In this document: positions 1 through 64,000 of the stretch, piece by piece
Layout of the letters: every line of letters begins with the position of its first letter
How positions within the stretch are numbered: position 1 is the stretch's first letter
The notes under the pieces: model-generated
The model's input: only the letters and a program-made list of their open reading frames with translations
The model's database searches: none
What the model was told of the DNA's origin: nothing
Program-made: the position numbers and the translations under genes
Assembly: GCA_033439795.1 (NCBI GenBank)
Contig: JAUTDP010000011.1
Span: forward strand, 1,178,001-1,242,000
Direction of reading: 5' to 3'
From: Sordaria brevicollis
Lineage: Eukaryota > Ascomycota > Sordariomycetes > Sordariales > Sordariaceae
DNA length: 64,000 nt

Positions 1-1063
1 TGCTTGCATAGCGAAAAGCGGCTGGGTCTATGGCTATAACATGGCGATTTTGTTGTTCGTTTGCTGTCAGTGAGTATAGGGAGGAAGGACATGAAGAAGA
101 AAGGGATCAAATCATGGACAAGGGCAAGGAAGTGGAACGGAGAAAGGGGAGGGAAGATAATGACAACCTGACTGGACTGGCATGCATGCATGATTTGCAA
201 CGAACTACAACCACACACACTTTTACACTACACTTACTACTGGTACACTACCTTATTACTCGTTTTTATTTTCTGTCCTACTTTCTTGCGCGTTTTCTCA
301 TACACATTTCTTTATCATTGCAGTTAGCTTCTCTGTTCGGTTACTGCTACCTTGACTCAATTCCTCGGATGGCAGTTTCGAGGGTTGAGGTCACAGGAGC
401 AGTCTTTCTCGTTTCATCATACCCCCCTTACCATAAAGGGGACTTTTTCTCATGCGTCGGCGGTGGCATAGCATAAGGGGCGCATGTGACTCGAAAAAAG
501 ATTTCGGTTGATTCCTTCAGTTTTTCAGTCGTCATTGCTTTTTGTACGTATAACTCTTTCTGGCTATGGTTTGATACCAAGGTATGATAGGTAGTAGTAC
601 AGTTGAAAGAAAGATGATGAGATGAGATGAAGAGATGTCTGGTAGTGATAAATGGCAATGGCAACTGGTTTGGTATTGATGTTGATTACATGTGAGAAAA
701 GAAGACCGACACTCAGGCATTCTTGTGTTCCTCCCAAGTTTGTCGTGGCCAGACTGGGTATGTTGTAAAAGAAAGAAGAAACCCCAGAAATGAAGCAACA
801 CTTACGAACAATAATTTGTTGAAGTAGATCAAAACACAGATCAAGAGCTATATCAAGATCATTAATGCAGTTTTACGGCTATTCAATAATCTCGGAAAAC
901 CTGTCATTACAACATAAACCTTTTCTTAATATTTCTTGGTATCTTTTCCTCTTAACAATAAAACTCGCGAAGGGCTAACCATGCATAACTTTCCCACCTT
1001 TTTCCTTGTTTTATCCTCCTTCAGACTCTTTTTAATAATTTCTCGCAATATCCTCAACCGATC
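1..1063. other. Intergenic: left edge and 3' flank of the MFS gene
   Basis: No convincing gene is visible. Open frames here are short, lack spliced continuity and have low-complexity composition. The part next to 1063 is the AT-rich 3' flank of the minus-strand transporter gene. Confidence 0.5.
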
Positions 1064-3777
1064 TCAATTTTCCTTCCTCACTTCCGTCAGACCCTCCTTC
1101 TGCGCTCCGCTGCTCGTTTCATGCTCAGGCGCACCGTTGCTAGTACGCGGCGGACTAACAGCAACGGTAGCTGCCGACGAGCCGTCCTTTGACCCCCGCG
1201 GAGGAAGAGAATCATGGCCATGGTCGTGGCTGAAAGAGGACTCGCCTACCTCGTCGGTTGCGTAGTCTGGACGCTCGGGGTGACTCTCTGCGTTGCCGGT
1301 CCCATCATGAGAAGAACGGTGGTCTTGACTTCCACTGTCACCTCGACTGGTGCTGCCACTTGACCTCTTCCCCTCCCTCACCTCCCCCTTTTCCACATCT
1401 TTTTCTCCTGCTTCCACCCTCAAATCATCTCTCGAAGAAGTAGTCCGTCCCTCCTCCTCTTCCTCCTCCCCAACCCTCCCCATCACCACAACCCGTCCAG
1501 CAACACCCTCCCCCCTCGTCTCATCCCTCGCCACCCCCTCTCCATAAGCCGAAAACCTCAACCCACCACCATTCCCATTCCCCCCACTGATACCAGAAAC
1601 ACACCCGGTCCTCCTCCGTCTCTGCTCCTCAATCCTCCTCTCCATCTCCTGTCTCCTCTCCCTAAGCGCCAAACAAAACCTCGACCCTTCCCTAATCTTC
1701 TCCCCCTTCCACAGAAACAGAAAAGGCATCAGCGTCATGACAAGACTCATCGCCCCCAGCAACGCGCAAGCCCCAGCAATTCCTAAGCGATGGAACATGG
1801 GTGCTGTCGCCAGCGGCAAGACTGTTGCCAGCAGGGAGCGAGAACAGGAGGCGGCCGCGTTGGCGGAGGCAGCAAAGATCTCGTACGCGTCTGTTAGGTA
1901 ATTGAGTAAAGCTTGGAAGACGCACATGAAGCCCATTCCGAAGGGGATTCCACTTAACATGGGGATCCAGAATGGTAAGGAGGAGCGGGAGGTGAAGCCT
2001 AGCCAGAATAAGGAGATCACAAACATGGGGCCTCCCAAGCAGGCGAGGGGTAAGCGGCGGTATTCCTCCTGGCGGGTCCAAGCGGCGTTACGGCTGCGGG
2101 CGCGGGTGAGGATGGAGTCCCATGCCATGAACACCGGCAAAGCCAGGAGGCAGCCGGCGCCGATGGCGAGGTAGGTGAGGCCGCATTGGCCGGGGGAGAG
2201 GCCGTAGAGGTCGATGAAGATGAAGGGGTAGGCTTCGAAGGTCATGTAGAAGATTGCATAACACAAAGAGATGTAGGCGCAGGAGGTGGAGACGATGGGT
2301 TCCATTAGGATCATGCGGATGGGGCGGGTGAGGACGATGGTGGTGAGTTCGGAGAGGGAGTGTTGGTTGTCTTCGAGTTCGCGCGGGGCGATGACGCGGG
2401 CGTGCGGGTTGGTGAGACGGAGGTGTTGGGCGCGGTGAAGCAAGAGGATGGGGCCGTAGGTTTCTGGTAACAAAAAGAAGAGGGGGAGGAGGGTCAGGCC
2501 GGCGTACATGAGGCCGATCCAGAAGGCCCAGCGCCAGCCAATGGTGGTGGCGGCGTAGCCGGAGATGATGGGCGCGATTAGGGGGCCGAAGACTGTGGTC
2601 TGTCGATGTGTTAGTCTCCATTGAGAAAATGGAAAGGAAAGGGGAGACGAACAGCCATGAAGATACCCATACTCCTCCCCCTCTTCCTCGGTTCATCATA
2701 TATATCTGCAATAATCCCTGGAACCAAAGCAATCGGCGCACTAGCAAAGATGCCCGAGAACAGTCTGAAGATGATGAACGATATCCAGTGCGGAGCGAGT
2801 GCACACGCCAGGGTAAACAAAGCAAACATGGAAAAGGTCCCTATGCTCAGCTTCCTGCGTCCATACTGCTCGCTCAGGGGTGCCCACAGGATGGGTCCCA
2901 TCACGTATCCTGAGAAAGTTGTCAGCACTTGCGAGAAGTAGGTTAGGTATGTCAAGGCCTCACCAATCAGATAAATGGAGATGGGTAAAACCGTCTCTTG
3001 CTCGGACTCAATCTTCCACTCTTCCACGATAAAAGGGATGGCGTTGGACGGAAGGGCGCTGCCCATGGAGGAGTTGAGGATCAACATGACGGCCGTGAAC
3101 AAGATGGCAGACTTCTTGCCGGAGGACCAGTTGTAGGGGTTTTCTGGATCGTCTTCTTCCCATGAGATGATGGTGTCTTCGCCGTCGTCGATGAAACCGA
3201 AGCTGGTTATGCTGCTGGCGCGGGGAAGGAGTTGGGCGGGGATACCGCGTGGTTCAACAATGGTTTTTGTTGGCTTTTCGTGGAAGGAGGAAGATGCTGA
3301 AGAGATGTGGCCATGTTCGCTGACATGTTTGCTGATGGGAATGGCTGCTGGTTCTGGGAAGCTGGTTCTTGGGACTGTTCTGTTGGTTAGCATGACACAT
3401 GTGGCTCATAGATAAAGACAAAACTCACCACTTGTGCTGTCTGGTAAGGTAAGAGATTCCCGAGGTATGTTGAACTCGCTGAAGTGGAAAAGTTGTTCAA
3501 GATTCATTGACTCGGTTGAGTAACTTGATTCGCTTCCACTGTGCCGTTCGATGTCTTCTGAGCTGGATGTTCCTAGATAAAACTTCCTCGGTTCAGGAGA
3601 CTTGTGAATGGTCTCCTTAATTTCGCTATTCTCTGTCTGGTCACTGGTGTCTTTCGCTTGTTGTACAAATCCAGAATCAACACGGTTTTCCAATTTTGAG
3701 ATGCCACGTCCAGCATCGGCGGGTTGGGGTTGCTGGTGACCCTCTTCGCCAGCGTTCAGCTCGCCGTTTTGTGTCAT
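1064..3777 (-). CDS. MFS drug/polyamine-type transporter (DHA1-like)
   Basis: This is a plasma-membrane proton antiporter of the major facilitator superfamily, resembling fungal DHA1 polyamine/azole-type exporters. Three exons join in frame: 3777-3429, 3374-2653 and 2599-1064. The introns are 54 and 53 nt; the first has a CTAAC branch site directly before its acceptor. The predicted protein is 868 aa. Residues 1-200 are polar and probably cytosolic, ending in the ENPYNW element that usually precedes the first membrane helix of these carriers. The loop motif GPILWAPLSEQYGRRK (about 276-291) is the family's motif A. About twelve hydrophobic helices follow to roughly residue 660. A tail of about 190 residues rich in Glu, Gly, Arg and Ser is unusually long. 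The start is the ATG at 3777; the frame stays open upstream but has no earlier ATG. The substrate cannot be told from sequence. Confidence 0.88.
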
Positions 3778-5526
3778 GGTGTAAGGGTTGCGGAGGTCAT
3801 TAGACCACCAATGAAAAGAAGAGGTCAAAGCTTGTTTCGAGTTGAGGTCATTCCCGACTGACCAAGAGAGATCGCAAAGGAAGGTAGGTCACCGAATCTG
3901 TAGAGCGGACAAGCGGCGGCAAGAAGAGAGTGATATACAAGACCATTTTGTTCAGCATTACAATATCAAAGAAACCAGACACCGAAGCATGTGCTTCATT
4001 GCCGACAACCATGATGAAAAAGTACTATGTCATGCATGAGCGAACGGAGATGGGGTATGCATGACGGGTGGCCGATTCGATACTGGATGTTGTTATCCGA
4101 GGATGTGGAGCGCAACAAACAGTTGAAGCCTTGCCGTGTGAACGAGAAGGTCATTAAGCAAGTGATTCTGCTGCAATAGAGTCAGCCATAGTATAGTGCT
4201 TTTTGACGCCAAAGTGATTCTGTCAAGTAGACCCCAAGCATCTCAAATCCTGAGAGTCCTTGATTTAGTTTTGGACTTTCTTGTTGACGGAGACAGGTGA
4301 CCCAATCGGCTGGTCAAGGGTTTTCGAGATTGTTGGAGTTGCCGACATGCTGGTATCTTGGGGAGCGAGGACAGCTGAGGTGGGCATGTGAAGAGGAGAA
4401 GGCCTTTTGGAGACACCAAAACAAACCAACGATGATGGCGACGAAAACATGACGTCCCAAGGCACGACACCGTTTTATCCCGACCGCCGAGGAATTGTCG
4501 GTGATCGGAGATTGACGAGAAGCCGCCTCGGTGAGCACATGGACTTCCGCGTTGCCCACTGAAGGGAGATGTGATGATAGGTTTGTCCTCTTTCATCGAG
4601 CTCATTCGAATTATCGTGACTAGGGTCCTGAGGGTCGATTCTTATACATGTATTCCAGGCCCAGCTAGTGGTAGAGCTTCCTCGAGAAGCTTCCAAACTA
4701 AGCGCTGTATCAAGCCTGAAGTCGGCGGGTTTCTGGCGTAAGCTCCGAGTAAAGAAAACTTTCACAGAGGTGTTCCCTCAGTTAGCCATGACAGACCAGC
4801 TTGTGAACTGGGAATCCCGATGTTGTGGTCCTGGCGGAGGCAAGCCTGTTGACGACAAGAGTCATCCTCAACGTAATGTTTTGGGGGACTCTTAGGGTGG
4901 TAACTGTTACATATTCAGCTGCTGGAGCATTGTTAATGCGGCAAACCCGTTCCTGCTTCAAGATTATCTCGGCGCATGGAACATAACGGTCTTGCGTCAC
5001 AAAACGTTGACAACACGTGCAGGTTGTAATACTCGTGGCCTAGATAAGAAGCTCATGGCCCCGTGTTGACAAGACTATCTTACCTGCTCCAGTCAGTAAC
5101 GGCCTCGGGATCGAGTCACTGCGCTGACTGAAAGTGAGCGCCTTACAAAGTCAGTTTGGTTCCAGGTGCTGCTATCGACGAAGGAAAAGGAGCCCGAGGC
5201 CGCTGGGAGTTGTGGTGGAGGCGTCCAAGGCGCTACGACATGCGAGCTGCGAGCTGCGAGAACGTTGTCTTGTCGCGTTAGGCCCGCTGATGCCGCATCG
5301 AGTGTCAAGCCTCCGCCGAAGTGACTTTCATTGACCTAATATCCACGCATTATCCCAGTATTTTCCACGAACAGCCTTTGTTGTTGACGTGGTATCGCTT
5401 AATGGTGATTTCTCCGGTCCTTGGGTAACCTGACGATAAGACTGTTGCCATTGTTGTGTCTGCGACGAATCATTCACACTCCTCGGAAGTGACGTAAGGC
5501 GGGATATGTTTGGGTATAATATGTCT
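3778..5526. other. Intergenic, no gene seen
   Basis: This stretch holds the MFS upstream region and the 3' flank of the prefoldin gene. Short open frames on both strands (for example 4243-4605 and 4475-4765 minus) have no recognisable domains, and some lack an ATG. Nothing further can be supported. Confidence 0.5.
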
Positions 5527-6077
5527 TCATGTCTCGAGGTTGATTGTCCTTCCAAATCTTGCGTACAAATCCACCTTGAGCCCCTTCATCTCGGTGCGGA
5601 TGGTTTCTAGCTTCTCTTCGAGGTATTCGATCTCCGTTTCGAGTTTTGCAGCCGCGATGCCGAGCATCTCCTTTGCTTGTTCGTGGCGGATGTGGAAGAA
5701 GGAATCGCCAATCTTGTACCTATTGTCGAGAATTGGTGAGTGTCTGGATGATGTTGATGGTGCGTCCTCGCAGCGAACTTACTGGACAAGTTCGTCCTCG
5801 TCCTCGACCAGCTCCAGCTCGGTGTCCAAGTCGTCGAGTTCCTCCTTCTCCTTGTTCTTGTTCTTGAGCTCGTCCTCGATGCCCAGTTCGCGCTGGTGCA
5901 ATCGGCTGAATCTGTTGATCTTGTCCTGGTCCTCGCGGCGGACCTCGATCTCGTCGCCGGCCGCCTCCTCGTCCTCTTTGCTTAGCTGTATGGGGTGGTT
6001 AGCGACGAACAATTGCGACTGACATTGTAGTCCTTTGAAAGATTCCCTGGTCAAAGACGTACCATACGGCGATTCAT
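5527..6077 (-). CDS. Prefoldin subunit 4 (Gim3-like)
   Basis: This is a beta-type subunit of the hexameric cytosolic prefoldin chaperone, which hands nascent actin and tubulin to the chaperonin CCT. Exons 6077-6063 (only MNRRM), 5985-5783 and 5719-5527 join to 136 aa, the usual length for the subunit. Introns are 77 and 63 nt with GTACGT and GTAAGT donors. The N-terminal helix contains VRREDQDKINRFSRLHQR, a strong subunit 4 signature. It is followed by a charged Lys/Glu/Asp coiled coil, a short central hairpin region (YKIGDSFFHI) and a second coiled-coil helix ending in a short tail. It is divergent from the CENP-W-like gene, with 377 bp between the two starts. Confidence 0.9.
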
Positions 6078-6454
6078 TGTGACGGTGGTTTGCTGACGAC
6101 GGGATGTTTCCTGGCGACAGAGTAGTTGTCAGGCGCTGGCTTCGGTGGTGACGAGCAGCTGCCCGAAGCGACGTCGAAGCTCAGACCCCACTTGGAATCA
6201 ATTAGGGGCACAGTTATTCATCGACGCCAGGGGGGATACATCATGGTGGGGTTGCGGCTCCGCTACCCGATTGGCCAGAACCTTTTGTGTTAGTGACAAA
6301 GTCCTTTTGAGAAACGCCAAAACATCAAAACAAGCACATCGCGACGTCGACGACAACCACTTTTGGCCTGTATAAGACTCTGCGGGATATGATCTCTGGG
6401 GTATCTTGGCTTCTCTTTTGATATCGGTTTTATTGCCGACGCAAAGCATTTGCA

Positions 6455-6903
6455 ATGCCCGGCCAAAAAGCGTACCCGCGGGCGACGGTCAAGAAGATTG
6501 TCAAGGCCCACGCTAACTGCAATGTTAGCAAGAACGTCGATGTTATGGTAAGCGACTAACAGAGTTGAAGCTATTCCCAAATCTAACGCGTCTTACTAAC
6601 GTCGGCTATGCTTTAGATCTACCTCGATTATGTTCTGTTTATGCAGACGTAAGAACGTTCTTTTAACTTCTTACACGGTATTTACACTAACAATTTGACA
6701 GCCTCATGAAGGAGGCTACCATTGAAGCCAAGCAAGGGGGTGAACGGGGCATCACAGGCCGGAGTGTCAAGAAAGTCACTGCTGTAAGTTTCTCCAAGTC
6801 ACATTTCAGCTCGTGTTATCCCCACAACCCCTTTTTGACCCCTTGGACCCCCTTTGTTGACATTTTGCTGTAACAGGACACTCTTGCAAAGTTCAAGGGT
6901 TGA
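6455..6903 (+). CDS. CENP-W-like histone-fold kinetochore protein
   Basis: This is a tiny gene split over four exons: 6455-6547, 6617-6648, 6702-6783 and 6877-6903, giving 77 aa. Every junction has GTAAG-type donors and YAG acceptors, and the frame continues across all three introns. The protein opens with a basic helix (KAYPRATVKKIVKAH), followed by a long hydrophobic helix (IYLDYVLFMQTLMKEA) and a third helix with RSVKKVTADTLAKF. This is the short alpha1-alpha2-alpha3 histone-fold layout of CENP-W, which pairs with CENP-T in the constitutive centromere network. The family call comes from recognition of the fungal version and its size. Another small histone-fold partner, such as a CBF/NF-Y relative, is the main alternative. 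The exons are too short to stand out as single open frames. Confidence 0.72.
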
Positions 6904-8072
6904 TGAAAGACAGCAGCACCACATGTTTTACTTTACCCTTTCCAAATGTGCTCTTTAAGATTTATGGCATGGTGTTGGCTGGCTGGCACCAATATCGGGC
7001 CTCTGACAGCACATCGGTAACCCCCACTGTTGGAACGACATCCCCTTGTTGGAGGTGAAGCATTTGGCAAACGGGAAGTGCTCTCGATGACCTATCAGTA
7101 TCCGGTAGGGCATGCGTGCATAAACTTGGACTTTTGTTCATTTCCATTCGCGGACGTGGCAACAGCAGTCTCATACTCCTCTACCTACCATCTTGTATGA
7201 TTGTTCAAACCATCGGAATATGAAAATGAAAGCTTTCAGTGGGTGATTTCACATGCCCAGCAAGAAACATCAAGGTTTAGATTGGTGTCGGGTAACTTAC
7301 AATACCGTACTGACCGCTGTCGTGATGGAGATTCTTGGTGTTTCTGAAGACTTCTGTGCCGGTCGAGAGTGGGCTCCATTCGCAACGGGAAGCCGCCGAG
7401 CTGCGGCCAACCCCAGATCCCGTCTGGATGCCGGCAAGGCAGCAATGCCCTGGACCGCCTTCACCCGCCGGCACCCCTAGAATCTCACCGGAAGTGCAAT
7501 TCAGGAGGCCCTGACCCCCGCCGTCGTGACTCCTCCCTTTGCTCAGCCGTCGACCGCCTGCCAGAGATGCTTGTGTCTGGGCCCGGGGTTGTGACTGCCC
7601 GGTGAAGTGTGACCGCAGTGGTGTCCGCCTGGGCGGGATCGGGGGTCTCCACTCTTTGGAGCTGGGGCGGGACCTCCTGGCCGGGGAGAGCTCCAAAATT
7701 GTCCAACGTCAGCAGCTGAGCTGTCCCGCCGCCTTCCCGTCCCGCCCACCCTCCTTCCGCCAAACAGCCAGCAACAAAACAAACTTGTCACCACCACACT
7801 TTCTTCCTGGAGACAACTTCTTCACTTCCACTTTCTCACCTTTTTTGCATCTTCCTAATACCAAAAACACATCAACCCCAACACGTCCAAAACACCTGCT
7901 GGTATCACCTCCCCCGCACCAGCAGTCAAGCACAACAACCCCGCAAAGCCATCACCATAATTACTGTCGGAGCCTTGTCCTGAAAAGCAAACAAGGCAAC
8001 CTTCACACCGCGCAATCACGACAAGCTGTCCCCTCAAGCTTGACAAACCATCCACACAACACCACACATACA
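6904..8072. other. Intergenic / upstream region of the Yag7-like gene
   Basis: No gene is supported. The last 350 bp before 8073 are pyrimidine- and CA-rich with few G residues, typical of the promoter and 5' UTR of a well-expressed fungal gene. Open frames at 7253-7763 on both strands are overlapping low-information frames. Confidence 0.5.
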
Positions 8073-9691
8073 ATGGCTGCCGCCGCCGTCCAGAACCCTC
8101 CGGTCGCGACCGAGTCCAAGTCGGCCAAGAAGAAGAAGGCCAAGCAGGGCACCGAGTCCCCCGCCCTCGCTACCTCTTCTACCCCAGACAAGCCCGCCTC
8201 TCTCGCTGCTGGCAACGAGCCGTCTCAGGAGGGCGACTCGTCCAACCCCCATATCCGCGAGATTCAGAAGTGCGTATACCAGCTCTGGATACCTTCCATC
8301 ACATGCTAGTTACTAACACTTCATCTTCTCTTCTCTCCAGGGCTATCCGCAATGTCTCCAAGAAGATCGTAAGTCTCCACACACACCACAACGTCACCCG
8401 AGAATCCGCTAGAGACTGACATCATCTTCCCAATCTAGACCAATGCCTCCAAGATCGACCATCTGGTAGCTGAGCACAGCCCCAAGACCCTCGACGACCT
8501 TGTGGCCCTCAAGATCATCAACGCCGACCAGAAGGCTGCCTACCTCAAGAAGCCCCAGCTTCAGGCCCAGCTCTTCCAGCTCGACGAGCAGCTTGCTCTC
8601 CTCAAGACCCTTGATGCCGAGCACAAGATCCGCCTGACTGAGCAGGAAAAGTCCCTCAGCGACAAGTTCGCCCAGGAGAAGGCCGCGCTCGTTGCTGAGC
8701 TCGAGAAGAAGGCCGAGGTCAATGCCGACAAGAAGCTCCACGACAGCTTGCTTCACCTCTCTCAGTTCCTTCGCCTCGCTGCTGCCCGTCGCGCTGAGGA
8801 TGCCGACAGCACTGCCGACGAGAATATGGCTCTCGAGGGTGTTCTGCTCCACATCTACTCTGGCGACGAGAATGCCGTCAAGAACATGCTGAAGCTCGTC
8901 CAGGGTGCCGAAGAGCAGACTCGCAGCACCACTGGTGAGCTGCTCAAGACCACCTGTAAGACGATTCCCGGAACCATGCAATCCATTATCTCGACATGCT
9001 AACCTTACCCCGTACAGTCGCCCAGGTTAAGCAGACCGCTATTGCCTATGCTGCCCCCTTCCAGCAGCCCGCTGCTGAGGAGCCCGTTGTCCAAGCCACC
9101 GAGACCGAGGCCGCCCCCGCCGAGACTAAGCCCGCCGAGACCGAGGCTGTCGAGTCCAAGCAGGAGCCCCAGACCGACCTTACTGTCGCCAACGCTGGCC
9201 TCACCGAAATCGACGACGGCTCCGCTGTTGCCTTGACCAACGGAAACACCGAGGAGCAGCTTGCTGTTGGCGGTGCCCCCGCTCAGACCGACGTCGGTGA
9301 CAACACCGCCAACCCCGCTGCCGAGAGCGGCTGGGATGCCTCTGGCTCGGCCTCTGCTTCTGCCGACATGACCGGCTCTCAGGAGTGGGTCGAGGTCCAG
9401 CGCGACCCTGCTGAGACTGAGAAGGGCCTCGAGGCTACCCCTGCCGCCCCTGCCAACACCCAGTCTTGGGCTGACGACCATCCTGAGGCTGCCGCTGGTG
9501 CCCCCGCTAATGCCGACGACGGCTTCCAGTCTGTTCAGCGTAACCGTGGTCCTCAGCAAGGAGGTTATCGTGGCCGTGGCGGCTACCGTGGACGTGGTGA
9601 TGGTCGCGGTCGTGGACGTGGCCGTGGCGGTCCTCGTGGCGGTCGTGGAGGCCCTCGCCCTCCTCGTACGGGTGGTGACGAGCAGCACTAG
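8073..9691 (+). CDS. Yag7-like protein with C-terminal RGG repeats
   Basis: Four exons (8073-8269, 8341-8368, 8439-8955, 9018-9691) give 471 aa. The N terminus has a lysine cluster (SAKKKKAKQ). A helical middle part runs IREIQKAIRNVSKKITNA, then KIINADQKAAYLKKP, a charged coiled coil, and LSQFLRLAAARRAEDAD. I recognise this as the conserved core of fungal Yag7-like proteins, which are poorly characterised and probably RNA- or ribosome-associated. Residues from about 330 on are Ala/Pro/Glu-rich and end in a block of RGG/RGR repeats, a typical RNA-binding and arginine-methylation region. The start ATG sits in a good CACAATGGC context. The stop is TAG at 9689-9691, but the same frame continues for 50 more codons with five SGWG repeats (see separate entry). 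Confidence 0.8.
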
Positions 9692-9844
9692 GAGTCTGGT
9701 CGTTATGAGCCTGTGGCGATGGAGTCCGGCTGGGGTGCTACCGGATCTGGCTGGGGCGCTCCTGAATCTGGCTGGGGTGCCGAAACAGGATCCGGCTGGG
9801 GCACTCAAACCGAGACCATGTCTGGCTGGGGTGCTGCAGCTTGA
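9692..9844 (+). other. In-frame SGWG-repeat extension behind the Yag7-like stop
   Basis: Directly after the TAG at 9689-9691 the same reading frame stays open for 50 sense codons and ends at TGA 9842-9844. It encodes five near-copies of (E/G/M)SGWG(A/T), with Gly, Trp and Ala codons biased as in the upstream exon. This looks like protein-coding sequence rather than a 3' UTR. It may be reached by stop-codon readthrough, or it may be a tail recently cut off by a nonsense change. An intron removing the TAG is not obvious, because no phase-0 donor at a plausible distance is seen. Confidence 0.6.
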
Positions 9845-12186
9845 CTATGTTTCTTTCTCATTTTGATCTCGTCTGTCATCTTTGTTTTATGAGGGCGTAT
9901 GCGATTTTTGCTCTGGGATCTCTTGGCGTTCTCATGATCAAAAAAAGTTCATATTGCGCTATAACATGGATTTTCTGGCTTCGTTCTGGTCTGTATTGTA
10001 CATTAAAAATTTGGGCAAGCGCAAAGGGGTTACGGAGAAACGGATGACTGTTAAATGGTGGCCAACCTTGTTTTTACTTGTTACCCCCGGAATCAACTTG
10101 CATGATAACGACAGAGAAGGATTAAAAAGAAGGAAAGAAAGAAAGAGTGGTGTTGCCGAAATGGCGCAAGGAAGATGAAGATGTGGATGTAACCATAATG
10201 AAGCTGAAGGATGAATTGACGATGGATCTGATGAGGACTCTTTTGCATTTCTGCTTGTGTTTGTGTTGGTGCTTCATAGCATTGGCTTTGTGTATGAGAT
10301 CGACCACAAAATGTCAAGTCCTAACGGCATTCCAATGTCGTCTTTTGAACCATCCTCTTTACCGGCTCGGATCTAACCGCGTCTCACCACTTAGCACACG
10401 CGCCGGCATCCAGACACGAGTATGATACGTTCTCACGTGACAGGAACGCCCGACATTACTTGCATTCCTCCATTCTCTTTCAGGATAAGATCGTCGTAGT
10501 CACTCGACCACTCAATCCTCCCCCACAATCGAAATGGAAGACCGTTGACAAAAGTTACACTGCAAGTCCGTCGTCGATTCAAGTTTCTTACTTAAATTGT
10601 TTGTCTCACCCGAGGAGAGGACTTCGGAGGAGACGGCCGAGTTCTAGTTCCAGGATGTGATGGAATGTGCTTGTTGTTTATCAACAACAACAACACCGTC
10701 AAGCGTCAAGTATTCCCCGCTCTCGGAGTCTGGTCTGCTCATCAAATCACCCGAACGGTGCCCGGCGTCTTAGGGACGTGCCAGGCCGGGCGCTTGCAGT
10801 TTTATGCCTTTTTTATGTCGCACCATCCTCGCTGTGGCATTTCCAGCTCACTCGCTCGAGGTTGGCTGTCCCGGTTGGAGCTGGCTGTCAAAACATCACT
10901 CGAAGCCTCCGTCCCAGTTCTGCTACGAACAGACGAAACAGAAAAATCCCAGGGGCTAGGACACCCTCTTTCTCGGGACGCAACTCTCTCTTATGCACAT
11001 CAAAACGATTGGTGGTCACGATACGCCCGGGATTTCTTACACGCACTTTGGTAAAGTTGTTTGAGGACATCTGACTGGCTTCTCTCTTTCTGTCGCTCTC
11101 TTCCCCGCGCCCACCACCTTGCGCCACAACGCATGATCCATGATAATGCCGGGCGTTTGAGAAATGGCTGGGAAGTTGACGAACAGCCAATGAGAAGCCG
11201 TCTTCATGTTTTCTGGAGAAGAAGAAGAAGGCTCGTTCGAGCGAGAGAACGATAGGCGAAAAGCGGGAGGATACGGGTCTTTGTTTATAATTCTTCTACT
11301 GGCGAGTAACCTCGAGATGAACCAGCCATGTTGTGTTGAAAGTTGCAGCAGCAGGAAGACACAAGTTGCTTTGCCCCGCCAATGTGGTTCCGGACGGCAA
11401 GTGAAACATCAACAAGCTCCTTCAGAAGTTCGGAGTGACAGGGGTGGAACACACCAAGAGGGGTGGCAGGGCTGATCACAACGTGGTGTGGTAACTTTGC
11501 TAGTGTAGCTACCGAATGTCATGAGAGGCTCCTGACCAGCTTGACAGGTACGACAGTCCAGCAAATTGAAAAGACAAACGAGATCAATGTGAGGATTTGA
11601 GGACGTGAGTGGTCTGTCAACTTTCATAACCCACCAGACGGTTTTCATGGGTTTCATTCCTCTCTTCTTTTTTCCGTCTTCCTAGAGATTCTGGCATTCT
11701 TCTATCCCTTCCCTTGCTTCGACAATCCAGGCACGCAAAGTAACCTGTTCATCCAACGGTTTGGGCTAGCGGTTATAGCCCTATCACCATACCTTGACCC
11801 TCGTCATCCCTTGACTTGATTTTCTCCTTCTCTCCAGGTCGTCTCACCTGACCTTGTCCTTGTCCTTGTCCTTGCTTGACGTTGACCGTGGCAACGGACA
11901 CTGTTTGCGTCCGTTTGTTTTTCATTCTTCAGCTTTTTTTCTTTCCTTGTCTGCGAACGGAAGACCCAAACCTTCGGCCTGGGTAACTTGAACGACGTGA
12001 CCTGGGCAACCCGAACATTCGACCACCGATTGATGGTTTAGTCCGGTACTACCATCTACATCATCTAGGCCAGATATTCGACCAGGCCACCATCATCAAC
12101 CTCCTGATAAGCCATCTGGATCTTATCAACACCATCATCGAACCTACCCCGTCATAGTACCCGCGAGGTACCAAACACCAGCCACA
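9845..12186. other. Intergenic, long upstream region of the Cys/His module gene
   Basis: There are 2.3 kb without a supported gene. The part nearest 12187 is pyrimidine-rich, with a short CTTGTC tandem near 11853-11875, and reads like a promoter or 5' UTR. Frames at 10093-10425 and 10665-11190 overlap on both strands and show no domain. Confidence 0.5.
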
Positions 12187-14888
12187 ATGAACCACCGAAC
12201 CAAAAACCAACTCATGTGCCGCCTCGAAGGCTGTCCGCACGAGGTCCTCTTCAAAGCTGTCGAGTCACCGGGCTATAACGGAGACCCTCTCGAGCGCCGG
12301 GCCAGCATCATCAGGGATCGGAACGGAAACGTTCTGCCGGGAAGAGGGTCCCCCGCTGGCGGACCGGGAGGGTATAATCGGTATTCGAGTGCGGGGCAGA
12401 GCACGGTTGCTTCGCCTTTTTGTCAGGCTCGTTAGTCCTCACTATTCTTATTGTGTCTTTTTCGTCCTTGTGGTGAATGATCATGGCTTCTGGCTCGACG
12501 GTGGTGTGTTGAGTGATAGTAGATTGATGCGATGTGGAAAGATGTTTCTGACATATGTGACTCGCAAAACAGATACCTGCACCCACTTCTACCAAGACGA
12601 GACTTGTACGCAACTGAAGCCGTCGCATGATTCTGTTTGTGCTTATCGTGAGTTCATATACCTTATTTTGTTTTGTCTTGACCATCTCGGAGTTTGTCAC
12701 TAATAATATGATAGACGCAAGATGTCCCGTCGCCGACTGCAACCAAGCAAGACTCCAATATCTCGATCCGGCCTACGAGTCAAGAGAGACTGGACCGGTT
12801 TATCAGAGATGGGATTACTGTGCTGATCGTGAGTCTCCCCATTGTCTTCCATCCTATTCCGGAGAGCTTATACTGATGCCCAAGCGACATAGACAAGTGC
12901 ACAATCCGGAGATGTCGTCACAAGAAACAGTCCCCCAAGGTTCCGTACTGCAGAGACCGTACGTCCTTCTTAAATGCTATGGATTACTACTTATTGATGT
13001 ACCCGAAAATCGATACTGACTTGTGAGAAATGTAGACATGTGTCAGGCAGATGGATGTAAGAGTCAAAGACTTGACCAGACCCGTAATTTCTGTAAAGAG
13101 CGTGAGTTTACTCTTTTTTCAATCAATGCTTATCTCGATGGGACTGACAACAGTGTTAATCCCTAGATCAATGCAAACAAGAACGTTGCGAAACTATTGT
13201 CGAAGGGAAATACGCTTACTGCACTCTTCACATCAAGTGTGATATTAGCAATTGCAATAGGGCAAGACACAATGTCGCAGGGACGAAGGACTATCTGAGG
13301 TTTTGTATTGATCGTGAGTCCCTTTTACCCTTCCAACCCCGCCACGTTTGACATTTCTGTGAGATATTGACCTTTGCCCTGTGTGCCTGTAGACGCCACT
13401 TGCGCGGTAAACCGCTGCACAGAGTTCAAGATCGAACAGTCCCTCTACTGCGCCAACCATACCTGTATGGAAAGGGGTTGCAGCAAGAGTAGCCAGTCGA
13501 AGCCATTTTGCAGCGAGCGTGAGTTATCCTCTTCCTCCTTTACGGTCCAAGGGTTGGAGTAAGAACCAATGCTAACATAAACCAGACTGCTGTGCGGAAG
13601 TGAACTGTCGATATCCAAGACCTTGGGCAGCGAATCCCAACTCTAGGACAAAGTTCTGTCCGTTGCGTAGGTCATCCCGAGAGCAGTGATTATTGAAGAA
13701 GAGAAGTGCTGACGAAATTACAGACACTTGCCGTGCTCAGGATTGTCCCGAGTTTGTTGATCGGTTAGCCATCTTTTGCAGGACTCGTATGTTTCATCTC
13801 TTCGGGCCTATTGTTTGTTCAAATGTAACGGAAAGCTGACCAGTCCGTAGACGGCTGCTCCAAACCAAAGTGCCACGAGGAAGTCATCGTCGAGGGCTTC
13901 TGTCTTGACCGTATGTCCCTCTAATCCGCCACTTTTCCTCCCTTGCCCGCTTTCCATCCCGTCAATGCCTGTACTAACACTATCAACAGACCTCAAAGCG
14001 CATTACATCAACCAAGGCGAACACAAAGCCCGCGGCACCTCACCCAAAGACGCATCGCCACCGTCCACCATCATCACCCGCCCCAACGCCAACCCACAAC
14101 CACCAACCTTCCCCCGCCGCCTCTCCCAACAATCCCTCACCCGCCCTCCCCTTCCCGGACAACGACCCTCCTCCGTCCTCCTCCACAACCACGCCCACGA
14201 AATCCTCCTCCCGCCCTCCGAACACCCCTCCGAACACGAACACGACCAAAACCACTCCGGAATCAAATTCCTCGACCAACAACAACTTCCCCACCACCAT
14301 CCAACTCACCAAGCCCACGTCGACGACCCCGACCCCGAAGATCTAGACGACGACGAACATGAACTCGACGATCACTTGCCGAACCTCAACCCCAGTAGCT
14401 TGAATAGTCATCTCAGTCACGTCTCCCACAATAGCCATCGCAGCCAGCAAGGACAGGGCCAGAGGGTGCATAGCAGGCAATCCACCCGCGGCGGCGGCCT
14501 GCCCACGAAACACTCGGATTATCCGCGCGACGCCAAACGCTCCGCCAGCGGTGGGGAAAGCGGCCGTAGCTCTCGATCTAGTGAAGCCGTGTCTGCTCTT
14601 TCCGATCATGAGCATGGTGATTTAGAGGCTGAGATAAATAATAATGGGTCGCTGGTGAATGAAAGCAACAGAGGTGGTGGGGGAAGTCCGGGGGATCCGC
14701 CTGAGTATAGCAAGGTTGCTAGTTCGATAATTAGTGTTGGTGGGCATGGGGATACCGGTGAGACAAAGACGGGGACGGAAAGGAGGAGGGAGGAGAGGGA
14801 ACGGAGTAGGAGGGCTGAAAGGGAAGGTGGAGGTGGAATGCCGGGGGCTTTTGGAGGGGAGGGGAAGGAGGATAGTGATGGGTGGTAG
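12187..14888 (+). CDS. Cys/His tandem-module protein, one module per exon
   Basis: I do not recognise this family. Eleven exons join in frame to 646 aa: 12187-12430, 12573-12647, 12715-12828, 12893-12958, 13036-13101, 13167-13313, 13393-13518, 13586-13666, 13724-13786, 13851-13910 and 13990-14888. The first 350 residues hold twelve modules of the form C-x4-C-x(n)-[YF]-C-x2-H; the second module has C-x8-C and is the most divergent, and the first ends C-x3-H. This spacing would suit zinc binding. All ten introns are phase 1 and fall inside the last His codon of a module (C|AY), at residues 82, 107, 145, 167, 189, 238, 280, 307, 328 and 348. Exons 6 and 7 carry two modules each. Residues 350-646 are low-complexity: Pro/His-rich, then acidic, then Ser/Arg- and Gly-rich. 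No signal peptide or membrane helix is seen. The repeat resembles in outline plant WRKY19-like Cys/His repeats, but homology is not shown. A nuclear or scaffold role would be a guess. Confidence 0.8.
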
Positions 14889-15267
14889 ACCTGGGGTTTG
14901 TTGGAAAGGGGTTGAATGATGATTTGATGAACATGATATCATGAGGCGTTTCATCCTCGTTGGGTTTGGGCATTTTATTGTGTTGTGAGTAGTCTATTCG
15001 TTGACCGAGTAGCTAGGTTGATACCAATGCCACTTCTTTTCATACCATCATCTTCTTTCTGCTGGATATAAAACCTAGAATCCATGCAAATATTCCAACA
15101 TTATTCCACACCGCCGCCGCGGCCTTGACAAGAGCCGTTCCGATTCTGAACAACAACAACCCATCCGCCAATTTCGGCGATCCGCATCTTTTGCCTTTAT
15201 CATCCATCCCCTTTCTCCCACATCACCCCTCCTTTCCTCTCCCACTCAATGTTCGTCCACAGACCTC
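14889..15267. other. Convergent 3' flank
   Basis: This is a 379-bp spacer between the stop codons of two converging genes (Cys/His module gene and Hub1 fusion). It is AT-rich on the left side. No gene is seen. Confidence 0.5.
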
Positions 15268-16050
15268 TCAATCACCAGTATCAACCTCCAAATCAATCTG
15301 CACCCCATTACTAACGCCATAGTCCGCCAAGCTCAACTGATCCTTGAACGGCCTCTCCCCCTGCCTCTTCAGCAGAATCTCATGCGGCTCACGACCAACC
15401 CGCATCGCCACCATGACTTTAAACTGCTTGATCGTGTCCGAGGGAAACGCGGGGATTTGCGCCTTGGTGCCGAGTCGGTCGTTGACAGTTACTATGATCA
15501 TTTCTTCTCCGCCGCCTGATGGGGCAGCTGGGGCTGGGGCAGCTGATGATTTGTCTTTCTTGGGTTTGTCGCGACGAGGAGATCGGTCACGACGAGGGGA
15601 TCTGGATCTGTGACGGTCGCGACGTGGTGAACGATCTCTGTCTCTGTCGCGGTTGTCGTCACGGCGACGTGGTGAGGGGTCGCGAGATCGGTCCCTCCTG
15701 TCGCGGTCACGGTCGCCTCCCCTGTAGCTATCGCCTCTGTAACGATCTCCTCCTCCTCCTCTTTGGTCCCTGTCGCGGTCCCGGTCACGGTCGCGATCAT
15801 CTCTCCTGCGTGGTGAACGGTCGCGGCCCCGGCCTGAATCTCTGTCTCTATCTCTGTTGCGATCGTCGTCCCGATCACGGTTATTCCTCCTGGGCGAGCG
15901 ATCCCTGTAGCCACGCTGTAGACCGGCACGGTCTTGGTTATCGTCGTTGGTGTTGCTGGGCTTTTGCTTCCATTTGAATCCGCCCGTATTGATTTTTGGT
16001 TTTCGCGATGGGGATCGCGACCGCGACCGTGGTCGGTCCGAGTCTGCCAT
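15268..16050 (-). CDS. RS-domain protein with C-terminal Hub1/UBL5 ubiquitin-like domain
   Basis: This is a single-exon 260-aa protein. The start is the ATG at 16050 in the context GCCGCCATGGC. Residues 1-20 are Ser/Arg repeats. About 45-170 is an extreme Arg/Asp/Ser region with several SPRR units, as in SR-type splicing proteins. From residue 184 to the end lies a 77-residue Hub1/UBL5-type fold: MIIVTVNDRLGTKAQI, then SDTIKQFKVMVA, then RPFKDQLSLADYGV. Hub1 binds HIND elements of Snu66/Prp38-type tri-snRNP proteins without covalent conjugation and influences splice-site use; the Asp of the SDTI turn matches the acidic residue used in that contact. The usual C-terminal Tyr-Tyr of Hub1 is absent (the chain ends DLEVDTGD). 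Fusion of the RS tract and Hub1 domain in one chain suggests delivery to the spliceosome. Confidence 0.85.
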   Translation of the reverse strand: MADSDRPRSRSRSPSRKPKINTGGFKWKQKPSNTNDDNQDRAGLQRGYRDRSPRRNNRDRDDDRNRDRDRDSGRGRDRSPRRRDDRDRDRDRDRDQRGGGGDRYRGDSYRGGDRDRDRRDRSRDPSPRRRDDNRDRDRDRSPRRDRHRSRSPRRDRSPRRDKPKKDKSSAAPAPAAPSGGGEEMIIVTVNDRLGTKAQIPAFPSDTIKQFKVMVAMRVGREPHEILLKRQGERPFKDQLSLADYGVSNGVQIDLEVDTGD

Positions 16051-16705
16051 GGCGGCGGTTTGTGTGGGATTGATGTTGTGTTGGGAAGGAAAGGAAGAAT
16101 GATAAAGGTAAATAAACGAAGTGGAAGGTAGCAAGGGACCTTTGGCTGGAGACCGCTGCTTGGCTCAGTGACGGAATTTTAGTGGAGACATTTGGACACC
16201 CGATAAGATAAGGATCACAAAATCTAGAATTCAGACGTCGAGGTCAACACCAGGACAGCCTATCACAGACATCGAGTGAAGAGGACATGACACCAGGTAC
16301 ACCAACGAATTACTGACTTCAATCGATTTCAAGCTTCAGAGAACGGAGGCTATTTAGGTAGGTAGGAATACAAGTTTGGTCCTCCGCCAACCGTCGACAA
16401 GAACCGGATCGGCAACGTATATCACAACCACTTGCTGAACCTGTCTCAATGCCCCTTTTGTAAGATCCAAATGAGAATCGAGTTCGCTTTATAAACAAAG
16501 ACAAATACCATAATTCTTCTCTAGTAAAACTCAAATCAATGCTCCATCCAGTACGCCGTCACATTGCCCATTACCAACGCCAGAGATCAACCACAAGCCG
16601 AAATTTTGCCGGGGAGGTGTATCATACAGACAAACAAACAAGAGAAGAAGGGGAAGACGGAGCGGTAATTAACTCCGTGAAAGTAGAGAGAATTCAAAAA
16701 GGAAA
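16051..16705. other. Spacer between the Hub1 fusion and NOP58
   Basis: This holds the Hub1-gene upstream region and the NOP58 3' flank; the two genes are in tandem on the minus strand. No further gene is seen. Confidence 0.5.
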
Positions 16706-18748
16706 TTACTCCTTGCTGGACTTCTTCTTCTTCTTCTTGGGCTTCTCCTCTTTCGTTGTCTCCTCATCTTCGGCCTCGGCCTTGCGCTTGGAGCTCTTGG
16801 ACTTCTTGGCGGGAGCCTCCTCCTCAGCAGCCTCCTCCTCGGCCTCACCCTTGCCCTTGAAGTCCTTCTTGCTGAGAATCTCGAGGGTGCCGTCCTCCTT
16901 GACGCTGATCTGGCCGCGCTCGAAGCGGCGCTTGAACTTGTCGACGGACATGCCGGCGGCCTTGGCGAGACGCTCAAAGTCCTCCTCGTCAAGAGCCTTC
17001 TTGGCCTTCTTGTCCTTCTTCTCCTTCTTCTCCTTCTTGTCCTTCTTGGACTTCTTCTCAGAGACATCCTTCATCTCCTCATCAGAGTCGGCGGGAGCAT
17101 CCTTCATCTCAACCTCCTGGATGAGGGGCTTCTTGGGAGCCTCAGCATCAGCGGCCATGCCGTCAGCATCGGCGTTGTACTTGCGGGCCTCCTTGATGTC
17201 CCACTTGGGGGCAGAAGCGACGGGGATACCGTTGGGGCCGACAGAGACACCCTTGCTGGCAATGGGCTTGCCCTCGAGCTGGCGAAGGTTGTTCTCAAGC
17301 TTGGCGCGGGAGCGGATACCGAGGTTGGCGCGAGTCTCGTCATCAGCGTCCTCGGGGAACTCGGCAAGGGCATCGGTACGGACACCAAGAGCGACCTTAG
17401 AGGCAAGCTGGCGAGCCATCTTACCCTTGTTGGCACCAGAGGCCTGACCAACGAGAGAAGCGTGGTAGATGAGACCGTACTTGGGAGTGGCGTGCTTGGT
17501 CTTGAGAGCACGGAAAAGGGCCTTCTCGGCACCGAGAATCTGGATGGTAGAACCGGGGTTCTTGGCAAGGTTCATGACGGAACCGGCGTGGGCAATGAGA
17601 CGGGCACCGACAAGAGCGCCGACGAGCTCGGTCATGTTGGGGGCAATAGCGCGCATGCGGTTCTCGAGGTAGTCAGAGAGCTGCTTGCGGTAGACGGAGT
17701 AGTCGATGACGCGCTCAGCGAGGTACTTGATGTTCTGGAGATCCTCCTCGGAAACCTCAGTACCCATGGAAATATCGGCGGCAGCCTTGACAGCGGCCTC
17801 AATCTCGTGGGGAAGAATCTCGGACAAATCGCAGGTGGTGGCGTTGGAACGCATGCCCATGGTGACAATGATGCGAGCATAGGAAAGGTTGTCGGGAAGG
17901 ATCTTGGCCAATTCGGGGAAGTGCCAGCCGTACCATTCCTTGACACGCATGGCGTAGGTGTTGAGCTCCTTGTCAAGCTCGTCGAGGAGCGAGACGGCGT
18001 GGACGATCATGACATCGACCTTCTCGGGGGAGAACTTGAGCTTGTGGCGGGAAAGAGAGTGGGAGAGACCGAGGGACATCTCCTTGAAGTTCTCAGGGAG
18101 CATGCCAGGAATGAGCTCGGGGAGGTACTGGCGGATGGCACGGAAGAGGTCGGTGGTGGTGGAGTCGGCGACGGGCTGGATGTCGAGGTTGGGGATCTTG
18201 TTGATAGCAGCACCGAGCTTGCTCTCGGCAACGGCGAGGGTGACCTTCTTCTCATTTCCAATCTCGGCGAGCAGGCTGTTCAGCTTGGGGGTGACCTTGC
18301 CCTCAACAACACCAGCGATTTCCTCGAGGGCAGTGGCGGCACTCTCGAACTTGGCGAACTCCTTGTACTTGATCCTGTAGTGATGCGTGTTGGTCAATTG
18401 GGTCTCGTGGGGTTGCCATGATGTATATTTTGGTGACGAGGCAACTTACTCCTTGGTGATCTTCTCAACGCTGTTGAGACGCTCGGCGAGGTTGTCGTCG
18501 GACAGCAGCTTCTTGTCTGCCGCCTTGAACAGGCCATAACTGTAGGAGAGTGTTAGACATATTGTACTCTGTCAAGTGTTTGTTGATAATCAAGACGAAA
18601 GGGTAGATATCTCGAGTCTTGTCGCAGCCGAATTGGATGATTTGATTTCTTCTTCCGCAAAAGCATGGACGAGGCCGTTGTGTACAGTGGTGAATTGGTG
18701 CGATCCCACTTACCCGGCACTGGTTTCTGTTAGGATAAAGAGAGGCAT
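16706..18748 (-). CDS. NOP58: Nucleolar protein 58 (box C/D snoRNP core)
   Basis: Nop58 is a core protein of box C/D snoRNPs, which guide 2'-O-methylation and cleavage of pre-rRNA in the nucleolus. Exons 18748-18714 ([12 protein letters not shown]), 18539-18450 and 18374-16706 give 597 aa; introns are 174 and 75 nt. The N-terminal domain contains [13 protein letters not shown]. The coiled-coil/Nop domain (about 155-405) includes [14 protein letters not shown] and the highly conserved [20 protein letters not shown] and [15 protein letters not shown] segments. From about residue 445 the tail is made of Lys/Glu/Asp repeats, as in all eukaryotic Nop58 proteins. It is divergent from the V-ATPase subunit d gene, with 542 bp between starts. 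No C/D snoRNA boxes are evident in the large first intron. Confidence 0.96.
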
Positions 18749-19290
18749 GGTTGCGGTTTGGTGTTGTGATCCCGAACGCGCTGGCAATTGTCGTTGGGAA
18801 ACAGCAAGTGGGTGTGCTGTTTTTGCGATATTCACCAAGAGCCTCGAGGGGAGAAAAAAGTCGAGAGCAAAGAACAATTTTTTTCCACCAGACTTTGGAG
18901 CACCCACTTCTGCCCACTCTGCCTGCCCACCAATGCCACCCTTTCCCCCAATCAGAGCGCCGTGTGGGGTTGAATAGGCCAGAGGTGGCCCAAGCTCGGC
19001 TATTGTACGTATCTTTTCGATGTCAACTTCTCTCCTTCAACCCTCGCCTCTGTACTGCTCAGAATTGGAGATGCCAAGACCGAGCATGCACGGTCCAACC
19101 CTCTCTCTGAAGCGCGCGGAGAGGGGCCGCCTGTTGCAGCCTTCCCGCGGCGAGAATGCCCTGCCTGTTGTGCCTGTGACCTCGATGGACAACTGGAGCT
19201 CCAACAACGACAAGCAGACAGGGAGTGCCACTCATCTGTTGTTGTTGAACACTCGCTTGAACATCACCACCTCCAACTCCAACCGCAAAC
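18749..19290. promoter_or_regulatory. Shared upstream region of NOP58 and VMA6
   Basis: This is a 542-bp divergent spacer. It holds no supported gene and must contain both promoters. No defined element can be named with confidence. Confidence 0.45.
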
Positions 19291-20578
19291 ATGGAGGGCC
19301 TATTATTCAACGTCAACAATGGGTATGTTATTACATTTTATTAAACAGAATGTCAAGTGCTAACCATCATCAATTAGCTACATTGAGGGTATCGTCCGTG
19401 GATACAGAAACAGTCTGTTGACGGGCGCCAACTATACCAACATGACGCAATGCGAATCGATTGATGGTGAGCCGTCCTCCTCCCATCTCCATCCTGACCC
19501 ATCAAAACATCCATCCACATTACCCTAACAACAGTCAACCCACAGACCTCAAACTCCAACTTGGACCTGCATATGGCGACTTCCTCGCCTCTCTCCCACC
19601 CAACCCTTCGACCTCCGCTCTCGCCGCCAAGACCACCGACAAGTTGGTCTCCGAGTTTCGCTATGTCCGCGCCAACGCGACCGGCTCCCTGGCTAAGTTC
19701 ATGGACTACCTCACCTACGGCTACATGATCGACAACGTCGCCCTGCTTATCACGGGCACCCTTCACGAGCGCGACACACGCGAGCTGCTCGAACGCTGCC
19801 ATCCTCTCGGTTGGTTCGAGACCATGCCGGTACTCTGTGTAGCCACCAACATCGAGGAGCTGTACAACTCCGTGCTTATCGAGACACCCCTCGCCCCCTA
19901 CTTTAAGGGCAGCCTGTCGCACCAGGACCTGGACGAGCTCAACATCGAGATTGTGCGCAACACGCTGTACAAGAACTACCTGGAGGATTTCTACAACTTT
20001 GTCAACACCCACCCCGACATGGCCGGGACCCCAACTGCCGAGGTGATGACAGAGTTGCTGGAGTTTGAGGCGGACAGGCGGGCTATCAACATCACTCTGA
20101 ACTCGTTCGGCACCGAGCTGTCCAAGGCGGACCGTAAGAAGCTCTACCCCAGTTTCGGCCAGCTGTACCCGGAGGGCACGCTCATGTTGTCGCGGGCGGA
20201 TGATTTCGAGGGTGTGAGGCTGGCCGTTGAGGGTGTGGCTGATTACAAGTCCTTCTTTGATGCTGCTGGTCTTGGAGGCGGTCCAAGCGGCCCTGGTAAC
20301 ATGGGCGGTGGCGGAACTGAGGGCAAGAGTCTGGAGGACATGTTCTACCAGAAGGAGATGGAGATTTCCAAGGGCGCGTTCACAAGGCAGTTTACGTATG
20401 CCATTGTTTATGCGTGGGTTAAGCTGAGGGAGCAGGTGAGTTTGATTTTACACCTACTGTCCGTTTGGAAGTTGATGACTAACTGAACGCTTAGGAAATC
20501 CGCAATATCACTTGGATCGCCGAGTGCATAGCACAGAACCAGAAGGAGAGGATCAACAACTACATCAGCGTTTGCTAA
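19291..20578 (+). CDS. VMA6: V-type ATPase subunit d (Vma6)
   Basis: Subunit d links the rotating central stalk to the membrane Vo ring of the vacuolar proton pump. Exons 19291-19322, 19378-19466, 19546-20435 and 20495-20578 join to 364 aa, the family length. The start reads MEGLLFNVNNG and continues YIEGIVRGYRNSLLT, the typical N terminus of subunit d. Further signatures are the segment LKFMDYLTYGYMIDN-like at 19691-19730 (KFMDYLTYGYMIDNVALL), LGWFETMPVLCVA, and the C-terminal NITWIAECIAQNQKERINNY. A glycine-rich loop (about residues 285-300) sits where fungal copies often carry an insertion. There is no signal peptide; the protein is peripheral on the cytosolic face. Confidence 0.96.
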
Positions 20579-21029
20579 AGGACATGAAAGTTGTCTGGTA
20601 ATGGGGTTTGCTTTTTATGTTGCATTTTTATCAGAGGAACCTCTGTCCTCCCCCTATGTTCTGTTTTGCTTGAGCCGGGTTGTCAGTCTTGCATGTTTTG
20701 TCAATGATCAGAGAAACGGGAAGGGGAGAAAAGGCGTATTGGGCGCGAAATGGCCAAAGTCATTATATCTGGAATTCATGAGAGGAACACGGGAAAGGGG
20801 GTATCATCATCATCATTAGCATGGCCCTGCTGCTGCCCCCTATGTGCGCCCCTTGGTTTTTGTTCTCCGGTTATTGTTTATTGTTGTATTGTACATAGAG
20901 AAGAAGGCCTCTTTGTTTTTGGTACACACGCTCTCATGCTTTACACACAACTGGGAATCACATCTTTTTCTTTCCACTCACTCATACACACAAGCCACAC
21001 ACGGGCAACCGACCAGGTAGGTGCTTGAA
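20579..21029. other. Convergent 3' flank
   Basis: This is a spacer between the VMA6 and uS15m stop codons. It has a short CAT trinucleotide run near 20805-20817. No gene is seen. Confidence 0.5.
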
Positions 21030-22138
21030 TTAGAGGGTGATCTGACCCTTCCAGGTGGCGGGCGTCAGACCCAGAGTCTCGAGCATGAACTGCCACCTTC
21101 CACTGCCTCTCTCCTTGCGCTCCATGTACCTCAGCAGCCTCTGGCGCTTGTGGCACAGCTTGCGCAAACTGCGCTTGTTGTTCTTGTCTCTGTTGCCGCC
21201 GTGGCCCTCGAGCGCCTTGGTGAGCGCCCGGATCTTGGACGTCAGGATGGCGATCTGCACCTCACTGCTGCCCGTGTCCGGGCCCGCCCGCACCGGCTTG
21301 GGCGTGGGCTCCACCCCGCGCGCCAGCGGCGGCGTCGGCCTCTCGAGCGTGTGATCTGTGTTGTGGCGGCCGAACGTCTCGATGCAGCGGCGGATGTTGG
21401 CGTGTTTGCGGTCCTTGGCACCACCGTGCTCCAGCTTCGCGATGCGCTCAAGGGCGGCGACGGCCTTGGCGTGTCTGGCGGCGTGCTCGCGGGCCTCCTC
21501 CTCCTCCTTCTCCGGGTCGGCCGTCGCGCGGTCCTCGGCCGTGATGGGCTTCAAGATGTGTTCGGCGTATTGGATGGCGCTCTCGAACTCGTCCTTGTTG
21601 AGCAGGTAGTTCCGTAGGTGCGGCGAGGTGGGAAGGGGCTTGGGTTCCTCGATGACCTGGCCGTCGGGGCCGACCTTGGGCGCAGATACGGGGGCCTGGC
21701 CGGCGCTGTCGAAGGACTCGACGAAGGGGGTGGTGATGCCCTTGACCTGGTCGCCCCACGCGGCGTCGCGTTCGGCCTGGAGCTCGGCCTGGCGCTTGAC
21801 GTTGACGGCCTTGCGCTGTTGCGCCTGGGCCCAGCCGTAAGGGTCCTGCTTCATTTTACGCTTCTTTTCTTTCCGGGAGATGTTGGCGGTTTGGATGAGA
21901 GGTTGCAGGGCCTGCGCCGGCGAGGGCACGACGGTGGCGGCGGGGCGGAGACATACTGTCGTTTCCGGAGCAACATGTCAGTATCATAGGTATGGGATGT
22001 TTTGGCCGGGGACGACGAGGACATCATGCAAAGTCAAGTAAGAGAAACACATGGGCAAAGTTTATAGATAAGACAAATAAGAGCTCACGTACATGTGAGG
22101 CTGCGAAGCCCTTGAGGGCCAGGTAACCTGGGAGGCAT
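21030..22138 (-). CDS. Mitochondrial ribosomal protein uS15m
   Basis: This is a small-subunit mitoribosome protein of the uS15 family (yeast Mrps28). Two exons, 22138-22093 and 21955-21030, flank a 137-nt intron (GTACGT donor, GACAG acceptor) and give 323 aa. The N terminus MPPRLPGPQGLRSLT is basic and without acidic residues, consistent with a mitochondrial presequence. The C-terminal third carries the S15 fold: GPDTGSSEVQIAILTSKI, then ALEGHGGNRDKNNKRSL and HKRQRLLRYMERKE, the universal rRNA-binding helices. The long charged segment between (about 30-220) is the usual fungal mitochondrial extension. Its upstream region is shared with the S0 gene. Confidence 0.93.
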
Positions 22139-22819
22139 GGTGGTGGGATGTGTGGTGGTGGTGAGTGGTGACGGAGGTGGTGGTGGAGGTGCACCGGCGT
22201 GGTCGGTCTCGGTCGAGGTGCAAGTCGGCGCAACAACTTTCTTCAAGTCTCGCAGCTTGGCCCGGCGGTCCCTCCTCGTCCCTCCAGGTCACGCTCCGGG
22301 GCCGATGTTGAACTGCTTCCCGTGTCGGTCCGCACCTGGACCAAAATTTGGGTTCCAGTTGCACTAGACTGTAACAGGCCTAGTCTATCTCTGGTCTGGG
22401 GGCGCGAACTGCAAAGTGGGACGGTCCATCACTTGTGGTGAAGACTGGCCATTGAGAGTGGATGAAACTCCCAGATTCAGAAAAGCAGATGCGTCAAGGC
22501 CCAGATCCAGTGGGCCCGGTCGTGTTCTTAGCTGCTGATTGGGTACGGTGCCGTCGCCACGGAAGGAAGGTACGTACCTTACCCCAAATCCTTGGCGCGG
22601 TCAACTGTCAACCAACTGCACAGCCCTGGCGGGGCAGTCGGCGCACTGGCGGCACTCCACAAAATTGAATTTGTGTGCGAAAATCAGAGAGCAAGAAGCT
22701 CGGACGTCCCGCGCCTTGGCTGTGTCCTGGTTGAATTAGAAGAAAAATATATTCATCCTCCACGCCGTCCTCCTGACACCTCCTCAGTCCTCACACCGCA
22801 AGGCCAGAGATCAGTCAAG
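22139..22819. promoter_or_regulatory. Shared upstream region of uS15m and S0 genes
   Basis: This is a 681-bp divergent spacer between two ribosomal protein genes, one mitochondrial and one cytosolic. It presumably contains both promoters and both 5' UTRs. I cannot assign a specific factor site. Confidence 0.45.
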
Positions 22820-24082
22820 ATGGCGCCCGCTAACCTCCCCTCCATCTTCAATGCCACGAGCACCGATATTGAGCAGCTCCTTGCTGCTCAGTGCCACATC
22901 GGCTCCAAGAAGTGCGTTTTTTTGCGAAAACCTCAAAGACCTCGCCGGCGACAAATGGCGACCGTGAAAGACGAAAATGCTGACTTTGTGCGATTGCGAA
23001 TAGCCTCGGTGTTCACATGCAGCGTATGCACTCCTTCCTCCCTCTAAATACCCACATTTGTGGAAGAACCGACGACCTTTGCGATCGCATACGGAACAAA
23101 TGACCTAACCTGACTTGTCTACTACAGCTTACCTCTGGAAGACTCGCGCCGACGGTGTCAACATCTTGAACGTTGGCAAGACCTGGTATGTGGAGGATCG
23201 ATCGCAATCACGGGTGGACGGTGACCAGGTGGAGGAGGATGCTGCTTGGATACTTGGTCACCAGGACACCTCATACAAAGGCCACAATGGCTGACAGTGC
23301 TGGCTCACCACAGGGAGAAGATCGTCCTTGCTGCCCGCATCATCGCCGCTATCGACAACCCGTCCGATATCTGCGTTATCTCTGCCCGTCCCTACGGTCA
23401 GCGTGCCGTCCTGAAGTTCGCCGCCCACACCGGTGCCCAGGCCATCGCCGGTCGCTTCACCCCCGGTTCCTTCACCAACTACATCACCCGCTCTTTCAAG
23501 GAGCCCCGCCTCATCATCGTCACCGACCCCCGCACTGATGCCCAGGCCATCAAGGAGGCTTCCTACGTCAACATCCCCGTCATTGCCCTCTGCGATGCCG
23601 ACTCGCCCACCGAGTACGTCGATGTTGCCATCCCCACCAACAACAAGGGTCGCCACGCCATCGGCTGCGTCTGGTGGATGCTTGCCCGTGAGGTCCTCCG
23701 CCTCCGCGGTACCATCTACAACCGCGAGACCCCCTGGGACGTCATGGTCGATCTCTACTTCTGTACGTATTCTCCGGATCCCCCGTGAATGCCTTGCGGG
23801 ACAGCTTTTTCTAACCAACACAAAACAGACCGCGACCCCGAGGCTGAGGCCGAGGAGAAGGTTGAGGAGGAGAAGCTCCCCGGTGTTGAGGAGGAGGGTG
23901 TTGCCGCCATCGAGTCCGGCTTCCCCGCCACTGGTGACTGGGAGGCTGCCCCCGCTGGCTTCCCCGCCACCGGCGAGTGGTCTGATGCCGCTCCCGGTGC
24001 CGCTGCCCCCAACTGGGACGCTACTGCCCCTGCCACCACTGCTGACTGGTCCGCCACCGAGGCCAAGGAGGCCAGCTGGTAA
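22820..24082 (+). CDS. RPS0: 40S ribosomal protein S0 (uS2, laminin-receptor family)
   Basis: S0 is a cytosolic small-subunit protein needed for late 18S rRNA maturation. Exons 22820-22911, 23004-23023, 23128-23185, 23314-23762 and 23829-24082 give 290 aa. The second exon is only 20 nt (through VHMQ). Conserved uS2 segments are clear: [51 protein letters not shown], and [19 protein letters not shown] followed by the [17 protein letters not shown] helix. The acidic C terminus contains repeated Trp-containing units (GDWE, GEWS, PNWD, ADWS and final ASW), a hallmark of S0/RPSA tails. Coding bias is strong, as expected for high expression. Confidence 0.97.
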
Positions 24083-26551
24083 ACAGTTTTAATCGAAAAA
24101 ACACATTCGGTTTCTGGGTCAAAAACTGGCGTAATGGAGGCGTGATGGAGACTGGACTTGTGGCTTGAACCTCGCCCACCGATTTCCAACACGAATTGAC
24201 TGAATACCCCCCACCAACAATGGAATCTGGCTCTGGCTTCTTGCAAATTCGCTTTTATCCCCTGGCAATGGGTCAAACTTGACCGCACTAATGAGGGAAA
24301 GATACTCGATCTGGCTTGCCATCTACACTTGTATATGCTTGTCTGGGGAGAGGGAATGCCCTGTGGGGTCAAAAGGGGTGGACTTAATCGTTATCCCGCC
24401 CTTGCCAATGTGGATGCGATTTTGTGTGAAGTTTGGGGATCTTAAAACAGATGAGATTTGCTCCGAATGGACACGTCCTAACCCTACTGTGCTGTGCTTT
24501 CCCTTCTGTGATATAATGATGACTTGGTCCGTATTCCTCTTCCACTAAACTCCGATTATGTAATCATGCTATGACGAAGATCGACCAAGGTAAACAAAGC
24601 ATTCAGGGGCTGCGACTTTCTACCAGCATTCGCTCATGTTACTGTTTGGCCTTGAATGATGCATGCCAAACCGTTCAAAGTGTTGCTATTGTTATTTTCC
24701 CTCCTTTTTGCTTGCCTCACCCGCAGACCTCTTAGATGTTCATGTTCATCACAGCTTCGTCAACCAAGTGCTGGACATCGAATATGTTACCTCCAAACGA
24801 TCTTTGTGTGTGCGTTTGCTCTTACTTTGCCTTTTCGACCCGGCACTCATTCTCAAGTAAATCCATCCATCCATCACGTCGGTATCCGAGTGGCCTTTGC
24901 TTGGTACCTGGCATCATCTGGTGGATGAGTGTCACTAGTGCACTGTACGACATGACATGAAAGGGTCCAGGAATAAGTCAATCGCTCACGGCTCAGCTAC
25001 CAATCAACGCCCATCCACTAACAGTTATTTCATGGTGCTGTGATACACACAAGTAGCATGTAAACGGGTCACTACCGGGCTCATACGTAGATCTTCTTTT
25101 GTCCGTCCAAAGAAAGATAGCGTTACTTTGGTTGATCGGTTCTCCCGTTCGAATAATTGCCTTTGCGTCTTTTTCTCCTTGACTCCTTGTTAACTTTTCT
25201 CTTTTTCTTTCTACCTAGGCTCAAAAAAGCAAGGACATCTCTGAAAGACATTAAACTACTATGGTCGATCAGTCACTCAGTCTAATGGGGGTTCAGATTG
25301 CGTCCGAACTGGTCCTCGTAGTGACTTACGCATTGGGTCTGGGTCATATCCAAGAAGCATAGTACCATTTGGAAGACGTCTTAGGCTTCCACTTGCTTTT
25401 GAAAGTACAAACCCAACGGCTGAATATGTATTGTATGGGGCTGCAACCTGTTTCGTTGTTGTACGATGACCATTGACCGTGGTGAAGAGAATGTTTGTCA
25501 TTCAGACCGTACTTATGTACACATCAACCCTTGAAAGTTCGTTAGCGCGGTACTTATAGAAGCCTCTGTTGAAGTCTATAGGCTGAACCTACCGGAGTCT
25601 TGGAATAACAGCTTCTGGTTTGTTATTGCCCCTTGTAAATGGAGTCAAGTTTTTGGTGGTTGTGTGTGGGACACCAGCAACTGTCGGTCTTGGCTGGCCT
25701 TTACAATGGTTTAGACCAATGAGCAGCTTTAAGGCCCTTGTCTTTCCCTTGTCCTCTCCGTCATTAAAAATGGTGCAAGTCTGGCGCTAACAAACTTTCA
25801 AGCATTGATGTGTATTCACCCCCGGATATGGCTATTACAAGCGACGCGGCCATGTAAACACTTTCAGTAAATATTCCCCTTCTTGCTCAATGGATGCGAT
25901 CTCCTCACTGAGCTGACACTCTTTCTTTCCAGTTTCATAATCACTTTTCTCTTTTGTTTTGTCTTTTCTGGCTTTACTACCCAATACCAGGCTTCTTGTG
26001 TCGTCCTTATGAACCTACTACATGCTTTCATGGAGGTTTTTTTCTTCTTTTCTTTCGTGTGATAGGCGGGCGATCATTGATGTAAATTCTACATGTTGTT
26101 CATGGCCTGGCTAATAGATGCATTGGAAGTATCTTAGGATGTGTGTCAGCCCTTCCCAGGGTCATGTGTGTTTCTTTCTATCTTCCGGAAATTTGTAGCC
26201 TAAGAATCTAGTCCGTTATCCACCTTACTCGAAATGTGAACACACACAGCTAACGCGGAATCCTGTGCCAAACGGTGCCTGGGTAAAAGTAGTGTCTTAA
26301 TCTAAAAAAACATGGAAGACCGAGTGTCGCAGCTTGCAGGTTTTCAGGGGTCACGACATAGTCGTAGAGGTATTGAGGGTTGGCGACAAGGCCATAGTAA
26401 GGGGCAAGTGAAAGACTCCGGAGGCACGGCAAATAGTATTGGAGTGTTGCGACGATAAGTTACAATCATAGACATGGCAGAAGACTGACGCCAGAAAGAA
26501 AATAAGTTGACGAACATGTTTGAAAGGGATGGGTTTCAAAAATGACATAGA

Positions 26552-26632
<81 letters not shown>

Positions 26633-27881
26633 TTGGAAAAACGCAAGACACAAACACGATTCGAACACACCGGGACTACCTTCCGCGTTTCCCCAACACG
26701 TCCAAGAAGATCACAAAAAAGGAGAAAAAACGCCGGGAGAAAAAAAGAAGTACCAACAACCACTCGTCCGAATGGAACGCCCCAAGCTACCATCGCAACA
26801 CCCGTTTTTTCTTTCTTCTTTTTTTTTTTTTTTGTGCTGGGGTGATTACCTTCTTCTGTCGCTGCAGATACTAACAGATCCCACCTGTGCAAAGCACTTA
26901 AGGTAGGACGCGGTCTACGGTGATGGAGCTGCTCTTTGGGCTACTTGAATGTACATCACTACTCGTTCCCGAACCGACAGGTAACTTTTTTATTTGTTGC
27001 TTGGTTTTGGTTTTTGAGTGCTGCGACGGTGACCGTTGCGCCACACTCGACCGAGCGGTTGTTGGTGAAAGAAGGTGCCAGTTGGGTCCCTTATAAACCC
27101 GTTAGGCGTTGGGTAGGGACGGGAGGTAGGGTCTGGACTGGCCGGGCTGGGGGCCGTGTTGGTGCTGGTCTGCCTGCCGTGGGATGACATGAGATGGGAT
27201 GGAAGGAAGGAACGAGATGTGGCCGAAGGGTCGAGGCAGGTGCAGGAAATTTTGGGTCGTTCCTGCGTGCATGCAGATTGTGGTGCAGATCGGGGAGGAT
27301 GGGAAGAGAATGATGGTGCCCTGCGGACTCTTCTACTGGTAATCCCACCTGATAAAGCCATTACAAAGTCAATATACCAATGGAAGGAAAGCGGGAGCAC
27401 GGCACACTGGCCTCCAGCTGGTTCTAGGGGAACTGAAGCAGGTTGGTGACAATCTGCAGGCGCGAGAACTCGAGAAGAGGCGAGCACCTTACACCCCAGG
27501 TCTTCTCGTGCTCCTCGATCAGTACCTAGTGTGGTCTCGATCATTCAAGCAATCCCCGTACTTCGAATATCTCTTGGATATGAACCTCTTCATTTCAATT
27601 CCAGTCCCTCTCACGCACACTAATGCTTGTCTCTTCATGGCGGTTTCCCTTCGTTGCCCGAATCATCAACATCATCCTGGTCGGACACTGGTGTGCACAT
27701 ACAGCCATCGAGCCACTTCCACCACTTGAGCAACAATGGCGTTTCCATGAGAGACATGCACATATAAATGCAGCTTGGGTATGTGAATCCTTTCGTCCTG
27801 TGGCTACTTAAACTCTCACGCATGTCAATCTCTCACCAGGTCACCAAACCCTTCAACCTCCTGGCACGCAGGGAAATCAGA
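24083..27881. other. Gene-poor 3.8-kb region
   Basis: There are no supported genes. It contains the S0 3' flank, AT-rich sequence with many T/C runs between 25.1 and 26.3 kb, a 76-bp poly(A) run (separate entry), and a short T run near 26819-26833. Open frames are short and overlapping. Confidence 0.5.
26555..26630. repeat. 76-bp poly(A) homopolymer
   Basis: An uninterrupted run of 76 A residues lies in otherwise unique sequence. It could be the tail of an old retroposed transcript or a slippage-expanded tract. Its exact length is the kind of value that assemblies get wrong. No clear target-site duplication is seen on either side. Confidence 0.9.
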
Positions 27882-28957
27882 ATGGCCGATTCGCAAGACA
27901 ACAGGAAGAGGAAGACCTTGAAGGGATGTCGCGGTCCTGCGCCAAAAAAGAGAAGGCGTGTCGATGGTGGGAAGAAGGACCAATCCTCTGCGGTTTCTTC
28001 CAAGATATCACCGAGATCAAAAACAAGTACAGGTGCTACACTTGCTAAACTTCCTTATGAGATTGTCCACATGGTGAGTCAAGAATTTCTTGGTCGGTGA
28101 CATTGCACATGCCACTAGATCCGGGGATTCTAACATATTCCTGATTTGCACCAGATTGTCTCTGAACTCTGGGCCATCCTCCCACCGCACGACCATTTGC
28201 CCTGTTTAGAGTCCTACTCCGGATCCTTCTGTCCGGCCTGGGGCTGCATCGAGCGTCCGTCTGATCGGCCTAAACAGTTTGCGAATAACGGCTGGTAGGA
28301 ACGATGCAACTCCCCTTTTACGTTGCGTAGCGATTTCGGACAATCGCTTGACGCTTCAATCTCTTCATTTCGACGATCTATTTGAGCAGAGAGTCCGTTA
28401 CCCCAATGCGCTGTTACGTTGCAACGATTTACTTAAGCAATGCGACCCCTTCCCAGACGGAAGAGAACCGTTGCACCAACCTGTGGTCATAAACGGTGTA
28501 TTGGTGCCCCTGAAGTGCGGCTTACCAGAAGCTCTTGTCGCTATTTTCTCACGATGTCCTAAACTCGAAAGTCTTGCAATAACCGGCATGCATCTACAGG
28601 AAGGCAAACTCTAGTTACATAAAGACAACGAGGGCCTCAAGACGTTGGCCGTTATAGGGGATATTCATCCAAACAGGGCAGTCGCAAACACGACAATCGA
28701 CACCATCAAAGCGCTAATTCCGAAAAAGAAAAGGATGGCGTTGGTATTAGATCGGCATACCAGACACGGCGCGAGACACCCTGACTCTTATGGTAGGTCC
28801 TGGTTAGCAGCTTGCCTTAAAGCTATCCGCTCTGCTTGCGTTGGACGCAGAGATAAAGGAAACATTGACTAAAGAGGCTGACCTTAAAATCAAAATTCAT
28901 AATAGTGCGGAGAGTAACGGAGGCGGTCGACGTCGACATAAAATGGAAGGAGATTAA
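27882..28957 (+). pseudogene. Decayed F-box/LRR-like gene, paralogue of 29811-31822
   Basis: The reading frame begins with a basic segment (KKRRRV) and an F-box-like start (LAKLPYEIVHM), then an 81-nt intron (28074-28154) at exactly the same place as in the neighbouring intact paralogue. Exon 2 starts IVSELWAILPP and then loses its frame near 28250. A second frame continues from about 28252 (RITAGRNDATPLLRC) through a leucine-rich-repeat-like stretch (CPKLESLAITGMHL), and is cut by TAG at 28612-28614. The same frame resumes (LKTLAVIGDIHPN) and shifts again near 28810 before a TAA at 28955-28957. With one nonsense codon, two frameshifts and a shortened middle, it is very probably non-functional. 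Confidence 0.65.
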
Positions 28958-29810
28958 TAGACGCGGCTTCGAACGCATTGTGCATATGTTGGATTGACAG
29001 CATAAACTTGTCACACAAAGTCGCTCGGTCTAGGTGAGTCAGGAAGCTTGTATAGTATTCCGGCCACAAAAGAGAAACGGAAAAAAAGAAATGTGGAAGT
29101 GGTAATTGGTGTATGTGTCAGGTTATCGTTCAAGATTAATTTTGCTAACTAGCTTGAGGACTGAAGTTAGTTGTCTCTATCCTAGAAAGAGGACAGACAC
29201 GTTCTGTTCATATCTCGACTATTCACCAGCACCAGTGACCATGGAACAAGTCTTTGCTGATTCTTGGACAACTTCCTTGGCGGATATGGGCCATGATTGC
29301 TTGACGACAGAAAGCCAATGGTTCAAGAACGAAAGATCAAACAGTGGTGCTTAATTTACAATCCGTTTTGATAGAACATTTAGTCTTTTAGTCTGGACAT
29401 GAAAGGGGAGAAAAAACATTCCTTAGTTTTGATTTCCTTGTAGAACTGGCCCACTCCACTAGCTTCTATTCCATACACGTTCTATCTCTACGCCACAGTA
29501 CTGATGAGGACTTCTTGCTTCCATAGATGCTAAATTTTAGATATGAATAACAATCCACCTCGTCATTAACAGCATTCCCATCATGTCTGCCAGTCCTTGA
29601 GCTAGTTCTAGTGCCTTCGGGCGGCAAGAACCTAACTCACATTAAACATCTGGCAGGTTTCAACTTAATATCCAGTTAACTACCCATCCGCCTCACTCAC
29701 TTCGTTTGTCCCGCTATACCCTGGCCTCACGACCGGCTATCAACCAACTTTTCAAGATATCACTGACCCGTCATTTCCACCTAGGCAAACCAGGAACATC
29801 ACGCCGCATC
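28958..29810. other. Spacer between the two F-box-like copies
   Basis: No gene is supported. Small frames here have no domain. The sequence directly before 29811 is open in frame but lacks an earlier ATG. Confidence 0.45.
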
Positions 29811-31822
29811 ATGTCTCCAATAAACGAGAACCAGATTTCCAAGAAACGGAAGAAAAACAAGTACCCCATGCTTGGACCCAGAAGGAAAAGGAGAAGACAG
29901 TCTATCAAGCCACAACACCCGGAACTACCAGACCCAATACCATTGGAACCAGAAGCACCAGTCGCATGTGAGACAGAACCGCCAAAGCCTCAACATCAAC
30001 ATACGGCATGGGAAAGACACTCACCACGACCACATCATACATCTCATGAACCAACCTCGTCACAGCAAGAAGACGACCCAACAGAGAGTCTCCTCGCGCT
30101 GTTCACACAATGGACACTTGAACCCGAGTCCGATCCGGAACCCGAACCCGAGCCGGAACACACGCCGGAACCAATGGAGCTGGATCTACTTCCAAGGATC
30201 GTCTATCCTCCTCCTCGCCCTTGCCCTCCTTCTCGGTATCCTCCCCCTCCGTCCCGGACTCAAATTCCACCTGACTATTCAAAGGGCGGGAAATTGACGC
30301 TGGATAAGATGCCTTATGATATCCTTTACTTGGTTAGTTCCCACCCTGCGCTTTTGATGATGTCCCTCTTGTTCTCTGTTCTCCCCTTTGTTCTTGCTGT
30401 TTTTCGTACTTGAAGTTTGTGTTGGTGTCCTTTTTGGGCGCGCTCTTGTCATGTTGCTCTCACATACCAGGGGCAGGGACATGTCACGCTAATTCCTCAT
30501 CCGCACTACAAACACAGATAATCCAAGAGCTCTGCAAGCCCATCGCCCCCTTCTTAGGGTCCACCATAATCCCAGACTGGATGCAGGGCCATGAATATAG
30601 TCGTGCCATGGGGGGCACTCGAGGGGTTTATTTGTGGAAGTATGGTAAGGGGGGAGCACCACCGCCTGACGTCCCTCGTCGGGGGTCTCAGTCTTGGAAA
30701 AAATGGCAAGAAGCACAAGAAGACGATTTCCATCTGGCAGTCCAACAACTCTGCCGAATGCCTTCTGTTTGTAGGGCCTTTTATGAGCCGGCGACGGCAC
30801 TAATCCACGGATTGCTACCCCTCAAGTTCAGTGACTGGCGGAGCTGGCAGAGGCTCGAAGAGCGTGGGAATTTGCCAATGGACCGTGGGTTACTGAAGCA
30901 AATACAACGACTCCATATTGACATCAACCTTGTGCTTCAGAAGTTCTTTGATCTACGCATCAAAAACCCCCGTCCTATTTCGCGTCATACTTTGCGTCAT
31001 CTCGATGATTCGCGCAGAGGCATCCTGATCTTCATCGGTATGTTCCCGCCTTTACTCCCGAATCTGCGTGGATTGAGAGAGATCGAAATCGGCATCAGTG
31101 GTGAGCGTTACTACCCGTACGAGTCAACTTGTGAGACGGAGGGACAAGTTTTCGAGAGCTTGAATAAAGTGCTTACGAGTCGGCTGGATAATTTAACGAC
31201 TCTTAGGCTGAAAGCCTGTGCATCTGTCATGCCTTCACTTTTACGGAGGGCGTCCTTCAATGCTTACCTCTACGAAAATATCAAATCGTGTTACTTGGCG
31301 CTATCGGACGACCCTCAACATCCACCTTTCAGTCATGAAAACAATCCAACAGATGCCATCAATGCGTTTGTCAGATTGTGTCAAAAATTGGAGAACTTGA
31401 CACTTCCTTATCTTAGTAAGGATCTCCGACTCCATCCGAATAATGCGGGTTTGAGAGAATTGGTTGCTTTCGAATGGCCTGCGCATCAAGACAAATCGTG
31501 TCTTGTGGGTTTGTATCTTAATCTCTTCCCAATGCTCATGTCAGAAAGGACCGCTCGGATAGAATTGTGGAATAAAGACAGCGCATGTAAGTTGTTGAGA
31601 ACTCCTTCAATCCTTCAGACAAACGCCGCAGCCTCAATGTCCCGCCGTCCCATGAGGCTTTTGGTTATGTCATGAAGAGAGCTAGCTAACGGATAACCTC
31701 ACGCATCAGTCCATGAGGAAATCTGGCATGCCGAACTGGCCAAAAGATTGGGATACGAAATCAACGTGATAAAATCATGGGACGCGCCAGGGACAGTAGG
31801 AGCAGTACTAAAGAAGAGATGA
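29811..31822 (+). CDS. F-box-like/leucine-rich protein, hypothetical
   Basis: Exons 29811-30332, 30518-31586 and 31710-31822 join in frame to 567 aa. Residues 1-165 are low-complexity: a Lys/Arg cluster (KKRKKNK, RRKRRRQ), then Pro/Glu repeats including a run of acidic-proline pairs, then Pro/Arg. Next comes LTLDKMPYDILYLIIQELCKPI, which fits the start of an F-box (L-x-x-LP-x-[DE]-I-L-x-x-I). The first intron splits it exactly as in the decayed copy upstream. The rest is irregularly leucine-rich (LPNLRGLREIEI, LDNLTTLRLKA, CQKLENLTLPYL), as in fungal F-box proteins whose C-terminal part recruits substrates to SCF ubiquitin ligase. The F-box match is weak, so the function is an inference. Lineage-specific turnover is suggested by the pseudogene neighbour. 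Confidence 0.62.
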
Positions 31823-34088
31823 GTCTAGACTTCCTAAAGAAGTTATACGGGTATAAATCGTTAGGAAGCAGCGATTGCGTCCCATTGTTTGGTCCAGCGA
31901 AAGCACCAGGTATCTGATTAGACCCGTCCTTTCGGTGACGATGGATGATGTAAATTCCCGTCTTATGTTGAAAACGCCTCGGTAATCTGTTGGTACTGTC
32001 AGGACTGTTAGATTGCAAGCATAACCCGCTCAGCCTTCCCATAATACGCCGGTGCCCCCGGAAATCCCTTATATACAGAGTGACAGCATGAAGGGCCAAG
32101 ACCCTCCAGATTTGCCAAGTGGTGGATTGGTTCAGGTTTGAAGTGGTTTCGAGGCTAGAACAATGCAGTAGTACCCAAACATTGGTCTGATGACTCTGGC
32201 CGACCTGATGCGAGGACCTTGCATAATATCGAGGACGAGACGAGTGGTATCGTGAAGGGGCAGTGTTCCTGCAAGGGGCATATTGGCGTGTCGTGCTGTT
32301 TTCCACGATGACTTAAACGGTATCTGGAGCCATTCCCGTGACGTTCGATATATGTACCAGGGGTAGACATAGCATGAGGTCTCGGTGACGGATTGGGGTG
32401 AACAGCCACAGGAAGTCTTGGCTTGTGGACGTCTAGAAGAAAGCGGGTAAACTTCCATGCATATGAGTGGTCCAATGTTGATTCGCCCGCAGTGGCTGAT
32501 GTTTTGTTAGCCGATCATTTCTCTACCGCCCGATGGCAATGGGAAGATTGAGGCATACAGAGAGGCTGTTTCTTTGTCGAGTGTCTGTGTCTCGTACATA
32601 GGGGTGTATCGAGAATCATAAATGCCAAGAGATCAGGCTGCCGGCCAGGACTGATGATACTTGTGTCGGTCGTCGGCTAGCGGGTTAAATGTGTAAGAAG
32701 GTGGTATTATGGGCGTAAAAGCCAACGGAATTTGTGGCTATGTCGGGTCATACGGGGTGTTGGTGATCTGACGAAAGGTTCGATTGGGTTGACCCCAAAG
32801 TCAAGTCGGATTTAAGAGGTTCTTGGCGTCGGTTGGCCGTGCCGTCTCATCTGTGAGCCTCGACATATTTCCGGGCCGTGACGAGTGGATCACTGGGTTG
32901 GTATTCACGTTAGCAGCATGTAGCGAAGAATGAAGAGATAGTCAGAGGGAGAGGTGACAAGATACAGAGTAGTCAGTAACTGGGAAGTTACTTGGGTGTT
33001 CTGTTGATGTTATCTCAAGAATCATGGTCGTTGTACAACGGGACCGGGAATAACGAGCCTTTGCCCCCGCCTTTGCCAGATCAGAGCCGTTCGATGTTCG
33101 ATGCTCGATAACTGACCGGGAAAGGCCATCGTGAAAAGACGGTTTGATGCGAGGTGCGATGCGTCATAGGACCTGGATGTCCAATAACGTTGTCAAGGGT
33201 AAGGTAGTGGTTGGTGGCGTGCCAGCAGACCCCGATATCAAAGATTCCTACACAGTGCAGGCAATGTAAGGCTGTCAGGTCGGTTGATCGGATACCGGCA
33301 ACTGAATTCGAAGTTTTTGCGGTGCTCCCGCTGTTGACTGGACCTGTCGGATCCCATGATGACTCTCAAGGTGTTGATGAGGCTGTGCATTTAAGGAGGC
33401 AATTGTTTATCTGTAAGACATTTTGGAAGATTGCGGTTTTCTGTCGGATTCAGAGATTGTGTCTGGAGAGGCAGTTACTGAAGTTGAATGCGTTGCATGG
33501 TCGGCGTGATGGAGATGATAATGCAAGTGTCACCTCCAGAGTGGAAGTTGAAAAGGGAAAGAAACCGAAAGCATCGCAGTTGGAGAAGAGAGAGTGATGA
33601 CGGATGGGACCGAATGTCCAGGGTTCGTGAGGGGAAATGGCCCCACAGTGCGACACTAACAGCATTCACTGATCCCCAAATCGACCGCTAAAAGTTGCAC
33701 CTTGCAGCACAACTCCAGCGCCATCCCCAAACTGGCTTCGCCCCTGGTCCCGCTTCCCTCCCCCAACGACCCTTGTCGCTAACAACCCTTTTAGGAAATG
33801 TTATCACTTACACGACAGGAACCTCACCTGGGCACACCACACCACCTTCTTTCCCTCTCTACCTACGGACCGGACATGCGCACTGCCCTCCTGTATCCGG
33901 CCCAATTGCAAGAGGTACCTGGACCCAAGAATGCTTAAAAGGTCACTGCCCCCTCTCCCTTGGAATCTCCTTCTGGATTTCCAGCATTCCATCCACCCAC
34001 TCACGTTTATATGGCTAACCCTCAGTCATCCAACCAAGTTCAACCATCATCACAATAACACCAACCATCACCTCGCCAATCATCAACC
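31823..34088. other. Gene-poor 2.3-kb region
   Basis: No supported gene. Frames on the minus strand at 31761-32475 and on the plus strand at 33211-33597 lack domains and splice continuity. The last 250 bp, CA- and C-rich, look like the 5' UTR/promoter of the stomatin-like gene. Confidence 0.5.
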
Positions 34089-35192
34089 ATGAGCTCCGTA
34101 TCGACCGACGCAGCACCCCTCAAGGGCAAGAGCCCCGTTCTCCTTGATGACGACCACGAGCACACCACCAGCGGCAACGGCGGCTTCCGTCCCCAAGCTC
34201 CCATGACGGTCCAGCCTCCCAAGGCCGAAGACCTGCAAAAGTCGTACGCCAGCATCGTCACCCAGGACGCCGACCCCAAGGACTGGTACGGCTACATGAT
34301 CAACGGCCTGGGCGCCATCATCGGCACTATCGGCGCCATCCCGTGCTGCGTCATGTGCCCCAACCCTTACAAGACGGTCGAGCAGGGCAACGTCGGACTC
34401 GTCACCAAGTTCGGCAAGTTCTACAAGGCCGTCGACCCGGGCCTCGTGCGCGTCAACCCGCTCGTCGAGAAGTTGATCCAGGTCGACGTCAAGATCCAGA
34501 TCGTCGAGGTGCCCAAGCAGGTCTGCATGACCAAAGACAACGTGACGGTTCAGTTGACCTCGGTTATTTACTACCACATCATCAGCCCTCACAAGGCCGC
34601 CTTTGGTATTACCAACGTCAAGCAGGCCCTGATCGAGCGCACCCAGACCACGCTGCGCCATGTTATTGGTGCCCGCGTGCTGCAGGACGTGATTGAGCGT
34701 CGCGAGGAGATTGCCCAGTCGATCGGGGAGATCATCGAGGACGTTGCGGCCGAGTGGGGTGTTGCTGTCGAGAGCATGCTCATCAAGGACATCATCTTCT
34801 CCCACGAGCTGCAGGATTCGCTCTCCATGGCCGCCCAGAGCAAGCGTATCGGAGAGAGCAAGATCATCGCCGCCAAGGCCGAGGTCGAGGCCGCCAAGCT
34901 GATGAGGCAGGCCGCTGATATCTTGAGCTCTGCTCCCGCTATGCAGATCCGTTACCTCGAGGCTATGCAGGCCATGGCCAAGTCGGCCAACAGCAAGGTC
35001 ATCTTCTTGCCGGCCACGAACCAGACGATGCCTAGTCAGGCGCAGTTCAATGCCTCGTTGGATGCCCCGGGATCCTTTAAGCAGGGAGAGGGAAGCGGTG
35101 CGAAGAATGACAATACCGGCTTCCACGACTTTGGCGGTTCCGATGGAGGATTCCAGCAGGCCATCAACGCGCACATTGTTGAGAACATCTAA
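34089..35192 (+). CDS. Stomatin/SPFH-domain membrane protein
   Basis: This is an intronless 367-aa protein. After a polar N terminus (1-65) there is a hydrophobic stretch (about 68-90, GAIIGTIGAIPCCVMC) that should form the stomatin-type membrane hairpin; its Cys residues are possible palmitoylation sites. The SPFH/PHB domain follows (about 95-275), with KTVEQGNVGLVTKFGKFYK, VDVKIQIVEVPKQVCMTKDN, QTTLRHVIGARVLQDVI and ESMLIKDIIFSHELQDSL. The next helix, QSKRIGESKIIAAKAEVEAAKLM, is the oligomerising coiled coil. Stomatins form rings that organise membrane microdomains and modulate channels. Whether this one works at the plasma membrane or an organelle cannot be told. It is not a prohibitin or a mitochondrial SLP-2 type, judging by the N-terminal hairpin and CPNPY segment. 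Confidence 0.92.
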   Translation: MSSVSTDAAPLKGKSPVLLDDDHEHTTSGNGGFRPQAPMTVQPPKAEDLQKSYASIVTQDADPKDWYGYMINGLGAIIGTIGAIPCCVMCPNPYKTVEQGNVGLVTKFGKFYKAVDPGLVRVNPLVEKLIQVDVKIQIVEVPKQVCMTKDNVTVQLTSVIYYHIISPHKAAFGITNVKQALIERTQTTLRHVIGARVLQDVIERREEIAQSIGEIIEDVAAEWGVAVESMLIKDIIFSHELQDSLSMAAQSKRIGESKIIAAKAEVEAAKLMRQAADILSSAPAMQIRYLEAMQAMAKSANSKVIFLPATNQTMPSQAQFNASLDAPGSFKQGEGSGAKNDNTGFHDFGGSDGGFQQAINAHIVENI

Positions 35193-38177
35193 GTCCTGAT
35201 CGTTATAGGTCATAAGGCGATGATTGACGACTTGGACTGTTTTTCTCTTTCAGGCAACGATGATGACACTGCTGGCTCTAACTTTCGGAGTACACGAACC
35301 CGCCTCGACAACGAAAGCAACAAGCAGATCAGCCTACCGCTGCTCATCTAGAGCTTAATCAGGGGCTTTGCACCTGCGACACATCTGCTTACTGTTGGCT
35401 TCTCGCTACCAGCAGCTTTTTCCTTTTCTCTTCACGTTGAAGTATATACTTATTTGCAGGATACCCATAGGCTTATTTCCTTTTTTGTCGAAGTGTCTGT
35501 TGGAAGATATTGTACTAGGAACACGGTACTAGGAAATTGTGATGGGGGATGCCTTGTGTATTGGTGGGTTTGGACCATGGGGGTCGCTCGTTACCGGGGT
35601 CCAGGGCCGTCTTTTATGATGAATTTACCTAGGTTTTCTCATCACCCTTGCTCTACAGGATTACAATCGCTAGTATTGGTAATGATAATCATCTAATTAT
35701 ACTATCGCGACCCATCTCTTTGTGTGAATGTGATGGATGAAATCATGAAGCCGTAGTGTCTGTGGCAGTTGATGTTTGACTTAAAGGCAACTTGACTTCC
35801 CACATCTCATGCACATCGTGGCGATTACTAGGTATCTGCCTGATACAGTCAACCACGCCATGACACTCAACGAGATATGGCTAAACAAGTACGCAAACCG
35901 CCTGAGCTTAAACATAGAAACACAATCGTATAGAAAGGATCATAAAGTCACAACCAAATACGGCATAAAGTTGATATAAACACTCTTCATTGTCGACAGT
36001 TCTAATGTTGTCTACCGCCATGATCTAATGCTACCCCCTGACATGTTCTCCCACCTCCTCCATAATCCCACATGAGAGAAGTCCATGATTCCACTTCCAA
36101 ACCGATCCACCGACCAAAGTACCTCCTTGATAGTACTTTCATCAAATTCACACCATATCACCAATCTTCCCTCCCAATCTGACTGACACCCAATTTTGTC
36201 ATGTCCATCCGCCAAAGATTCCAACATCCAACATTTCCTCTGCCTGTGTCCACCTACACTACCTCCAGCCCCATCCTATTCATTTCCCGTCTTTCTGAAA
36301 TTGAGAAACAAGCAGATGACAATCAAGCAACATTCGTCGGCCAACCACTTTAATTTCAAAGTGACAGTTGTTTCTCTACCTGAGGGTAAGTCTGAGGACT
36401 AGCTTTGGTCGGCTAACAGCCCTTCATCCGTTGACCTGCCCTCTCACAGAGCTGTCTGTCGGATTTCCTGTCGAGTTATGTGTCTGCGAGCGCAAGCCAG
36501 TCTACCTCCGTGAAGATTTCAGTCGATCAGATCGACCGAGACAAGCAGAACGCTCTCTACATTCACCCAAGAACCTCGCGCCTTGGGCTAAATCCCTTTT
36601 GGTAAGACGGAGGAATTCTCTCTTATCGTGAGGCCTCTCCGTGTCTTCGAAGGCCCGGTACCGGTCAGCGTGTTTTCCTGTTGGATGGGTGTCCCCTTTT
36701 CCTTTTCCAAGGGACACGCCAATTGTCGTGATCCCCGGACCCGTGGGCGGAGACCGTGGTGACCAGGGCACATAGTTGCCATCTGTCTTCAAAACAATGC
36801 ACGGATGGCGACATGCCTTCCCTATGTTATGTTCTGGGTTGATGAGTTCGGAAAGACGATTTGGATTGGTTTTCTCCATATTGATGCCATTGTTTGAGGA
36901 AGGCAACATCAGTAACAGCAAATTTGGGAGGTAACCCTGAATGGGTCGTTGTCGGTTGGTGAAAAGGGCTTGTGGGTTGAGGTACGAAATGTGGCGTGGA
37001 GCTAGCAACATAATCATGCTTGCCAGTGGGTGGGCGTCGATGATCGTGGTGATATTTCTCTGACCAAAGGATGAGACCAAAGGATGAGACCCCAAGCAGG
37101 ATATCTAGGAGATGCCTTGGGGGTGGTTAATTATGTTTTCTTACGTAAACATTGGAGTCACCATCTTGAGGACAGGAACAACAGTAGGTATGAGTTTCTT
37201 ACCATGTAGATTTGACATCCTTAGTGCTTGGAAGTCTTTAAGTTCCATGAAGACAGAAGACCAGATGCAGTGTTCTGAAGTGGTACCGATGTTGATGAGA
37301 ATTGGCAGCACCCAGTAGAGGTAGGGCGCGAGGGTGAAGTCAAACAAGACTGTGACATCGTTCATCGTAATAAGCTTGTTTCTGTTGTGAGAGTTGAGTT
37401 AGTTGCATGTCAAACGGTAACTTTGTGAATGTTGTACGGACCTTGAGTTGAGATGGCATCAAGTTGCTGTTGATTGAAAGCAAGCAGCTTTGGATATTTT
37501 GAGGCCATGGAGCGAAGTAGACCAAAGAAGAAAACATGGTATGAAGTTCATGTTCGACATCAATGAATGTGTGAATTGAACTCGTTGTCTAGCGTGCCAG
37601 TGTGTAAAGAGAAACTCTTGAAAAGGATGTCAAAAATATGAAAAAGTGTTGGATGATGGAGAAGAAGAGAAACGAGCCTAAGGGATGGGGAGGCCCTTTT
37701 TTATACCCAGGAATCTGTCCCTTGGTTTCTGGCTGATTTGTTTCTGGGAGACGTCTCCATGGATTCCTCATATGCGTTTATGCATGCATCCCTTCCCATT
37801 ATTTTTCATGTCGCTATCATGCCTCAAATGTGTGTAACGTAGGAAGTCGTGGTAAAGAAGAAACTTGGTTAAGTGTAGGTGATTATGGCAGGATGTTGTC
37901 TGGATTGCAGAGTTATTTACTAGGGCAGCTATGGAAGTGGGAATCAAGGGGTGTCAGAGCCGTGGTCTTCGACATGAATGTCAATATACGACAGCTTGTG
38001 GAGGTCAACCAATGGGGTGTCAGTGTTCGGGAATAACCTCTGAACTCCAGGGTACCATGTATAGTAGGCACGGAACAGTAACGAGAAAGTTGATGTTCTA
38101 TTAACCTATCCCAAGAAAACCCATCAACGTCTATATCTTGCATATATCCACCTCAACCGGCCAATATGCCCTCTACT
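35193..38177. other. Gene-poor 3-kb region
   Basis: Nothing is firmly supported except a possible small spliced transcription unit (separate entry at 37141-37710). A tandem 13-bp duplication lies at 37062-37091. The open frame at 36502-37095 (minus) has no N-terminal ATG and no domain. Confidence 0.45.
37141..37710 (-). other. Possible small spliced transcription unit, unresolved
   Basis: On the minus strand a good TATA element (GGGTATAAAAAAGG, about 37694-37707) is followed by a pyrimidine-rich leader. An ATG at 37508 opens a short frame (MASKYPKLLAFNQQQLDAIS). A plausible 60-nt intron follows at 37441-37382, with GTCCGT donor, CTAAC branch site and ACAACAG acceptor. Splicing does not extend the frame of the first ATG beyond a few codons, and the later frame (MNDVTVLFDFTLAPYLYWVL) does not connect in phase. 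It may be a short-protein gene with further introns, or a non-coding RNA. Support is weak. Confidence 0.25.
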
Positions 38178-40820
38178 CTACCTAACATTATACCTAGCAA
38201 TCAACCCCGCCATCTTCTCCACAAACCACCCCTTCGGATCCGGACTCGTGTCCGCGCTCTCCGCAACCGTCAAAATCGTCCTGACACCCACACCCACACT
38301 ATCCGAACCGGTATACTCCCTCAAATTATTCAGCACCTCTGTAATAGCCGCCCTATCACCACCAAACGCTCCCACCTCGCTCAACACCGCTCCGAGTTCC
38401 TGGAGGCTGTTCACCGCGGGAACAGCAATCTGGTAATCAAACGACTCGGTAACGTCCAGCTGCTCCATGACGGTGCGCTGCGAAGTGGTGGCGAGGATCA
38501 ACAGACGATGACCCTTGGGCGGCGGGGTGACCAGCAGCGTAACGAGGGCTTGGAGGATGGTGTTGGACAGGCGCGGGCCGACGGGGTTCCACTCAATGAT
38601 GCGCTCGATGTTGTCGATGATGAGCAGCGAGAGGGGGGACTTGTAGGCGTCGGTGAAGATCTTGTGCAGGTAGTCCTTCTTGGCGACCTCGTCGCGGAAG
38701 CCAACCATGTCGGCGGGGGTGATGAACTTGATGAAGGGGAAGTCGGACTTCATGGCGATGTGGGCGGCCAGGGCGGTCTTGCCGGAGGCGGAGGGACCGT
38801 GGAGGAGGACGGTCATGTGCTTGAGACGCTCGAGCTTGCGCACATTGCTGACGTAGAGCATGCCGTCCTCTAGGATCGAGGTGATGCTCTTGGAGTAGTG
38901 GATGACGCCGTAGGCAAGGTGCTTCTCGAGTTCGGACTCGTCGGCGCCGAAGGCGGGTTTGACTTCCTCGAGGGCGTTGAGGAAGTCTTGGCGGTTGACC
39001 TTCATGTTGGCAACGTCCTCGGAGACGCCGGCCATGGTGCCAACCTTGATGTGGCGCGAGAAGGCATACGAAGTGGCGGACTTGACGAGACCGCTGAGCT
39101 CGGCACCGGAGAAGTTCTTGGTGAGCGTGGCAAGCTCGGCGAGGTCGACGTCGTCAGCCATGACCTTGTTCTCCTTCATCTTGGAAGTGTGGATCTTGAG
39201 AATCTGGCTACGACCATGCTCGTCGGGAAGCGAGATCTCGATCTGGACCTCGAGACGACCGGGACGAAGCAAGGCGTCATCGATCATGTCCTTACGGTTG
39301 GTCATTCCGATAAGGAGAATGTTGTTAAGCTGGTCAACACCATCAAGCTTGGAGAGCAGCTGGTTGACGACACTGTCACCAACACCGGTGCCGCCGCCAG
39401 CACCAGAACCTCTCTGCTTGCACACGGCATCCAACTCATCGAAAATGATAATGTGCAGACCGGACTCGTCTCCCTTCTCCTTGTATTCCTTCTCGGCATC
39501 GGCAAAGAGCTTACGGATGTTCTCTTCAGACTGACCAACGTACTTGTTCAACACTTCGGGACCGTTGATGACCTTGGGTTCCCTGGCGTTGAGCATCTTG
39601 CCGATCTGTCTGGCAATAAGGGTCTTTCCGGTACCGGGAGGACCGTAAAGCAGCATACCCTTCACGTGCATAATACCGAGCTTCTCGATAAGTCCAGGAG
39701 GGAAGATACGAGAGGCGAAGGCACGACGGAAGATGGTGGAGAACTCGGTGTCGAGACCACCAATACCCATGTCCTCGAACTTGAAGTCTGGGGCAATGAT
39801 GGCGTTGGCCGCCGGGCGCTTGTTGGAGCCCTTGAGCTTGATGGGTGACCTCGCATCCTTGTAGAAGCCAATGCTGGCCTGGTTGGTGAGGATACCGCGG
39901 GCTCCAGGGTCGCTGCGTGTGGGAGCCTCGCCGGATCCCTGCATGGTCAGATCAACGAGAGTGACCGTCTTGACCATGACAGCCAGGGGGATATTCTTGA
40001 CGTCGAGGAGGAACCTTTGACCGGGCGCAAAGACCTGGTTCTGGAAAGTCTTGAGGAAGATCTTGGCCAAGTCATCCTGGTCGTAAGGGGCATCGACAAT
40101 TCTGTTGGCCGACGCGAATCCAATCTCAACGTCCATGGAGCCAATGTAGGCGTCGCCTCCACGGGCAAAGGGGTCGTAGACCTCTCCCATCAACTCGTCC
40201 ATCATACCGACTCCGCACCATGTTCGCTGGGGGTCTGACAAGCTGATGCGACCCGAAGGGAAGCCAGGAGTAGGGCGCGCTGTGACGACGTAGTCTCCGT
40301 GGAGTTGTCTTCCTGTCAAGCGGATATATAGATCGGAGCCGTCGCGGTTCGGGGGGAAGTCGTCGGGCGATACGGCGCAGCTGGAGTATGCTGTTAGTGA
40401 CTGATGAGGTCTGGTAGTAGTGGGTTGCGCATCAACTCACATGTTGCCAAAGATGTAGAGACTCTGCAGCGTCTTATCGTCAACCTTGGCGAGTCTAAGT
40501 GGAATACCACGTCCGGATGACTGAGGACGGTATCCGCCTGGAGCGGGCTGTCCACCGTAACCACCACCGCCGCCGCCGCCGCCATAGCTCTTCTCGGATG
40601 GCGCACCTCCGTATCCTCCACCACCATATCCGGCACCACCGCCGGGGCTGCCGTATTGTTGTTGAGGGGGAGCGCGGCCACCGGGGCTGCCGTAGCCCTG
40701 TAGTGGTGGTGCACCGCCGTATCCGCCTCCCGCGGCTTGTTGAACGGGACGGCCGGGGAGACCAGCTCCTCCTTGTGGGGGTTGTGGCTTCTTGCCGAAG
40801 AGGTTGCCTCGAATATCCAT
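38178..40820 (-). CDS. SEC18: Sec18/NSF AAA+ ATPase
   Basis: Sec18 (NSF) is the hexameric ATPase that, with alpha-SNAP, disassembles cis-SNARE complexes after membrane fusion. Exons 40820-40441 and 40380-38178 flank a 60-nt intron and give 860 aa. The N-terminal substrate-binding domain runs from about 105 to 310. D1 has Walker A GPPGTGKT (373-380) and Walker B IIFDELD (438-444), followed by the MTNRKDMIDDALLRPGR region. D2 has GPSASGKT (655-662) and a degenerate Walker B (LLIIDNIERI), as in other NSFs, where D2 mainly holds the hexamer together. Unusual is the first roughly 100 residues: a Gly/Tyr/Pro/Gln-rich tract with GYGG-type repeats that precedes the normal N domain. Confidence 0.96.
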
Positions 40821-41512
40821 GGTGATTGTGGTGGTGTTGTGTATTATAGGTTGGGTATGTAAGTCGGGAGAACCAGTCGCCCTTGGTGGTGGTGGTGTTT
40901 ATGTAGAGGTAGTTGTCGTCGAGGGTTGGACTGTCGAGTTGGCGCACTGGGTTGGCCGCAATGAGGTAGACACGGTGTTGGTTATGTTGGTTCGGCGTGA
41001 TGTCTTTGAAGAATGTGAATGTCGCCAGTGACGGTATCGTCGGGTATGACAAAGCTGTATGTCTATGCAAAGTGAGGACAGGTGTATCCAGATAAGCTGC
41101 CTGTTGTTTCTGAGGCTGAGCTTCGATGTTTCGGGGAGAGGGGATGTTGTGTTAAAGACGGAAGGCGAGCTGCTGCGTGACCGCGTGGTTTCAGCTGTAT
41201 CCTACCGTCTGTACAGGAAATTGCCTATTGGTGATAATTATTTGAGGGTCGGATGAAGCGATTCTTTGTAGCCCGTCTCCAGCTTCCAGGCACTGGAACC
41301 GCCAAAACAGCGGGTCCCCGGACTTTATCCCCTGGAAGCCCAAACTTGCCCCTGATCAACGTACGTCAAAGAGCGGGGCACGTGTCGGCCGGCCGCGCGG
41401 TACCACCGATAAGATAAGAGTCTGGCCAAAAAGGTACTTGAGCCAACACCTCATCGTCGTCGTCAACCATTCATTAATTGTGAGGCGATTCTTATCGTTT
41501 CTCAATATAAAT
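40821..41512. promoter_or_regulatory. Shared upstream region of SEC18 and the Cir_N gene
   Basis: This is a 692-bp divergent spacer. The SEC18-proximal side (on its own strand) is CA-rich, typical of a 5' UTR. No gene is seen. Confidence 0.45.
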
Positions 41513-42805
41513 ATGCCTCTGTGAGTATAACCATCTATTTTGCGCTCTCTCTGTCACTAACATGACCACAGTCACCTCCTCGGCAAGAAATCATGGAACG
41601 TCTACAACGCAGACAACGTCGCCCGCGTCCGGCGTGACGAGGCCGAGGCGCGTGCTCGCGAAGAAGCTGAGGAACAGCGCATGCAACAGGAGGACGCCGA
41701 ACGTCGTTTAGCTATTCTACGCGGTGAAGTCCCGCCACCACTAGAGGAACCGCCGGCAGCATCAGATTCCGGTGATCATGGGCGCCGTCATCGTGAGCGT
41801 GACCCTCTGGCAGGCGGTCGTAAGCGCAAACGAGCAGGCGAAGATGACACCGATTTCGAAATGAGGGTAGCCCGGGAGCGTGCTGCGATGGGTGAGAGTG
41901 CGGTGAGAGAGCTATCAGGCCCTGTGGTGAAGTTAACTTCCACCACCACCACGTCAATCATCGACAGCAGAGGTCACATCACGTTGTTCGGTGAAGAGGA
42001 AGTGAGGTTGGCCGAGAGAAATCAGGGGGCAGAGTCAGAAGCAGCGAAGAAGAAACGTGAGGAAGCGGAGCAACATCAAGTACGCTTCACCAGTGCAGCT
42101 GGCAGGGATGCGGAAGGCTTGCTAGCGAAGAATGGCCCCTGGTATGCGACACCAGATGGGGATGTTGCCGCGTTGGTCCCATCCAAAAACGTGTTTGGAA
42201 AGGAGGATCCAGGACGCAAGGCTCGTGAGGTGGAAAGATTGAGTGCGAGTGATCCGTTAGCGATGATGAAGAGGGGTGCCAAGATGGTGCGCGATCTCAA
42301 CAAGGAGCGAGAACGGGAGAACGAAGACAGGGAAAGGGCGTTGAAGGAGCTGCGTAAGGAAGAGCGGCGACGGGAGAAGAGGATGCGGACAGAACATCGC
42401 AGGGAGAGGGATTCTGGTGATGAGTCTGACGGCAGGAGGCGGTCTCGGTCAGAAAGGCGAGATCGGGACCATGATCGAGACCGATCGCGAGATGGACACC
42501 GACACCGCGACCGACACCATGACCGTGATAGAGATCGTGAACGGAGTCGCCGCCATGACGGAAGAGAGAGACACCGCGATCGGGAACGAAGTCGTGAGCG
42601 TGGAAAAGACGGGGAAAGGAGACGAGACCACTCCCGTGACAGGCAGCACAGGCGGTCTAGCAGGGAGCGAGACAACCATGAACACCGCAAGCACAGAGAT
42701 CGCGATGGTCATGATGGTAAGCACGACCATCACCGACATAATCACCGATCGGAGAGATCAAACAACGAGGACAAGTCAAGGCGTGAAAGAGATGGTCAGG
42801 CGTGA
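41513..42805 (+). CDS. Cir_N-domain protein, LENG1-like, RS/RD-rich tail
   Basis: The first exon has only 8 nt (41513-41520, ATG CCT CT). A 51-nt intron follows, then exon 2 (41572-42805), giving 413 aa. The joined N terminus MPLHLLGKKSWNVYNADN followed by VARVRRDEAEARAREEAEEQR is the Cir_N domain found in CIR, CWC25 and LENG1-type proteins, most of which associate with the spliceosome. A conserved NGPWYATPDG patch lies near residue 190, as in LENG1 homologues. From about 265 to the end the protein is built of Arg/Asp/Ser/His/Glu repeats, an RS-like region usual for splicing factors. The role in pre-mRNA splicing is inferred from the family. The 8-nt exon means the protein start would be missed by simple ORF calling. 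Confidence 0.82.
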
Positions 42806-42936
42806 TATTTTTTTTTCAATACCCAGCGTTTAAAGAAAAACCACATAGCAGTATTAGATAGCGAACATGATACCCAAAATTACCAATCCAGCCAAACTCT
42901 AATATCCCGCCCCTATATCCCAACCTCCCGTTCACC

Positions 42937-43590
42937 TCACGACCTCTCCTTCCACGGTAAGTTAATAGCCACCTCCCTCATATCCTTTTCAACCATCTCC
43001 CTCAACCCCCTCGCCCCCTCCCCAGCCTCTTCCACCATCTCCTTTAACTTCGCCAAAACCTCCTCCACCACCTCCCTACTCCCCCCCTCCCGCCTATCAC
43101 TATAAACATCCACCCCCTCTTTCGTAAACAACGTAGGCGCAAACCACGTCACCACCCACCTCTCCTTCACTTCCCCAGTCACCTCATCTTTAATCTCTCC
43201 CCACCCCAAAATCTCCCAGTGGCTGCTCACAAAAAACAACAACCCACTTCCTCTCCAATCCCAAGAGGTGGTGTCGTTGTCAATGTTGGATAAAGACCAG
43301 TTCCCCGTGTCGACTCCCGAAACAGACTTGACGGAGCCGGACCCAGAGAGGTTCTCGTACTCGACTAGGTCGTCGATTTTGGGTATGCCGTCTTTGGTGG
43401 CGGGGAGGGGACGGTAGGTGATGCGCACGTTGCGGGCGGAGCGCCACATGGAGAGAGTGGAGTGGGTTACGGACCAGGTGCGGTGGAGGAAGTCGAGGGG
43501 GGGAAAGGGGATAGTTTGTGAAGCAGGGGAAGGGGAGTATTTGTAGGGGAGGCGGAGGGTGATGCCTCCTGATGTGGACGGTGTGGCCAT
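42937..43590 (-). CDS. Conserved-looking hypothetical protein, possible lipocalin-like fold
   Basis: This is a single-exon protein of 217 aa with an ATG start and no signal peptide or membrane helix. It is Trp-rich with alternating hydrophobic segments: FLHRTWSVTHSTLSMWRSARNV, then SWDWRGSGLLFFVSSHWEILGWGE and ERWVVTWFAPTLFTKEGVDVYS. This pattern suggests a small beta-barrel of calycin/lipocalin type, and I have the impression of similar uncharacterised proteins in other filamentous fungi. The C-terminal 50 residues form a charged helix. No catalytic motif is recognised, so no function is proposed. Confidence 0.68.
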   Translation of the reverse strand: MATPSTSGGITLRLPYKYSPSPASQTIPFPPLDFLHRTWSVTHSTLSMWRSARNVRITYRPLPATKDGIPKIDDLVEYENLSGSGSVKSVSGVDTGNWSLSNIDNDTTSWDWRGSGLLFFVSSHWEILGWGEIKDEVTGEVKERWVVTWFAPTLFTKEGVDVYSDRREGGSREVVEEVLAKLKEMVEEAGEGARGLREMVEKDMREVAINLPWKERS

Positions 43591-44658
43591 GGTTTGATGA
43601 GATGGTTTGACGGTTGTTGGTGTTGAGGTAGCCGTTGATGTTGAAGGTGAATAGCAGCGGTGGAAGAAACGGACTGCTCCTATATATGTGTGAAGTTCTG
43701 ATGAAAGTTAAGTTGAAGGATGGAAGAGGTTGATGTCTTGATGATGATGTTGGTCGGGTCAGCTGAAACAGTGTGAAGTGGTACGCTATTTACCGATTGG
43801 TTCAATGGAAACACAGGGGTTTGCTCGAGTCCCCCTGACCTCAATATCTTGAACCTTGTTCTCGGTCATAGGCGGCCCGGTCTCGTATCGGAAGGAAAAT
43901 GTGACCGGAGATCTCTTGGGACTTTGGTAATAACGTTTGGAACCAAGTAAGTTCCTTGGTCCCAGTCTAACTGATAGCCTGCCCATGTCCAATCCAGGCA
44001 CTTCAACATTGGCTCAACAAGTCATGGAGGCCCGTGATATCGGGACAGCTGTCCTATGCCGTGATCATGCTTTTTCCTGTTTTCGATATTCTTCCCTCTT
44101 GTCACATCTCATCAGCAGGTCATCTCACCCTCTTTCTCGCGAGCACCTCAACGAGGTGTCATGCCATGCACTCGATCACAGCAACTCGATATCCAAAAGT
44201 TGAAAAGTGACAAAAAGTTCCAACCGGGAGGGTGACATTCCGAGACAGGGGTTGCCGTCGTTAGCGTAACAACATCCACCCAATCCACTGTGCAGCTGTT
44301 TCTGTTTTAGCGGGGAAACAAGTGGGGACCCACAAGGCTGATTCAACGACATGTCTTGACTCCACCTCTTTTCTTCGATTTCTTGGCGCGTCTGGTTTTC
44401 AACTTCACATCGATTTGCGACTTTCCAGCTATTAATAAACGCAGTCGACGACAACCCTATGGATGAAAGAGTATCAGCAATTCGATTCAACTCAATATAC
44501 TATACGAAGACTTGGAATTGAGAACACCAACGCGAACAAAATTTCATTACAATTTGACCAACACGCGGGAGCCGTCTCCATCATCCTCAACCTCAACCGA
44601 CCTCATCTCCATCTCCATCCGTCTCAATCTCACCAACCCAACCTCACCACTATAAAAA
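43591..44658. other. Divergent spacer, no gene seen
   Basis: This is 1.07 kb between the starts of the 42937-43590 (minus) and 44659-45516 (plus) genes. It has CA-rich leader-like sequence just before 44659. Small frames at 43786-44490 are not supported. Confidence 0.5.
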
Positions 44659-45516
44659 ATGACCAACACAAACCCCGACCAAATACCCCTCGACGACGAT
44701 ACCATGGACCACAACCCCGACAATGACACCTACGACCCAGAAGCCGAAGCAGCCGCCATGGCCGCAGCAATGGGTTTCTCCTCCTTCGGCCAACAACCCA
44801 CACTTGCCGACTCCGATGAAACCGAAAACGCTGATCCCAGCAGTGGACGTCCCGCAAAGAAAAGGCGGTACAACTCCCGCGTCGACGCCTACGTCGGTCC
44901 CACCCCTCAAGGGACAGGGGCGAATGACGTTCCTGTTCAGAGGAGGGTTTTCAACAACAATGCGCCAGCAGAACCGAGGGGTGATAATAATGAGATTCAG
45001 CTTGACGACAACGAAATCAACCTCGACCACGACACCGAGGAAGGCGCCGCCGCGGGCACTACTACATTACCAACAAACCCATCACTCCCACTCAAACCCC
45101 ACTTCACACTCCCTGCCAACCCGGGATTACCCCCCAAACCCGAACCGCAACACTTCCTCGTTTCAGGTCAACAGCAAGACTTGGATTCTCAGAACGACCA
45201 GCACCAGAACCACGGAGGACACGGTCGTGACCCCTCACAACCATGGTACACAGATTACTACGACCCTTCCTTTAACGAAAACCCCTGGGAACGACTAGAG
45301 CAGCAGCGCGGGATGGAATCCGTGGGCAAGTGGTTGCCCACCCCCGATCGTTCCGGTGGCGGCAACCGTGGTGGCCGTGGAGGGCCCGGTGGTCGTGGTG
45401 GCCGTGGAGGTTATGGAGGTCGCGGTGGAGGGCGTGGAGGAGGGCGTGGAGGGTTTGGCACCGGGCATACTCGTCACGAGGGAGGTCAGCCACGCATAAA
45501 GCAGGAAACTTACTAG
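44659..45516 (+). CDS. RGG-repeat hypothetical protein
   Basis: This is a single-exon 285-aa protein with ATG at 44659. The N terminus is acidic and carries AAAMAAAMGFSSFG (about 31-44), then a basic KKRR patch. The centre is Asn/Asp/Gln/Pro-rich and apparently disordered. A short conserved-looking motif PWYTDYYDPSFNENPWERLE lies around 195-215, then about 45 residues of RGG/GGRG repeats and a C-terminal QPRIKQETY. The combination suggests an RNA-binding nuclear or nucleolar protein. I do not recognise the family, and the aromatic motif is the best handle for a search. Confidence 0.7.
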   Translation: MTNTNPDQIPLDDDTMDHNPDNDTYDPEAEAAAMAAAMGFSSFGQQPTLADSDETENADPSSGRPAKKRRYNSRVDAYVGPTPQGTGANDVPVQRRVFNNNAPAEPRGDNNEIQLDDNEINLDHDTEEGAAAGTTTLPTNPSLPLKPHFTLPANPGLPPKPEPQHFLVSGQQQDLDSQNDQHQNHGGHGRDPSQPWYTDYYDPSFNENPWERLEQQRGMESVGKWLPTPDRSGGGNRGGRGGPGGRGGRGGYGGRGGGRGGGRGGFGTGHTRHEGGQPRIKQETY

Positions 45517-47888
45517 AGGGGAAGTACTGTTGGGGTCTTGGGAGGACGGGTGAAGAAGAGGAAGAGAAGTGCCAGAGCAGGAGTCGATCATCAGAAATCC
45601 CAGCCGCAAACGGGCAGTACCGATATGTCTTCTGATGTGAGAGAGAGAGAGAGCCAAGTGGTGATGGGGTCGAGCAAAAATGACTAGCTCGGAAGAAGTC
45701 GAGGATATTTCGGAGGTTCAAAACCATCATCATTACCTTTTGGTGAAACACATTGTTTGTCGCCGCACGGGTTGGGTATGATGTGGTTTATATTGGATTT
45801 GGACTGTTGGAACAGCACCAACCATGATAGCGGCGCCAGCGTAGGTTCTATCATTATACTCGGATGATCGAATCTTATTCGACGAACGCCATAGAGTTGA
45901 GTTAGGTCGCTATTCGATACCCCCATTTTATGTTTTTTAGTATCACTCTCTCTAGCGTCATTCATGCCACATCATGCTTTTTCTTGCCTGCGTCATTATT
46001 CCTGTTGCAACTCCCTATCCGCGCCATGATATCCTTTCTGTTACTACATGTTACCTACCTCAAGTTCGCCCTAATGTATCTGGAGTTTCTATCTCACGGT
46101 TACTAGAGTTTATATACGGATACAGCTTTCTGCTGAGTAGGTAGGAGGAGAGAGATGGGTGGTAAGGATCGCATGTCTTACTTACCTGGGCTGTACCGTG
46201 TCCAAGTGTTCAAGGTTCTGTTGAAGTAGATGTTTATAGTTCATTGTTGTACCGAGGTAGATACCTTACCTTACCTATATGCATGAAGGGTATGGTTATG
46301 TGTGGTAATATCTCATGAGACTAGATGGACCACCTACCTGCCTGTCCATCGATCAAGGTTACGTCTTCCCTATCTTACCTCTCAGTGTCTATCTAGGATA
46401 CACACACACCACCCATCATCACTAACCATCTTCGGCCAAAGGGCACCATATGACATAAGCCATTTGGCCAAGTACTTCCCTACCTATTCATAGAAGCCAC
46501 TTCCCTCAACACATACTACAAGAAACACAGTCACAGGCCAGAGTCACTCAACAACAACCCACCTCAACATACAAACGATAGTTTAACTACCAAAAGCAAT
46601 ATATAGACAAGATAACTACCTCAACGCCTATCCAAAAACCCGCGTTACTATATCCAAAAAAGGGAACTCAAGCCACCCAATCCCACCTCATCCTGTCTGG
46701 TACAGAGAGCAAACTCGGCTACATACAGAAGAGCCATGAACCATCCCACCAGCCACACCTCTTCAACACTCCTCCCCCTTCGAGCAACATTTCCCCATCT
46801 CTTAGACGGATGGGCCTAGCCTCAAGAGGCAATAAGGACCCCCACCGTCAGAGTGTCAGTGAGAAGGGGGAGAGAGGTACCCAGTCATCCAGCACTTGTG
46901 TCCACACTGTCCATTGGTGTATGGGGTCCGTTCGGCATCCAGTCCGTTTCTCTGCTACCGAACGGTCCCCCAGACACAGACAAGACACGTGCTAGACTAA
47001 GCTAAGAAGCTGACAAGCCGAGCCGTGCAGGGCAACAGATGGAGGAGGGTGTCAAGCCGGTAGTAGTGGGTGTGGAGGTCTCGGAGTAATTTTCCGAGTA
47101 CCACGATGGACGGATAGGCAAGAGCAACCGTAGCTGTTATGCTTCCCATTGCCGGCCCATCGTGCCCACACACCCATCCACCAGCACACCGTTCACAGCC
47201 AGCCCTACCAGGCTTGTGTTCTGCAGCGGTTCGGATCTCTTCTCCCGCGGTCATGCCATGTGTCATACCCCTGCGTCACCGCCACCATCCCCACAATCCG
47301 GATTCCCACCCTCCACCTCAGGGGGGAAAAAGAAGCCAAGAAAAACGGAGGGTATGAGGGGGTGTGTGAGATGTGCCTGGTGCCTGGTTCCTGGATGCAG
47401 CCGTGTCTAACCCAACCCACAGAAATATCCAAGGAAAGAAAATAGCCCTCCCAAGAGAATCCCGAGAAAACAGTCCAATCAAAGAAAACGGGACAGAGTC
47501 CGAGGTAAGAAGGAGCAGGGGTGCGTGGAGTTTGAACGAGAAAAACGCCGCCCGCAAGGCCATGCACGTTTTTGACGCATTCCAGCCCAACCCAACAAAA
47601 CCACCCCAGTCGAACCGTTAAGACCTGACTCCGTTTTTTTCTTTCCCCTGTCTTGACCTCCACTAGGGCGTATATCGCGGCTAAATTTGCCGCGCATGAT
47701 GATGCTTCTTCCAACGTCATCTCTTCCCGCAAGGCTGATGTGAAATTCCAAAAGACCACCGCGGGACAATCTCCCGTTTTGTATGCCAAGAGTAACCAAG
47801 AAAAAAGTGATATGTGCAAGTCAATCCGTATGTGCTGAATGAGAAGTGAAGCAAATGAAGAGAAATCGGTTTTCGCCGCCGCGATGGC
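45517..47888. other. Intergenic, no gene seen
   Basis: There are 2.4 kb with only short, overlapping frames on both strands. The frame at 47205-47819 (minus) lacks an ATG. The stretch 46.0-46.4 kb is dense in TACCT/AGGTA words, as is common in intergenic DNA of this group. Confidence 0.5.
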
Positions 47889-48593
47889 TTAGAAAGCATC
47901 AGGAGAAGGATGACGGGCGCGCGACTTGGCGTACTCCTTGGGGTGCTTCTTCGCCGCCTTGGCTGAAAGAGCACTATTTCCAAATTGTTAGCTTAAACCT
48001 CGATCTTTCTGCGTGTTCCTCGGGAAATCAAAACTCACGTCACTTTCTTCTGTGTCCACTCGAGGTCCTTTCGCACCGCCTGGGCATCTTCGAGTCCCTG
48101 GGCAAATCGTGCCCTTGTCCTCGCAAGACGAGCCTGTGCCTTGGCCTGCAATTCGAGGACCTCGCGGTGCTTTGCGTTCAGACCGCCAGAGCTAAAGGGA
48201 TCCGGTCAGCCAGTGGTTCAAAACTCAACCTCTCCGGAGAAAAACTCACATCTTAGCCTGCTCGACCGTCAGGCGATCGAGAGGGATCGGCGAGAACGTG
48301 TCCGCAAATCGATCTTGCATGTACTCGTTGAGATCGATGCCGCTCGCAGATCCCGCGCTCTCGTAGTCTCCCTGGCTGCTTCCAGCGTAGGTAGAAGCGG
48401 GAACGGAATAGGTGGAGTGACCCATGCCAGATCCAGAAGTCACTGACGGCTCGGATTCCTCAGGAGGCGAGACCGAGTAGTTGCTGTCATTGCTGTTGTA
48501 GTAGGCAGGATACGTGGGGTACTGTCCCTTTCCGGAAGGAATGGGAAGCGCGCCCGTAGCCGCGTAATACTGGGTAGAGTAGTTTGACGACAT
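47889..48593 (-). CDS. KxDL-family protein (BORC/BLOC-1-related)
   Basis: Exons 48593-48250, 48191-48039 and 47973-47889 join in frame to 193 aa; introns are 58 and 65 nt with GTGAGT donors. The first 105 residues are Ser/Tyr/Pro/Gly-rich and disordered. The C-terminal 80 form a coiled coil: AKHREVLELQAKAQARLART, then FAQGLEDAQAV and RKDLEWTQKKV (about 155-165), followed by SAKAAKKHPKEYAKSRARHP. The RKDL segment matches the KxDL motif that names the family (yeast Kxd1), components of BLOC-1/BORC-type complexes acting on endosomes and vacuole/lysosome positioning. A second possible acceptor 11 nt downstream (CTTTCAG) would break the frame and was rejected. Confidence 0.78.
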
Positions 48594-51500
48594 GATTGTA
48601 ACTGTGTAATGTGTGACCTGAATGCGGAAGACGTCACTCTGGTGGTGGATACCAAGAATAGAGTTATGACGGCTTGCTTGTGCGTTTGTGGGGTTTCCCC
48701 AGGTTCGGATGAGGGCTTGTGGGTATTGAAATGTGGAGTGATGCAGGAACTAGACTGGGAAGAGTCAAGTAATGGGAAGACTAGACCAAGTGTCAAGATA
48801 GTTGTCCAAGTGTCTGAGGGTATAAACAAAGTTCTCAAGAAGCTTTCAAGTCTGGCTCTGAGGACTGAAGATGTGATGGAGAGGGAGAAAGAAAAACTCA
48901 ACTACTCTGCTCAACACAACCCCCTTTTATACCTTTTCCGACCTCCCCCCTGTCGACATCTTCGAGCCATCATGATCTCGAGGGGATAAGAGTCGGTGAC
49001 TCTATTCGTGGACAAGCCTTCCTTGACCCCGCTTGTAAACCGGCAGGAGATAGGATCAAGTTGACAAGGGACGGGGATGGTGGTGACGACGAAGGACTAG
49101 TCTCGATAGTGCCTGGTCTGTCATCCACTCTCCTGCCGTGGCGACATGTCCAACGAGCATGAGGATGGAGAAGCCGATGGGGTGATCCCTGAAGCTTTCG
49201 GCCATGGAGGAAGGCTCGGATTCGCCTGAGGAGGGGTTTCGATTGCTCAGAGAAAGCAATGCATATGCCGAGAGGCAACTATCACCGTTTGTATTGGTGG
49301 ACCCGAGGTGATGGAGGGAATATCAAGTGAGGATACTGTCAGGTTTTTTCCAGATTCACACCGCATGTAAGTGACAAAGGAAAGGACGGTCCGGAAAGAC
49401 ATCCAGAGGGCGAACGAAGGACCAACGGAGAGGCCGGAGCTGGGATAGACGGGGAACTAGAGGATCGATAACCAAGTCCAGAACGGAGCACAAGAGCATG
49501 TGGAGGGGCGTGTGTGCAACAGGTCGTCGATAAATGGAAGCAGGCATCGGGGGCATAAGCCATTGTAGGTAATAAAGCAAGGGGGTGCTCTGGCCAGAAT
49601 TCAGGCAAGGATGGTTCGGGTATGAAGAATGCGTGAGTCGTTGACGGTGTATGACAAGCCGGTGGGTAATAGAAAGTGAGTGTCAGGCCTGATATTCCAC
49701 CAAAAGAAAGATTTTTGTGAGGATGAGAAAATTGTACATGGAGAGATGTACAGACATGCGCTGGCCAACTGCAATCGATCTGCACCATGGTACGGAACAC
49801 GGGTCGGGAAGCGGTACTAAAGGCACCGGCTTTTCCATAAGCCGCTTCCGTGTACATGGTGCACTGTGTCGGTTGGGACAGCTTCCCACTTGGGAATTGG
49901 TGACGAACGAAACAAGCGCGTTCGTCCGTTAACACTAGCCACATGGCATTGATGCTGTTGGATTCGTCAGCTGTAAAACCGTTTTCGTTGGTAGGATCGA
50001 TGTTGAGCTCAAACGGAGGGTGCGAAAAAGGTGGGTTAGGCAGAGATGCAGGGAATCGGGTGAGCGATGTGTTGTCAGAATGCCTGCATCATAATTTTTT
50101 CCCCTCTCTTCGTCGAGATTCGGAATTTTCCCACATTGCTCATCTGGTTTTCTTGGCCAGACATCCGTACCTTTTCAGCGTTCCAGCAGCGTTCTGTTTG
50201 GTTCGTGGTGCCTTAGCTCGTTCTTTTCTCCCCTATAAGAGCCCGGAAATGTCAGCAGTACCTTACTGTAAGACTAAACTCAATTCCAGAATTAAGATAA
50301 TTCCATTGGTTGGAACCGCAAGACACCCAACCATTAGGCAGACTTGACCTTTTTCAGCAATTGGTTGAAGTCGTCCAACAGGGCATTACTCGCATTGTGC
50401 CGAACCTTGGGCAAGACAGCATAGGTGACATAAGTTGGGTCCCGATGGAAATGTCCGAGACATATATACCGAAGAGTTTGACGTCGGGTCAAATCTGACA
50501 GAACAGTATTGTGAATTGGGCCTTGCAGAGCTCAGGTACAGATTGAGAAGGAAGTAAACATCAAGTGAGAGTTAAGGCATTGGGCCACTTGAAGAACCTC
50601 ACAGCGTGTACCGATAGGGTATTGTACCGGTATATGGGTGACGGGCAACCTCTATGCGGGTCTCAGACGCTGTGATGTTGAAGCTGTTTTGCCTTGCCTA
50701 GATGACATGCCGAAGGAAGGTTTCGGGAGCCTTCAGCCGTGACAGTTGACACGAGTATGATTCAGGAGACCACGCAGTTTGACAAGAAGCGGTGCTCTTC
50801 ATTGCCCTCTCCCGGCGGTCCAGGCGAACTGCACAGTTCCAGGGGCGGATGCGTGTACCGGTCCGTCCTGTGAGGCAACTCCGGCGACGTGACATGTACG
50901 ACAATGTCAATCCATGTAGGTCAAGGATAAGGTGAAGAGGGTACTGAGGCACTTGCCCGAAGATTCTCAAAAGAAACTGAAATTGTGACAGGATTTGGCA
51001 GAACTTGAAGGCCTAAACCTGGCTCCAAGACTTTCAAAAGTAATGGTTCATGTACGAGCTTTCCATGTCGTTGAAGCCCAGCGGAGTATAAAGCCCAGTC
51101 AGGAAAGAGGCGTCCGAGAAGTCCGGGATGTAAACCGAACCGAACTCTGACAGAACCGTTTTCATCCCGCGTCCCCCAACCACAGTCGGTCTTCCAGACA
51201 TTGCTTCTAGCCCGAAGGTACCTTGATAAGGTGGGGAAGGAGCATGACTTGCAAAGCATGCGAAGACGTAGCTAGTGCGGTTTTGCCGTCCACCAACAAG
51301 AAGCGAGAAGCCATATGGTGTGCTGTCCGTCGGGTCATTCACTTGAAGCGCCATCAACCCGGACACTGTTGGCATCAAAGAAAAGGCAAAAGCTAGGCCG
51401 GCCCAATTCACACAGGCATGGCTGACTGATACACAGCTGGGTTCGTTTGGGTCTGCGAACATGCGCCCCCCGCGAAAACAACCCCCAATGGCGGCGCGGG

Positions 51501-54077
51501 GCATTGCGTCAGAAGTGCCGGTTGAAGTCAAGAGTCCAGCTCAATGGTCAGCTTTGTCCAGTAGGGAGGAGCGGAGGCGCGGAGGAGGAATGGATGAAGC
51601 CTGACAACGAAGAAGTTTTCCCTTTGAGCGTTGCAACGACGAACCGGTGGAAGAACAGGTACATGAACTTTGGTATGCGACATGAGTGACCCATGGATGT
51701 AAGTCTAATGTCTGTATGTAGGCTGAGGTATGTAAACGGTGTACATACGCACATTACATGACCTTCCCTTCGTGCCTAATGCAGGCTCGGGAGGGCAGCA
51801 AGGGGACAACGCATCAAGCCTTCCTGCACGTTCATGGCATGGAATGGTACGGCGCAAAGGCGGCGTATCGTTCGGTTGCAGGGAAAAGGACGTTTCGACG
51901 GGTTAGTCGTTGCTGGTGAGTGTGTGTTCGAGAAGGAAAATAGGTTCCGCGGCTGGATGTGTACCGTAGCCCGTATGTGTGTGTGTGGGGATATGTGGGG
52001 GAAAGGGAACATGGAACAGCGAAAATGTAACCTCAGCTTGTTTGAGTGGAATTAGGTGAAATGCAGTCCAACCAAACTTGCGCCGACCGACTGATGACTG
52101 GGCACGATTTCATAGGATGAAAAAAATGCCATAGCCGGAACCCCCAAGGTGCCAGTAAAAGGTGCCCTGCTGAGAGAACCATGGCGGGAAAACTGTACGT
52201 GAAGCGTACATAAAAATGCCAAATCCGCACCCGGGGGGTATGACGGGAAAAGTAAAGGATCGAAAAGAAACAGGCTTCATCTTTTCGTGTTTCGCTTCGT
52301 AACGAAGTTGTCGTTTAAGGCTCCGTTTCCAGAAAGGAAGGATGTGCTGGAGTTGGATGATGATGATGATGACTGCTGGCCCGTCTGAGGGGAAATAAGG
52401 ATAGTGGATGGCAGCCCAGCTGCATGCTTTGTTGTCCAAGGCAGATTCATTCGGCTTCTCTGAGATTTAGTTAGAATCATAAGAAAAAAGCAACGTCAAT
52501 AGTAAATCGTGGATGGGGTCAAACCGTAGTATGAAGGGGCAAAGAACTCTTTTTTTTTGCCGCTCACAGTTTCGTCTACCAATTGCTTCCTTCCTTCCTG
52601 TAGACGTCCGCGCAGTTTGGTACTAACGGCTGGGTGGTTTGCGGGCAAAAGCCTCATGCAACAGTTCGCAGCTCTTTGCAGTTCCTCGTGCTAGAGAAAT
52701 GCGGCTGGGGCTTTGGCTTTGCGCGGTCCCATCATAGCTCGCCGAATCATATCAACCGAAAAGTGTTACCAAGCGTGACATTGGTATCCGAGCCGTTCGT
52801 GGATCAATTATCATGCTGTGTAATTCTTGGAAGGTAGGTAGGGAGAACGATGTCGGAGGATCACGAAGGCTTGGTAGCCGAAGGTGTAAGGTGAGTGGTG
52901 AAATGCCTGTAGAGATAGGCAGAGAGAAGCAGCTGAGCGTTCGCTTTGTCGATCACGATGCGAAAAGCTGAGGTGTGCTAAGAAAAGGCAAGTTCCGTTG
53001 ACGGCGGGAGGACAAGCAGAAAAAAATTCCAAGAGTTGAAAATTGATGGTGATGCCAGTGAAAAGGTGAAACCGGCAGGCGCAAAGACAGAACCATTGTC
53101 AAATGGATGTGCATCCCCCCGGCCCTCGCTCCCCTGCACTTTCTTTTGCTGTCGTGCTTCCCGGGGCCTCGCTCCTTCCCCGGATCTTCTTCTCACGACA
53201 TCCGCCTCCCGTTCGTTCTTTCCGCCTCTCCCAAGGTCCCGCCCGCTCTTGCTGCGGAAATTTGAAATGAGACTCACCGCCTTGACTTACAAACTGCGCC
53301 TGCAACTTGATGTTCAACAAGCAGCCGAGCTGAGTCAATGGCTCAATGCATGACATTTCGAGGTGCGTGCAGTCTGGGACACCGCGTGACAGATGCACGT
53401 AGACGTTCGAGCATCCCGAGTGCAAGGCATGTAGGTCTCTTTAAACGTCCCCGGCCAGGGCTTGTCAGTCAGTCAGTTCCACCATGCTGGACCACCTCAC
53501 GACGACCATTTATTATCCCGAGTGACCCCGGATGACAACCCCGGCCCCCTGAAGGAGACCAGACTGCAGCAAAATTTCATTATCGGATCAGCAACATTTA
53601 CATGTGTGTCCGAAAGTCTTATTTAAAGATGCAGAAATGAGCGGGGATATGCCCTTGACAGCTTTTCACACGATATCCATGATGGCTGGGTGTTCCCGAC
53701 ACGAGACGGCTTTGGAGGATAGCTGCAGTCTTAGTTGATAAGAAACAGAAGAAATATACAAAAAGGTTTGGTGGTGAGATATACAGGTAAAGTAAGCAGC
53801 TAGCAGCAGCTGGGGTATGAGTTGTACATCTCTCTCTAGACCTGGGTTATGTGGTTGCCCAGTCTCGCCGCAGAATCCATCCATTACAAAAGTTGTTATA
53901 CCACCGACATCAGCCGACCGCCAATTCCAAAACGTTGAATAATTGGACTCCATTTTAACCCCTTGCCTGCCCCAGAACGCCGGTGATATGCATCATTGAC
54001 TACAGCTGAGTCAAGCCAAAGTAGATGTATCAGGTATTGTATTGTCCATCAAGCTCTTGCAAAGAATAATCTAGCAT
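48594..54077. other. 5.5-kb gene-poor region
   Basis: This is the longest stretch without a supported gene. Frames such as 49339-49944 and 51034-51531 (minus) show no domain, and the latter has no N-terminal ATG. A 95-residue minus-strand frame at 53666-53953 starts with an ATG and has an N-terminal part with coding-like composition (WNWRSADVGGITTFVMDGF), but nothing extends it. A GAT microsatellite lies near 52361-52375. Confidence 0.45.
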
Positions 54078-55271
54078 CTAGCCAAAGATCTTGAGGAAGC
54101 CCCAGATGCCGAGACCGCTGAGGACAGGAATGGTGAGGTTGTCATCCAGTCCGCAGACATTAGCCACCTCGCTCGCCGCAGCAACGAAGCCGGACCACAA
54201 GCTCATGACGCCCAGAGCAAGGCCACCCGAGATCGTCGCCTGAGCCGGGGTCAGGCCGACAGCATTCGCGAGGAGCAGGGGCAAGCGAAGGGTGCCCGTG
54301 AACATGAAGAGCTCGTCGCCGGGCATGGGACCCTTGGTGGGCACCAGCCAGCCCCAGAAAAAGGCAGAGGTGCCCACGCCGACCAGGAATGCAGCCAAGG
54401 ACCCGGCAAGCGACTTGCCGGTTCGAATACGGGGTGTGTAACGGCCGTACAGCCGTCCAAAGGTGCTTGCCGCAGTGTCACACCAGCTGAGCAGCAGGGT
54501 GCCCACGACACCGACGTCCTTGGGGAAGAAGCCCAGCACGATCCAGGCTCCGAGCAGGTAGAAAATGACGCCATTGTAGCCCGTAAACTCGCTCTCGCGC
54601 ATCAGCGCCCCCAGCACCTTGACGTAGAACCGGTTAAAGGACGCGTTGTGGTGTCGGAGCACGTCCACCGCCGCAATAGGTATTAAGGCGCCCATAAGGT
54701 AAGGGCACACCGACAGTGTCTGCGTTCCCGACAGGTAGAGCCATACGACGAAAAAGCCGATGGACACGTGGAGCGCTTTCCTCGGTACTTCGTGCTTGTG
54801 TATAAAGGCCCTCCAGTGCCTGTGGATGGGGATCAGGCCAAGCGGGCTCGGGCTGCGACTAATATCTTTCCAGCCCCAGCCCGTATAGCCTGCTGGTTGT
54901 GGTGGCAGCAGGTGGCCGTTTACTTCTTTTTCTTGCTTTTCCGACACGGCGATGTCTCCGTTGGGCGCGGTTGCTGTCGAGTCTGTGGATGTGGTGTTCG
55001 CCTCGGCAGTCTTGGTGACCCTCTTCTTGGACGTCCGCCTGCCGGCCGTTGGGCGCGTCTCTACCGGGCTTCTGCTCCTCGTGCGCGCTCTCCGTAGGCC
55101 AGGCACGTCATCCTCCTCGTTGCCCTCCTCACTAACAGGTAACGGTGTCGCAAGCCTTCTCCTGGCGGCCCTCGTCATGGGCCCCGTGTATTCTATCGCA
55201 TCGCGCTCCGAAGGTGTCGGGCTGGGCGAGATGATGCGCGGCGTCGCCGGAACACTGCTACGTGGAGGCAT
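54078..55271 (-). CDS. CTP-dependent diacylglycerol kinase, Dgk1-like
   Basis: This is a 397-aa protein whose C-terminal half (about 190-397) is a polytopic membrane domain of the Dgk1/dolichol-kinase family. These ER and nuclear-envelope enzymes phosphorylate diacylglycerol with CTP, opposing the phosphatidate phosphatase Pah1. Recognisable segments are HKHEVPRKALHVSIGFFVVW, AVDVLRHHNASFNRFYVKVLG, ESEFTGYNGVIFYLLGAW and the SWCDTAASTFGRLYGR motif with the Asp typical of the nucleotide site. The N-terminal 170 residues are Ser/Thr/Pro/Arg-rich and disordered, a likely regulatory region. The frame is open upstream to 55601 but without an ATG, so the start is placed at 55271 (MPPRSSVPATPR). It is intronless. 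Confidence 0.88.
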   Translation of the reverse strand: MPPRSSVPATPRIISPSPTPSERDAIEYTGPMTRAARRRLATPLPVSEEGNEEDDVPGLRRARTRSRSPVETRPTAGRRTSKKRVTKTAEANTTSTDSTATAPNGDIAVSEKQEKEVNGHLLPPQPAGYTGWGWKDISRSPSPLGLIPIHRHWRAFIHKHEVPRKALHVSIGFFVVWLYLSGTQTLSVCPYLMGALIPIAAVDVLRHHNASFNRFYVKVLGALMRESEFTGYNGVIFYLLGAWIVLGFFPKDVGVVGTLLLSWCDTAASTFGRLYGRYTPRIRTGKSLAGSLAAFLVGVGTSAFFWGWLVPTKGPMPGDELFMFTGTLRLPLLLANAVGLTPAQATISGGLALGVMSLWSGFVAAASEVANVCGLDDNLTIPVLSGLGIWGFLKIFG

Positions 55272-57034
55272 GTTGCTGTGAGGAAAGGGTGGCAGGGCGG
55301 GCAACGAGATGGCGCCCGAGAGGATACGTTGCAGGTCGTAGAAGCGCAGGGGCCAGAAGGAAGAGTGAATGTGCTTATCTTTTCTAGACTCGCGCGCGCC
55401 GGTCAAGCAGTCGTATACCGAAGACCAACCACTACAAGGAGGGGTGGCAGCGGGTTGTTGGTGTTGGAGGTGTGGTGGTTGTTGGTTTCGGGAAAAGAAG
55501 GACGCTACGTGTTGGGCGAAGGAATCCAGCGTGAAAGATGTAGACGATGCGGCGGAGTGTGACGACTCCACCGCATGGCTTGCCGGGGGGAAAGGGTCCA
55601 AAAAGTCGGCGGGATTTTAAAAGATGACAAGTGGAAGAACGTGATGGCTCCAACCTCCAAAAAGCTGAGCTGAAGCGGGACGGGGGGGAACCGGGGGTCG
55701 GGGTCGGGAATAGGGTATGGTAGGTGGAAAGGTGACTTGTTGTATGTACAGTAACCGATAATGATCCGTGTTAGCCAGGTAGGGTAATGTCTCAGCGGAT
55801 TAGGGAAACCCGTGGTACCATCAGACGAAGACCGAGTACCGAGTAATGGAATAATTGCTTCTAATTGGTAAAGTGTTGGCTGAATCGAACAATTGATAGG
55901 ATATTGGAGGGTTTAGGACCACGAAGAAAGAAAAAAAGAATGGGTATCTTGATAGAGAAAAAAGGTTGCCAAATATCAAAAATTGTTACTCGTGGCTGAG
56001 GTGGCACACGTTGCCCTGAATGTGGTGCAGACTTGTGTGTTGGAGTCTCGGATCCAATGATGCCGTGGCTGAGACGGGAGGTGACGATCTGTGGTCTGAA
56101 GCGGGACGAATGACGGTGGTTTCGGTGTTTGTGAAGAAAAGAAATTTCGGCTGTTGCGGATGGCCATGAGTGGGAAGCGTGTCAGCGTGTCCTGCGTTGT
56201 TCTTCAGGTGGTTGCACTGGGCTCCCCAGCTCACTGGTCCGTTACCCCAACTGCGGCAAGGCGTGATGACATGGGTGGCCTTAACAGCAGCGACAGCACA
56301 CAAGGCAGCGCGACCTTGCATGTGACAGGAGTTTGGACTGAAGAAAAGACGGTTGGATATAAAATGACTTCATCTTCAGTTTAGCTCTTCTCAATATTCA
56401 AATTTATAGCTGATGGGCCATCTCAAACTTTGAACTATGTCTATGTCACGACTTCCAGATACTATACTGACTATTCTCGAATTCGGATGACAGACTCAAA
56501 ATACGGGGAGCTTGGTCGAACCTGAATGCTAACACCTTGTCGGGCGCATTAACAAATGAAATTGGACCAAGCATGAACAGGTTGGGCTCTTCAACGAGAC
56601 CCACCTTGGAACACCTCATAATTGCATTAACAGTAGAAGATCACGAAGATCTTAGAGACGTGCTCGACGAAGCCCAGACCATTCTCAGCATTCACCTGAG
56701 CCATATGAAGATCGTGTAATGTTCTGCATTGCTGTAGATACCAATGAAAGACTTTGGGCTCTAGCCCGATCAAACTCGAAGAAAAGTGAAATGGATCAGG
56801 TCAAGACAAGGTCCCCGCTTTTGACACGTCGAGTCCCGTGGAGCTCCTAAATCCTTGCATTTATGCAACTCACGAGGCCCCGCTAGCCTTATCGATAGTC
56901 AGATAAGATAAGGATTGTTTGGATGGTCGCCAATTTTTGTTTCAACGGCATCGCATTGCCATCATCACAAGCAATTCGCAGAGCTTCAGGGACCGATTAC
57001 AACGCCCTGATACTCCACCAACCACATATTCGAG
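55272..57034. other. Divergent spacer between DGK1-like and SPB4
   Basis: This is 1.76 kb without a supported gene. It contains the upstream regions of both neighbours. The frame 56537-56719 encodes a 60-residue acidic peptide of unknown status. Confidence 0.5.
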
Positions 57035-59071
57035 ATGGCGCCTGCTCAACCACAAACGAAGGTCCGCAAGCCACCAAGGTCTTGGGACGCCCTCACGCCT
57101 CCTCTCGCCCAATGGATCCTCGACTACCTCGTCTCCAACGGCTTCACCCAGCCTACGCCCGTTCAGAAGTCCTGCCTTGAACTCTTCCGTGGTAACAAGG
57201 ATGTCGTCGTCGAGGCCGTAACAGGCAGTGGAAAGACACTTGCCTTTTTGATCCCAGTAGTTGAGGTAGGCTGAATCTATGTCTGTCCACCAGACCCAGA
57301 TCATCATATGCTAACAACGCTGTAACAGAAACTCCTCCGCGGCGAAGAGCCAGCCAAGCGAAACCACGTCCAAGGCATCATCATATCGCCCACCCGCGAG
57401 CTTGCGACCCAGATTTACAATGTTCTCGTCTCGCTCATCAAATTCCACGAGCCCTCCGCCGAAGCCATCTCCCATGCCAAAAGCGACGAGAAGCGCCCAA
57501 CATCAACCCAACCTGTCGTTGTCCCCCAGCTACTTGTCGGAGGCACCACCAAGGCCGCTGAGGATCTCGGTACATTCCTTCGCCTTTCTCCCAACCTTCT
57601 AATTGGCACTCCCGGTCGTCTTGCCGAACTCTTGTCGAGCGCATACGTTAAGGCTCCTGCGTCTACCTTCGAGGTTCTCATCATGGACGAGGCCGATCGT
57701 CTTCTCGATATGGGCTTCGCCAACGAGCTCAACCGCATCCTCGGCTATCTACCGAAGCAGCGCCGTACCGGTCTTTTCAGTGCCTCGCTCAGTGACGCCG
57801 TCGAAAGGCTGATCACCGTCGGTCTACTATACCCACACAAGATTACAGTCAGAGTCAAGAGTCTCAAGGACGGAGGAATTATTCAGGAGAGGAAAACACC
57901 AATGTCGCTCCAGATGAACTACCTCGTCACCCCAGCCAGCCAGAAGATGCCAGCGATTGTCCAGCTCCTCGAAAAGATGGAACCCAGGCCGCAGAGGTCC
58001 ATCATCTTCTTCTCTTCCTGCAACGCCGTCAAGTACTTCAGCCGCATCCTCGGCGCCGTCCTGCCCGCCGGCTACTCCGTCACCTCTCTGCACGGCAAGC
58101 TCGAGCCCAAGGTGCGCGAAAAGAACTATGAGCGCTTCGTCAACACCACCTCGCCCATGATCCTCCTCACCACCGATCTCGCCGCTCGCGGTCTCGATAT
58201 CCCCCAAGTCGACCTCGTCATCCAGCACGACCCGCCCACCGACACCAAGGTCTTCATCCACCGCTGCGGTCGTGCCGGCCGCGCCGGCCGTCGCGGTCTC
58301 GCCGTCGTTCTGCTCCAGCCCGGTCGCGAGGAAGGCTACGTCCAGCTGCTCGAAGTGCGCCAAACCCCCATCACACCTCTCGAAAAGCCCGCCATTTCCG
58401 TCACCCCCGAAGAAGTCGAGCGCGTCTCCGCCGCCTTCCGCTCGCAAGCCCTTGCCGACCGCGAGATCTTCCAAATGGCCCAGCTCGCCTTTGTCTCCTG
58501 GACGCGCTCCTATATCGAGCACCAAGCCTCGTCCATCTTCCGCATTGCCGACCTCGACTGGCTCGATCTCGCCAAGGGGTACGGTCTTCTCGAGCTTCCC
58601 AAGATGCCCGAAGTCCGCGAAGCCAAGATCGACCGCTCTTTGGGCTTGGGAATCAACACGGAGGAGATCCCCTTCAAGGACAAGGTGCGCGAGAAGAAGC
58701 GCCAGGAAGAACTGGCTAAGTGGAAGGAAGAAAAGGCCAAGCGCGCCGCCGAGGAGGGTAACAACGCGGGCGACAAGCGCAAGAAGAACGAGGCGTGGAG
58801 CGGCAAGGCGGAGACCGAGGAGACGAAACTGCAGAGGCGCGAGAAGAAGAGGAGAAAGCGCGAGGCCAAGAAGTTCAGCGAGATGACGGAGAAGGAGAAG
58901 GAGGAGCACCTCAAGCTGGAGCAGATGATTGAGGAGGTCAGGAAACGGAACGAGGCCAAGGCCGCTGAGGAGAGGGCGGCGGCACTGGCGGCGAACCCAC
59001 CTAAGCCGAAGGCGCCGGTGAAGAGGGCGGACGAGGATAGTGATGATGAGTTTGGTGGGTTTGATGATTGA
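57035..59071 (+). CDS. SPB4: DEAD-box ATP-dependent RNA helicase Spb4 (DDX55)
   Basis: Spb4 is a nucleolar helicase needed for 60S subunit assembly and 27S pre-rRNA processing. Exons 57035-57265 and 57329-59071 flank a 63-nt intron and give 657 aa. Motifs in order: Q motif region ([11 protein letters not shown]), motif I AVTGSGKT (61-68), Ia PTRELA (98-103), II DEAD (197-200), III SAS (228-230, where most DEAD-box proteins have SAT), V ARGLD (363-367) and [10 protein letters not shown] (388-395). The C-terminal extension has the Spb4-type segment [17 protein letters not shown], then a highly charged Lys/Glu/Arg coiled coil ending [11 protein letters not shown]. The length and layout match Spb4/DDX55 rather than other helicases. 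Confidence 0.94.
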
Positions 59072-59629
59072 GCGGGCTTCTTGAGTAATGGAGGATGGCG
59101 GCAATGGTTAATGCTCGGAAAACGTAAAGGCGTATGAGGCGTATATACCCTTTTGATGGAATGTCATTTTTCTTGGTTCTAGCACGCATCAACAAGTTGA
59201 TCTCTTGGACTGAATCACTTAACTACATCTTGAACAACACGCCTCCGACCTCCGGGGTCTCGCCAACTATGTTCACGTCAAAACGCCTAGAACACCAGGT
59301 AGCTCCTGGCCAGTGTCTCCAGATATGAAGTTCCGGAGGTGCAATAAGGGCCTCGAAATATAAAATCTACCAAAACAGAAGACAATCAAAAAGGAAAAGG
59401 AAGAAGAAAGACACAGAGCCGCGGTGGGCAGGGACATTTGAGACTGACCATGGTCATGGAGTATATTGGGTCTTCGCTAGCATTGGAAACATCAGTGAAC
59501 GAACTGTTGGTATCATTACCTCCTTAGACTCGAGGGCTAGCTACTGACTTGTGGATGAAGGACATCAAAGCGAAGTGACAACACGTTATGGTTTAGATGC
59601 CATTTCCACCCTGTTGACCTCAGGTCACA
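59072..59629. other. 3' flank of SPB4
   Basis: No gene is seen in these 558 bp. Confidence 0.5.
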
Positions 59630-60200
59630 GTCTCGTTCTTCCGCTCTTCTAAGTCCTTGACATCAACATCCTCCAGGCCAACAAACACCTCGACATCATG
59701 GTACATGGTAAGATCATCCATCTGTCTCATCATCGCCCTCCAATCCGATTTCGTCCAGCGACTTCACTAGTCCTCCGATGTCCATGTCAATCGAGGTACC
59801 CTAACGGCCCGCGGATTCCATCAGACCGAAACGAAGCCTTGTTCCAAGCTTTGCCTCCCCTTTCTCCGCGAATTCATCAAGTTCCTCCGTTGAGGCATTG
59901 GTAGGGCAAGCTGTCAACCCTCCCATCAGCGTCTTCAACCCATGAACTTCGTACTGATGGCTAGTCCCGTGAAAATCCTGTGGAGGAAAGCAACCGCAAC
60001 CTGCAAGGGACCAACGCTGAACTCACTTGTGAGCTTCTCGACTGGCAACTCAATGAGAGAATTGTATACTGTGGGAAGGAACCGACAGCTATAAGGGAAA
60101 AAAACAGCCTCATGTGGTGGATCTTGTACACTGGCTCGACAGTTTCGCCACAAAAGGTATATTCTCAAGGTTTGACAAGTCGAAACGAAATGTTATGATC
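59630..60200 (-). pseudogene. Remnant of an unidentified protein gene
   Basis: Reading the minus strand from about 60170 down to the TGA at 59632-59630, protein-like segments follow each other in changing frames. They are LPTVYNSLIELPVEKLTSEF and SVGPLQVAVAFLHRIFTGLA (ending at a TGA near 59939), then LKTLMGGLTACPTNASTEEL and DEFAEKGEAKLGTRLRFGLM. A TAG interrupts near 59805; the same frame goes on (DMDIGGLVKSLDEIGLEGDD). After a one-base shift comes MDDLTMYHDVEVFVGLEDVD to the stop. The pieces look like a continuous ancestral protein of about 150 residues broken by one nonsense codon and at least two frameshifts. I do not recognise the family. The 5S rRNA gene starts about 60 bp from its upstream end, on the opposite strand. 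Confidence 0.45.
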
Positions 60201-60228
60201 AGACGAAGTCGAAGAGTTAGAATTGGCT

Positions 60229-60232
60229 TATA
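60229..60232 (+). promoter_or_regulatory. TATA element of the 5S rRNA gene
   Basis: TATA lies at -29 to -26 from the first 5S nucleotide. Neurospora 5S genes are known to need an upstream TATA at this position in addition to internal promoter elements, so the spacing argues for an active gene. Confidence 0.7.
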
Positions 60233-60257
60233 GGCAAGCCCAACAAACAAATTTAGC

Positions 60258-60376
60258 ACATACGACCATACCCAGTGGAAAACTCGGGATCCCGTCCGCT
60301 CTCCCATAGATAAGCCACTGAGGGCCAGACTAGTAGTTGGGTCGGTGACGACCAGCGAATCCCTGGTGTTGTATGT
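60258..60376 (+). rRNA. 5S ribosomal RNA
   Basis: This is a 119-nt sequence with complementary ends (ACATACGACC at the start, GTATGT at the end), the GTCCGCTC loop segment, AGTAGTTGGGTCGGTGACGA and CCAGCGAATCCC. All are standard parts of a fungal 5S rRNA and its internal control region. It is followed at once by a run of eight or more T residues (from 60376) as Pol III terminator. Fungi of this group carry 5S genes dispersed singly through the genome instead of in the rDNA repeat, which fits its isolated position. From memory of the Neurospora isotypes, the middle part looks closer to a beta-like variant than to alpha. Confidence 0.93.
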
Positions 60377-60384
60377 TTTTTTTT
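60376..60384 (+). terminator. Pol III T-run terminator of 5S rRNA
   Basis: A run of T residues directly at the 3' end of the 5S gene, the usual RNA polymerase III stop signal. Confidence 0.8.
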
Positions 60385-62470
60385 CATGTATTCTTTTTCT
60401 TCTTTTTGCTTTTCACCGATCATTCCCTCCTTTTTGTTTTGAAGTGCCTAGCGATTCAGCGTGATGCAAAATACAACAACTGCAGCAGCCTCTTCAAGGG
60501 GAATCGGACGACTGTATGAATGATATTGACGTGCAGCTATCCAATACAATCACTCCTGTTCCTGCAGCGATTGACCAGCGGCCAGCAGATCTAGGGCAAT
60601 CATGGCGTCATTAAACACGGCCCAGTTGCATATGATTGGCAGTTTTTTTTTTTTTTTTTGAAGAGCATTCATCTTTTTTCCCCTTTCTTCATCATATCTC
60701 GGTTTGCTTTGGTACCTATTCTCCTATACAATATTCTCAACCAACGTTCGGGATGGGACAAATACCTTTAACGGCATACTAAGTACTGGTAATTTTTGGC
60801 ACCGTGCCGCCCAATGACGATCGACAAAAAAGTGTCTACCTGGTATCTGTCCGACTTTCGAGATCTTTGGGTGTAGTGAGATCCATCCCCCGAGACAAGA
60901 AGCGGGTACGCAAACACGGACACAACACAACTTAGCACGGTTTAAAAGAGACATGCCGCACAACGGTTACGGTAACGATCACAGTCTGCCACTCAGATTG
61001 GATGGTCGGATGACTCGAGGACGAGACTCGAGCGTTTGCTTGTGAGAGAGCAATCAGCCTCTCTCGTATAGGCCTCAGAAAGTTGCACCAGGCCACCAGA
61101 AAACTTCGGTTCACGCCCTGTCTCAATCTGTTACCTCCGAGACATATTTCAGACGACCGTTAGTTGGTTCTTGTAAGCCAGTGGTTTCGGTTTTCGGGAA
61201 CTCAACCGCTATGAAGTTCCCTCGCGCCTTTCTTCCTTTGCTCGACGGCTCGTTTGTTAGCCAGTAGTGGGTGAGTTTGAGAGGAAAGTGTGTGATGGCA
61301 AACCGCTTGGGCGGGTCATGTGTCACATAGCAGAGTGGAAGTCTGGTAGAGCTACTCTTTGCCAACGGAAGGGAGGGACGGACGGACGGACGGAGACAGT
61401 TTACACCACACCACCACCACCGGATGTTGAGCCATTTGCGGTTTTTCATATTGTTTGTCAACCGGGTACTGCGCTCAAAAGCATTACGTCAACATCTCCC
61501 GTCTTCCCTCCCAGAGCCGAGTGCTTCAGCTCATAGCTGCCCGCGCAAACAATTCCAAACATCCACAGAATGGGAGGTGTTACACAGGACCTTACCTCTC
61601 TTGGCCGTTGGCTGTCGGCAGTTGCGACGGAACGGGCTACGGCGTTACGGTTTGCTGCAGCAGCCGTTGAGAAGCCGTTAGACAAGCTCAAGCTCAAGCT
61701 CACAAGAGTTTTCCTTACAGAGCCGAGGTCAAGGACAGGGAAAACAGAGCCTCTTTTCACATCGCGATGCACCCCATATTGACAAGAATCGATCCCATAC
61801 CAAGTCCGATCCAACTTGTTCTCTCCATACTTCAATGCCCAGCAACAGAAGTCTCGTCTCCTTTCTCAAAATACGGCAATTGATCAACAACGAATTCTAC
61901 AGATTACTCCGATAAACGGTAGCGAGTGTAACGCTCATCAAAGAACCGTTGCAGTGGGCAAGCTTATGTCTTGTAAGGTGAGACTAGCAGCAAACTACAC
62001 TCCACGTGTAGGTGAGTGTTAAAACATCGGACTCAAAGGGGGAAGAATAAAGACTTAAATTGCAAAGTGGTGGTGAAGGTGTAGATCAAACGTTATTAAT
62101 GGCATTATGACGCGAACAGTCGGGTTAAAGGATGGAGTATCTTGGGAAGTAAAATAGGTGAGGTGATGTTGTATTCGTTTGCTGGGCAATGTCGGTAGGG
62201 AAGAGGGGGAGTTGGTGGTAATTACTTCGGAAGGCGCCAAATATTCTGAAAGAAACCTTTGGTTTGCATGTGAACGATTATTATCGTTCTTCATTTTGTG
62301 GTTTTCAGATATCCTGAAAGCATGTTGTCTAAGAGAAAACGACAAAGTCGGCCCCAGTGCCGGCGGACTAACACAGCCAACCACGGGCATTGCAGTGCGC
62401 TGTAGAATGCTGATTATAGGCCCTCAATCCCTGTTAGTCGTCAACAACAAATCGGACCATACCAGTTCAA
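60385..62470. other. Intergenic between 5S rRNA and tRNA-Glu
   Basis: No gene is supported. It holds a T run near 60643-60659, a short GGAC/ACGG tandem at about 61374-61394, and three CTCAAG copies near 61687-61704. Open frames overlap on both strands without domains. Confidence 0.5.
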
Positions 62471-62562
62471 TCGGGTATGGTGTAGCGGTAACATCGTTGA
62501 CTCTCACTTCTTCAGGAGTGACTGCTCTCTCAACAGCCCCGGGTTCGACTCCCGGTATCCGA
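62471..62562 (+). tRNA. tRNA-Glu (CTC) with intron
   Basis: A complete cloverleaf can be folded. Acceptor stem: TCGGGTA with TATCCGA (one G-U pair). D arm: GTGT-AGCGGTA-ACAT. Anticodon stem: GTTGA with TCAAC. T arm: CCGGG-TTCGACT-CCCGG. The anticodon CTC is at 62503-62505. A 22-nt intron (62507-62528) sits after position 37, the canonical place, and contains GGAG that can pair with the anticodon as in pre-tRNA splicing substrates. A T run (62577-62581) follows as Pol III terminator. Confidence 0.92.
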
Positions 62563-62658
62563 GTCTCAAAACGTTCTTTTTGAATTATTTTTTGGCATCC
62601 CTATTCTGATTACTTTAAGCTCATGACTTCGTTTCCTTTCTTTTTTTGAACTCTCTTA

Positions 62659-63318
62659 TTACCGCTTCAAGGTCGCTGTGATGAGATGCTTTGCGTTTGA
62701 GGGTTTCGCTTGAAGGTAGGTGCATTCTAGCCAGTGAAAATTTTCACTTAAACTCGGGGCTTGTTCCACATTCTCATTGCCCAGATCTTGAGGGGCTCTT
62801 GGTGTGGAAGATCGAAACATCCTTGGGCCCGGCAGAGTGGGAAATGAAGATGTATGGAAGGACTCATTGGCGGCCGAAGAAAACCAGGATCTCAGGTCAT
62901 CGAATCGTACCACCATGTTTGATGTCTTTAGAGCAGCAAAAAGTGAGATGTGTACAGGGATGAACTCGGGGATACACGTATGATTTTGATTTATGTCGAG
63001 ATGGTCGAGCGTTAGGATCTCTGAAAGCGACTCAAGTGGTGATTTCCCAGAAGCCCGATCAAGTCGCCGAACGATATTGACAAGAATAGGGTACGACCCG
63101 CCGTTGCTCCGCAGTCGCATGGTTGAAGCAGCAAGACAACAAGGGAACCTTGAGTTGTTGCCATGAAGCTCAAAGCTCGATTCTGCTTGTCGGTCCATGG
63201 TCGTCATCAATGGGTTGCCGTCCCGTGTATGAAACCAAGAATTGGAATTCCACGGCCCATTGAATGCACGAGAAAGCGAAAACGGCTGAATGGTGATTGG
63301 TTTGTGCCTGCCTATCAT
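62659..63318 (-). CDS. Hypothetical protein, weak support
   Basis: This is an uninterrupted 219-codon frame with an ATG at 63318. The middle (SLSEILTLDHLDINQNH) and the segment FAALKTSNMVVRFDDLRSWF recall leucine-rich parts of fungal F-box-type proteins, but no defined domain is visible. Codon bias is weaker than in the neighbouring housekeeping genes. It may be a short lineage-specific gene, a fragment of a larger decayed gene, or chance. Confidence 0.3.
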   Translation of the reverse strand: MIGRHKPITIQPFSLSRAFNGPWNSNSWFHTRDGNPLMTTMDRQAESSFELHGNNSRFPCCLAASTMRLRSNGGSYPILVNIVRRLDRASGKSPLESLSEILTLDHLDINQNHTCIPEFIPVHISLFAALKTSNMVVRFDDLRSWFSSAANESFHTSSFPTLPGPRMFRSSTPRAPQDLGNENVEQAPSLSENFHWLECTYLQAKPSNAKHLITATLKR

Positions 63319-64000
63319 GGCCTTGTTCTGCGTGCGCGGAAGACGGGATTTGCTGCAAGTGGCATGTCATGCATCACTGCACCATTTCAGGTACGCCGTC
63401 CATCTCGAGGGCGGTTCACGGCACACGCACGTTGTAGAACGCAACCACCAAGCTGTCAGTCACGACGTGGAAGTCTGACGACAGTCCTAACTGTCCATTT
63501 GCGGCGGGCTTTGCTGCAGAGACGTTTGAAACGGGGAAATCGAGATTGGAATTCCGGACTGAAAGTTTTGTGAGATGGGATGGGATGGAATGAAATCGCA
63601 GGGCGGAACCAGGGCGGTGGAGAAAGCAAACCAACAGCTGGGACCAACCGGATCGTCTTCCCGTCATCAAAAAAGAGGACCCACGCGTGGTGCCCTTGTC
63701 CGCCCACTGCTGACCCTGACCCTGACACACTGACGCCAGGGGACAGGAACATTTTTCTGAGAAAGGCACAAGAAGCGAGGGAGCGAAGAAGAAGAAGTGG
63801 AAGAAGCAGCAGAAGCGAGAAATGGAAGTTGTCCAGGGCTGGAAATTAGCCCATCCATTGGGTCGGTCACGGTGAGTATGTAGAGGTACTGAGTACCCCT
63901 GGCCAGTTGCTGTTTCGTCTTACAAGTCCATAGACGCACAACAAGAAAGGAGGAGGAAGATGACGGGCTTGGTGGTCTAGGTAGTAGCCTCTAACAGCCT
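63319..64000. other. Right edge, no gene supported
   Basis: Only overlapping short frames on both strands. A gene reaching in from beyond the window cannot be excluded. Confidence 0.45.

Follow-up and report, generated by a model that had tools for sequence, protein, structure and literature searches.

We analyzed a 64,000-nucleotide stretch of Sordaria brevicollis DNA, hereafter the window, which contains a gene built of tandem Cys/His modules. Its splice sites were read from the sequence and the joined exons were translated, which gave a gene of 11 exons on the forward strand (12187..14888) with a product of 646 amino acids. This product was identical, over its full length and at 646/646 residues, to a public Sordaria brevicollis protein, B0T20DRAFT_56464 (P0001 in our set); thus, the same protein was reached by independent annotation. 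Residues 1–348 comprise twelve modules, M0 to M11, all of which end in C-x2-H (12/12). An initial annotation of this DNA had described twelve C-x4-C modules. The number twelve was confirmed, but the C-x4-C pair is present in 11/12 modules only, and the second module, M1 (residues 83–107), reads C-x8-C-x10-C-x2-H. The first module is C-x4-C-x62-C-x2-H; its second and third Cys are separated by 62 residues, and across the modules this loop ranges from 9 to 62 residues. Ser, Gly, Pro, His, and charged residues are abundant in the 298-residue tail that follows M11. The features of the gene are as follows.

12187..14888, + strand: whole coding span, 11 exons, 646 aa, identical to B0T20DRAFT_56464 (by splicing and public protein identity)
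12187..12430, + strand: exon 1, with the start codon, M0, and the first base of the M0 closing His
12431..12572, + strand: intron 1, 142 nt, phase 1 in the M0 closing His, C/AT (the slash marks the intron)
12573..12647, + strand: exon 2, M1 (C-x8-C-x10-C-x2-H, atypical)
12648..12714, + strand: intron 2, 67 nt, phase 1 in the M1 closing His
12715..12828, + strand: exon 3, M2
12829..12892, + strand: intron 3, 64 nt, phase 1 in the M2 closing His
12893..12958, + strand: exon 4, M3
12959..13035, + strand: intron 4, 77 nt, phase 1 in the M3 closing His
13036..13101, + strand: exon 5, M4
13102..13166, + strand: intron 5, 65 nt, phase 1 in the M4 closing His
13167..13313, + strand: exon 6, M5 and M6
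13229..13231, + strand: M5 closing His codon CAC, unsplit, intron absent
13314..13392, + strand: intron 6, 79 nt, phase 1 in the M6 closing His
13393..13518, + strand: exon 7, M7 and M8
13458..13460, + strand: M7 closing His codon CAT, unsplit, intron absent
13519..13585, + strand: intron 7, 67 nt, phase 1 in the M8 closing His
13586..13666, + strand: exon 8, M9
13667..13723, + strand: intron 8, 57 nt, phase 1 in the M9 closing His
13724..13786, + strand: exon 9, M10
13787..13850, + strand: intron 9, 64 nt, phase 1 in the M10 closing His
13851..13910, + strand: exon 10, M11
13911..13989, + strand: intron 10, 79 nt, phase 1 in the M11 closing His
13990..14888, + strand: exon 11, last two bases of the M11 closing His and then the 298-residue tail

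HUB1/UBL5 is a splicing factor. A 288-aa frame at 15268-16134 on the reverse strand, tail-to-tail with the module gene, matches this ubiquitin-like modifier at residues 209-282 (PDB 3plu, E 9.6e-11). The match covers the C-terminal quarter of the frame, and the long N-terminal extension, rich in Arg, Ser, and Asp, has no counterpart in the 93-residue PDB chain. Elsewhere in the window, a 5S rRNA gene lies at 60258-60377 (+ strand), and about 2 kb from it is a tRNA gene at 62471-62563 (+ strand), for which ARAGORN gives an ambiguous anticodon.

The ten introns of the module gene are all GT-AG and 57-142 nt long, and all of them (10/10) are in phase 1 and cut the module-closing His codon after its C (C/AC or C/AT). 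This is what the initial annotation had reported. The nine internal exons were also confirmed to be symmetric, since every one has a length that is a multiple of 3 and phase-1 introns on both sides (9/9). Two of the nine, exons 6 and 7, each encode a pair of modules and have an unsplit CAC or CAT at the expected junction, and the appearance of intron loss noted there was upheld. The chance that ten random introns would all fall in phase 1 in the 12 closing-His codons is 1.6e-22 for the 1044-nt module region, and it is 7e-4 if each intron is already taken to lie in phase 1 of one of the 19 His codons of residues 1-348. Reading through an intron gives Arg as the first residue in 10/10 cases, followed by an in-frame stop in 9/10 and by a frame shift for intron 3 (64 nt). 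The base before the donor is C at 10/10 introns, as it comes from the split CAY codon, whereas an excerpt of PMC5677156 gives G before the donor in 53% of Fusarium exons; thus, the site is not the usual favored one. A one-exon-one-module design had been called very unusual for a compact fungal genome, which agrees with the 1.5-1.9 introns per fungal gene, and 2.53 per Fusarium core gene, given in the same excerpt (PMC5677156). We also looked for a sign of recent intron copying by comparing the introns with their splice-site ends removed. The best pair scored 17 against a median of 19 for the shuffled maxima, so no intron-intron similarity was detectable. Because the introns have no sequence in common, their common descent would be read from position alone.

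Orthologues were collected by a protein search, which gave 20 further proteins, and by a profile search built from 13 proteins including P0001, which gave 33 rows including P0001. The combined set comprises 33 models (P0002-P0020 and P0022-P0035; P0021 was left out). All of them (33/33) are named after Sordariales genera or families; the order was checked for four names and for Sordaria brevicollis, and the remaining names we take to belong to Sordariales. The protein search depends on shared five-residue words, and the Sordariales-only spread holds within the reach of such a search.

In the alignment with P0001, 18/33 orthologue models retained all 48 ligand residues, and the other 15/33 had faulty stretches or lost ligands. 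A first count of 48/48 invariant ligands was circular, as the models had been chosen for intact ligands; likewise, the presence of twelve modules in all 18 intact models is true by choice of models. The first count was replaced by one over 341 of 396 orthologue module cells, picked by their non-ligand residues only (55 were dropped). Here, ligand residues were kept at 1321/1364 positions and other residues at 4104/8302, and 28 of the 43 ligand misses were gaps. In the Naviculisporaceae models P0022 and P0024, the sole ligand loss was a change of the last closing His of the array to Asp. Co-linear twelve modules with conserved ligands are thus the feature found in the Sordariales twelve-module family (P0001-P0020, P0022-P0035).

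The initial annotation had proposed that modules could be gained, lost, or skipped without a frame change, and that module number should be compared across Sordariales. The symmetric exons do allow such changes, but we saw no indication that the gene has made use of them. None of the 33 orthologue models had more modules than P0001 by a regular expression that finds 11 modules in P0001 and misses M0. Among the 18 intact models, modules M1-M11 best resembled the module at the same position in other species in 183/198 comparisons, and identity to these positional counterparts was 55%, versus 26% otherwise. Neighboring modules did not resemble each other more than other pairs did (0.25 and 0.25), and concerted evolution of the modules was tested and none was seen. 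Because modules match their positional counterparts across species, the duplications are old, and all twelve modules probably predate the split of these Sordariales genera.

Intron sites in the orthologues were traced solely through faults in the public protein models. Reading the alignment rows, we found eight clean absences of whole modules in 6/33 models, as listed here.

M3 absent alone: P0007, P0008, P0034 (M3 is exon 4 in Sordaria brevicollis)
M11 absent: P0034, P0035
M3-M4 absent together: P0035
M7-M8 absent together: P0009 (exactly exon 7 of the Sordaria brevicollis gene)
M7-M9 absent together: P0032

All ends of these absences (16/16) lie at a closing His that is split in Sordaria brevicollis, and none lies at the unsplit M5 or M7; such a result is expected by chance in about 5% of cases even if the ends were independent, which they are not, P0007 and P0008 being close relatives. 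Among the 33 models, Arg takes the place of a closing His in six cells (M2 twice, M3, M4, M9, and M10), as an unspliced C/GT would read, whereas M5 and M7 show no such change. Of these cells, that of M9 (P0033) falls in a frame-shifted stretch, and that of M3 (P0030) could be aligned only in part. Closing His are also exchanged for residues other than Arg, at split and unsplit codons alike. Other gaps begin or end inside modules (P0004, P0006, P0007, P0008, P0009, P0017), long stretches are scrambled in P0006, P0020, P0030, P0033, and P0035, and P0031 stops after M10. Apparent skipping is confined to public gene models, and its cause may be faulty prediction or genuine isoforms. Some of these faults hint that the orthologues may have the same intron sites as the Sordaria brevicollis gene.

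We searched the genome of the window with P0001. Besides the gene itself, only one weak place was found, on contig 23, with two overlapping matches (E 0.06 and 0.18).

G000:C23:3268600-3271300, - strand: second Cys/His array gene (L013), 14 modules and a coiled-coil tail, public model P0036 = B0T20DRAFT_351422

In the model that we built for this gene, there are 14 closing His (one in C-x3-H), and three introns interrupt the module region. All three (3/3) are in phase 1 in the C/AY of a closing His codon, and 11/14 closing codons are unsplit. By our reading of the profile alignment (probability 99.0), these introns fall at the ends of M0, M1, and M8, all of which carry introns in the twelve-module gene; however, with introns at 10/12 boundaries there, a 3/3 agreement is expected by chance in 58% of cases. 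P0036 agrees with our model in the first two introns and differs in the third; relative to our model, it is without one module and a short coiled-coil stretch. This module seems to be missed because P0036 uses a different donor site. It is retained, with its His, in the four orthologues that span this part (P0037-P0040), which favors our model over P0036. Named matches to the second-gene family come from Sordaria, Neurospora, and Pseudoneurospora. A Pfam scan of the second gene gave a TPR_MLP1_2 match under the cut-off (E 0.013), which likely reflects its coiled coil. When the genome was searched with P0036, no third module gene was found among the best-scoring candidates, and two further weak matches corresponded to the coiled-coil part.

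Two genes with phase-1 introns in closing His codons suggest that the layout likely comes from an intron-rich ancestor, followed by intron loss. We propose, with a probability of about two in three, that the module array grew by tandem duplication of one exon, flanked on both sides by phase-1 introns that lie in closing His codons. A single symmetric exon, with such an intron at both borders, would have been duplicated in tandem, and the common ancestor of the two genes would already have had many modules with introns between them. Introns would then have been lost singly without disturbing the codon, leaving unsplit 2/12 closing codons in the twelve-module gene and 11/14 in the second one; the module number of the former may have been held by selection on the ligands. 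The earlier interpretation is partly supported, and the new support comes from the second gene, as modeled here, and from the orthologue faults that fall on the same His.

As for function, each of the twelve C..C..C-x2-H modules is predicted from its sequence to bind one zinc ion. From the conserved Cys/His pattern, and from a sequence in which inspection by eye alone revealed no evident secretion signal, we predict an intracellular zinc-array scaffold. Its zinc modules would line up as binding surfaces for proteins or nucleic acids, and the disordered-looking tail of the twelve-module gene, or the coiled-coil tail of the second gene, might join the array to other molecules.

The main rival to exon duplication is repeated intron gain, in which introns were inserted into an intronless row of modules at the same context, TGY NNN NNN C/AY, for example by a site-preferring insertion. 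It would account for a second gene with only 3 introns for 14 closing His and for introns without common sequence, and P0042, which has a similar layout in one protein, may be intronless. However, recent, related insertions should resemble one another in sequence, which these introns do not, and the C before the donor at split sites departs from the usual G. In addition, as weak evidence, the second gene has its three introns at aligned boundaries that are also split here. We regard intron gain as unlikely.

The zinc sites themselves could be laid out in another register. If each C-x2-H paired with the next C-x4-C (C-x2-H-x1-2-C-x4-C), the array would be a continuous rod with the introns inside the sites. 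Four ligands do fall within 11-12 residues at most borders, M0-M1 being longer, whereas the loops between second and third Cys inside the modules have 9 to 62 residues. This register nevertheless gives eleven units and two loose ends. The exon register, with C-x4-C first and C-x2-H last in the array, gives twelve whole units and is also how the EsV-1-7 repeat unit is read; we find the border-spanning site rather improbable. Even less probable to us is the idea that splicing tunes the array, with deliberate exon skipping producing different numbers of zinc modules and selection keeping the shared phase. The nine internal exons are interchangeable in frame, the eight clean absences in 6/33 models include M3 alone in three and with M4 in one, and a retained intron would turn a ligand His into Arg before an in-frame stop (9/10) or a frame shift (intron 3). 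But the absences may be prediction faults, as short exons are often missed, and messy faults occur in the same orthologue models and in others. Furthermore, 18/33 models retain every ligand, exon skipping is rare in fungi, and symmetric exons follow from duplication without any need of selection for skipping. If splicing did tune the array, the predicted zinc ligation would depend on splicing, each skipped exon would remove precisely one or two whole modules and keep the frame, and one fungal gene could yield a ladder of array lengths.

Exon duplication remains our preferred reading. Building a gene exon by module is a hallmark of animal extracellular proteins, and it is unexpected in intron-poor fungi. 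Here, all introns of one gene interrupt a likely metal-ligand codon after the same base, and the numbers of closing-His introns differ widely between two genes of one genome. Public Sordariales genomes make it possible to test in which order exons were duplicated, introns were lost, and the modules became frozen. A further outcome is a strongly conserved family of Cys/His arrays for which our Pfam scans gave no profile.

The initial annotation did not recognize the family, and this agrees with our searches: no family over the cut-off was found for the module protein in Pfam or NCBIfam, and no solved structure matched among PDB sequences searched with the protein and with the profile. Phage records, viral contigs, and prokaryote genomes gave no accepted relative, the last two being searched by two short peptide patterns. 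Weak Pfam names such as ATAD4 and Dicty_CTDC, among others, had E values of 0.13 or worse and were taken as chance. Among the titles and abstract openings returned by literature searches, nothing described the gene or introns at the histidine codons of modules of this type, and no paper came up for any of the four locus names tried. Two distant look-alikes were detected. P0021 (ENA) has 13 modules by regular expression and a CH domain, with a profile probability of 96.8; its Pfam scan gave the CH domain only, and a search of the window's own genome with it gave only one place, matching its CH-domain part. P0042 has a similar array and a charged, helical-looking tail, with profile probabilities of 98.3 to the twelve-module family and 98.7 to the second gene; the same genome search with it gave nothing. 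The long arrays of P0042 and P0021 (C-x4-C..C-x2-H), the latter placed behind the CH domain, stand outside the named family and hint at a wider eukaryotic family.

We compared the module family with known systems. One, with a member in the same genome, is the B0T20DRAFT_351422 / SMACR_04558 family (P0036-P0041), which has a co-linear C..C..C-x2-H array, an atypical second module, and, in our model, introns in closing His codons. It differs in its 14 modules (one C-x3-H), its coiled-coil tail, and the number of introns in the module region, which is three.

The EsV-1-7 repeat (PF19114), known from the Ectocarpus IMMEDIATE UPRIGHT family, consists of tandem C-x4-C-x(n)-C-x2-H repeats, a spacing shared by our modules (C-x4-C in 11/12, C-x2-H in 12/12). 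However, the twelve-module family, with its loops of 9-62 residues, does not match the PF19114 profile, which was absent from the Pfam matches of 19/19 scanned members at E up to 10, a scan limited by HMMER filters that drop most matches above 0.1, and from those of the window protein. A genome search with PF19114 gave no match, but it gave none in the control genomes either and is thus uninformative. Zf_WRKY19 (PF24906) is a short C-x4-C..C-x2-H unit that is likewise similar in spacing but unmatched in profile: it gave no match in the Pfam scans, and its best genome match (E 0.33) was under the cut-off and on another contig. Because neither profile was over the cut-off, the module family was not filed under them. 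An excerpt of PMC7457493 describes EsV-1-7 genes as patchily spread across eukaryotes and viruses.

The layout of the gene resembles that of the animal class 1-1 modules, in that a module is an exon, phase-1 introns lie at both borders, and duplication is safe for the frame. Those symmetric exon modules, such as EGF and kringle, have been shuffled among unrelated extracellular proteins. Our module exon, in contrast, was found only in a small fungal family whose proteins look intracellular.
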